A stretch of DNA of 44,014 nucleotides from an uncultured Balneolaceae bacterium (lineage in GTDB: Bacteria; Bacteroidota; Rhodothermia; Balneolales; Balneolaceae). The translations under genes and the position numbers were made by a program. Shown here one piece after another: positions 1 to 44,014 of this stretch. The stretch covers positions 1 to 44,014 of the forward strand of contig CALKOA010000031.1 in the NCBI GenBank assembly GCA_938091655.1. Reading direction: 5' to 3'. The notes beneath the pieces were generated by a model that had not been told where the DNA came from, did no database searches, and saw only the letters and a program-made list of their open reading frames with translations. The first letter of the stretch is position 1, and each line of letters starts with the position of its first letter.

Positions 1-167
1 GCGTTTTAAATAAATACAATCAAATTCACTCCGTGCCCAATGTATTTGTAACTGATGGCTCATTCATGACATCATCAGGATGCCAAAATCCTTCTTTAAC
101 CTATATGGCCTTCACTGCTAGAGCCGTTTCTCATGCTGTTGGGGAACTTAAAAAAATGAATTTATAG
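1..167 (+). CDS. GMC-type oxidoreductase, C-terminal fragment
   Basis: Only the last 54 codons are inside the window (frame starting at base 3, stop TAG at 165-167). The translated end contains HSVPNVFVTDGSFMTSSG followed by QNPSLTYMAFTARAV, which matches the C-terminal substrate/FAD-closing segment of GMC oxidoreductases of the gluconate 2-dehydrogenase flavoprotein type (His and Asn of the HxxxN active-site pattern, then the 'NPxLTxMA' helix). The family oxidises sugars or alcohols in the periplasm with FAD. The next gene begins 10 bp later and is a subunit-3-like partner, which supports the assignment. Substrate cannot be told from this fragment. Confidence 0.8.
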   Translation, partial: VLNKYNQIHSVPNVFVTDGSFMTSSGCQNPSLTYMAFTARAVSHAVGELKKMNL

Positions 168-177
168 GAGTTTTATA

Positions 178-777
178 ATGAATAGACGAGAAGCCTTACA
201 AAAATTAGGATTAAGCTTTGGAATTGTAATTGCCAGCCCAGTATTGTTCCATGCCTCTTGTGCAAAAAAATCTAGCACCCATTTTTTTAATGAAATCGAA
301 TTACAACTACTCACCGATACTTCGGATGTAATCATTCCTGGAACCAGTGAGTTACCCAAAGCATCTGATGTTGGGGTCGCAGAGTATGTGGACCATTACA
401 TAGCAGATATCGTCGAAGAAGATGAACAAAAAAATTTAAAGTCATTCATGCAACAATACGTAAGGGCCATTAATCCAGAAAAACCCATCGAATATTGGGT
501 AGAACAAAGTTTTTCGTCGGATTGGGAAATTAAAGAATCCTGGAAAGAAGAAATCAATAACTACGAAAAATTACTCGCTAATGGTTCAGAAGCTTCCATT
601 TCTAACGAAGTTGCGATATTTGCACTCCTCACAAATTTACAATCTCTTATGATACGAGCTTATCGTGGGAGTGAATTGGTTGGCGAACAGTATCTTGCCT
701 ATGACCCTATTCCAGGACGCCAGGTTGGATGCATTGATCTAGAAGAAGCTACAGGCGGTAGAATTTGGTCATTATAA
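178..777 (+). CDS. gluconate 2-dehydrogenase subunit 3 family protein
   Basis: The 199-residue protein starts MNRREALQKLG and continues into a hydrophobic stretch (about residues 12-26), a Tat-like twin-arginine leader of the kind seen on gluconate 2-dehydrogenase subunit 3 proteins; a Cys at about residue 28 makes a lipoprotein possible but the lipobox is poor. The core NEIELQLLTDTSDVIIPG and the later DVGVAEYVDHYIADI are the family signature. Known family role: small helical subunit that accompanies the FAD-containing GMC subunit, often needed for its export or maturation. A GGAG ribosome site at 167-170 overlaps the stop of the upstream GMC gene and fixes the ATG start, so the two genes are translationally close. 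A weak terminator follows. Substrate unknown. Confidence 0.85.
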   Translation: MNRREALQKLGLSFGIVIASPVLFHASCAKKSSTHFFNEIELQLLTDTSDVIIPGTSELPKASDVGVAEYVDHYIADIVEEDEQKNLKSFMQQYVRAINPEKPIEYWVEQSFSSDWEIKESWKEEINNYEKLLANGSEASISNEVAIFALLTNLQSLMIRAYRGSELVGEQYLAYDPIPGRQVGCIDLEEATGGRIWSL

Positions 778-802
778 CTAACAAGAGAGGTTAGATTTTT
801 TC
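778..802 (+). terminator. weak intrinsic terminator after the dehydrogenase pair
   Basis: CTAAC (778-782) pairs with GTTAG (790-794) around a 7-nt loop and is followed by an A and six T residues (796-801). The stem is only 5 bp, so termination may be partial. It separates the dehydrogenase pair from the giant secreted protein gene that starts at 851. Confidence 0.45.
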
Positions 803-850
803 TTTGTTCTTGTATATACTAAAGGTACTTATAATTAAGTCCCTAGAGTT

Positions 851-3800
851 ATGACAAAGAATACTTTTCCCCTCCTTTTATCCTTTTTATTGACCCTATT
901 GTTAAACACCCATTCAAAGGCCCAAATAGTCTATCCTGACAAAGCTGTTTTTGATATTGATGACCTCTCAACTTTGATTGATTTTGAGTCATATAATACT
1001 ATATATCCTGATTATGATTTTGGTCCAGATGCTGCTATTCAGTTTAAATTGGAGTCAGATAGCATTGTAGCTTTTTTTGGCCACAGTGATATTTCAGTAA
1101 AAATAAAAGCTGCAAACTTCGAAGATTTTAAAGATCCTAGCAAGGTTAACATTGAGGTTGACAAAGGTGGTGAAGGCCTTCATTACAAAGGCACAAAAAA
1201 TGTCGATCCCGGATACTATGATTATTTAGTTTGGCCACATACACAAAGCTTTGAAGGGAATGATGGTCATCTTTATGCTATAGGATATGTAGAATTTACT
1301 GGATGGTCTATATGGGGTTATAATACACCTGAATGCCCATCTGAAAATTATAATGCAATAGCTTTTGAATGCTGGATGAGTTCTGCCATACTTGTTAAAT
1401 CGACTGATGGTGGACTAACATGGGACAAGGCTGGTGATCATCCAAGCGAATATGTTGTTGCAACCTCTCCTTACAAATATAGAGAACAAAATAATAGTGA
1501 GAGACATGGTGCATTCCCCCCTAATACAGAAATAGGTAGTGATATGTATGGATTAAAGAAAGTTGGTAATTATTTTTACATACATGTTGAGTTTTGGGGA
1601 GAAGGCTTTAAAATTGGTTCTATAGCACGCACTAATGACATAACAGATGCAAGTAGTTGGAGATATTTTGATGGAGAAAACTTCACAATACCAAATGTTA
1701 ACCCTTATTTCGATAATGTAACTGATCCAGCTAGCCATCTCCCCCCTCCGATTGACAACTATTATCCTCTGAATTTCAATCCCAATAATGAGGCAGTTGA
1801 AGGACTTGTATATAGTACTTTCTTTGAAAAGTATATAACAATAAGACTTAGAAGTTATAGCTTTGCTCCAGAAGTTAAACCTGGAATCTATTACTATCTA
1901 TCGGATGATGGTTTTAATTGGAGCGGTAATGCTCTCTTATTACCTTTTAAAGGTAACTTTACAAAATTTAACTATCCTGGAGATAGTGAACCTTACTGGG
2001 GTATTTGGTACCCATCAATTATAGATCAAGTAACACCTGGAAGTTATAGTGGAGCCATTGGAAAAGATGCATATTTAGTTTATGTAAATCCTTTAGTTAA
2101 CAATGCATGGAGTCCAACTACAAATCATATTAGAGATATAAACTATATTCCAGTTAGTTTTGATACACATAGTGTCTCTTCATTTGAGATAACTCATACA
2201 AATTTAAATATTCCTGAGGATCCAAACCCAGGTGATGGCTATTGTGATAATGGCTACGGAAGATGTTCATTAATTACTGCTGTCACTGAATCTGAAAGTA
2301 GGCCATGGTGGGTGGATTCATCTGTTCCATTAACAATTACAATTGGAGACTCAGCTCCAGATACGTTGACTGAAGACTATTTGGCAAGAATAAAAAAGCG
2401 AACGATAATCGATGGTACAGCACACCAAGATTTCTCTGCAAACATATTAGATATTGAAAATGGTTGGAACGGTTCATATGGGGTTCATATCAAGCCAGGT
2501 TTTGTTTTTGAAAGCGGAGAAGGACATGAATTAAAAGGAATTGATGTCCAAAGTGTAGATGTAGGCGGAGGAGAAGATGGATCTCAAACATCATCAGTGT
2601 CTATTACTCAATCAAAAATAAATACCCTAACACTTAACAATGCACACACTAGCGGTGTGCAAGTTGGTGGTTTTACGGCTGATTCTGCAAATATTATTGG
2701 AGCAGTTATATTCAAAGGTACTGGTAACGTAGTTAGAGGTAATCATATAGGTCATGATGGTAATTCTTTAATGACTAATTATGGTGTTGGTATGGGATTC
2801 ACCAATACCTTAGAATCTAACGTTATAGTGGGTAAGGATAATGGAATACTCATTAATGTTACTAGTGATGATAATAAAATTATAAACAACCATATTGGTT
2901 ATTTGCCATGGTCAAATTCTTCTTTAGCTAATCAAGGTGCCGGCATAAAACTTACAAGTGCCTCAAATAATCATATTGAAGGAAACACAATAAAATTCAC
3001 AAATAGTGATCAAGGTGAAGCAGCGCTCTTTCTAAATGGTGCGAACAATAATAAAATCTATTCAAATGTAATTTCTAACAACGCTGGAATAGGAATACAC
3101 GTCTCAGGGACTAGTAAAGGTAATTTTCTAGGTGATTCAGATAAAGGTAATACCATCAATAGTAATGGCTATGGAGTTAGTTTTTTAGTTAATACAGAGA
3201 CTGGTAATCCTGTTATTGGTAATACAATATTTGATAATCCTAATGGTTCAATCGGACAATATTCTAACATACAAAAATTAGCATCACCAACACTATTTTC
3301 AGCCTATGTCAATAGTACTAATGATAGCCTAATAATTAATCATTCAGGTATTTTCGAAACATCTTCAGAAAATTTCTTAGTAGATATATTTTCTAATTCA
3401 AGCTCGCCCGCTATTCCGCAAGGCGAGAATATTATAAAATCAAAAATGACTATAACTTCGGATGATCTTTCTACAAAGACACTAGCAATCCCCTACACCG
3501 GTTCTTCAAATGTATTCATTTCGACTACTTTTACTGATGATAGACTGGTCACCTCAGAATTTTCAAATGTAGTTCAACTACTTCCCGAAACCTCTTCACC
3601 TAGTGCTTCTTATAGTTTTTCATCATTAAGTGCCGATCATACGAGTAATTGGTACAGCGAGCATACGTTACAAATCACAAATAATGGTTCTACTGATCTA
3701 GTATTACAATTAGAGGAAGACCTAGGATGGGTTAACTTAGATCTTAATTTAGATTCAGATGGTAAATATGTTTCATTCAGTGTTGCTAGTGGAGAAACTA

Positions 3801-6253
3801 AAAATCTTACAATATATTTTGATTCTAGGGATCTATCCGATGAAATACGTTCACATACTGGAAGTATAACCATTAACAGTAATGAAATTAGACCAACTCT
3901 TCGGAGTCTACCAGTTGAAATTACGTTCGATACAGGTGAGGCTGATTGGTTAACTTTATCAGAAGATTCAGTTAGTCTCGTCTATAAGATACCTAATCAA
4001 GATTCTACGATAACTAAAACACTCTCACTAACTAATAATAATAGTGATCCTGTGAACTGGAGGATGTCAAAAAATCAGGGTTGGATAATGGGATTATCTC
4101 CTAATTCTGGCATAGTCCAACCAGGAACTTCAACTGATGTTACTATTACCTTTGTATTAAAAGCTAATGATCCAGAAGGTAGTAAAAGAGCTACTTTAGT
4201 CTTATTTGCTGGTACAGTTCCTGAAAATGAAACTGCTACAGAAATACCATTTGTAGTAAATATGGTACCAAAAAATGTAAATGATGTTGTAGTCAGTCCA
4301 GATTCAATCGAAATAACAACAAGACAACCATTTACAAATATTGAAATAACAAAAAATCTAAGTATTTCAAATTTTGGAGATCCAAATCTACAATGGAGAA
4401 TCAATGATAACCAGCCATGGATAGCACCTGAAAGTGAAAGTGGAACAATATCTTCTGGCACGCAAGTTATACCTATTGTTCTTCATATTAACAGTACTGA
4501 TCCAATCGGACCAAAAACTGGACTATTAACTGTTTACACTGGATATGAAGGTGGCCAAGAAACCTCACATGAAGTACCTATAACTGTACAAATTACTGCA
4601 AATAAACCCATCATTAGCTTTAATGTTGATACACTAAAAGCAACCTTTCAAAGGCCAACAGAAAACTCTACTGGTACTGCTAGCTTTGTTTTATACAATC
4701 AAAGTAGTGACTCAATCAATTGGCTTGTATTTAAAAACCAAGGCTGGATTACAGGCTTGGAACCAGCTGGTGGTAAAATTAAAGATTCTGTCGAAGTTAC
4801 TGTTAGTTTCAGATTAAGACCTAATGATCCCATTGGATTTAAAAATGCAATTGTAACTACAGCAGCCTTTTTTGATGATTCAGAAGAACAGACTCAAGCT
4901 GAACTACCTGTTCGTTTGACAATTACTGATGGAGGTACCAATCCATTACCAAATATAGAGTTCATACCAGCTGAATTATACGTTTCAGATACGTTAAACA
5001 TAAATGAAAATTTTGAAGAATTTGTATCTCTCTCCTTTAATAATTTAGGGTCTCCAGGTGTCAATTTTCAGTATGTTCAAACATTAAGTTCATTTGCATT
5101 ATCGAGCCCTGTTAACGGCAAGTTTAATACTACTCAGGATATAAGCTTGAAACTTGATTTTTCTGAAGTTCAAGAAAATATTTATATGGATACGGTTATC
5201 ACATATAGATTCTTTTATCCCCAAGAAGAGGTAGTTACAAAGGAAATACCTCTTACTATTGATATTGTTGTCACTGATGGTGCTTCCAAAAATATTCTAG
5301 TAGATGTAAAACCTGATAGCATTATGCGAAATGTTCCGGTTGAACCTGGACAAACTCTAACAATCAAAGAATCTATTTCACTTATAAATCAGGGTGAGGC
5401 CGCCATTAATTATGGAGTATTACTACCTGAACAAGTTCAAGGTAAGACTGCACTGAATGGAACACTTACAGATAGTTTAAATATACCATTCGAAATGGTA
5501 ATTGAGAATATCGTTGAATCATTCAGTGTTGAGGAAGAAATTATCACTCGTTTCTGGTACGATGATGATAAAGATTCAATAATTACTATCCCATTAGAAA
5601 TAAATGTTATTTATCAACCAAATGATCCAATTATTAATGTAATTGTTGAACCAAATACATTTAATCTACAGCAAACAATAAACTTAAATGACACACTTTT
5701 TGTTAAAGAAGAATTAATCATTTACAATCTCAGTGAGTCAGAGATAAATTGGGAAGTTAATGTTCCATTTGATCAAAGTAATACAGGTAAATTAACTGGA
5801 ACGCTAATTGATAGCTTAAATATTCCAATCGAGTTTTCTATTACTGATATCACTACCTCCTTCGTTTTTGAGGATAAGATTGAAACCAGATTTTGGTACT
5901 CTGAGAATAATGACACTACTATTGTTATCCCTCTCTCAATAAACATAGACGTAGTAAACGTATCTATTGATGCTGATAGTGATTTACCAAATGCAATAAC
6001 TCTTTATCAAAATTATCCAAACCCCTTTAATCCAAGTACTCAAATAAGTTTTGCATTACCAAAAAGTGAACATGTTCAGCTTAGCGTGTTCAATGTTTCT
6101 GGTCAGATGATTGTTGAGTTAATTAATGACCAAATGCCAGCAGGAGTTCACCAAGTTACTTTTGATGCACAAGGGCTTTCGAGCGGAACCTACATCTATC
6201 AGCTCAAAACTTCAGATGGAGTTCTTAACAAAAAACTTTTACTCATAAAATAG
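851..6253 (+). CDS. giant T9SS-exported multidomain surface protein
   Basis: A 1800-residue secreted protein of unknown function. Residues 1-25 are a signal peptide (LLLSFLLTLLLN core, ending SKAQ). Residues about 30-440 look like a sialidase/BNR-type propeller, with a clear 'KSTDGGLTWDKAG' Asp-box near residue 183 and many aromatic residues. Residues about 461-482 (GDGYCDNGYGRCSLITAV) resemble a CSLREA-like motif. Residues about 580-795 are Asn/Gly-rich parallel beta-helix repeats (NosD/pectate-lyase style, N-x-I-x-x-N). Residues about 915-1705 are roughly seven tandem beta-sandwich units with the pattern 'LSITNxGxxxxNWxxxxxxxWI', BACON/ASPM-like. The last 80 residues hold the T9SS type A sorting signal (YPNPFNPSTQISF near 1722, ending LNKKLLLIK). 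Codon use is visibly more AT-rich (many ATA, AAT) than in neighbouring housekeeping genes. It is probably a cell-surface or released glycan-related or adhesive protein; no catalytic residues were identified with confidence. Confidence 0.9.
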   Translation: MTKNTFPLLLSFLLTLLLNTHSKAQIVYPDKAVFDIDDLSTLIDFESYNTIYPDYDFGPDAAIQFKLESDSIVAFFGHSDISVKIKAANFEDFKDPSKVNIEVDKGGEGLHYKGTKNVDPGYYDYLVWPHTQSFEGNDGHLYAIGYVEFTGWSIWGYNTPECPSENYNAIAFECWMSSAILVKSTDGGLTWDKAGDHPSEYVVATSPYKYREQNNSERHGAFPPNTEIGSDMYGLKKVGNYFYIHVEFWGEGFKIGSIARTNDITDASSWRYFDGENFTIPNVNPYFDNVTDPASHLPPPIDNYYPLNFNPNNEAVEGLVYSTFFEKYITIRLRSYSFAPEVKPGIYYYLSDDGFNWSGNALLLPFKGNFTKFNYPGDSEPYWGIWYPSIIDQVTPGSYSGAIGKDAYLVYVNPLVNNAWSPTTNHIRDINYIPVSFDTHSVSSFEITHTNLNIPEDPNPGDGYCDNGYGRCSLITAVTESESRPWWVDSSVPLTITIGDSAPDTLTEDYLARIKKRTIIDGTAHQDFSANILDIENGWNGSYGVHIKPGFVFESGEGHELKGIDVQSVDVGGGEDGSQTSSVSITQSKINTLTLNNAHTSGVQVGGFTADSANIIGAVIFKGTGNVVRGNHIGHDGNSLMTNYGVGMGFTNTLESNVIVGKDNGILINVTSDDNKIINNHIGYLPWSNSSLANQGAGIKLTSASNNHIEGNTIKFTNSDQGEAALFLNGANNNKIYSNVISNNAGIGIHVSGTSKGNFLGDSDKGNTINSNGYGVSFLVNTETGNPVIGNTIFDNPNGSIGQYSNIQKLASPTLFSAYVNSTNDSLIINHSGIFETSSENFLVDIFSNSSSPAIPQGENIIKSKMTITSDDLSTKTLAIPYTGSSNVFISTTFTDDRLVTSEFSNVVQLLPETSSPSASYSFSSLSADHTSNWYSEHTLQITNNGSTDLVLQLEEDLGWVNLDLNLDSDGKYVSFSVASGETKNLTIYFDSRDLSDEIRSHTGSITINSNEIRPTLRSLPVEITFDTGEADWLTLSEDSVSLVYKIPNQDSTITKTLSLTNNNSDPVNWRMSKNQGWIMGLSPNSGIVQPGTSTDVTITFVLKANDPEGSKRATLVLFAGTVPENETATEIPFVVNMVPKNVNDVVVSPDSIEITTRQPFTNIEITKNLSISNFGDPNLQWRINDNQPWIAPESESGTISSGTQVIPIVLHINSTDPIGPKTGLLTVYTGYEGGQETSHEVPITVQITANKPIISFNVDTLKATFQRPTENSTGTASFVLYNQSSDSINWLVFKNQGWITGLEPAGGKIKDSVEVTVSFRLRPNDPIGFKNAIVTTAAFFDDSEEQTQAELPVRLTITDGGTNPLPNIEFIPAELYVSDTLNINENFEEFVSLSFNNLGSPGVNFQYVQTLSSFALSSPVNGKFNTTQDISLKLDFSEVQENIYMDTVITYRFFYPQEEVVTKEIPLTIDIVVTDGASKNILVDVKPDSIMRNVPVEPGQTLTIKESISLINQGEAAINYGVLLPEQVQGKTALNGTLTDSLNIPFEMVIENIVESFSVEEEIITRFWYDDDKDSIITIPLEINVIYQPNDPIINVIVEPNTFNLQQTINLNDTLFVKEELIIYNLSESEINWEVNVPFDQSNTGKLTGTLIDSLNIPIEFSITDITTSFVFEDKIETRFWYSENNDTTIVIPLSINIDVVNVSIDADSDLPNAITLYQNYPNPFNPSTQISFALPKSEHVQLSVFNVSGQMIVELINDQMPAGVHQVTFDAQGLSSGTYIYQLKTSDGVLNKKLLLIK
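3600..5960 (+). repeat. tandem beta-sandwich repeat region inside the giant protein gene
   Basis: Roughly seven diverged units of about 105-115 codons. The first four carry a recurring L/I-x-N-x-G/S ... NW/QW ... W-I/V core (for example VNWRMSKNQGWI, LQWRINDNQPWI, INWLVFKNQGWI). The last three instead have an NYG/NWE core followed by a shared 'GTLTDSLNIPFE'/'GTLIDSLNIPIE' and 'TRFWY' pattern. The last two units are the most alike, which suggests the most recent duplication. Repeats are visible at protein level and only weakly at DNA level. Confidence 0.6.
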
Positions 6254-6261
6254 ATGGCGTT

Positions 6262-7131
6262 TTACTCCTCCATATGAGTATGATACGCCACTAATTCTTG
6301 GATAGGATGTTGTAATACCTTTACTAAATCCCATCCATCCCTCGCAAGGATACGACTTATTTGCTCTTTGTGATAGTAGGCTACAGAACCTACCATACCC
6401 ACTTTTCTTCGGGTTGATGACGAAAAATACCCCAATTGAAATCTCATAAACTCCTCAATCCCACGCTCTACTAAATCTAGGATGTAATCATCCTCACGGA
6501 ATGTCGCTATTATCTGTGCAAAAGATGCGATGTAAGCATTACCGTGTTTCTGTCGATACAACCGGTCAAGTGTTATGTTAATATCCATCTGGAAATGCTG
6601 ATTCAAATAATCTTCAATTTGTGGCGGTAAGCTTTTGAAATAATAATCGCGGACGATCCATTTTCCAAAAAAACCAGCACTTCCCTCATCTCCCAAACTG
6701 AATCCAAGTGAGGGTACGTTATCAGTAAAATCAATCCCATCATACATGCCACAATTCGATCCCGTACCCATAATGCACACTATCCCTGGTTCATGGCCAA
6801 ACAGCGCTCGCGCCGCTGCTAATAAATCAGTTTCGATCTGAACTGGTACATCTATAAAAACCTGGTCAAATGCCTCTTTTAAAAGCTTTTTTGTTTCAGG
6901 ATTCCCATAACCTGATCCATAAAATAAGACAGCAGCTATCTGATCACGGGTTGATCCTCCAGCCTGTTCGTCCAAAAATATTACAACCTCCTGTAATATC
7001 GATATCAATTCACTCTGTTGTACGAAATAAGGATTCATCCCCAATGTTTGAGTAGTACAAATAACCTTAGATTGTTGTATGAGATACCATGATGTTTTCG
7101 TGGATCCGCTTTCTGCTATTAATTGAATCAT
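6262..7131 (-). CDS. BadF/BadG/BcrA/BcrD-type ATPase, N-acetylglucosamine-kinase-like
   Basis: The 289-residue protein has the ASKHA-fold sugar-kinase signature: phosphate-1 loop AESGSTKTSW near the N-terminus, GTGSNCGMYDG (phosphate-2/adenosine region) in the middle, and GFSLGDEGSAGFFGK, the GlcNAc-kinase-like GDEGSG motif. Family knowledge: this group phosphorylates N-acetylglucosamine or related amino sugars and is widespread in Bacteroidota as a peptidoglycan or chitin salvage kinase; substrate here is inferred only. It is convergent with the giant secreted protein gene, with just 8 bp between the two stop codons and no evident terminator. It starts with ATG and is divergent from the PLP-enzyme gene at 7244. 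Confidence 0.8.
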   Translation of the reverse strand: MIQLIAESGSTKTSWYLIQQSKVICTTQTLGMNPYFVQQSELISILQEVVIFLDEQAGGSTRDQIAAVLFYGSGYGNPETKKLLKEAFDQVFIDVPVQIETDLLAAARALFGHEPGIVCIMGTGSNCGMYDGIDFTDNVPSLGFSLGDEGSAGFFGKWIVRDYYFKSLPPQIEDYLNQHFQMDINITLDRLYRQKHGNAYIASFAQIIATFREDDYILDLVERGIEEFMRFQLGYFSSSTRRKVGMVGSVAYYHKEQISRILARDGWDLVKVLQHPIQELVAYHTHMEE

Positions 7132-7243
7132 AGAGTAAATTGAACGATTATGCGCTAGCTAGAATTTAAAAAAGTCAGATAATACATACTTTTCTAATTA
7201 CCGCTTTTTACCTAACAAGCAAAGATATTTATATCATACTCAT

Positions 7244-8440
7244 ATGCCATATACTTTTGACAAAAAAGCCCAAGTGCTACTCCCCCACTACGCTCACTTT
7301 AATGTAGCTAACCGGCTTCTTTTTACTGGCCACTCTCATCAAGCATGGCCCGATGTTGCTCTTGAAGGTCAAACAGAGTACTTCCATGCATCGGCTGAGC
7401 TGATCGATAAAAAATGGGATGTTGCGTTTGAAAAAACAGAGATATTAAGAAGCTATTTAAGGAAATACTACGATGACCCTGATGGACTATATTGCAGAGA
7501 GGAAAGCACTCATTTTTTATTTGTAAGCCTTATGAGTGCGTGGGATTTAGTTAATAAGCCCAAAATCATTACTACTGAAGGAGAGTATTACTCACTTTCA
7601 AGACAGCTAGCACGACTTTCGGAGGTTGGTCTAGAGGTCGTCAAAATACCCGCAAGTGTGGATGAGAGTTTTGTCGATAATATCCGTAAAAACTTAGATA
7701 GTAAGACCTCAGCTGTGATGATCTCACGGGTATACTTTCAAAGTAGTCTTATCAATCCTCATTTAACTGAGATTGCGGCCTTATGCCGCCAACATGGAGT
7801 TCCATTGGTTATTGATGACTACCATGGAACTAATGTAGTGCCATTATCTATTCGGAATGAAGGCTTAGAAGATGCCTTCATACTAATTGGTGGGTATAAG
7901 TATTTACAATGGGGCGAGGCGAATTGCTTTCTTCGCTTTCCTAAAGACTGTACAATTCGCCCGGTGATTACTGGATGGTTTGCTTCATTTAGCTCCCTTC
8001 AGAAAAAACAAGATTTTACTAAAGCCGTTGAATTTGACCTTGGAAATCAACGATTTGCAAGTGGCACATACGATCCAAGTTCTCAATTTAGAGCAGCTAA
8101 AGTAGTACAGTTTTTCAAAAAACACTCCTTAGATCCTGAGGTTCTACGGAAAGGATATCTAGAACAGATTGGGCTGCTAAAAAGCTTATTCTTAGAACAA
8201 GATATCGATCCATCCATCCTACGACTTACCCATAATGAAGATATACACATGAATGGTGGCTTTCTTTCTTTACAATCACCACATGCAGTTGCAATCCGTA
8301 AACGGTTGCTTGAAAAAGATGTATTCACAGATGCTCGGGATACCATACTTCGATTGGGCCCTGCTCCCTATACAACCTCCGAGCAAATCAATGAAGTAAT
8401 AGGCATACTCTCAGAAACCCTCAAAGAAATGAAATTCTAA
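7244..8440 (+). CDS. class V aminotransferase-fold / kynureninase-like PLP enzyme
   Basis: A 398-residue fold-type-I PLP enzyme. GGYKYLQWGEANCFLRFP carries the presumed Schiff-base lysine at residue 219, in the same 'GxYKYLxxG' setting as kynureninase. VIDDYHGTN at about 190-196 provides the Asp that would contact the PLP pyridine nitrogen, and the early FTGHSHQAWPD is similar to the substrate-end loop of kynureninase-like proteins. No kynurenine-pathway genes are nearby, so the actual substrate is open; it could equally be another class V lyase, desulfurase-like or aminotransferase enzyme. No Shine-Dalgarno is evident before the ATG. It is divergent from the kinase gene across a 112-bp spacer and is followed by the 323-bp recA leader region. 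Confidence 0.75.
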   Translation: MPYTFDKKAQVLLPHYAHFNVANRLLFTGHSHQAWPDVALEGQTEYFHASAELIDKKWDVAFEKTEILRSYLRKYYDDPDGLYCREESTHFLFVSLMSAWDLVNKPKIITTEGEYYSLSRQLARLSEVGLEVVKIPASVDESFVDNIRKNLDSKTSAVMISRVYFQSSLINPHLTEIAALCRQHGVPLVIDDYHGTNVVPLSIRNEGLEDAFILIGGYKYLQWGEANCFLRFPKDCTIRPVITGWFASFSSLQKKQDFTKAVEFDLGNQRFASGTYDPSSQFRAAKVVQFFKKHSLDPEVLRKGYLEQIGLLKSLFLEQDIDPSILRLTHNEDIHMNGGFLSLQSPHAVAIRKRLLEKDVFTDARDTILRLGPAPYTTSEQINEVIGILSETLKEMKF

Positions 8441-8609
8441 ATGTGTAAGTAACCCGTAATTAAGAACTCTATAGATAAAAAGGAAGGTAGATATTTTCTT
8501 TTCCATAGGTACCTGATGAGTCTGCTCTCTGCGCATGATAAACACAGATTTAATTGTTCACTTGAGGTTTTACTTGAACCAAAACATCCTATGTATTGTC
8601 ATCGTATGA

Positions 8610-8625
8610 AGAGATTCAAATCTCT
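8610..8625. promoter_or_regulatory. perfect inverted repeat, candidate operator upstream of recA
   Basis: AGAGATT (8610-8616), two spacer bases, AATCTCT (8619-8625): seven perfect base pairs in each arm. It lies upstream of a TATAAT hexamer. Its short spacer favours a dimeric protein site over an RNA hairpin. It does not match the enterobacterial LexA box (CTG-N10-CAG). Function is inferred only. Confidence 0.4.
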
Positions 8626-8675
8626 ACAGTATAAAAGTAGTATGGTATTTACAGTATATTTACATATATTGAACA

Positions 8676-8681
8676 TATAAT
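8676..8681 (+). promoter_or_regulatory. candidate -10 element of the recA operon
   Basis: A perfect TATAAT hexamer 82 bp before the recA ATG. No good -35 hexamer at 16-18 bp spacing is present; TTTACA occurs 22 bp upstream (8648-8653), so assignment is tentative. In AT-rich sequence this hexamer can occur by chance. Confidence 0.3.
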
Positions 8682-8700
8682 AAAATCTCATGAAAATACA

Positions 8701-8717
8701 GTGACATGATGTGTCAC
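8701..8717. promoter_or_regulatory. perfect inverted repeat GTGACA-N5-TGTCAC before recA
   Basis: GTGACA (8701-8706) and TGTCAC (8712-8717) are exact reverse complements separated by TGATG. The site lies about 20 bp downstream of the candidate -10 and 46 bp upstream of the recA ATG, a position suited to repression of the recA operon or to a small 5'-leader hairpin. The regulator is unknown. Confidence 0.45.
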
Positions 8718-8763
8718 CCTAACGGATTACCTTTTGTTAAACATTTAATTTCATCTAATTCAC

Positions 8764-9825
8764 ATGGCAGACAACCAAAAAATTAAAGCACTCGATATCG
8801 CCGTAGGTCAAATCGAAAAACAGCACGGAAAAGGGACCATCATGAAGCTTGGGGATAAGGCCACCCAAGACGTAGAAATAATATCAACAGGGTCTATTTT
8901 AGTAGATTATGCACTCGGGGTACAAGGAGTGCCAAGGGGACGAATCACGGAAATTTATGGCCCTGAAGCCAGTGGTAAAACAACCTTAGCACTGCAAGTT
9001 ATCGCACAGGCACAAAAAAATGGCGGATATGCTGCTTTCATTGATGCTGAACATGCCTTTGATCCACGATATGCTCGCGCTCTTGGGATCAATACCGAAG
9101 AGCTACTCGTATCTCAACCGGATAGCGGTGAGCAGGCTCTAGAAATCACAGAAACTTTAATTCGATCTGGTGCATTGGATGTAATCGTGATCGATTCAGT
9201 TGCAGCTTTAGTGCCAAGAGCAGAGCTCGAAGGTGAAATGGGTGATTCACACATGGGCTTACAAGCCCGACTTATGTCGCAAGCACTTAGGAAAATCACC
9301 GGTATAGTTAATAAAACTCAAACCTCCTGTATCTTTATCAACCAAGTTCGCGAAAAAATTGGGGTCATGTTTGGTAATCCTGAAACCACTACGGGTGGAC
9401 GAGCTCTTAAATTTTACTCATCTGTTCGCTTAGATATACGCCGTATAGGTAGTATTAAAAAAGGGGATGAAGTAATTGGAAACCGAACCAAGGTCAAGGT
9501 GGCAAAAAATAAGGTTGCCCCACCTTTCAAGGTGGTTGAATTCAACATTATGTATGGCAAAGGAGTCTCGCGAATAGCTGAGGTACTAGATTTAGCAGTA
9601 GAGTATGATATTATCCAAAAACGTGGCAGTTGGTTCCGATATGATGGGGAGCCTATTGGCCAGGGAGCGGATTCTGCTATGCAATTCCTAGAAGAAGATC
9701 CTGATTTGTTGGACAAAATCGAGAAAATGGTTCGCGCTCAACTAAATGGGTTAGACATCGAAATAAAAGGAGCAACAGCCGAGTTGGCTGAAGCAGATCA
9801 GTCCTCTGAAAAAGTAGAAAAGTAA
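8764..9825 (+). CDS. recA: recombinase RecA
   Basis: The 353-residue protein has the normal length and sequence of RecA: Walker A GPEASGKT at residues 66-73, Walker B-like [14 protein letters not shown] near 140-150, the L1/L2 DNA-binding loops ([49 protein letters not shown]) and an acidic C-terminal tail. It forms ATP-dependent filaments on single-stranded DNA for homologous recombination and, where LexA exists, SOS induction. The start ATG is directly followed by [23 protein letters not shown], the canonical N-terminus. recX follows after 15 bp, so the two are very probably co-transcribed. Inverted repeats upstream may regulate it. Confidence 0.98.
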
Positions 9826-9840
9826 GATGTCGTCTTCATT

Positions 9841-10527
9841 ATGAAGAAATCAAATCCTAATGAATACGATGAGTTAATTCCATTATTACCCCTTACTATT
9901 ACTGCAATTCAAGTACAAAAAAAGAATAAAGAACGATTTTCATTATACCATGAAGATCGTTTTTTATTAGGTGTATCCATTCAAACCCTTGTCTCCTGCT
10001 CACTTAAAAAAGGGACTGTATTAACTTCTGAAAAATTGGATGCTATACTTGGCATCGAACAATACAGCAGAGCCAAAGAATACACTTTAGCTATACTGTC
10101 ACGAAGAGATCACTCCGTACAAGAACTCATTGTAAAAGGGATAAAAAAAGGATTCAACAAAGACGTTCTTGAGCGTGTGACTCACGAGTTACAAAAAAAT
10201 AACTACCTTAATGATCAACGGTTTGCATCAAATTTCATACATGATGCTATTGAATTCAGAAAGTGGAGCCTAAATAAAATCAAATTTGAACTTGGTAAAA
10301 AAGGAGTCAGTAGATCCATCATTAATGAAATATTTGATGGCTTCGATGAGGCTATATGGAAAGAACAAATGTACAGTTTAGTCCGTAAAAATAAGGCTAA
10401 GTTTATACGTTCAGATACCACGAAACGAAAAAAGAAAATGTATGATTATTTAGCTCGCAAAGGCTATTCATCAACTTTAATTTGGAGTGAGATGAATAAA
10501 CTATTATCGTTAGTCGAAACCGATTAA
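9841..10527 (+). CDS. recX: RecA regulatory protein RecX
   Basis: A 228-residue RecX-family protein recognised by its three-helix repeats: AKEYTLAILSRRDHSVQELIVKGIKKGF, then ELQKNNYLNDQRFASNFI and KWSLNKIKFELGKKGVSRSIINEIF, ending with KMYDYLARKGYSSTLIWSEM. RecX binds inside the RecA filament groove and limits filament extension. The first ~70 residues (ITAIQVQKKNKERFSLYHEDRFLLGVS) form the small beta-rich N-terminal extension common in the Bacteroidota-like versions. Position 15 bp after recA supports function and co-regulation. Lysine-rich and more divergent than RecA, as is usual for the family. Confidence 0.92.
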   Translation: MKKSNPNEYDELIPLLPLTITAIQVQKKNKERFSLYHEDRFLLGVSIQTLVSCSLKKGTVLTSEKLDAILGIEQYSRAKEYTLAILSRRDHSVQELIVKGIKKGFNKDVLERVTHELQKNNYLNDQRFASNFIHDAIEFRKWSLNKIKFELGKKGVSRSIINEIFDGFDEAIWKEQMYSLVRKNKAKFIRSDTTKRKKKMYDYLARKGYSSTLIWSEMNKLLSLVETD

Positions 10528-10548
10528 AAAAGTCCTAATCAGCAGTTA

Positions 10549-11625
10549 ATGAAAAACATCACATTAGAACGTGTTGTTCGAACATTATTAGCCGTACTTA
10601 CTATAGGCGTCATCATTGTCATAATGTACAATTACATTACCTTGGTCGCCTTCTTAATACTAGCTATGATACTCAGCTATGTACTTGACCCAACCGTAAA
10701 TCGATTACAACGTATGGGGGTAAAAAGGACTATTGGCGTAACCTTAACACTATCGGTCATAGTGATGGCAATTGTGTTCTTTTCTACGAATGTTGTTCCA
10801 ATTTTTGTTGAAGAAATGCTAGAATTAACGAACAACTTAAATATCGAAACTATCGAGCTAATAGCCGCTCGAATCGAGACACGATTAGTTCAAGAATATA
10901 GCTTTATTCCAGAAGGCTTTCTCAGAGACAACATTACCAAGATTAGTGAGGAGCTTTTTGATCTAGGGAAACTTTCCACTGTACTGAGCGATGCAGTTGG
11001 TGTATTTACCAATATATTCTCTGCTGTACTTGTAGTCCCGTTTGCGGCTTTTTTCTTTCTTAAGGATGGCAGTAAGATTCGAAGAGATGTGTTACAAATT
11101 ATCCCAAACAAATATTTCGAAACCACACTGACTATATTGGACCTAGTTGAAAAGCGATTAGGTCTGTACTTTAGAAGTGTTTTAGTGCAAAGCACCTTAG
11201 TCACTCTGTTATCTTGGACAACTTTGAGTATTGCGGGCCTTGAAAACTCTCTTTCAGTAGGAATCTCTGTTGGTATAGCTAACACCATTCCCTACTTTGG
11301 ACCTATAATTGGTTATGTGCTTTCCATTATTATCTCAATCGTCGAGACTGGGGATTTCAGTCTAGTTCTGTATTGTGTGGTGGCTATATTTATAGTTCAG
11401 ATGATTGATAATTTGATTCTTCAGCCCTATTTGTTTTCCAAATCAGCTGATATGCACCCCGTAGCAATTTTGTTTATTATTTTAATTGGGGCCGAAACGG
11501 CTGGGATATTAGGCATGCTCATAGCCATTCCTTTAGCTACAACTATTCGTATTACCATCAAACAGATTATTTGGAGTTTTAATAATTATCAGATATTTCG
11601 ACTAGACCAATCGAAACAATTTTGA
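10549..11625 (+). CDS. AI-2E family transporter (PerM/YdgG-like permease)
   Basis: A 358-residue integral membrane protein with about seven or eight hydrophobic segments: two at the N-terminus (about 10-45), one at 60-85, and a cluster from about 150 to 345. Family markers are FLILAMILSYVLDPTVNRLQRMGVKR, VPFAAFFFLKDG, and IPYFGPIIGYV followed by ILQPYLFSKSADMHPVAILFIILIGAETAGILGMLIAIPLATTIRI-type sequence. The family is named for autoinducer-2 export but members often act as Na+/H+ antiporters or are uncharacterised; no substrate is inferred here. It follows recX by 21 bp and precedes purN by 36 bp, so it is probably in the same transcript. Confidence 0.88.
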   Translation: MKNITLERVVRTLLAVLTIGVIIVIMYNYITLVAFLILAMILSYVLDPTVNRLQRMGVKRTIGVTLTLSVIVMAIVFFSTNVVPIFVEEMLELTNNLNIETIELIAARIETRLVQEYSFIPEGFLRDNITKISEELFDLGKLSTVLSDAVGVFTNIFSAVLVVPFAAFFFLKDGSKIRRDVLQIIPNKYFETTLTILDLVEKRLGLYFRSVLVQSTLVTLLSWTTLSIAGLENSLSVGISVGIANTIPYFGPIIGYVLSIIISIVETGDFSLVLYCVVAIFIVQMIDNLILQPYLFSKSADMHPVAILFIILIGAETAGILGMLIAIPLATTIRITIKQIIWSFNNYQIFRLDQSKQF

Positions 11626-11661
11626 GTATATTATAGAAACCAAAAATCTACGTGAACACCC

Positions 11662-12261
11662 TTGAATGAACTGGTAATTTTTGCCTCCGGATCAGGTTCT
11701 AACTTCCTGTCTATAATTAATCACATTGCAAACGGCCATCTAAACGCTAAAATTGTCGGGTTAATCACAAATAAAGCTGAAATTGGGGCTGTAGAGATTG
11801 CACAGCAACACGAAATCCCCCACTGTGTATTATCATCAGCCCAATTCAGAAATAATGAGACGTACGAATCAGCTCTTTTAAATCAATGTACACAATGGAA
11901 TCCGCGTTTGATAATTTGCGCTGGTTACCTAAGAAAAATCCCGACAAATCTCATCCTTGCATACCCCAATAGAATACTCAATGTACACCCATCTTTACTT
12001 CCAAAATTTGGTGGATTTGGTTTTTATGGCATACATGTTCATAAGAGTGTATTAGAAAGTAACGAAACGTACACGGGATGCACCATACATATTGTATCAG
12101 CAGAATATGACCAAGGCCCTATTCTAGCTCAAGAGCGTTTAAAGGTTTACCAATCAGAATCTGCAGAGCAACTTGCTAACCGAGTGTTAAAGCTTGAACA
12201 CCAATTGTATCCAAAAACTATCGCATCGTATTTAAAACAATTGAATAATACTACTGAATAG
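11662..12261 (+). CDS. purN: phosphoribosylglycinamide formyltransferase
   Basis: The 199-residue protein transfers a formyl group from 10-formyl-THF to GAR in purine synthesis. Visible motifs are the phosphate-binding GSGSN loop (residues 10-14), the folate/catalytic segment ILNVHPSLLPKFGG with N107 and H109, and SAEYDQGPIL with catalytic D150, all at the family positions. The start is TTG at 11662: the only other options are excluded because an in-frame TGA lies at 11653-11655, and the nearby ATG (11666) and GTG (11652) are in other frames. Starting here puts the GSGSN loop at the normal distance from the N-terminus. purH follows after 62 bp. Confidence 0.93.
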   Translation: MNELVIFASGSGSNFLSIINHIANGHLNAKIVGLITNKAEIGAVEIAQQHEIPHCVLSSAQFRNNETYESALLNQCTQWNPRLIICAGYLRKIPTNLILAYPNRILNVHPSLLPKFGGFGFYGIHVHKSVLESNETYTGCTIHIVSAEYDQGPILAQERLKVYQSESAEQLANRVLKLEHQLYPKTIASYLKQLNNTTE

Positions 12262-12323
12262 GATTCCCACTAGTTACAGTACAAAATAATTTGACTCACT
12301 GATCACACCATAATTTATTAGTT

Positions 12324-13952
12324 ATGTCCCTTAAACCATTAGAGCAACTACCAAAAACCCCACTTACAATTAAACGAGCGTTATTGTCGGTTTCTGACAA
12401 AACGGATATACTTCCTTTGGCAAAGTCTCTACATGCTGCTAATGTTAGCCTTTTATCTACCGGTGGTACCTACAAAACATTACAAAACGCAGGCATTCCG
12501 GTACATGAAGTAGCCAACCTGACTGGCTTTCCTGAATGCCTTGATGGGCGGGTCAAAACACTTCATCCTATGATTCATGGAGGTATTCTTGCTCGCACCT
12601 CCTATGAACCCGACAATACCGAATTAAAAGAACTTCAAATTGAACCGATCGAGCTAGTAGTTGTGAATCTATATCCATTCTCCAGCGTTGTATCAAAAAA
12701 CGATGTAACAATTGAGGAAGCTACCGAATACATAGATATAGGAGGACCAACCATGGTGCGTGCAGCTGCGAAGAACTTTGCTCACGTTACAATCTTAAGT
12801 AGTCCAACACAGTATGCTACCTTCTTATCCGAATTCAACTCAGGTTATGCGATTTCATATCAAACTAGATTACGTTTAGCAAAACAGGCCTTCAACCACA
12901 CCTATGAGTATGAACAATCTATTTCAAATTATTTCGATGCCATCCTACATGCCGAAACTAATGAATCCATAAAGGGTCATGCTACCAACTCAAATGAGGC
13001 ACGTAAAACAGAGCAAACTTATTTGAATGTAAGTGAGCCGCTACATAATAGCCTTCGATATGGAGAAAATCCTCACCAAGAAGCATCTATTTATGGCGAA
13101 CCAGACAAATTCATCGATTGTTTTCACGGAAAAGAACTCAGCTATAACAACTATTTAGATATAGACTCAGCACTACGATTATACCAAGACTTCCATGATA
13201 CTGATCCAACCTGTGCCATTTTTAAACACACCATACCATGTGGAGTAGCAAGTGGATCCACTTTAGAAGAGGCTTACCTGAAAGCTTTTTCTACCGACAA
13301 AGTTTCCCCTTTTGGTGGGATAGTACTTTGCAACACCCTCCTAGATCTAGATACGGCAACAGCCATTGATTCTATTTTTACCGAAATAATAATTGCACCC
13401 GAATATTCAGACGATGCCTTATCCTTACTGACTCAAAAGAAAAATCGGAGGTTAATCCGAGTATTAACCAAACAGGGTATCTCCTCTCAAAAACAACTCC
13501 GATCCATATTTGGCGGTACATTGGTCCAAGACCAAGACAACAAAGCCATTGATGAGGCATCATTCAAGGTGGTCACAAAAAGACAACCCAGTCAGAAAGA
13601 AATGCAGGATATGCTATTTGCATGGAAAATTGTACGACATGTAAAATCCAATGCCATTGTGTTTGCAAAAGATGAGCAAACCCTTGGAATAGGTTCGGGC
13701 CAAACCTCACGAGTAGACTCTTCCGAAATTGCTGTTTCAAAAGCGGCAAAAGAGCAACTTAGTCTAGTAGGATCAGCAATAGCGTCGGATGCTTTCTTCC
13801 CTTTTTCTGACGGAGTTGAGGCAGCTGCACGTGCTGGTGCTACTTCAGTAATCCAACCAGGTGGTAGTGTACGAGATCAAGAAGTGATAGACAAAGCAAA
13901 TGAACTTGGATTAGCTATGGTATTCACCTTTACCCGACATTTTAGACATTAA
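12324..13952 (+). CDS. purH: bifunctional AICAR formyltransferase/IMP cyclohydrolase
   Basis: A 542-residue protein catalysing the last two steps of IMP synthesis. The N-terminal MGS-fold cyclohydrolase domain (about residues 15-200) shows KRALLSVSDKTDILPLAKSL, LLSTGGTYKTLQNAGI and LDGRVKTLHPMIHGGILA. The C-terminal transformylase domain shows LRYGENPHQEASIY, CAIFKHTIPCGVASGSTLEEAY, VSPFGGIV, and the terminal SDAFFPFSDGVEAAARAGATSVIQPGGSVRD. The catalytic Lys-His pair in FKHT is intact, but the usual Asn of the bacterial 'KHxNPCG' motif is Ile here. It lies directly after purN and 94 bp before mreB, an adjacency I recall as common in Bacteroidota. Confidence 0.96.
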   Translation: MSLKPLEQLPKTPLTIKRALLSVSDKTDILPLAKSLHAANVSLLSTGGTYKTLQNAGIPVHEVANLTGFPECLDGRVKTLHPMIHGGILARTSYEPDNTELKELQIEPIELVVVNLYPFSSVVSKNDVTIEEATEYIDIGGPTMVRAAAKNFAHVTILSSPTQYATFLSEFNSGYAISYQTRLRLAKQAFNHTYEYEQSISNYFDAILHAETNESIKGHATNSNEARKTEQTYLNVSEPLHNSLRYGENPHQEASIYGEPDKFIDCFHGKELSYNNYLDIDSALRLYQDFHDTDPTCAIFKHTIPCGVASGSTLEEAYLKAFSTDKVSPFGGIVLCNTLLDLDTATAIDSIFTEIIIAPEYSDDALSLLTQKKNRRLIRVLTKQGISSQKQLRSIFGGTLVQDQDNKAIDEASFKVVTKRQPSQKEMQDMLFAWKIVRHVKSNAIVFAKDEQTLGIGSGQTSRVDSSEIAVSKAAKEQLSLVGSAIASDAFFPFSDGVEAAARAGATSVIQPGGSVRDQEVIDKANELGLAMVFTFTRHFRH

Positions 13953-14046
13953 AATAAATGGCCAAATAAGCAGAAAATAGTTTCAATATTGCCCAAAATA
14001 CATCATATTTTGTACTTAGTGAACATCTACATTTTTTGCGACTATA

Positions 14047-15111
14047 ATGAACGAACCAGTTACTGATAAAAAAACTCAAAACAAGACCAGACAAGGAAAA
14101 AAAGGCTTTTTTGATTTTTTATATACCGATATAGCTATTGACCTAGGCACTGCGAATACACTTATTTATTCGCGCAATGAAGGCATTGTTTTAAATGAAC
14201 CCAGTATTGTTGCTCTTAATCAACAAGACATCCCTGTAGCGACAGGTCACGAGGCCCGATTAATGCACGAGCGAACTCATAAAAAGATCCGGACAATACG
14301 ACCGCTTAGAGATGGAGTAATTGCGGACTTCGAGGTAGCCGAGCAGATGATTCGAGGTATGATCAAAAAGGTGAAGGTGAAGTGGTTTTCATCGACCCGG
14401 CAAATGGTTATCTGTGTACCTAGTGGAATAACCGAAGTAGAACGACGTGCTGTACGCGACAGTGCTGAACACGCTGGTGCAAAGGAAGTCTATCTGGTTG
14501 ATGAGCCCATGGCTGCTGCTATAGGAATTGGTCTTGATGTTCATGAACCCGTTGGTAATATGATAGTTGATATTGGTGGTGGTACTACAGAGATTGCAGT
14601 CATTTCCCTTTCAGGAATAGTGCACGCCAAATCGGTTCGATTAGGTGGTGACGAACTTAATGATGACATCATCAATTATTTTCGTAGAAATCATAATTTA
14701 CTTATTGGTGAGAGAACTGCAGAGAAAATTAAATGCGAAATAGGTTCTGCAGCCCCTCTCGATGAAGAGCTTGAAATGATTACTAAAGGGCGCGATTTAG
14801 TAAATGGAGTTCCTAGAACACGCCATATCACATCTAAAGATGCTAGAGAAGCAATGGCCGAATCCATTAACACGATTGTTGAGGCTGTTACCAAGTCGCT
14901 TGAACAAACTCCTCCTGAGTTATCTGCTGATATTTTGGATCGTGGTATTATGCTAACGGGTGGAGGTGCTTTATTGAAAAATCTGGATAAACTGATTATG
15001 GAAACTACTGACTTACCCGTGCATATAGCCGAGGATCCATTAACCGCTGTAGTAAGAGGTACCGGCTTAATATTAGAAAACCTGGATTATTATAGACCCG
15101 TCATCTCTTAA
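14047..15111 (+). CDS. mreB: rod shape-determining actin homologue MreB
   Basis: A 354-residue actin-fold ATPase of standard length after a short N-terminal extension. Motifs are the phosphate-1 loop DIAIDLGTANTLIY, MVICVPSGITEVERRAVRDSAEHAGA, the phosphate-2 loop NMIVDIGGGTTEIAVISL, and the adenosine motif RGIMLTGGGALLKNLDKL. It polymerises beneath the inner membrane and organises the elongasome made by the following genes. The first 25 residues (NEPVTDKKTQNKTRQGKKGFFDFLY) are polar and basic followed by an amphipathic FFDFLY segment that may bind membrane. mreC starts 12 bp after the stop. Confidence 0.97.
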   Translation: MNEPVTDKKTQNKTRQGKKGFFDFLYTDIAIDLGTANTLIYSRNEGIVLNEPSIVALNQQDIPVATGHEARLMHERTHKKIRTIRPLRDGVIADFEVAEQMIRGMIKKVKVKWFSSTRQMVICVPSGITEVERRAVRDSAEHAGAKEVYLVDEPMAAAIGIGLDVHEPVGNMIVDIGGGTTEIAVISLSGIVHAKSVRLGGDELNDDIINYFRRNHNLLIGERTAEKIKCEIGSAAPLDEELEMITKGRDLVNGVPRTRHITSKDAREAMAESINTIVEAVTKSLEQTPPELSADILDRGIMLTGGGALLKNLDKLIMETTDLPVHIAEDPLTAVVRGTGLILENLDYYRPVIS

Positions 15112-15123
15112 ATATGTTCTTCA

Positions 15124-15966
15124 ATGAGATTTTTACAGTTCGACACGGATGGTATCTCTCATTACTTTCATGCGTTCATTGTTTTGCTATTTGCACTCAT
15201 TCTTGCTTTTACTCGAAGTCAGGATGGACTAAATAGCTTACGGGCTGTAACAGTTACCGCCGCAAGTATCCTAGAAGAACCCGTATCAAATGTACGTGTT
15301 TACAGAAATGCGTTGAAAACTAATGCTTATCTACAACAGCAAAATATTCTACTTCAAGACGAATTAAGCAAACTTCGATCGATAGAGAAGGAAAATCAAG
15401 AGCTCAAATCATTGCTCAGATTGGAAGAATCTTATACCTATCCACTTCAGATTACGCGTGTAGTTACAAAACAGTTAAATACACTAAATAATAGTTTGAG
15501 TGTAAATGTAGGAAGAAAAGAGGGTATTCAACGCGGTATGCCACTAATCAATTCCGATGGTCTAATAGGCAAAGTAATTTTATCAGCGAGTAATTATTCA
15601 CAGGTAATGCCATTGTTTCATCCCCTCTTTCGAGTAAGTGCACAAATACAAGGCAGCAAAGCAAATGGAATTATTACGTGGGACATTTCGAGTCCTAGTT
15701 ATCTTATCATGGATTTTGTTCCCAAAACAGTACCCATCGACACAGGGATGGTTATTCAGACTTCCGGGTTAGGCAATGAATTTCCAGCTGGAATTCCTAT
15801 AGGACAGGTAGTCGATTACCGATCCCAAGAAGGAACCAATACCCAACAATTAAAAATTGAGCCATTTAGTAAACTAAATGAAGTTTCTGAAGGCTTCATA
15901 GTTCTGTTTACTTCAGATACAAGTGTAGTCCAATTGAACAACGAATATAACCAGTTATTTGAATGA
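15124..15966 (+). CDS. mreC: rod shape-determining protein MreC
   Basis: The 280-residue protein has one N-terminal membrane anchor (about residues 13-30, HAFIVLLFALILAF), a coiled-coil segment (about 65-100, ELSKLRSIEKENQELKSLL) and the periplasmic double beta-barrel domain with VGRKEGIQRGMPLINSDGLIGKV, the MreC signature. It scaffolds PBP2 and RodA in the periplasm. Its stop codon overlaps the mreD start by 4 bp (ATGA at 15963-15966), so translational coupling is likely. Confidence 0.94.
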   Translation: MRFLQFDTDGISHYFHAFIVLLFALILAFTRSQDGLNSLRAVTVTAASILEEPVSNVRVYRNALKTNAYLQQQNILLQDELSKLRSIEKENQELKSLLRLEESYTYPLQITRVVTKQLNTLNNSLSVNVGRKEGIQRGMPLINSDGLIGKVILSASNYSQVMPLFHPLFRVSAQIQGSKANGIITWDISSPSYLIMDFVPKTVPIDTGMVIQTSGLGNEFPAGIPIGQVVDYRSQEGTNTQQLKIEPFSKLNEVSEGFIVLFTSDTSVVQLNNEYNQLFE

Positions 15967-16433
15967 ATTTCGATTGGACTAAATATCTTCTAGGTGGTTT
16001 AATTATCATTTTTTTAGATCAGATACTCTTGCAACATCTTTCTCTTTGGGGGATACATTTTGATGCAATACTACTCTATTTAGTTTGGACATTACCAGAT
16101 CTAAAAAAAACCGAAGCCATCTATATTTATGGATTACTCGCGATTCTTCAAGATGCACTCTACGATTCCTGGGGGCTTATGCTCTTTAGCAAAACTCTAA
16201 TTATACTCATATTTCATAGTTTTTTGGTGAGCCGTAATCAAGGCAAGATATTCTCTTCTCAATTCGCGGTTTTTACCTTAGCCATTGCAGTGGCTCATAA
16301 CTCTGTATTCTATCTATTGTCGTTGATAACTGGAGGCTATGCAAGTGGTTTATGGCCTTACACTGTACTTCTTTTGGGCGCATTATACACGACCATCATA
16401 TCTTATACACTTCATAAGTTGCTTAGATCCTAA
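15963..16433 (+). CDS. mreD: rod shape-determining protein MreD
   Basis: A 156-residue, very hydrophobic protein with about five membrane segments, beginning MNFDWTKYLLGGLIIIFLDQILLQHL. Sequence identity of MreD is low across bacteria, so recognition rests on size, topology, the 'DPxLYxxxGLxLFSKTL'-like inner loop (ILQDALYDSWGLMLFSKTL) and its fixed position between mreC and the PBP2 gene. It overlaps mreC by 4 bp and ends 4 bp before the GTG start of the next gene. Confidence 0.9.
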   Translation: MNFDWTKYLLGGLIIIFLDQILLQHLSLWGIHFDAILLYLVWTLPDLKKTEAIYIYGLLAILQDALYDSWGLMLFSKTLIILIFHSFLVSRNQGKIFSSQFAVFTLAIAVAHNSVFYLLSLITGGYASGLWPYTVLLLGALYTTIISYTLHKLLRS

Positions 16434-16437
16434 GGCG

Positions 16438-18276
16438 GTGAACGATATTAGAAATCAACATAGAACCCAACTTTCAATACGTGTAATGCAAGTATTGTTT
16501 GCTACACTATGTTTAGTGGTATTAGGAAGAGTTTTTTATTTGCAGGTCATAGAATATGAGAAATATTCGATGCAAGGTGAACGAAATTCTATTCGACAGG
16601 AAATTATCCCATCTGCCCGAGGACTGGTTTTTGATAGAAATGGCGAGCTGTTAGTTTCCAACGAGCCCATTTTTACATTAACTGTGAATCCTGCTACTTA
16701 TGATACCTCAAATAATACACTGCTTGCTAAACTATTAGACGTAGAGGTATCGCACATTCGAGAACAAGTGAAAACTGCCAGAAGATATTCTTGGTATAGA
16801 AGTTCGCCTCTGTTATCGGATATTGATTTTACTCAATTCGCTATAATACAGCAAAATTTATGGCAATTACCAGGTATTGGCCACCAACTTGAAAGCAAAA
16901 GAACCTACACTGACAAAATAAATGCCTCACATATATTTGGCTATCTTCGTGAGGCTGATATCAAAGATTTTGAAAACAATACTTCGTTATTCTTGGGGGA
17001 TAAAATTGGAAAAAGTGGTCTTGAATTAATCTATGAGGAACGACTTCGTGGTGAATCTGGCATAGAGTTTAAACGAGTCAATGCGTACGGACAGGCTTTA
17101 GGTTCATTTGTGGTTGAAAATGAGGGTACGAATCCTATTGAGGGAGCGAACATTATTACGACTATTGATGCAGACCTACAGGCATTTGCCGAGGACTTAA
17201 TGATTGACAAAACTGGGGCAATTATTGTCATGAATCCCAATACTGGAGCCATTTTAACTATGGTAAGCTCCCCTAATTATCAAGTAGACAGGCTTGCTGG
17301 ACGTCTTGACAGAACCTATTGGGCACACATAAACAGTGACTCAACTCGTCCACTCTTCAATAGGGCCGTATCCAGTAGGCAACCACCTGGCTCCACCTTT
17401 AAGCCGCTAATGGGCTTAATTGGCTTAGAGGAAGGACTTATCACATCAACAACAAATATTCCTAATACAGGAGGTTACCAACGAGGGCGATTGTATCGTG
17501 ATATTGCCCCAAAAAGAGATTATAATTTAGAGAAAGCGATCACTTTTTCATCAAACACCTATTTCTACAAGTTGATGGATGATATTGCGAGTTCCGGTAG
17601 ACTGAATATATGGAGTGAGCGAGTTAAAGATTTTGGCTTAGGGGTAGATCTAGAAATTGATTTACCCAGTTCAACTACCGGTATAGTTCCTGACAGTGCG
17701 TTTTTGGACCGTTGGTTTGGGGTTAGAAAATGGGGTCTAGGTGATTTAATAAATCTAGGAATTGGTCAAGGGGTCTTGTCCGTTTCACCACTTCAGATAG
17801 CCACAATGACAAGTGCAATAGCCAATGGTGGGTACAGAATTAGCCCTTACCTTGTAGAGCAATTAGAAACCCCTTTCTCAACGAATTTTCCCAATAAAAG
17901 AAACCCATCGAAGATAGATTGGGTCCAAAAAAAGCATCTAGATTTGGTGAAAAAAGGGATGCGAGGTGTGGTTCAGGAAGGAAGCGGTAGATTTTACGTA
18001 AAGAATGATTCCATAGCCATTGCAGGTAAAACTGGGACAGCTCAAAATCCACATGGGTATTCACATGGTTGGTTCACATCGTTTGCACCTTTCGAAAACC
18101 CTGAAATTGTCGTAACTGTTTTCTTAGAAAATGCCGGTTTTGCCTCTATTTCCGCCGCTCCAATAGCACGGCTACTACATGAATTTTATTTACAGGGCAC
18201 TTATAACAGCTATGTATATAATTACGTAAAGAACTGGGAACCGCAAGAAGATAATTCTGACCAAACCGCTGAATAA
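16438..18276 (+). CDS. mrdA: penicillin-binding protein 2, elongation-specific transpeptidase
   Basis: A 612-residue class B PBP. A single membrane anchor (about residues 13-35, MQVLFATLCLVVLGRVFYLQV) is followed by the PBP dimerisation domain (RGLVFDRNGELLVSN) and the transpeptidase domain with S319 in GSTFK, S371/N373 in SSN, and K531-T-G. It crosslinks peptidoglycan during cell elongation with RodA. I chose GTG at 16438, 4 bp after mreD and with an AAGG just ahead; a longer open frame reaches ATG 16339 but its extra 33 residues overlap mreD in another frame and resemble nothing in the family. rodA follows after 3 bp. Confidence 0.94.
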   Translation: MNDIRNQHRTQLSIRVMQVLFATLCLVVLGRVFYLQVIEYEKYSMQGERNSIRQEIIPSARGLVFDRNGELLVSNEPIFTLTVNPATYDTSNNTLLAKLLDVEVSHIREQVKTARRYSWYRSSPLLSDIDFTQFAIIQQNLWQLPGIGHQLESKRTYTDKINASHIFGYLREADIKDFENNTSLFLGDKIGKSGLELIYEERLRGESGIEFKRVNAYGQALGSFVVENEGTNPIEGANIITTIDADLQAFAEDLMIDKTGAIIVMNPNTGAILTMVSSPNYQVDRLAGRLDRTYWAHINSDSTRPLFNRAVSSRQPPGSTFKPLMGLIGLEEGLITSTTNIPNTGGYQRGRLYRDIAPKRDYNLEKAITFSSNTYFYKLMDDIASSGRLNIWSERVKDFGLGVDLEIDLPSSTTGIVPDSAFLDRWFGVRKWGLGDLINLGIGQGVLSVSPLQIATMTSAIANGGYRISPYLVEQLETPFSTNFPNKRNPSKIDWVQKKHLDLVKKGMRGVVQEGSGRFYVKNDSIAIAGKTGTAQNPHGYSHGWFTSFAPFENPEIVVTVFLENAGFASISAAPIARLLHEFYLQGTYNSYVYNYVKNWEPQEDNSDQTAE

Positions 18277-18279
18277 CCC

Positions 18280-19533
18280 ATGGCTTCTATCCAAAAAGAT
18301 TTAGATTGGACGAGTATTTTACTTTGGATAGGCTTAAGTATTATTGGGCTCATTGCAATCTATAGCGCAACTCAAGGTCCGGTTTCTGAGTTTTTACCTA
18401 CATTCATTCAAAATAACTTCTGGAAGCAATTACTATTTGTTGGAATTTCTTTGGGGCTACTCTTCGGTATACAATTCATCAATCCAACTATTTTTAAAAA
18501 TTTTTCTTATGTAGCCTACGCAATATCTCTGTTATTGATGGTATATACGTTGTTTTTTGGACAAGAGATTAATGGTGCAAAAAGTTGGTTACGATTTGGC
18601 GGGTTTGGATTGCAGTCTAGTGAGTTTATGAAAATTACTACTATATTAGCCGCAGCAAACTTTTTAACCTCTAGGCGAAATCTTGCGACAGAACAAATAC
18701 GCTACGCCTTAGTTAGTTTCCTGATTATTTTTATACCAACACTTCTGGTAATTGCACAAAACGATTTTGGTACTGCCATTATATTTTTGGCCCTGATTCC
18801 TGTAATTTTATTTTGGTCTGGATTACCCTACGGTGTAGCCTTATTAATGGTAAGCCCCGCAATTATTCTGTATTTGAGTGTATTTAGTTGGGTTTATGGT
18901 CTTATAGCCATGGGGATTATAACCGCTGGTGTTCTTTTTTTGCAACGCTCAAAATGGCTTACTATTGTAACGGTAATCATGGGTTCTGCAACGGTCGTAG
19001 TGGTACAATTAGCCTTAACAAAAATACTTCAACCACATCAAGTTGCTCGAGTAATTGCTTTTACCAATCCATCCTATGATCCAACAGGCGCGGGATGGAA
19101 TGTTATACAAGCAAAGACCGCTATAGGTTCTGGTGGATGGACAGGGAAAGGATTCCTTGAGGGTACTCAGACTCAACTTCGTTTTTTACCAGAACAGTGG
19201 ACTGACTTTATATTTTGTGTAGTAGGAGAAGAGTTTGGTTTCTTGGGGGCTTCTATACTCATCTTAGTTTTTATGCTTTTCTTACTTCGTTTATTACAAT
19301 TATCTATTAATCATAAAAATCCCTTTGCACAATTGGTCACTCTTAGTGTCGCCGCGGTCTATTTTATGCACTTTTTTATCAATGTAGGAAGTGCAACGGC
19401 ACTATTACCGGTTATAGGTATCCCCCTACCCTTTATTAGTTACGGTGGATCTGCATTTATCGCAAATACACTCATGCTTGCGATTTGTTTAAATATGGAT
19501 TTGTATAAAAGAGAATTCAGTATCTACAGCTAA
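18280..19533 (+). CDS. rodA: peptidoglycan glycosyltransferase RodA (SEDS family)
   Basis: The 417-residue protein has about ten membrane segments. SEDS signatures are LLWIGLSIIGLIAIYSAT at the N-terminus, GAKSWLRFGGFGLQSSEFMKI (with the conserved Trp and Glu), NDFGTAIIFLALIPVI, the catalytic-region segment AKTAIGSGGWTGKGFLEGTQTQLRFLPEQWTDFIFCVVGEEFG, and LPFISYGGSAFIANT near the C-terminus. RodA polymerises glycan strands during elongation together with PBP2, encoded 3 bp upstream. It ends the elongasome cluster and is convergent with rnhB. Confidence 0.96.
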   Translation: MASIQKDLDWTSILLWIGLSIIGLIAIYSATQGPVSEFLPTFIQNNFWKQLLFVGISLGLLFGIQFINPTIFKNFSYVAYAISLLLMVYTLFFGQEINGAKSWLRFGGFGLQSSEFMKITTILAAANFLTSRRNLATEQIRYALVSFLIIFIPTLLVIAQNDFGTAIIFLALIPVILFWSGLPYGVALLMVSPAIILYLSVFSWVYGLIAMGIITAGVLFLQRSKWLTIVTVIMGSATVVVVQLALTKILQPHQVARVIAFTNPSYDPTGAGWNVIQAKTAIGSGGWTGKGFLEGTQTQLRFLPEQWTDFIFCVVGEEFGFLGASILILVFMLFLLRLLQLSINHKNPFAQLVTLSVAAVYFMHFFINVGSATALLPVIGIPLPFISYGGSAFIANTLMLAICLNMDLYKREFSIYS

Positions 19534-19617
19534 GTAGATAGAATAATACACACGAACTTTGTACAGGGGTTGTATCAATAAACCCGGTAAGAAATATTTC
19601 TTCCTGCATTAAGGAAG

Positions 19618-20235
19618 CTATACTTTAGATGAACGGGCCTTCGTAGTTCCTAAACTAAAACTTATTCGATGAACAGGTGTATAGCCATATTCTTTCAAAG
19701 CTTGCCTATGTGCATTGGTCGGATATCCAACATTATTATCCCACCCATACTCTGGAAACTCTTGGTGTAAGCTAGCCATAAGTTCATCACGGTAAACTTT
19801 GGCAATGATAGATGCAGCACCTATAGAGGCACTTTTACTATCTCCCTTTACTATACATTGATGAGCAAAAAGCGTTGGCAAATAACGATTACCATCAACC
19901 AATAAATAGTCGGGATTAGCACCTGTGGATGTTGCGCAGCTATTCATAGTTTCTAAACTCGCCCAAAGTATATTAAGCCGTTCTATCAGCGCTAAATCAC
20001 CCTCTTGAATAGTCCAGAAGAGAGCATTTTTCTTAATCTCTTTAGATAGACGCTTGCGTTCAGATAAAGATAACTTTTTACTATCCTGAATTCCTTCAAC
20101 AGGGTTATTTGGGTTCAGAATAACCCCAGCGGCCACTACAGGGCCAGCTAAACAGCCCCTACCAACTTCATCTAGACCCATAACCCGTTGAAAGCCTTCT
20201 TGCCATAACACACGTTCAATTTCTAGTCTGCTCAT
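19618..20235 (-). CDS. rnhB: ribonuclease HII
   Basis: A 205-residue type 2 RNase H that cleaves the RNA strand of RNA/DNA hybrids and at single ribonucleotides. The active-site motif MGLDEVGRGCLAGPVVAA gives D22 and E23; D114 in LLVDGNRY and D132 in KGDSKSASIGAASIIAKV complete the DEDD set. Length is normal for the family. It is convergent with rodA and divergent from the VWA-protein gene, so it appears to be a single-gene transcript. Confidence 0.95.
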   Translation of the reverse strand: MSRLEIERVLWQEGFQRVMGLDEVGRGCLAGPVVAAGVILNPNNPVEGIQDSKKLSLSERKRLSKEIKKNALFWTIQEGDLALIERLNILWASLETMNSCATSTGANPDYLLVDGNRYLPTLFAHQCIVKGDSKSASIGAASIIAKVYRDELMASLHQEFPEYGWDNNVGYPTNAHRQALKEYGYTPVHRISFSLGTTKARSSKV

Positions 20236-20325
20236 ATGGGCAATTAAATTGGATGTTGAGCTAAAAATATTGGTTTAATTAACGATATGAGGAACGAGTT
20301 AGAATTCATAAATGGTTGCATTAAT

Positions 20326-21435
20326 ATGAAATACAAATATACTCATTGGAAACAAGTAAAACCTATATCGGGTAAAAACCCATTTGAGACCCTACTTGAT
20401 TTATTCCAACAACTGTTAACCATTGCCAGTGGTGATGTATCACAATCACTTAGTTGGCTAACGAATTTAGATAAAGAGTATGAAATAACGGACAGTTTTG
20501 AAGAGAAATATAGCCTGGCTGATTTTATCCAAGATTTAATAGACAAGGGATATATCGATCAGGATAATGACACCAATACCATGGTCATTACTCCAAAAAC
20601 TGAAAAAAGCCTGCGAGATCGCTCATTAAATGAAATATTTAGCAGCTTGCGAAAAGGAGGACAGGGTGATCACAAAACTAATTTTAACGGGGCAGGCGTA
20701 GAGCGACAGTCAGAAACAAGACCTTGGAATGGTCATGAAGAACTTGTCAACTTAGATACAACCGGTACAATGATTAATATGCTTAAGCATAGTAGTATTG
20801 AATCATTGGATTTGTCAGAAGATGACTTGCAAGTATATGAAACAGATTATCACACGCAAGTCTCCACTGTACTATTAATTGATTTAAGCCATTCTATGAT
20901 TCTATATGGTGAGGATCGAATTACACCAGCAAAAAAAGTTGCGATGGCTTTGTCTGAATTAATCATCCGCAGCTACTCAAAAGATACCTTAGACATTGTG
21001 GCTTTTGGCAACGAGGCATGGCATATTTCAGTCAAAGATCTACCTTACTTGAAAGTGGGGCCCTATCACACCAACACCAAACAAGGTTTAGAAGTTGCTC
21101 GTCATATATTGCAGCGCAAAAAGTTTGCGAATAAGCAAATATTCATGATTACAGACGGGAAGCCGTCTTGTATGTTTGAAAATGGTAAACTCTACAAAAA
21201 CAGCTTTGGGTTGGATAGGAAAATTGTCAACAAGGTATTAGATGAAGCAGTTAAATGCAGAAGAGAAAAAATCACCATAACAACGTTTATGATAGCTTCA
21301 GACCCTTATTTACAGCATTTTGTACGTGAAATGACTGAAGCTAATAAAGGAAAAGCTTATTTTTCTAGCTTGGATAATTTAGGTGGGTTTATTTTCGAAG
21401 ACTACATTAAAAATAGAAAACGCCGGGTACATTAA
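20326..21435 (+). CDS. von Willebrand factor A (VWA) domain protein
   Basis: A 369-residue soluble protein with no signal peptide. Residues about 180-350 are a VWA domain with an intact MIDAS motif (D186-L-S188-H-S190 in LLIDLSHSM) and FMITDGKPSC later. The N-terminal half is helical and charged, with NEIFSSLRKGGQGDH and an SETRPWNGHE linker typical of stand-alone VWA proteins that often accompany MoxR-type AAA ATPases; no such ATPase is in the window. I prefer ATG 20326 because MKYKYTHW matches the usual MRYRYSKW start of this family; ATG 20287 in the same frame would add 13 residues. Role unknown. Its stop codon lies inside the loop of a terminator hairpin. Confidence 0.82.
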   Translation: MKYKYTHWKQVKPISGKNPFETLLDLFQQLLTIASGDVSQSLSWLTNLDKEYEITDSFEEKYSLADFIQDLIDKGYIDQDNDTNTMVITPKTEKSLRDRSLNEIFSSLRKGGQGDHKTNFNGAGVERQSETRPWNGHEELVNLDTTGTMINMLKHSSIESLDLSEDDLQVYETDYHTQVSTVLLIDLSHSMILYGEDRITPAKKVAMALSELIIRSYSKDTLDIVAFGNEAWHISVKDLPYLKVGPYHTNTKQGLEVARHILQRKKFANKQIFMITDGKPSCMFENGKLYKNSFGLDRKIVNKVLDEAVKCRREKITITTFMIASDPYLQHFVREMTEANKGKAYFSSLDNLGGFIFEDYIKNRKRRVH

Positions 21436-21454
21436 CTGCATACCCAGCGTTTTT
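21417..21454. terminator. bidirectional intrinsic terminator overlapping the VWA gene end
   Basis: Left arm AACGC-C-GGGTA (to 21429) pairs with TACCC-A-GCGTT (from 21441), five base pairs on each side of one mismatch, with an 11-nt loop and a T5 run on the plus strand and T4 on the minus strand. The VWA stop codon TAA (21433-21435) is inside the loop. It can stop both the VWA transcript and the long minus-strand envelope operon, which ends at 21555. Confidence 0.85.
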
Positions 21455-21554
21455 AAAAATTTCCTCACTCAAACTCATTTGAGCTTAACCACAACAAGCA
21501 GTTACAAAAGAGATGACCAGCTGTTAGGATGTTCTTTTGCCGTTTTACTCAGTG

Positions 21555-22106
21555 TTAGTTAAACATACCGAGTTCTTCCATCACCGACTGAGTTATATCA
21601 AACTTGGCTCTGAAGTCTTCCGATGCATACAAAATAATCATGTCACCAGAACTAGTAGTAGTGTTTAACACATAAGATAAACCCTGTTTCTGAGCTACTG
21701 CTTCTATGGCTGATCCTATTTGTTCTAGTAGAGGGCCTACTAATTCATCCCGGCGTTGTGCGAGCTCTTGTTCAGCTACTTCTTGAGCTTGTAAAAGTTC
21801 TTGTTGTAACTGCCCCAAACGTGCTTCTTCTTGCTGCTGTGCTTCTGCGGAAATCACGCCTACCTTTTGTTGGTATTCGGCAACTTGTGTTTGAAACTCC
21901 TGCTCTAAGGTCGATAATTCCTGTTGCTTACGGGCGGTAAAATTTTGCAATCTTTGTTGGACAGCACGCATTTCTGGCATGTTGGCTAATATTGACTGTG
22001 GATTTATATACCCAATTTTCAATTCTGAGTTGTTGGATTGCGCCTGAGCTTGTAGATTAAGCACAATACTAAGGAATAAAATAACTGCAATACGTAACGT
22101 TCGCAT
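21555..22106 (-). CDS. OmpH/Skp-family periplasmic chaperone, third copy
   Basis: The 183-residue protein has a signal peptide (MRTLRIAVILFLSIVLNLQAQAQ), the family start SELKIGYINPQSILANMPEMRAVQQRLQNF, and a long Gln/Glu-rich coiled coil (about residues 45-125), then a C-terminal beta part (LSYVLNTTTSSGDMIILYASEDFRAKFDIT). Skp trimers hold unfolded outer-membrane proteins on their way to BamA, which is encoded upstream in the same run. It is the third and last of three tandem paralogues. 24 bp separate it from the second copy; the bidirectional terminator lies about 100 bp beyond. Confidence 0.9.
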   Translation of the reverse strand: MRTLRIAVILFLSIVLNLQAQAQSNNSELKIGYINPQSILANMPEMRAVQQRLQNFTARKQQELSTLEQEFQTQVAEYQQKVGVISAEAQQQEEARLGQLQQELLQAQEVAEQELAQRRDELVGPLLEQIGSAIEAVAQKQGLSYVLNTTTSSGDMIILYASEDFRAKFDITQSVMEELGMFN

Positions 22107-22130
22107 GTGGATGGATTAATTTAGTTGATA

Positions 22131-22670
22131 TTAATTTTCTGAATCATTTCCAGAAGTAATCATTCGGGAGAGTACTTCCTGGGTAATATTAAGTTCTTCG
22201 GCACTAAAAAATACAATAGCATCGCCATAAGAGGTGGCTTCGTTAAGTATTAAATCAAGGCCTTTCTCTTGGGCTACTGCTGCCATTACTTGATCCATTT
22301 TTTCAATAATTGGCTGTAGTAACTGTGCTCTTTTCTGGGTGATTTCGTTAAGATAATTCTCTCTCTCTTCCTGAAGTTGCTGATCACGGGCTAAAAGATC
22401 TTCTTCCCTTATGATTCGAGCTTCTTCGTTAAGCATACTTCGGGCCTCCTCATAGGCAACAAAATCTTGCTGGAGCTGATTGGCTTTGGTCATCAATTCA
22501 GTGTCTCTTTCTTGGACAAGTTGCTCGATTTGTTGATCTACAAACGCGACCTCGTCCAATTGACTTAACACTACCGTAGGATTCATGTATCCAATTTTTA
22601 CTTGGGCCTGAGTTTCTACTGTGAACAGAATAACCCAGAGTAATGCGGAAAAAATAAAATGTTGTTTCAT
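22131..22670 (-). CDS. OmpH/Skp-family periplasmic chaperone, second copy
   Basis: A 179-residue paralogue with a signal peptide (FIFSALLWVILFTVETQAQ), the core VKIGYMNPTVVLSQLDEVAFVDQQIEQL, an acidic coiled-coil arm (about 50-115) and the closing AVAQEKGLDLILNEATSYGDAIVFFSAEELNITQEVL. The first-beta-strand and last-strand motifs align with both neighbouring copies, but the arms are diverged, so this is an old duplication. The gene is probably co-transcribed with bamA. Confidence 0.9.
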   Translation of the reverse strand: MKQHFIFSALLWVILFTVETQAQVKIGYMNPTVVLSQLDEVAFVDQQIEQLVQERDTELMTKANQLQQDFVAYEEARSMLNEEARIIREEDLLARDQQLQEERENYLNEITQKRAQLLQPIIEKMDQVMAAVAQEKGLDLILNEATSYGDAIVFFSAEELNITQEVLSRMITSGNDSEN

Positions 22671-22736
22671 AATCGTTTTAAATGTGAGTAAAAAAATACC
22701 GTAATTTTTAGTTAATTACCTACCCTTATTTATGCC

Positions 22737-23303
22737 TCAATTATCCATATCAATTCCTAATTCGAACAAGATATCAGCCGTTATATCAAATTCAGCTCTA
22801 GCGTATATCATATAAATGTCACCACTTCTGTCAAAGATAAAATCATAGCCTTTCTCTAGGGCCACTGTTCTTGCTGCGCTGAATACTTTTCGTTGGATTG
22901 GTTCTAATAAATCACTTTGTTGCTGAAAATATTCCCCTGTTGGTCCAAACTTCTGCTGAAGGAAGCTTTGATGCTGTTTTTTCTTTTGTGCAATTTCGGC
23001 TAGTTTTTGACTTCTGATCTCTTCGGTATATAATATTTCTTTGGCTTGATAGTCTTCCTCTAGCGCAGTTACTTCTTCTAGCATTTCCTGTGCTTCTTGC
23101 TGCCAACCGCTGCTTAGTAATTGTAAACGCTGTTCTATTCCACCGTATTCAGGTAGTTGGGCTACGACCAAATCCGACTCAAAATAGCCAATTTTTTGAT
23201 CTTGAGCTTTGCCCTCAATACTACCTATTGCTATAATCGCAATACACACTATATGAGAGATAATACGTGCGTTCATAAATGAAAATTGAATGTTGTTCAT
23301 CAT
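22737..23303 (-). CDS. OmpH/Skp-family periplasmic chaperone, first copy
   Basis: A 188-residue OmpH-like protein located 8 bp after the bamA stop. The core QKIGYFESDLVVAQLPEYGGIEQRLQLL is followed by a charged coiled coil and EKGYDFIFDRSGDIYMIYARAEFDITADILFELG. Two starts are possible: ATG 23303 (used here) or ATG 23276, which gives a cleaner signal peptide (MNARIISHIVCIAIIAIGSI...GKAQ). It is the most basic-rich of the three copies in the coiled-coil arm (EIAQKKKQHQSFLQQKF). Function as an outer-membrane-protein chaperone is inferred from family and from bamA adjacency. Confidence 0.88.
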   Translation of the reverse strand: MMNNIQFSFMNARIISHIVCIAIIAIGSIEGKAQDQKIGYFESDLVVAQLPEYGGIEQRLQLLSSGWQQEAQEMLEEVTALEEDYQAKEILYTEEIRSQKLAEIAQKKKQHQSFLQQKFGPTGEYFQQQSDLLEPIQRKVFSAARTVALEKGYDFIFDRSGDIYMIYARAEFDITADILFELGIDMDN

Positions 23304-23311
23304 ATACTAAA

Positions 23312-25816
23312 CTAAAATGGTGCACCAATATTAAACAAAAATTCCCATTCTCCTGCAAGCGTATTGGTTCCTTCAATTCCGTCTAATCGGTATCCGTAAC
23401 TCAAATCAACCAGTCCCAATACCGGAAGATATAAACGAGTTCCAATCCCAATTGCGCGCTTCACATTAAACGGATCGAAGGTGGCAAAATCATTAAATGC
23501 ATTGGCTGCATCGTAGAAAGCATAAGGTATTAGTTGCAACTGTTCATTACTCACTGCCGGGTAACGTAATTCAAGGGAGTATTTGTTATACACACGTCCC
23601 CCCACCTGCCGGCCATCAATAATTGGCGCTATGCTTCCATCATTACCACCTGGATATCCTCGTAAGTCGATATTGTCGTACAAGAAGCTCTGCCGTTGCT
23701 GTAGTTGGGTTCCACCGACTAAGAATCGCTGAAAATTGGATCTTCTATCAGTAGTGAAAAAGCCAATGAATCCAAAATTTACCTGACTGGTGAGCACTAA
23801 TTTCTCAACGATGGGAATGTGGTATTGATAGTCTGTTTTAATTTTATAGTATTCGGAAAGACCTGGTAATGGCGGAGCTACTTCAAAGGAAAGACCTAAT
23901 TTAGACCCTGTATTAGGTGAGATGAAATTATCTAAGGAATTTCGCTCGAAAGTCTGATTTATTGAAATTATAGAAGAAGTTCCAGCTGATAAAAAGGAGG
24001 TTGTACCCTGAACATCGTATAGTTGATAACCTAGAGCCGTTCTGCTTGAAAAGTAATCATCCGGCCATCGTAATCGCTTCCCAAGAGAAACAGAAGAAGA
24101 AAAAAGCCGGTTTTTTTCAGAGAAGCCACGATATTGTATAAAGTTGTACGATAGATTTACCCCAAGTGAGGTGGGTTTCCCGTTTAACCAAGGCTCTACG
24201 AAACCAAAGCTGTAACTTTGAAAGCCTGTCCCTGTCACCTGAACACCCAAAGAAAGATTTTGTCCATCTCCTGAAGGAAATGGGGTAAAGTCACCAGCTA
24301 AGGCTCGCTGTAGTGAAAAGTTATTAAAATTAAGACGGGCAGAAATTAACGCACCAATCGCGCGGCCACCATACCCACCTGAAAATTCAAAATTCGACGT
24401 ACTTGCAGATTCATCAACCAGAAAAGATACATCTACTTCTTTGTCTTGGGGTATAGGTTGTACATCGGGAGTGATGTTTTGGGGGTCAAAAAATCCTAAG
24501 GTGCTAAGTTCTCTAACCGATCTTACTATAGCCTCACGACTGTATGTGGCACCAGGGATCGTTCGTAATGTTCTCCGAACAACGTCGTCATGAGTTTGCG
24601 TATTCCCACTAAATGACACCCTACGTATAGTTGCAATTTCATCTTCGTATATATCAAAGTGAATATCCAAGGAGTCATCATCCACCTTGGAGATCGTTGG
24701 TATGGCTTGAAAAAACAAATAGCCTATGTTCTGATACAAACTGTTTATGTCGGTCGAGGTTTTATTGAAGTTTAAATTTTCATCGTATCGCGTTTGATTA
24801 AATACATCCCCTTTTTCAAAACCTAGTGACTGTGTCAATTGGGCATCGGTGTACACGGTGTTTCCATCCCAACTAATGTCTCGCACTTTATATTGAGGCC
24901 CTTCATAGATAGTAAAGGCTAAACGTAGTCCTTGCTCACCTTTACCAAAGTCATCTACCCATAAGCTATCAGAAATAATTCTAGCATCGACATGACCTTC
25001 CTCTTGAAAATGGGTCACAAGATTGGTCACTCCTTCTTCAAAGTCTTCTTGCTTATAAAGCTTTTTGGACAAAAATTTCCACCAAGCGTCTTCTTTAATC
25101 GGTTTAATCACCTTCAATAAATCTTTTTCAGTGAACCGCTCTAGCCCAATAAACTGAATATCTTTGATTTCTAACTTCTCGCCTTTTTGCACTTCAAAGT
25201 ATAGAATAGAACGGTTTTCAATTTCATCTGACGCTTCTACCCTTGTAGCAACTTCCGTTCCCCATAATCCTTTTTCTTTAAAAAATCGAGTGATGGTGCG
25301 TTTAGCTTGTTCTAAACTTGCATCGGTAATTGCGGCGCCTTGAACCAAAGTTATAAGATCTTCTAAGTCTCGGGCTTCTGATTTTTTAATCCCTTCGATT
25401 TTGTATTCAAGCATTCTAGGCTGCTCAACTACCTGTATGAGTATGTCCAAGCTAGTAAGAGATTGATTTTCAATAAATACTTGTACATCGGAAAATAAAC
25501 CTACTCGAAATAATCTATTTATTGCATCCGGAATGTCATCACCCGGATGAGTTATTACCTTTCCCTCAACCAATCCACTCGTGTTAATGATGAATTGAGT
25601 TCGTGTACTTTCATTTCCCTGAACCCGAACCTGAGAAATACGATATTCCTCCGGATTCTCTAATGTGGGATCGGTTATTTGTATTTGCTGGGAGTAGGCG
25701 GTAAAAGTATTGCTAAATAGCAAAATAGCAGTGAGCGCAAAAATATTTCTTAATAAATGTATTCTTGCAATTTTTGGGGTCTGTAAATTCTTGATAAACA
25801 ATGTATAATCCTTCAA
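23312..25816 (-). CDS. bamA: outer-membrane protein assembly factor BamA
   Basis: An 834-residue Omp85 protein. A hydrophobic signal segment (LLRNIFALTAILLFSNTF, about residues 21-38) precedes five POTRA-like repeats (about 55-430; for example KGEKLEIKDIQFIGLERFTEKDLLKVI and EIATIRRVSFSGNTQTHDDVVRRTL) and a C-terminal beta-barrel with the substrate-loop region LFSSSVSLGKRLRWP, FLVGGTQLQQRQSFLYDNIDLRGYPGG and closing strand EFLFNIGAPF. It inserts beta-barrel proteins into the outer membrane. The start appears to be TTG 25816: no ATG exists in the first 100 codons' leader region before the POTRAs and a stop lies upstream at 25841-25843. uppS is 43 bp upstream. Confidence 0.95.
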   Translation of the reverse strand: MKDYTLFIKNLQTPKIARIHLLRNIFALTAILLFSNTFTAYSQQIQITDPTLENPEEYRISQVRVQGNESTRTQFIINTSGLVEGKVITHPGDDIPDAINRLFRVGLFSDVQVFIENQSLTSLDILIQVVEQPRMLEYKIEGIKKSEARDLEDLITLVQGAAITDASLEQAKRTITRFFKEKGLWGTEVATRVEASDEIENRSILYFEVQKGEKLEIKDIQFIGLERFTEKDLLKVIKPIKEDAWWKFLSKKLYKQEDFEEGVTNLVTHFQEEGHVDARIISDSLWVDDFGKGEQGLRLAFTIYEGPQYKVRDISWDGNTVYTDAQLTQSLGFEKGDVFNQTRYDENLNFNKTSTDINSLYQNIGYLFFQAIPTISKVDDDSLDIHFDIYEDEIATIRRVSFSGNTQTHDDVVRRTLRTIPGATYSREAIVRSVRELSTLGFFDPQNITPDVQPIPQDKEVDVSFLVDESASTSNFEFSGGYGGRAIGALISARLNFNNFSLQRALAGDFTPFPSGDGQNLSLGVQVTGTGFQSYSFGFVEPWLNGKPTSLGVNLSYNFIQYRGFSEKNRLFSSSVSLGKRLRWPDDYFSSRTALGYQLYDVQGTTSFLSAGTSSIISINQTFERNSLDNFISPNTGSKLGLSFEVAPPLPGLSEYYKIKTDYQYHIPIVEKLVLTSQVNFGFIGFFTTDRRSNFQRFLVGGTQLQQRQSFLYDNIDLRGYPGGNDGSIAPIIDGRQVGGRVYNKYSLELRYPAVSNEQLQLIPYAFYDAANAFNDFATFDPFNVKRAIGIGTRLYLPVLGLVDLSYGYRLDGIEGTNTLAGEWEFLFNIGAPF

Positions 25817-25859
25817 GCTGATAATTTTTACTGTAACGAACTAGTTACTTATTTCGTCT

Positions 25860-26645
25860 TTATTTTTTTTTACGCACTTTCCCAAATCTTCGATCTCTTT
25901 TTTGGAAGGAATGAATAGCTTCGTACAATTCGTTACGCCTAAAATCTGGCCAATATAATTCGGTTATGTACAGCTCGGAATAAGCCAACTGCCACAATAA
26001 GAAGTTGCTAATGCGATATTCACCGCTGGTTCTAATAATTAAATCCGGGTCTGGTATATTAGCCGTAGAAAGATGATCCCCAATCATTTGATCATTAATT
26101 AAATTAGGTGCTAGTCTACCTTCTTCTACATGTTTAGCAATTTTTTTTACAGCTTCAGTTATGTCCCATCTACCAGAGTAACTCAGGGCTAAACATAATT
26201 CCAAGCCTGTATTATCTTTGGTTAACGAAATTGCCTCATCTAATTCTTTAATACAATCATCAGGAAATCGATCCATCTGACCAATAGTGACCAAGCGAAT
26301 GTTGTTTCGATGGAGATTATCTGCCTCTTTCCTTAGCGAGGATACCAATAGTCGCATTAAGCCTCTAACTTCGGCATTAGGTCTTCCCCAGTTTTCTGTC
26401 GAAAAAGCATATAGGGTCAGAAATTTAACCCCGAGCTGTGCACTTGCCTCAGTAATATCTCGAACGGAGTCCACACCTACCTTATGCCCAAAAAGCCTAA
26501 TATTACCCTTGCTTTGAGCCCAACGCCCATTACCATCCATAATGATGGCAATATGCTCCGGTACGACACCTGAATCGATTAACTCTTTTTGTCGATTCTT
26601 GTCTTCCTGCGTCTGTTTTGTTTTAGTGAGACTAAGCTCTTTCAA
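25860..26645 (-). CDS. uppS: isoprenyl transferase (undecaprenyl diphosphate synthase)
   Basis: A 261-residue cis-prenyltransferase making the C55 lipid carrier for cell-wall polymers. The signature VPEHIAIIMDGNGRWAQSKG holds catalytic D37; VKFLTLYAFSTENWGRP, LCLALSYSGRWDITEAVKKI and PDLIIRTSGEYRISNFLLWQLAYSELYIT are all present, ending in the basic RRFGKVRKKK. The start is TTG at 26645: the next upstream in-frame stop is at 26667-26669 and the first internal ATG is already within the active-site loop. It leads the bamA-ompH run, a conserved Bacteroidota-like neighbourhood. A 172-bp spacer separates it from ribH and could hold a promoter. Confidence 0.95.
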   Translation of the reverse strand: MKELSLTKTKQTQEDKNRQKELIDSGVVPEHIAIIMDGNGRWAQSKGNIRLFGHKVGVDSVRDITEASAQLGVKFLTLYAFSTENWGRPNAEVRGLMRLLVSSLRKEADNLHRNNIRLVTIGQMDRFPDDCIKELDEAISLTKDNTGLELCLALSYSGRWDITEAVKKIAKHVEEGRLAPNLINDQMIGDHLSTANIPDPDLIIRTSGEYRISNFLLWQLAYSELYITELYWPDFRRNELYEAIHSFQKRDRRFGKVRKKK

Positions 26646-26817
26646 AGGGATTATGGTTGGTTCTTTTCAATTTAGCAAATTAGAGCTTTATTGAAGCTTA
26701 TTCAAGAAAAAAGCGGTTAATTTATACCCACATTAAATGGGTTTTGTTTTGATCTAAACCGACTATAACAAACTTCCTATTTCATCTACTTTTTCTCAGA
26801 TCATAAACAATACGTCA

Positions 26818-27312
26818 TTAGGCCTCATTAAGCTGAGATAAACTTCTACGTACTGTGATCATTTCAAGTAAGGCGAGGGCTGCTTCGGAACCTTTATTTC
26901 CTTTGTCCCCTACTCTATCTAAGGCCTGTTGAACATCGTCTGTTGTTAGCACTCCAAATGCAACAGGAGTTGAAAAACGAAGGTTTAGCTCCAATACCCC
27001 TTGATTTACTGCATCACATACATAGTCAAAGTGTGGAGTTCCCCCACGAATGACGACTCCTAGGGCTATGACACCCTCGTAGCGGTTGGTTTCCAATAGC
27101 CACTGTGCGGTTAATGGAATTTCGTAGCTACCCGGACAACGAACAATTGTAATGGAGTCTTTTTTTACTCCATTTGCTGTTAAGGTAGTGATAGCACCTT
27201 CTAACATGGCTTCCGTTATCATCGAATTCCACCTTGAAACCACAACTCCAACTGTTGCATCCTGTAATACTGTGCTTGTTGAAACCTCGTGAATTCCTTG
27301 TTTATTACTCAT
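26818..27312 (-). CDS. ribH: 6,7-dimethyl-8-ribityllumazine synthase
   Basis: The 164-residue lumazine synthase condenses 5-amino-6-ribitylaminouracil with dihydroxybutanone phosphate in riboflavin synthesis and normally forms a 60-mer or pentamer. Motifs: VVVSRWNSMITEAMLEGA, RCPGSYEIPLTAQWL, ALGVVIRGGTPHFDYVCDAV with catalytic H94, FGVLTTDDVQQALDR and KGSEAALALLEM. It lies 6 bp after the PHP-domain gene and shares its transcript. No other riboflavin gene is in the window. Confidence 0.96.
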   Translation of the reverse strand: MSNKQGIHEVSTSTVLQDATVGVVVSRWNSMITEAMLEGAITTLTANGVKKDSITIVRCPGSYEIPLTAQWLLETNRYEGVIALGVVIRGGTPHFDYVCDAVNQGVLELNLRFSTPVAFGVLTTDDVQQALDRVGDKGNKGSEAALALLEMITVRRSLSQLNEA

Positions 27313-27318
27313 GGCTTA

Positions 27319-28176
27319 TTATTTTTTGTTGGGTATTAAAGCTTTTCTTTGTGCAGTCATTGCCTTCATTTTAATCACATTATTATAAGAAGTGGCTACC
27401 GTGCCAATGGGGGTATACCCATAATCTGGATGCCCATGATAATCACTTCCACCTGTTTGAAGCATATGGTGTTGTTGGGCCCATTTAACAAAGTGATTAT
27501 GTTGTTGGTACGAATGACTTGGGTGGATACATTCAATCCCATCTATCCCTAAAATACGTATTTCTTCGAGCTCTTGTTGAGTGAATAATTTTCCAGGGTG
27601 AGCTAATATTACTGCGCCTCCAGCTCTCCGGACGAGTGCAATGAGAGTGTTGGTATCTAAAAAATAGGGTTGACGTGTTTCCTCATGAGCCGCTACTAAA
27701 TATCTTTGAAAAGCTTCTACATGATTAGATACATAGTTTTTTTCTACCAACACCCTTGCTAAATGTGGCCTGGCTAATGTGGCGTGCTTGGATATCGCTT
27801 GAACTTCCTGAATATTTATATCAATATGTTTTTTATTGAGCCAATCTATCATCGATTTCATTCGTCGTCTGCGCTGTACCGAACATTCGATTAAGTACTC
27901 TGATAATTCTTTGTGATGAGGATCAAAATAATAGCCTAAAAGATGAATATCTTTGTTGTTAAAGGAGGCCGTAAATTCTGCACCTGAAATTAATTCAATG
28001 GGTAATTGTTCTGACTTCAGTATTTCTTCTGCTTTCAAGTATCCTTTAATAGTATCATGATCGGTAATGGAAATGGCCTTTAACCCCTTAGCCACTGCTA
28101 GATTAAGAACCTCAAAAGGGCTAATTTTACCGTCAGAATAAGTGGTATGAATATGTAGATCGGCTTTCCCAGCCAT
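27319..28176 (-). CDS. PHP-domain phosphoesterase (RNase AM / nucleoside-bisphosphatase-like)
   Basis: A 285-residue PHP-family metal-dependent phosphoesterase. The metal-binding motifs are ADLHIHTTYSDG near the start, ITDHDTIKGY, ELISGAEFTA, VILAHPGK and SDYHGHPDYG near the C-terminus, the complete YciV-like set. Related enzymes remove 3'-phosphates from 3',5'-nucleoside bisphosphates or trim 5' ends of RNA. Whether it acts on pAp, RNA or another phosphate ester cannot be decided from sequence. It is separated by 3 bp from the S41 protease gene and by 6 bp from ribH. Confidence 0.85.
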   Translation of the reverse strand: MAGKADLHIHTTYSDGKISPFEVLNLAVAKGLKAISITDHDTIKGYLKAEEILKSEQLPIELISGAEFTASFNNKDIHLLGYYFDPHHKELSEYLIECSVQRRRRMKSMIDWLNKKHIDINIQEVQAISKHATLARPHLARVLVEKNYVSNHVEAFQRYLVAAHEETRQPYFLDTNTLIALVRRAGGAVILAHPGKLFTQQELEEIRILGIDGIECIHPSHSYQQHNHFVKWAQQHHMLQTGGSDYHGHPDYGYTPIGTVATSYNNVIKMKAMTAQRKALIPNKK

Positions 28177-28179
28177 GAA

Positions 28180-29913
28180 TTAATCAATAAATGAATGATA
28201 ATCTTGCAAGTCGTCCAACAGTTGTATTCCCGCCATAACCGCTGGATCGAAGGCTAAGCTAGCTGTTTTCCAGGCTTGATTTCCTTGATAAAATCGGATT
28301 AATTCCAAACCCAAAACCATCTCAATTTCTTTGGTTTTTTCACTGAAGTTGGATTTTGCCAATGTAGAAATCTGATCGTTTATTCGTTGTAAAGACTCAT
28401 CTGTATTGGCATTTAAAGCGCTACTATTTTGTAAAGAATAAGCCAATGAGTCCGTTAGTGACAACATGTCATTCCATATCTGCAAACGAGTAGGATCAAA
28501 ATTTTCCATGAATCGATTGGTCATAATGTGAATAAGCTCATCATCAATCGTGGCAGTCAAGGGTAGCTCAATTTGCTGAATAAAATCGCTTACCAAACCC
28601 AAACGAAGCAGCTCCGACTGGAACGGACTCAGTAATTCCGTAGGAACCTTGAGATCGGGTTCAATGCCCATTCCTCCTCGTACTATTCTTCCATTTAGGG
28701 TCTTATATTCGGTATCATCCCCTCGTTGTAGGACACTATTATTGGTATCGTGAGTGTATTCAAGACTCTGAATACTTCTTCCAGAAGGAATATAGTACCT
28801 TGAGATGGTGTATTTCATAGAGTTGTTGAATGGTAAGGGTTTGACTATTTGAACCAAGCCTTTTCCAAAACTTTGTTCTCCTAACACAATTCCTCTGTCT
28901 AAATCCTGCACCACCCCTGATAAAATTTCACTTGCGCGAGCACTCCCTTGGTTAATTAGTATAACCAGAGGTCCGGTGTATCCAGCGTCTTCACGTGTTA
29001 TGTATCGCGTGTTATATTCTTCTAACCGACCTACCGTTTCAACCACGGGGATGTCTGCATTGACCAGAAAGTCTAACATCTGTACCGACTCTTGTAATAA
29101 TCCACCAGGGTTTCCTCTTAAATCTAGGATTACTCCTTGAAGCTCAGATTCCTGCCTAATAGCCTGTAAAACATGCCTAAATTCCTTATTTACCCCTTGT
29201 CCAAATTCGTTTATTTGGAGATAGGCTACACCCTGTTTAGGCTCATTTTTGGTGGAGTCCTTAGATTCTAATTCCTGGGTATCGGTATTTAACTCAACGA
29301 CTGGTTTCCCGCTTGGATCAAGTAAGGCTGCATAACCCAGGCTCTTTGGCTCAAAGTTAGCACGAAAAAGTTGCAGTTGATCCACCGTAGCGTTTGGAGT
29401 TTTAATGGTGACGGTGACCTTCGAACCCGTTTCGCCCATCAACAAGCTTTCTATTTCCTCGGGCTCAAGGTTTTCAGTAGACAATCCATCAACCGATTGG
29501 ATAGCATCTCCGATGCGTATACCTGCTCTTTGGGCTGGGCTACCGTCGATCACACGTACCACAATAGCTCTATTTTCTTTTTTATCGACCTGAATACCTA
29601 TACCAGAAAAGTTACTTCGACTTAGTATTTCCGCCTGTTCATTACTACTTACGTCGAAATAATTGGTATAAGGGTCAAGGCTTTCAAACATCGCATTAAG
29701 CCCTACTCCCATAAGTGCTAGTGGATCTATATCGTCAACATACTCGAGTACAATTAAGCTAAATGCTTCGGAAAATATGTCTAAACTCTGTTTAATCCGG
29801 AAATAAAGATCTTTTTGTTGATAGGCTACTGAGGAAATCCCTAGGAGGACGAGAAGTCCAATAAGTAGCTTTTTTCGCCCATTTTGTCGAAAATTAAGGG
29901 GCTGATTGACCAT
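28180..29913 (-). CDS. C-terminal processing peptidase, S41 family
   Basis: A 577-residue CtpA/Prc-type protease, membrane-anchored by one N-terminal segment (KLLIGLLVLLGISSVAY, about 14-31). A PDZ domain spans about 90-170 (GIGIQVDKKENRAIVVRVIDGSPAQRAGIRIGDAIQSV); the protease core has GVILDLRGNPGGLL, the catalytic Ser in NQGSARASEI and the catalytic Lys in EQSFGKGLVQ. It trims or degrades periplasmic proteins. A C-terminal extension (about 440-577) is helical and of unknown role. It sits 2 bp after the LysM transglycosylase gene, consistent with envelope maintenance. Confidence 0.93.
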   Translation of the reverse strand: MVNQPLNFRQNGRKKLLIGLLVLLGISSVAYQQKDLYFRIKQSLDIFSEAFSLIVLEYVDDIDPLALMGVGLNAMFESLDPYTNYFDVSSNEQAEILSRSNFSGIGIQVDKKENRAIVVRVIDGSPAQRAGIRIGDAIQSVDGLSTENLEPEEIESLLMGETGSKVTVTIKTPNATVDQLQLFRANFEPKSLGYAALLDPSGKPVVELNTDTQELESKDSTKNEPKQGVAYLQINEFGQGVNKEFRHVLQAIRQESELQGVILDLRGNPGGLLQESVQMLDFLVNADIPVVETVGRLEEYNTRYITREDAGYTGPLVILINQGSARASEILSGVVQDLDRGIVLGEQSFGKGLVQIVKPLPFNNSMKYTISRYYIPSGRSIQSLEYTHDTNNSVLQRGDDTEYKTLNGRIVRGGMGIEPDLKVPTELLSPFQSELLRLGLVSDFIQQIELPLTATIDDELIHIMTNRFMENFDPTRLQIWNDMLSLTDSLAYSLQNSSALNANTDESLQRINDQISTLAKSNFSEKTKEIEMVLGLELIRFYQGNQAWKTASLAFDPAVMAGIQLLDDLQDYHSFID

Positions 29914-29915
29914 TA

Positions 29916-32000
29916 CTATCGGACCTTAAGTACTTGTCCAACATAAATAGTGGATCCGGATATCGCATTTAGCTCCCTCAATTGTGAAGTGGATATGCCA
30001 AAACTACGAGCAATAGCTGTCAAGGTATCGTTTCGTTTAACCACGTAGGTAGAGGTGTCTTGTTCACCAAATATGTTTTCGCCCCCTCTTTGTCGACGTT
30101 CTAAATCTTGTTTGTCGTTAAAACTGAGACTGTTTAACGCTTTATAATGTTCTTCCCGATTTTTTGGCACATATAATGTTAGATTTTGACCTACCCGAAT
30201 GGTATTCCCAATTCCGTTCCAAATTCTTATTTCCGATGCGCGCACATCATGCCACTCGGCGATATGGCCTATGGTGTCTCCTGTTTTTACTCTATATAAT
30301 AATTTAATAGAGTTGGCCGGGACCGAACTACTTGAAGAGCTAGAACGAGTAGTAACTGTTCCACTTTGTTGATTGGTGGGACGATTTACGGATAATTGGT
30401 TCACCGATCCTGCTGGAAGTGGTACTGCAATGACTTGACCAGGGTATATGATATTGGATAGGTTATCATTACTTGCATAGATGCCACTTACGCTCGTTCC
30501 ATACCTACGCGCTATCAATCCAATGGATTCGCCACTTTGAACAGTATGCATGGTGATACTTTGGTTTTGACTTTCTCGAGGTAAACTATCATAAATAGCT
30601 AATAAGTCATTCGCCTTGCCAACAGGCACTTTCAATGCATATTTCGAGCCTGGAGGGGTTGCCCAACGCAACAGTTCTGGATTATATTCTTTTAGTGTTT
30701 CCGTGGATATAGCCATGGCTTCTGCCAGTATTTCTAATGACATAAGTCCATCAACCTCGACTGTCTCATAGGAATATGGCTCTTGGTCATAGTTAGTTTG
30801 AAAACCAAATTCTTCAGGACTCAGATTAATCATGGTTGTGGCGATAAAACCAGGTACATACCCTCTGGTCTCTCGAGGTAAGAAAGGATAGGCAGCCCAA
30901 TAATCCTTTACACCACCTGCACGGTTTATGGCTCTATTTAATCCACGTGGGCTGATATTATAATTAGCCATGGCTAAATGCCAATCCCCCCAAACATTGT
31001 ACAGGTCTTTTAAATGTCGTGCTGCTGCTCTGGTAGCTTTTTCAGGATCTCTTCGCTCATCGACCCACCAATTAATTTCAATCCCATATACTCGTGCAGT
31101 GGCCGCTATAAATTGCCACATTCCCACAGCAGACGCCCAACTCTTAGCTGTAGGATTTAACCCACTTTCAATGAAAGCTAAATAAACCAATTCTTCGGGC
31201 ATTCCCTCCTCCCGAAAAATATCTAACATCATAGGCTTAAACACCTCTGCCCTTTCTCTCCATTTTTCCATCACATCTGGCCTTCTCAACGTGTAGTAAA
31301 CAAGGTGTCGGTTTACTTGTGCATTTTGTACTAACGGCACCGTTGTTTTGAATATTTCGGTATCTTTTGGAAAGTTAAAGTCCTCAGCCAAAGTGTTTTC
31401 ATCTTCTAGAAATTCTTCTTGGATGGCAAAAATTTCGCCCTGCGCTTGTTCTTCTTCGCTAATCCCGTAAAAATTTCGATACTCTGCAACCACCGCCCTT
31501 GAAAGTTGAGCAAACCGTGCATTACTTCTCATTTCTGGGTACTCATCTAACAAATCCTGTGAAGCTGTCAATGATTCATTGATTAAATGTTCTGCTTCTA
31601 CTGGTTCATTGTTTACTTGTGCTTTTAGAGCCTGTACATGAGTCCCATAAATATTAGCAATACGAAGCATCATATCTCGCTCAAAACTGTCCAGTGTTAG
31701 CTCTACTGGAATCAATTCAGTTGTATCACCAGCTGCAATGTCTGTAGTTGACGAAGACCAAGCCTGCATGGGATTGTTATACGGGAGGTACTTGGTTTTT
31801 ATCTCTTGGTATTCTACAGTAGGCGGAGCCTCTTGAGCATGAACGATGGATGTGTTACCCCATGAAAGTGAGATCAATAAGACTAAGGTCGCCATTGGGT
31901 ACGCTATATATGCCGGCAGGTGAAAAATAGATTTCAGGAAGCTATTTGTGCCTATTGAACGTGTATCTGGTGAATCTGTACCTGTAGGATGTAGGTGCAT
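29916..32000 (-). CDS. MltD-like lytic murein transglycosylase with three LysM domains
   Basis: A 694-residue envelope protein. A hydrophobic signal or anchor lies at about residues 33-55 (AYPMATLVLLISLSWG). The SLT-family domain holds the catalytic Glu in LAFIESGLNPTAKSWASAVGMWQFI and the matching YNISPRGLNRAINRAGG. Three LysM peptidoglycan-binding modules follow (HTVQSGESIGLIARRYG; YRVKTGDTIGHIAEWHD; YVVKRNDTLTAIARSFG), with a Ser-rich linker before the second. It cleaves glycan strands to allow wall remodelling. I use ATG 32000; a longer frame begins at TTG 32069, overlapping the nadE stop as TTGA, and cannot be excluded. Confidence 0.92.
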   Translation of the reverse strand: MHLHPTGTDSPDTRSIGTNSFLKSIFHLPAYIAYPMATLVLLISLSWGNTSIVHAQEAPPTVEYQEIKTKYLPYNNPMQAWSSSTTDIAAGDTTELIPVELTLDSFERDMMLRIANIYGTHVQALKAQVNNEPVEAEHLINESLTASQDLLDEYPEMRSNARFAQLSRAVVAEYRNFYGISEEEQAQGEIFAIQEEFLEDENTLAEDFNFPKDTEIFKTTVPLVQNAQVNRHLVYYTLRRPDVMEKWRERAEVFKPMMLDIFREEGMPEELVYLAFIESGLNPTAKSWASAVGMWQFIAATARVYGIEINWWVDERRDPEKATRAAARHLKDLYNVWGDWHLAMANYNISPRGLNRAINRAGGVKDYWAAYPFLPRETRGYVPGFIATTMINLSPEEFGFQTNYDQEPYSYETVEVDGLMSLEILAEAMAISTETLKEYNPELLRWATPPGSKYALKVPVGKANDLLAIYDSLPRESQNQSITMHTVQSGESIGLIARRYGTSVSGIYASNDNLSNIIYPGQVIAVPLPAGSVNQLSVNRPTNQQSGTVTTRSSSSSSSVPANSIKLLYRVKTGDTIGHIAEWHDVRASEIRIWNGIGNTIRVGQNLTLYVPKNREEHYKALNSLSFNDKQDLERRQRGGENIFGEQDTSTYVVKRNDTLTAIARSFGISTSQLRELNAISGSTIYVGQVLKVR

Positions 32001-32065
32001 AATGAGGAAATGATTAGATAATAGGCTAAAAAGGGATATTTTCTTTGAATAATATACTAAAAATC

Positions 32066-33832
32066 TCAAAAAGGACGACCCAATCTAAAGCCCGTCCATT
32101 GCTGCACTAATGGACGCCTTCGCCCAACACCAAAAGCCACATCTGAAACCTTTAATCCAGGTGCCGATTGATACCGCTTAAACTCATTTAGATCTACTTT
32201 TTTGAGAATTTCTTGCACCATACTCGGCTCAAAACCCATTTCAACAAGCTCAGACAATTCTTTAGCCTGTTCAATGTATCCCTTTAAAATCGCGTCTAAT
32301 ATGATATAATCAGGTAAACTATCGGAATCTTTTTGATCGGGACGTAATTCTGCTGAAGGCGCTTTGGTCAGAATCGCGTGTGGTATAACTTCTCGATTGT
32401 AATAGTACTCATTCATCCACTTAGCCAATGCATACACTTCGGACTTGTACAAATCCGAAATAACCCCCAATGCCCCGTTCATATCACCATATAGTGTGCA
32501 GTACCCAACGGCATATTCGGATTTGTTGCCTGTATTTAATACTACTGCTCCAAATTTATTAGCCCACGCCATTAAAATAGATCCTCTGAGCCTACTTTGA
32601 ATATTTTCCTCGGCAAGACCAAATTCCGTACCCTGAAAATATTCCGCAATACTACGGTCGAAGGCATTTAACATGTCATTAATGGGAATCTGATGACACT
32701 CTATACCCAAGGACGCCGCAAGTTGCATTGAATCGGCTACACTACCACTCGATGAATATTTAGATGGCATAGTTACGCCGACAACCGCATCAGCCCCTAA
32801 TGCTTCTACAGCTAATGCAGTCACTAAAGCAGAGTCTATCCCTCCACTAAGGCCCAGACATACCTTCATTGGTAGCTCACTTTTGACAATATAGTCACGT
32901 ATCCCTAAGGTTAACGCTTCAAAAATGAAGGCCTCCTCCGACTTTGCTGCCCCACTGCTACTTTGTAAAGTATTTATGCCTGGTCGATCCGTTTCTGTTT
33001 GATGTGTTTCAAGCCGAGGGCTTCGATCTTTATTAGACTCCATTTGCAGATGTTTAATATGAACCCCTTCACTATTTCTAATGCACTCCACATCAATTAA
33101 GGCTTCCTGAAATCGAGTGGCTCGATTGATTTCATTGCCCAAAGCATCTATAGCTAGGGAATCTCCATCAAAAATAAGTTCGGTTTGCGCCCCTACCTGA
33201 TTTACATATAACAATGGGGATTGATATTCTTTGCAACGTCTAGCTAACATATCAGCACGCTCATTTATTTTTCCACGTGTAAATGGAGATGCCGATATGT
33301 TTACCATGATCTCCGCCCCCTGTTGATGTAACTGCTCCAAAGGATTGACATGATAGCGCATATAGGAATTTTCATTCTGCCAGATATCTTCACACACACT
33401 TACACCCCACTTAATCCCGAATAATTCTATGGGTTCAACTGAGGAAGCTGGTTCGAAATACCGCATATCATCAAATACATCATAATTAGGCAGAAGTGAC
33501 TTGTGTTGAATGCCAATTAATGTGCGATTTAACACTACATAGGCTGAGTTATAACAAGGTCTTCCTTGTTGGTCATTCGGGCTAATACTACCAAATATAA
33601 GGGCCATGTCAGAACTTTGATCAATGATCGTTTCATTTGCCTGGTATATAGTCTCCCTAAACTCAGGTAGATTCAATAGATCCATAGGTGGATATCCACA
33701 AACGGCTAATTCAGGAAAAATTAACAGTTCTACGCCTTGTTCACGGGCACGCTCTATTTCTCTAAAAATACGGCTTGTATTTCCTTGAATATCACCTACG
33801 GTGGGATTCATCTGGGCTAATCTAACACGCAT
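32066..33832 (-). CDS. nadE: glutamine-dependent NAD+ synthase
   Basis: A 588-residue two-domain enzyme. The N-terminal nitrilase-fold glutaminase shows the Glu-Lys-Cys triad E41 (FPELAVCGYPP), K111 (QHKSLLPNYDVFDD) and C147 (VSVCEDIW). The C-terminal synthetase domain has the PP-loop CLGLSGGIDSALV at about 320-332, TGNKSEYAVGYCTLYGDMNGAL, and the deamido-NAD site KAPSAELRPDQKDSDSLPDY. It makes NAD+ from deamido-NAD+ using glutamine and ATP. Its end lies at or next to the transglycosylase gene start, so the genes are probably co-transcribed; it may lead this operon. Confidence 0.96.
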   Translation of the reverse strand: MRVRLAQMNPTVGDIQGNTSRIFREIERAREQGVELLIFPELAVCGYPPMDLLNLPEFRETIYQANETIIDQSSDMALIFGSISPNDQQGRPCYNSAYVVLNRTLIGIQHKSLLPNYDVFDDMRYFEPASSVEPIELFGIKWGVSVCEDIWQNENSYMRYHVNPLEQLHQQGAEIMVNISASPFTRGKINERADMLARRCKEYQSPLLYVNQVGAQTELIFDGDSLAIDALGNEINRATRFQEALIDVECIRNSEGVHIKHLQMESNKDRSPRLETHQTETDRPGINTLQSSSGAAKSEEAFIFEALTLGIRDYIVKSELPMKVCLGLSGGIDSALVTALAVEALGADAVVGVTMPSKYSSSGSVADSMQLAASLGIECHQIPINDMLNAFDRSIAEYFQGTEFGLAEENIQSRLRGSILMAWANKFGAVVLNTGNKSEYAVGYCTLYGDMNGALGVISDLYKSEVYALAKWMNEYYYNREVIPHAILTKAPSAELRPDQKDSDSLPDYIILDAILKGYIEQAKELSELVEMGFEPSMVQEILKKVDLNEFKRYQSAPGLKVSDVAFGVGRRRPLVQQWTGFRLGRPF

Positions 33833-33886
33833 ATATACTAGATCATGAATTTGGACAGTTTCGCTATTGGATCCATCGAATCTACT

Positions 33887-36496
33887 CTATTTAACCAATA
33901 ACATAGATCGGCTTTGCAACTGATCATTGACTCGTAATGTATAAAAGTACACCCCTGAAGCCCAATTTTCTGCATTAATTTGGTGTTGATAGCTACCGGC
34001 AACTTTTTGCCCAAATTCTATTCTTGAGAGTTCTCGACCCATGATATCTACCACTCGAAACTCCACATTAGCTGGAGTTTGTAATTCAAAACTAATAGTT
34101 GTATTGGGATTAAAAGGGTTTGGGTAATTGGGGTGCAAAATAAAACCCATTTCCTTTTTATTGAGCTGAGATTCGGCTTCAATATTGGTTGGGGTTCCAT
34201 ATTGAAATCGTGTCCATACGGGATAATGGTCCGAAGTTTCACTTAAATAGTTACCTATATAATTGGGATTCTCCACACGCTGGGTTCCTGCTAACCACTC
34301 GTCCTCTAGCTCTGAACTAATAAGAATATGATCGAGCATGGAAAATCGTGAGTACGATGTGTACCCATTTTGTTCAAGTATTTTGGTAATGATGGTGTAT
34401 TCAGAATCATCATCAAAATTTTTATAAGGCGAAGCTAGATTATTATAAGTGGATTGTAATATTTCGTCATTAAAATCACCCAAGACCATTACGTTAGCAC
34501 TTCTGCGTTGATTATCAAGAAATACTTTTAACTGCCTTGAAGCATTTATTCGTTGATTGTAATCACTTTCTTCCCCAAATGCTTTGGCATGTAAGTTATA
34601 GATATACATTTCCCTAGTTTCCCCATTTATCGTAGCATCGATGAATAATTCCAAGGGGAATCTACCGGCAGCCCAATCGGAGTAATTCATCCCGCTGGAA
34701 ATTAAGCTACTCTGATATACTTTGATGGTTTCGTCTTTATATATGTACGCGGTACGCTGAGTTTGGTCGAATGTAGCCATTATCCCACTAAAACCCTCTA
34801 AGCTTGAAACCAAACTCTCAAATAGAATTGTATTCGATATTTCCTGTAAGCCATAAAGATCGGCATCTATTGTTTCAATTAGTGTTTTGACATTCTGCAT
34901 CTGGAGATTATCATCCTCCGGACCATTAGAAGGATCTCCAAACCACTCAATATTCCATGTTACCACATCGAGTGTATGATTCATGGGAATGGAATCACTT
35001 GGAAAACTAACGGCTTCTACACTTAAGTCGGAGGTGAATCTAGGCAATATCTGATAAATTCCTGCAAACTGCCCTACTACTCCAATCATTTGTATTCGCT
35101 CAGATGGACTCATAGCACCTACTAGCTCACTATCGTTATCGACTCGCATCTCAGAAGATGCTGTTGGGTCTGAAATGGTATAATTGGTATTTCCTTGAAA
35201 GGCCCCTTGATGTTCAATCATCGCATTAGGTATGCTCACGAGTTGCGCTTCTAAGCTTCCAGCATTTACCTGAGCTAAGCTGACCAACTTAGGTTCAGGT
35301 ACCCTAGGCTCAACGTCCAAAATTTCAAAATTAATTGCATTATCCGTATCGGTGGCAGAAATCTGCAATAAAAAATCCGAATCCTCGCCAGCGATTGGAC
35401 GAAATACATTCAGGGGACCTTCAACTACAATAGAATCTCCAATTACGGCAGACGCATGTAAGGGTTCATGATACACCGCTATTCCAGCGGTTTTGTCTTG
35501 AAGGTACAATGGCCCTCCAAATTCGTTAGCTACTGTGACGCGCCCTGCAACTCGTACTCTTGTTCCTAAACTCAAGGCTCTCGCATCCGAGATAGTCAAC
35601 ACATCATCTGATCCAAAAGCTTGTGCTCTAAGCGGTATAGTGAGGGTCATTTGATTGGGATCATTACTACTTACGGTAAGTTCACCTAAAAAATCGCCCA
35701 CACTGGTTGGATTAAAATTCACCCTAAGCTCAGTAGTAGCTTTGAATGCTAAACTGCTGTCTTTCAAAGCATCTATCGAATAACCTACACCCATAACATT
35801 AACCGACTCAATCGTTAAGGTAGGTGTGCCTAAATTGGTTAGCCGAAGTGGAATGGACTTACTACCGCCCTCCACTGTCGGTTCAAAAGTTATTCCATTT
35901 TCTGCGGTAAGTATACTCCCATTTGCGGTAGCTTGGATAGTTTGAGTCTCACTTGCCTCTATAAAATCGGTGATAGCTACATCATCCAGGTTAATGCGTC
36001 CGTCACCAGACTGAATCCAACGAAATCGAATAGGCCCAGAAACCCCTACTTCAATCTCAAACAATTCTAAATCCGTACCCGGTGAAACGGGTTCACCTAC
36101 CGAAGTCCAAGACCCACCTTGATCAGTTGAGTATGCAACTTGCAACGAGTTTCCGGTGTTTGACCCATAGTTTGCACTAACAAAACTAACTACATCCGCT
36201 CCGTCATTCTTATCAAAAAGCATGGTAATTGAGCCCGACTTACCATTTCTGCGATCCATTCGAACTCCTTGTGAACCGTTGAATTTATCGTTACCCAAAC
36301 TTCCTAATAAAGCGTCATTAAAGTACCAAGTCCCAGAAGCTAAATCCACATTAGCACCCGTATAGGAAGCCTTTTCTCCGTCCTCGAAATCTTCAGTTAA
36401 CTGCGCACGCAATGGGGAAACAAATACAAGTAGCAATACGGCCAAAGCTGTGACTCGCAAACTGAATGCGGCGCGAATACTTGGAGATAAAATCAT
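33887..36496 (-). CDS. secreted endonuclease/exonuclease/phosphatase with T9SS sorting domain
   Basis: An 869-residue exported protein. I prefer ATG 36496, which has an AAAGGA ribosome site just upstream and starts directly before a signal peptide (FSLRVTALAVLLLVFVSPLRAQ); an upstream ATG at 36568 would add 24 residues. Residues about 30-180 form a jelly-roll-like adhesion or hydrolase-associated domain, about 200-290 an Ig-like choice-anchor domain (SVNVMGVGYSIDALKDSSLAF), and about 295-485 two OB-like DUF5689-type units (RVAGRVTVANEFGGPLYLQDKTAG). The EEP nuclease core (about 505-765) holds VVTWNIEWFG, ADLYGLQEI, YNLHAKAFG, VLGDFNDEI and ETSDHYPVW, the full catalytic set. The C-terminus is the YPNPFNPNTTISF sorting domain. 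Likely an extracellular nuclease feeding nutrients or phosphate; EEP members also include lipid phosphatases. Confidence 0.9.
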   Translation of the reverse strand: MILSPSIRAAFSLRVTALAVLLLVFVSPLRAQLTEDFEDGEKASYTGANVDLASGTWYFNDALLGSLGNDKFNGSQGVRMDRRNGKSGSITMLFDKNDGADVVSFVSANYGSNTGNSLQVAYSTDQGGSWTSVGEPVSPGTDLELFEIEVGVSGPIRFRWIQSGDGRINLDDVAITDFIEASETQTIQATANGSILTAENGITFEPTVEGGSKSIPLRLTNLGTPTLTIESVNVMGVGYSIDALKDSSLAFKATTELRVNFNPTSVGDFLGELTVSSNDPNQMTLTIPLRAQAFGSDDVLTISDARALSLGTRVRVAGRVTVANEFGGPLYLQDKTAGIAVYHEPLHASAVIGDSIVVEGPLNVFRPIAGEDSDFLLQISATDTDNAINFEILDVEPRVPEPKLVSLAQVNAGSLEAQLVSIPNAMIEHQGAFQGNTNYTISDPTASSEMRVDNDSELVGAMSPSERIQMIGVVGQFAGIYQILPRFTSDLSVEAVSFPSDSIPMNHTLDVVTWNIEWFGDPSNGPEDDNLQMQNVKTLIETIDADLYGLQEISNTILFESLVSSLEGFSGIMATFDQTQRTAYIYKDETIKVYQSSLISSGMNYSDWAAGRFPLELFIDATINGETREMYIYNLHAKAFGEESDYNQRINASRQLKVFLDNQRRSANVMVLGDFNDEILQSTYNNLASPYKNFDDDSEYTIITKILEQNGYTSYSRFSMLDHILISSELEDEWLAGTQRVENPNYIGNYLSETSDHYPVWTRFQYGTPTNIEAESQLNKKEMGFILHPNYPNPFNPNTTISFELQTPANVEFRVVDIMGRELSRIEFGQKVAGSYQHQINAENWASGVYFYTLRVNDQLQSRSMLLVK

Positions 36497-36588
36497 AGTG
36501 TCCTTTAGTTTTTTTAAGTATGAGGTAATATACGGAGAAAGCCTTGCTAAAACTGCAAAAACCATCACTGAATTCGTTCCTAATATTA

Positions 36589-36706
36589 GGTTAAGAAATC
36601 GTAAAAATGCTCAATATTGGTAATCCTATGGTAATAATAGCAGGTGTTTCTTAACCATAAGGTTAAGCCAATTTTACCCCCTAGTAAACTTAGAGTAAGA
36701 TTATGC
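36589..36706. promoter_or_regulatory. candidate Pho-box-like repeat array between two secreted phosphoesterase genes
   Basis: The spacer between the divergent nuclease and nucleotidase genes holds CTTAACC (36650-36656) and GGTTAAG (36661-36667) as a perfect inverted repeat with a 4-nt gap, plus a further GGTTAAG at 36589-36595. On the plus strand TTA/TAA-type half-sites occur at 36651, 36663, 36674, 36685 and 36696, a spacing of 12 then 11, 11 and 11 bp. PhoB/PhoP-type response regulators bind direct repeats about 11 bp apart, and cyanobacterial Pho boxes are CTTAACC-like. Pho control is an inference; AT-rich chance spacing is the alternative. Confidence 0.4.
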
Positions 36707-36737
36707 TGATACTTTAATATCAATAAAAATCACACTT

Positions 36738-39700
36738 ATGAAACGAATATTACCTATTTATATGCTTCTTGCTGCATGTTTCTTTTCCTTTACTCAAGGA
36801 ACTGCTCAGTTAAGTGGTGTTTACACCGAACTTATTGGGCAATACCATACCGGACTCTTCGATGAAGGTGCGGCCGAAATTGTAGCTTTTGATGCAGCCA
36901 ATCAACAACTATTCTTTACCAATGCTAACGAAAACGCTGTAGTTGTGCTTGACATTACAAATCCAGAATTACCACTACTTGTCACGACTATTGATATGTC
37001 AAGTTATGGTGGCGGGATCAATAGCGTAGCAGTATATAATGATATTGTTGCAGTAGCGGTACAAGCTGAGCCAAAAACTGACCCCGGTAAAGTGGTTTTT
37101 TTCAACACTACTGATGCTACTTATATCGCTGATGTTACTGTGGGTGCGTTGCCAGATATGGTTACCTTTACCCCTGATGGAAATTTTGCCATCACCGCCA
37201 ATGAAGGAGAGCCCAACGATGACTATACCATAGATCCCGATGGTAGCGTCTCATTTATCGATATTAGCGGTGGAGTTGCCTCTGCTAGCGTTACTACTAC
37301 TGATTTTTCAGTATTACCTGCCAATATAGAAAACTACAAGTCGGCTGGTATGCGCATTTTTGGACCTGGTGCTACTCCAGCTCAGGATATCGAACCTGAA
37401 TACGTAGCAGTGTCACCCAATAGCCAAACAGCCTACGTTTCACTACAAGAAAATAATGCGATAGCCGTTTTTGATATAGCTACAGCTAGCTTGACAAAAA
37501 TATATCCTCTTGGTTTTAAGAATCATGCACTAGCGGGAAATGAGTTAGATGCAAGTAACAAAGATGATATGATTAATATCACCAACTGGCCGGTTAAAGG
37601 TTTATACCTACCAGATGCTATAAAAGCAGTAGATATTGATGGTAAAACCTACATCATTTCTGCAAACGAAGGTGATTCTAGAGACTATGACGGCTTCAGT
37701 GAGGAGGCCAGAATAAAAGACTTCCGATTAAACCCAGATATTTTTACCGATGGCGACCTTCAGGAAGACGAACATTTGGGTCGTCTAAAAACCACTATAA
37801 CCATGGGTATGAATACCGATCACCTTTATTTTCTCATGGAAGCAGACTCTGCCCAAGAAGTAAGCGGTGGAGATAACCGAGGAGCTGGTGAAGGCGAATT
37901 CATGTACGATGTGGACACGCAAGTCTTGACCTTTGAAATGACCTTTGAGGGCTTGGATTTCACAAGTTTCAATGGAGGTACATTTTTAACGGTCGATGAT
38001 GCCACTGATGACGTCACCGCCATGCACTTTCATAACGCGGTTTCAGGAGAAAATGGTGGCGTGGTATTTGATATACTAGGCGATGCAGAAACTCAAGTTA
38101 TTACAGATACATTAGGAATCACCACCGTTACAGGCACATGGAACGTGACCTCTGACGGCATTATTTCGGAAATGCAAGCAGCCTTATTTGAACAAGAAAT
38201 TTCATTATATGTGAATGTTCATACGACTGCTCAACCTGCAGGGGCAATACGTGGCCAATGGTTTGCTGACCCTATGTTTGATGAGCTTTACTCATATGGG
38301 GCACGCTCGTTCACCATTTGGGATGCTGCAACAGGGGCTCAAGTTTATGATAGTGGTGCAGAATTTGAAGAGATCACCGCTCTAATGAACCCTTTGAACT
38401 TCAACTCTACAAACTCAGAAAATGACTCTTTCGACGATCGTTCTGACGATAAAGGACCTGAGCCTGAAGGATTAAGCATACATACACTTAATGGTCGAAC
38501 TTATGCATTCATCACCTTAGAACGTATTGGTGGAATTATGATGTACGATATTACCGATCCTACCGATGCAGAGTTCGTGCATTACAGCAATGACAGAAAC
38601 TTCGATGTCGCCTTCGACGAAGATGATAACAACACAGCAGAAATCCTAGAATCAGTGGTTTCAGCTGCCCCAGAAGATGTGCTTATAATTGACCAAGGAG
38701 CTAACTACTCAGGTCTACCACTTATGGTATCAAGTAATGAGGTTACAGGCTCAATTACGATAAATAAACTTATTCCACCCAGTAATGCAGGTTCTCTGTT
38801 TATTTCCGAATATGCCGAAGGAGGTGGTAATAACAAATATTTAGAGATCTATAACCCAACAGACGCTGCCATTAGTTTAGATGGATACGCTATTGCTTCT
38901 GTGGGAAATTCACCTACGGTTGCAGGTGAAAATGAGTTTTTCGAAGCCCTCGATGCCTCAAAAACGATTGAAGCAAAAGGTACATATGTTTGGATGAACC
39001 CAAACAGTGTGGATTCTTTAAAGGAAAAAGCAGATGAACTTGGAAATGCGTTTTTCAATGGTAATGATGCCTATGCTTTAGTTTATGGTACGGATGAGAG
39101 TTTTGAAATACTGGACATGTTAGGTTCATTCCTTGCGGATGATTACTGGGACGTAGCTGGTGTAGAGGAAGGATTGAAGGATCACACGATCATCCGTAAG
39201 CCAGGTATTAATCGCGGCAATCCAGCTCCTCTTGGTTCTTTTGGAACCGATGCTGATGATTCCGAATGGATTGTGCTAGAAAAAGACGATTACACTGATT
39301 TGGGTATTCACACCTTTGATAATGTATTTAGTTTAGCACTACTTCATAACAATGATGGGGAATCACAATTGATTAACCTTGGCGGTGACTTAGAGGACTT
39401 TGGTGGTGTGGCTCGCTTTGCTACTAAACTGCAACAAACTCGTGCTATGCATGAATTAGCAGGTCGTGGGGTTTTATTCCTATCTTCTGGAGATAACTTC
39501 TTAGCAGGCCCTGAGTACACTGTTGGAGTCAACAATGATGTATTCTACGATGCCGTAGCCGTTGACTATCTTGGGTATGATGCACTTGCATTTGGTAATC
39601 ATGACTTCGATTTCGGACCAGATTTAGCGGCTGAATTCGCTGATCAAATAAACAGTACCTTTATATCTGCCAACTTAGACTTTACCGAAAATGCTGCATT

Positions 39701-42700
39701 GAATGCACTGGTCGAATCAGGTAAAATCACCTCCTCTTCCGTATTCGATGTACAAGGGCAACAAGTAGGTGTTATTGGTGCAACCACACCAAATCTACCA
39801 TTTATTTCCTCTCCAGGTAAGGTTAAGGTTCTTCAAAATGTTGCGGAGCTTGTGCAAGCAGAAATCGATGCATTAGAAGCGAACGGCGTCAACAAAATAA
39901 TCCTGATTTCTCATTTGCAGGGCGTTGATGAAGACTTTACTCTAGCTGCTCAACTTTCTGGATTAGACGTTATGATTGCTGGTGGTGGTGATGAGTTACT
40001 AAGTAATGAAGGTAATCTTCTAATACCTGGAGATGAATCCAAGTTGTACGGTGATTATCCACAAATTGTGACCGATGCCGACAATAAAGAAGTACCTATC
40101 GTAACCACCCTAGGTAATTATTCCTATCTGGGTAACTTAGTGGTTGATTTTAACGAAGCGGGAGAATTAGTCTCTATTCATGATTCTTCGAACCCTATTC
40201 GTATAGCTAGCCGAGCTTATGCCGACGGTGTTGCTGCCGATCCATTCTTAACCTTAGAAGTGGTTGAGCCAGTAAGTAATGGTTTGGTTGATTTGGAAGA
40301 AAATATAATTGCAACTTCTGAAGTACTTTTAGATGCAGAAGCAGATGATTTACGTTCTAAAGAAACCAACCAAGGTAATATGATTGCAGATGCCTTTTTA
40401 TGGCAAGCAGGAGAGTTAGCAGAATCATTTGGTGCTCCAGTACCTGAAGTTGCCTTATCAAATGGAGGCGGAATACGTAATAATGACATTCCAGCTGGAG
40501 ATATAACTGAGTTAGATACCTTTGATATGCTTCCCTTCCTAAACTTTGTGAGTGTTGTAGAAGGTTTAACTCCAGATCGTTTCAAAGTAATGATGGAAAA
40601 CGCCGTTTCACGCATTGTACTAGACGAAAATGGAGATCCACAACGTCAAGGAGGTGGTACAGGTCGTTTTGCACAAATTGCCGGTTTTAGCATAGAATAT
40701 GATGCTACTGCAACACCTTTAGCCTTTGGTGAAAATGGCGAGGTTTCAACTCCAGGAGAGCGTATTATCACGATCCGACTAGATGATGGTCGATATATCG
40801 TAAGAAATGGAATGGTTGTTCCTGATGCACCTGTAGTGAATCTAGCCACTGCTGACTTCACAGCGAAAGGTGGAGATCAATATCCAACAGCGGACCTGCC
40901 CCTCACCCTATTAGGCGTGACCTATCAGCAGGCTCTATACAATTACATAACTGCAACCAATGCCGAGGGTGGTTTAGAAGGGCTAATATCCTCTGAACAG
41001 TATCCTGAAGGTGGTGAAGGACGTATCCGCGTACTAAATTTCAGCTCTATTGCAGATGCGCGTGTTGCCGAGCTTGGATCAGAACTAACAATTGTAGGTC
41101 AAGTTATCCGTCCAAGTGGTCGAATAAGCCGAATAGTAGATGCTACAGGTGGTATATCGATTTATGCACCATCTGGAGAATATCGTGATTCGTTGGAAAG
41201 TGGGTTCATACGTGAAGGCGATCTTGTTCGAATTACGGCAGAAGCAGCTTTCTTCCGAGGCTTAAATCAAATGTCCAATGTAGTCGGATTCGATGTGTTA
41301 GCCAGAGACCTACCGCTAGTAAAGCCAAGTGTAGTAACTTTAGAGGAGATTGCTAGCAATGGTGAACTTTTTGAAAGTACTCTAATCGCCGTAAAAGGGG
41401 TGGAAATAGTGACAGAAGATACCGTTTTTCAGTCAAGTACAACGTACACCCTAGCTGGCGAAAGCGGAGTCTCTTTGCGTATTCAAAGCTCAAGCAGTGG
41501 AGAATCTGCAGATGTAATCGGGACGCCCATCCCTGCAGGACCGTTCACTTTTGTGGGTACTTTAGGTCAATTTGATTCTTCTGATCCTTATGATAGTGGA
41601 TACCAATTACTACCCGTACTACAGAGTGATGTGAGAAGCAGTTACATCTTATCTTTGCTTCACAACAACGATGGTGAATCCCAATTAGTGAATCTAGGGG
41701 GCAATTTATCTGACTTTGGTGGAGTGGCTCGTTTTAAAACTCTTGTTGACCAAGTACGTGATCGTGAGCATGAAATGGGTAGGGATGTATTGATGCTTTC
41801 TTCTGGTGATAACTTCCTTGCTGGACCTGAATTCACCGTTGGACTAAACGATACCACCTCCTATGATGCTATTGCACTAAATGCTATTGGTTATGATGCT
41901 ATTGCATTGGGTAATCATGACTTCGACTTCGGTCCTGATTTTACCGCATTCTTTGCCGATCAAATCGAGAGTATCTTTTTAAGTGCCAACTTAGACTTTT
42001 CGGCTAACGAAAGCCTAAATGAACTGGTTACTGAAGGGAAAATCGCCAGTAGTGCTATTTTTGAAATGGAACTTGAGCGTATTGGTGTTATTGGTGCTAT
42101 TACTCCAAACTTGAATGCCATTTCAAGCCCAGGTAATGTAACTGTCGATATCAATGTGAAAGATGCCATTCAAGCTGAAATTGACGCATTAGAAGCGGAA
42201 GGAGTGAATAAAATCGTCCTCATTTCCCACTTACAAGGAATCAAGGATGATTCGCTAATGGCTTCTCAGTTAAGTGGATTGGATGTGATGATTGCTGGTG
42301 GTGGTGATGAACTTCTTGCAAATGAAGGAGATGCTCTTATCCCCGGTGACGAAAGTGATGTTTATTCAGGTTATCCAATTTTTGCTGAAAATGCCGATGG
42401 AGAGCTAATTCCTATCGTAACCACTCGTGGTAACTACAGTTACTTAGGTAAATTGAGCGTTGAATTTGACGCTGAAGGAAAGGTGTCTAACATACTCGAT
42501 GAATCAGGCCCAATTCGAGTTGCAGGAACTACCTCCCCCGATGGCGTCATGGAAGATCCTATGCTTAAAGAAATGGTAGTAGACCCTGTAGTAGAAGGAT
42601 TATCTGGACTAGCATCTAATGTAATTGCTCAGTCAGATGTTGACATGGACGCAAGACGTTCTCAAATTCGTTCTAAAGAGACCAACCAAGGAAATCTGAT

Positions 42701-43667
42701 TGCAGATGCTTTCCTTTGGAGTGCTAACTCATTAGCCTCTGAGTTTGGCGTAGGCGAAGCTCAGGTTGCTATAGCTAATGGTGGTGGAATTCGGAACGAC
42801 TATGTCCTTAGTGCAGGTCCAATTACCGAGCTTAACACATTTGAAATGTTACCGTTCTTAAACTTCATTTCAATTGTAGAAGGAGTAACTCCTGAACGAT
42901 TTAAAGAAATAATGGAGAACTCTGTATCGCGAATAAGCTTAGAAGGCGGTGAGGCCGTTGCTTCTGGTAGTGGTACCGGGCGATATGCACAATTTGCTGG
43001 TTTCACCATGGAATTCAACCCTACTTTAGATGCGTTACAGTACAATATTGAAGATGGGTCCATAACACAGCCTGGCAACAAGGTGTTATCTATTACCCTC
43101 AATGATGGTACAAAAATCATCGAACAAGGCGTCGTAGTTGATGGTGCTCCTACTGTCAATCTTGCTACTGCGGACTTTACCGCACGTGGTGGTGATGAGT
43201 ATCCATTGGGTGATTTACCGTTGACTTTATTAGGCCTGACCTACCAACAAGCACTTTATAGCTATTTAGTGACACCTACGGAGTTTGGTGGTCTTGGTGG
43301 TAATGTTTCAGCAAGTCAATACCCAGCAGGCGGTGAGGGTAGAATCAGAATAACTGATGCCTTACCTATTGCTAATGAGAACAAAGATATCGCAGGTATA
43401 CCAAATATATATGCGTTACAACAAAATTACCCTAACCCGTTCAACCCAACTACTCAGATTAGCTTCAGTTTACCTAAAGCATCTGAAGTACAATTGAATG
43501 TATACAACATGTTAGGACAAAAAGTAGCGTCTGTAATGCAACAGCGGCTCGATGCGGGGTATCATACCGTACAATTCGATGCTGCCAATCTTGCTAGTGG
43601 TATGTATATCTATCGCTTACAAGCTGGATCCTTCATAAGCACCAAAAAGATGATGCTTATTAAATAA
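36738..43667 (+). CDS. giant secreted choice-of-anchor-I / tandem 5'-nucleotidase T9SS protein
   Basis: A 2309-residue exported protein. After a signal peptide (IYMLLAACFFSFTQGTAQ), residues about 25-345 and 515-680 form a choice-of-anchor-I beta-propeller (phytase-like). A CHRD domain (about 347-512; EVSGGDNRGAGEGEF, AMHFHN, YVNVHTTAQPAGAIRGQW) is inserted inside it. A lamin-tail-like domain spans about 685-858 (LFISEYAEGGGNNKYLEIYNP). Two UshA-like units follow, about 861-1434 and 1636-2207, each a metallophosphatase half plus a 5'-nucleotidase C-terminal half (ALSNGGGIRNNDIPAGDIT; VAIANGGGIRNDYVLS), separated by OB-like DUF5689-type sequence. The T9SS tail (YPNPFNPTTQISFSLP) ends it. The metal site is unusual: DGE replaces DxH and GGGDE replaces GHxH in both units, while GNHD is intact. 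Likely surface hydrolysis of nucleotides or other phosphate esters; activity of each unit is unproven. Confidence 0.9.
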   Translation: MKRILPIYMLLAACFFSFTQGTAQLSGVYTELIGQYHTGLFDEGAAEIVAFDAANQQLFFTNANENAVVVLDITNPELPLLVTTIDMSSYGGGINSVAVYNDIVAVAVQAEPKTDPGKVVFFNTTDATYIADVTVGALPDMVTFTPDGNFAITANEGEPNDDYTIDPDGSVSFIDISGGVASASVTTTDFSVLPANIENYKSAGMRIFGPGATPAQDIEPEYVAVSPNSQTAYVSLQENNAIAVFDIATASLTKIYPLGFKNHALAGNELDASNKDDMINITNWPVKGLYLPDAIKAVDIDGKTYIISANEGDSRDYDGFSEEARIKDFRLNPDIFTDGDLQEDEHLGRLKTTITMGMNTDHLYFLMEADSAQEVSGGDNRGAGEGEFMYDVDTQVLTFEMTFEGLDFTSFNGGTFLTVDDATDDVTAMHFHNAVSGENGGVVFDILGDAETQVITDTLGITTVTGTWNVTSDGIISEMQAALFEQEISLYVNVHTTAQPAGAIRGQWFADPMFDELYSYGARSFTIWDAATGAQVYDSGAEFEEITALMNPLNFNSTNSENDSFDDRSDDKGPEPEGLSIHTLNGRTYAFITLERIGGIMMYDITDPTDAEFVHYSNDRNFDVAFDEDDNNTAEILESVVSAAPEDVLIIDQGANYSGLPLMVSSNEVTGSITINKLIPPSNAGSLFISEYAEGGGNNKYLEIYNPTDAAISLDGYAIASVGNSPTVAGENEFFEALDASKTIEAKGTYVWMNPNSVDSLKEKADELGNAFFNGNDAYALVYGTDESFEILDMLGSFLADDYWDVAGVEEGLKDHTIIRKPGINRGNPAPLGSFGTDADDSEWIVLEKDDYTDLGIHTFDNVFSLALLHNNDGESQLINLGGDLEDFGGVARFATKLQQTRAMHELAGRGVLFLSSGDNFLAGPEYTVGVNNDVFYDAVAVDYLGYDALAFGNHDFDFGPDLAAEFADQINSTFISANLDFTENAALNALVESGKITSSSVFDVQGQQVGVIGATTPNLPFISSPGKVKVLQNVAELVQAEIDALEANGVNKIILISHLQGVDEDFTLAAQLSGLDVMIAGGGDELLSNEGNLLIPGDESKLYGDYPQIVTDADNKEVPIVTTLGNYSYLGNLVVDFNEAGELVSIHDSSNPIRIASRAYADGVAADPFLTLEVVEPVSNGLVDLEENIIATSEVLLDAEADDLRSKETNQGNMIADAFLWQAGELAESFGAPVPEVALSNGGGIRNNDIPAGDITELDTFDMLPFLNFVSVVEGLTPDRFKVMMENAVSRIVLDENGDPQRQGGGTGRFAQIAGFSIEYDATATPLAFGENGEVSTPGERIITIRLDDGRYIVRNGMVVPDAPVVNLATADFTAKGGDQYPTADLPLTLLGVTYQQALYNYITATNAEGGLEGLISSEQYPEGGEGRIRVLNFSSIADARVAELGSELTIVGQVIRPSGRISRIVDATGGISIYAPSGEYRDSLESGFIREGDLVRITAEAAFFRGLNQMSNVVGFDVLARDLPLVKPSVVTLEEIASNGELFESTLIAVKGVEIVTEDTVFQSSTTYTLAGESGVSLRIQSSSSGESADVIGTPIPAGPFTFVGTLGQFDSSDPYDSGYQLLPVLQSDVRSSYILSLLHNNDGESQLVNLGGNLSDFGGVARFKTLVDQVRDREHEMGRDVLMLSSGDNFLAGPEFTVGLNDTTSYDAIALNAIGYDAIALGNHDFDFGPDFTAFFADQIESIFLSANLDFSANESLNELVTEGKIASSAIFEMELERIGVIGAITPNLNAISSPGNVTVDINVKDAIQAEIDALEAEGVNKIVLISHLQGIKDDSLMASQLSGLDVMIAGGGDELLANEGDALIPGDESDVYSGYPIFAENADGELIPIVTTRGNYSYLGKLSVEFDAEGKVSNILDESGPIRVAGTTSPDGVMEDPMLKEMVVDPVVEGLSGLASNVIAQSDVDMDARRSQIRSKETNQGNLIADAFLWSANSLASEFGVGEAQVAIANGGGIRNDYVLSAGPITELNTFEMLPFLNFISIVEGVTPERFKEIMENSVSRISLEGGEAVASGSGTGRYAQFAGFTMEFNPTLDALQYNIEDGSITQPGNKVLSITLNDGTKIIEQGVVVDGAPTVNLATADFTARGGDEYPLGDLPLTLLGLTYQQALYSYLVTPTEFGGLGGNVSASQYPAGGEGRIRITDALPIANENKDIAGIPNIYALQQNYPNPFNPTTQISFSLPKASEVQLNVYNMLGQKVASVMQQRLDAGYHTVQFDAANLASGMYIYRLQAGSFISTKKMMLIK
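39320..43350 (+). repeat. tandem intragenic duplication of the 5'-nucleotidase unit
   Basis: Copy 1 (about 39320-41040) and copy 2 (about 41642-43350) encode colinear units sharing LLHNNDGESQL, LGGxLxDFGGVARF, LSSGDNFLAGPE, ALGNHDFDFGPD/AFGNHDFDFGPD, LDVMIAGGGDELL, RSKETNQGN, NGGGIRN and YPxGGEGRIR. DNA copies are related but clearly diverged, so this is not a recent duplication. A 600-bp OB-like segment lies between them. Confidence 0.85.
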
Positions 43668-43698
43668 TCCACATGCCCTCTATTGGGGATAAAAATAT

Positions 43699-43729
43699 AG
43701 CCCGTGCTCATTGAGTACGGGCTTTTTTT
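43699..43729 (+). terminator. strong intrinsic terminator after the nucleotidase gene
   Basis: AGCCCGTGCTC (43699-43709) pairs with GAGTACGGGCT (43713-43723) through 11 pairs, one of them a G-U wobble, with a 3-nt ATT loop and a T7 tract ending at 43729. It ends the nucleotidase transcript 32 bp after its stop codon. Confidence 0.93.
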
Positions 43730-43804
43730 ATTAAAGAAGAATGTTAAAAATAGAAACCTACTGATTTAGATCCACTATGCTACACCAAACTGGGTGTCAT
43801 TTAC

Positions 43805-44014
43805 TCAACGCAGGCCATTTGGCAAACCTTTACAAATTCTACTTACTGCGTCATGGCTATGCAAACTTTCAAAATGGGCACATCGAACAACAAAATCTCT
43901 AATTGAATTATAACTATCTAACTCTTGGTATAGTAATCTTGCCGCATCCTCTACAAATTTTTGATAAGCTCCATTCAATTCAGCAAATGCTTGCTCATCT
44001 TCTCGTTTAACCAT
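43805..44014 (-). CDS. unrecognised open reading frame running to the window edge
   Basis: At least 69 codons, stop TGA at 43805-43807, open to the last base of the window; the ATG at 44012-44014 may be the start or an internal Met. The sequence is charged and probably helical ([35 protein letters not shown]) with no signal peptide or motif I know. It lies 75 bp from the nucleotidase terminator and is convergent with that gene. It could be the end of a longer gene, and the coding status is only moderately certain. Confidence 0.45.

Follow-up and report, generated by a model that had tools for sequence, protein, structure and literature searches.

A candidate bidirectional Pho-box region between divergent nuclease and nucleotidase genes of an uncultured Balneolaceae bacterium

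The spacer and its two genes

The DNA analysed here, referred to as the window, is a stretch of 44,014 nucleotides (contig CALKOA010000031.1) from an uncultured Balneolaceae bacterium. Its source genome (G000) is a 2.05-Mb draft of 149 contigs, 89.65% complete. The genus of the window comprises nine genomes (G000-G008), among which G001, a 93% complete draft, represents the sister species. Two divergent genes of the window, coding for a secreted nuclease-like protein and for a large nucleotidase protein, are separated by a 241-bp spacer (36497-36737; Table 1). The segment originally delimited, 36569-36737, does lie between the genes, but the full interval gives the better bounds. Both proteins end in T9SS sorting tails. 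The first-pass annotation had placed exported phosphoester hydrolases on both sides; the one is Exo_endo_phos nuclease-like, and the other carries two 5'-nucleotidase modules. The closest named protein match to the nucleotidase comes from Balneolaceae bacterium M30B45 (91%). G001, G012 and G083 share the divergent arrangement of the two genes.

The nuclease most likely starts at the ATG at 36496, as judged from its signal-peptide-like beginning and from the sister species, which has no upstream in-frame start codon. On the minus strand of 36497-36568, a reading MVF.VLA.LSPYI can be followed by eye in both the window and the sister, and in the latter it stops before the nuclease. This could possibly be a leader peptide, or merely a conserved core promoter. 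A terminator reading of the spacer was discarded, as none was found.

Two stretches of the spacer are highly similar in the sister species: 51 of 57 bases are kept at 36647-36703 and 15 of 16 at 36589-36604. Between them, only 19 of 42 bases are kept (36605-36646), and 16 of 34 at 36704-36737. The nuclease leader at 36497-36588 lies beyond the two sites and is fairly well kept too (73/92), which was counted against a Pho reading. A TGGTAAT tandem at 36618-36635 was rejected as a box since it falls in the poorly kept stretch. Within the 11-bp array described below, the changes relative to the sister affect six of 25 linker positions and one of 30 half-site positions (one-sided p=0.029, for a register picked post hoc).

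Table 1. Features of the spacer, its flanking genes and related loci. Coordinates are those of the window unless a locus is named.
Feature	Coordinates	Strand	Remarks
Secreted nuclease-like protein, 869 aa	33887..36496	-	Exo_endo_phos, DUF5689, T9SS tail
Candidate -10 of nuclease gene, TATATT	36527..36532	-	Kept in sister species
Pair TTTACG-N5-TTAACC, proposed Pho box before nuclease gene	36589..36605	-	Includes the third GGTTAAG
Palindrome CTTAACC-ATAA-GGTTAAG	36650..36667	.	Present; CTTAACC 36650-36656, GGTTAAG 36661-36667
Five 6-mers every 11 bp, proposed Pho box before nucleotidase gene	36651..36700	+	Starts: TTAACC 36651, GTTAAG 36662, TTTACC 36673, GTAAAC 36684, GTAAGA 36695
Pair GTAAAA-N5-TTAACC, overlapping the array	36661..36677	-	Best pair score of the spacer
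Candidate -10 of nucleotidase gene, TACTTTAA	36710..36717	+	Nine bases past the array; weak
Nucleotidase protein, 2309 aa	36738..43667	+	Choice-of-anchor I, CHRD, LTD, two 5'-nucleotidase modules, T9SS tail
TonB receptor locus with secreted protein behind	L226:1-453 and 488-3361 (G000 C18)		
Polytopic membrane protein, ~380 aa	L267:4766-5908 (G001 C45); orthologues L284-L288		Behind proposed Pho-box arrays

Direct repeats and their counterparts in orthologous promoters

Direct repeats with 11-bp spacing stand before both genes: five 6-mers in an exact 11-bp register before the nucleotidase gene, and the pair at 36605-36589 before the nuclease gene. Half-sites TTAA, TTAA, TTA, TAA and TAA had been noted at 36651, 36663, 36674, 36685 and 36696; these starts are correct, but the steps between them are 12, 11, 11 and 11 bp, so that the uniform spacing holds for the 6-mers and not for the shorter cores. 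A five-step 11-bp T.A register was found in 0.4% of shuffles and in one of 182 tiles of the window, by a measure defined after the array had been seen. The half-sites of the window alternate in orientation and depart from the canonical nTAACA form introduced next.

In none of the nine genomes of the genus was a PhoU, PstS or PstB detected over the family cut-offs (0/9 for each). The other check put forward in the first-pass annotation, an array upstream of pst/phoU genes in the same genome, therefore has no genes to apply to, and the Pho box was taken from the pstS promoters of other Balneolota genera. Eleven of 15 loci were used; L171 and L167 (pstS start not read), L162 (contig end) and L165, whose promoter has no repeats seen by eye, were left out. 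In these promoters, the box takes the form (nTAACA-N5)n, followed by N9 and, in most of them, by a -10 like TAnnTTTG. Pairs with 11-bp spacing were found automatically in all eleven, and the last pair of each, anchored by hand, made up the matrix. Controls were 121 intergenic promoters from the window and from 20 stretches picked without regard to motifs.

With the pstS half-site matrix, the array scores 3.8, which corresponds to p=0.024 against shuffles and p=0.016 against the 121 controls, one of which scores higher. The spacing of TACTTTAA from the array matches that of the pstS promoters, and this element is not kept in the sister species. On the nuclease side, the best place in the spacer reaches p=0.107 against the controls, which is not significant (p=0.533 in the sister). 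When the pstS pair matrix is run over the 87,994 positions of the window, the overlapping minus-strand pair at 36661-36677 ranks eleventh, and it may possibly serve as a second box towards the nuclease gene. The TATATT before the nuclease start also occurs in relatives within the genus, G004 and G006 among them; being 56 bp beyond the pair at 36589-36605, it lies outside the usual Pho spacing. No conserved -10 emerged from the comparison of the spacer with its relatives, which was counted against a Pho reading.

Apart from these sites, the promoter of a recA-like gene of the window (8430-8763) reaches a five-site score of 6.7, above that of the array. This high value is probably an AT-rich chance match.

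The promoters of orthologous genes carry related sites. Conservation in orthologous spacers, the check put forward in the first-pass annotation, came out in its favour for the nucleotidase, where the half-sites are kept and eight of eleven promoters exceed the 5% control level for the five-site array (G000, G001, EhC07, ih13, G012, G008, G113 and G081; below it are G028, G086 and G114). Near-canonical boxes are present in G008, G113 and G081, of which the last two promoters were found after the matrix had been fixed. In G001, the best five-site place with the pstS matrix differs from the orthologous place. For the nuclease, the same check gave a divided result. The 5% control level for a pair plus -10 is passed by 12 of the 31 promoters; those of the window and of G001 are below it, and no such pair site was seen before four of the six nuclease orthologues in the genus (G002, G004, G006 and G007). 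Three of the 12 passing promoters (G095, G102 and G107) owe their score to a place farther away, and the count of 31 includes two orthologues with wrongly called, unreliable starts (G099 and G112).

Models were also built from the orthologous promoters themselves, with their sites listed by hand and with the nuclease starts of G099 and G112 again unreliable. The nuclease model left out the genus of the window and used the 12 of 25 orthologues with a proximal layout, some of which are not significant alone; the nucleotidase model left out G000 and G001 and used six of nine orthologues. In both G000 and G001, the best matches fall exactly on 36605-36589 and 36651-36700. These sites beat all 121 controls (p=0.008 each), in the case of the nucleotidase with four or five sites in the model; with three sites, the values are p=0.049 and 0.057.

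Regulatory reading of the spacer

On most of the features that could be checked, the spacer behaves like a Pho box, and it is probably a bidirectional, diverged PhoB control region. It is the direct-repeat array, together with its counterpart in orthologous promoters, which makes this the best-supported reading. The phosphate-starvation promoter region proposed earlier is supported as the probable reading, by way of these repeats and not of the palindrome. Under phosphate starvation, a kinase would phosphorylate PhoB, which would bind the repeats head to tail, substituting for a -35 element. The bound PhoB would recruit RNA polymerase and might activate transcription in both directions. The secreted nuclease would then cut DNA or RNA outside the cell, leaving products from which the nucleotidase would strip phosphate.

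Full-length PhoB-like regulators are present in all nine genomes of the genus, none of them over the PhoB cut-off; they remain below the curated NCBIfam threshold (235.5 versus 296.2 bits). The regulator gene on contig C14 of the window's genome is followed by a PhoR-like kinase gene. Its product shares 79% identity over 224 aa with the regulator encoded beside phoU-pstB-pstS in G019, and their DNA-binding ends are nearly identical. A PhoB orthologue thus appears to be present in the window's genome, with a score under the cut-offs. Scores of this C14 type (218-236 bits) occur in seven of the nine genomes and are missing from G004 and from the sister G001, whose best regulator reaches 199 bits.

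The array could instead be the site of another OmpR/PhoB-type regulator, for example those on C105 or C84, in which case the two genes would answer another signal. The genome of the window encodes three full-length OmpR-type regulators, and the half-sites of the window stray from the canonical nTAACA. Furthermore, G001 has C105-like and C84-like regulators and no C14-type score, yet keeps the array; this observation lowers the PhoB reading and raises its rival, although the G001 draft is only 93% complete. Against another regulator, the half-sites fit the matrix from pstS promoters (p=0.016), the orthologous promoters of G008, G113 and G081 carry near-canonical boxes, and both predicted products act on phosphoesters. 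Taken as a whole, control by a different regulator is considered rather unlikely.

It is improbable that the repeats are a product of chance in AT-rich DNA, combined with ordinary core-promoter conservation and no specific regulator. Three observations would suit such an origin: the high score of the recA-like promoter, a register that had already been spotted when it was put to the test, and genome-wide pattern counts at the control level. The two-site pattern with at most one mismatch gave 153 places in the window's own genome versus 218 for the backwards control, and the three-site pattern with at most two mismatches gave 126 versus 123 in the nine genomes. What speaks against chance are the out-of-sample models and the orthologous promoters, as well as the conserved islands with a poorly conserved stretch between them.

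The palindrome had been described as a perfect CTTAACC-N4-GGTTAAG inverted repeat; its letters and coordinates are right, but it does not go beyond chance. The window contains 24 perfect inverted repeats of 7 bp with loops of 3-8, and when the spacer is shuffled 500 times, 19.6% of the results have at least one. With up to two mismatches, the palindrome has five places in the genome versus 14 for its backwards control, and it is thus not a genome-wide operator. A third GGTTAAG, also remarked upon earlier, is indeed present at 36589-36595, but it is no special mark: the sister keeps only GTTAAG there, and the copy belongs to the minus-strand pair. Some 7-mer occurs three times in 38.6% of shuffled spacers, and the count of GGTTAAG itself in the window, six, is close to the expected 6.2. 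Least probable of all, by a small step, is a dyad operator for a local repressor of the divergent pair, as the inverted repeat, while perfect and kept in the sister except for one loop base, is common by chance, not repeated in the genome, and missing from those promoters of more distant orthologues in which the 11-bp repeats persist. The palindrome is read as two half-sites facing each other within the array, and it was not retained as a separate operator.

Several known Pho boxes can be compared with the proposed PhoB region. The Pho box of PhoB/PhoP-type regulators consists of tandem 11-nt direct repeats, which in E. coli lie some 10 bp upstream of the -10 (PMC4415409, PMC1906773). The E. 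coli box and the window share the 11-nt tandem repeats; their core letters differ (CTGTCAT in E. coli), and the -10 of the window is not clear. The cyanobacterial SphR box, CTTAACCT, is made of 8 bp plus a 3-bp linker in at least three copies, some of them degenerate, and it controls the extracellular nuclease gene nucA (PMC1906773). The first-pass annotation was right in placing the cyanobacterial box close to CTTAACC. With its TTAAC core and its nuclease target, the SphR box is the nearest in letters and in target. However, it belongs to another phylum, the Balneolota pstS form is nTAACA, and the copies of the window alternate in orientation. The nearest in lineage is the PhoP of Riemerella anatipestifer, a PhoB/PhoP-type regulator of the Bacteroidota for which DAP-seq gave a motif with the core TTTAACA, thus sharing TTAACA; the accessible portion of that paper presents neither an 11-bp array nor a link to phosphate genes (PMC9603813).

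Among the matches listed in the open-licence literature, there is no paper on a Balneolota Pho box. If the PhoB reading is true, a usable description of one would be nTAACA repeated at 11-bp intervals, with nine bases between the repeats and the -10. A secreted nuclease and a nucleotidase would be tied to it, and the scavenging of organic phosphorus would become predictable from genomes.

Possible further targets in the genus

Since the genome-wide pattern counts were not above control, only selected arrays were followed. Of 22 whose surroundings were read, ten lie before the TonB receptor, a small-protein/membrane-protein cluster or a SusC-like gene. The other 12 comprise three inside coding frames and nine that are elsewhere or unclear. 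In the genome of the window, five repeats (TAACACTGGGG TAACAACAGCA TAACATAAGCA TAACAGGTTGG TAACT) precede a TonB receptor, to which no substrate is assigned, and arrays also precede its relatives in G001, G002 and G007. A gene adjoining the receptor is taken to be ftsH. Behind the receptor lies a gene for a secreted protein; L273:6322-7500, a complete relative of this protein, gave no match in Pfam. In each of four phoB promoters compared, CTTAACAATTTC is present, and among the three tested, the array score exceeds the 5% level in G002 only.

The second kind of locus consists of an array upstream of a 129-aa secreted protein, followed by the membrane protein of ~380 aa (G001, G002, G003 and G007, the last cut by the contig end). 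The array is directly upstream of the membrane protein in G006; in G008 it is upstream of the small protein, and the gene of the membrane protein lies on the opposite strand. This membrane protein occurs in six of the nine genomes and was not found in the draft of the window. It has no match in Pfam, NCBIfam or PDB, and its predicted structure is not reliable (mean pLDDT of 38.7). Its resemblance to PiT permeases is one by eye only, and it is perhaps a phosphate permease.

It is tentatively suggested, with less confidence than the PhoB reading of the spacer, that the genus keeps PhoB/PhoR without Pst and PhoU, with TonB receptors, the polytopic membrane protein and secreted nucleic-acid-degrading enzymes as targets. 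In such a regulon, PhoR would have to read phosphate by another route. If true, the spacer points to a genus that seemingly retains the two-component pair without Pst and PhoU. Plant-associated Flavobacterium strains without PstSABC offer a parallel, in that Pst is likewise missing and the targets are of TonB type; in Flavobacterium johnsoniae, expression of TonB receptors and of extracellular nucleases rises when phosphate is scarce (PMC8115612). Those nucleases belong to another family (pf04231), and the term Pho box does not appear in the text of that source (PMC8115612).

At one further locus of the sister species (L275; G001 C23:150056-150147), two arrays face in opposite directions, and a gene for a SusC-like protein of 1002 aa lies behind one of them.
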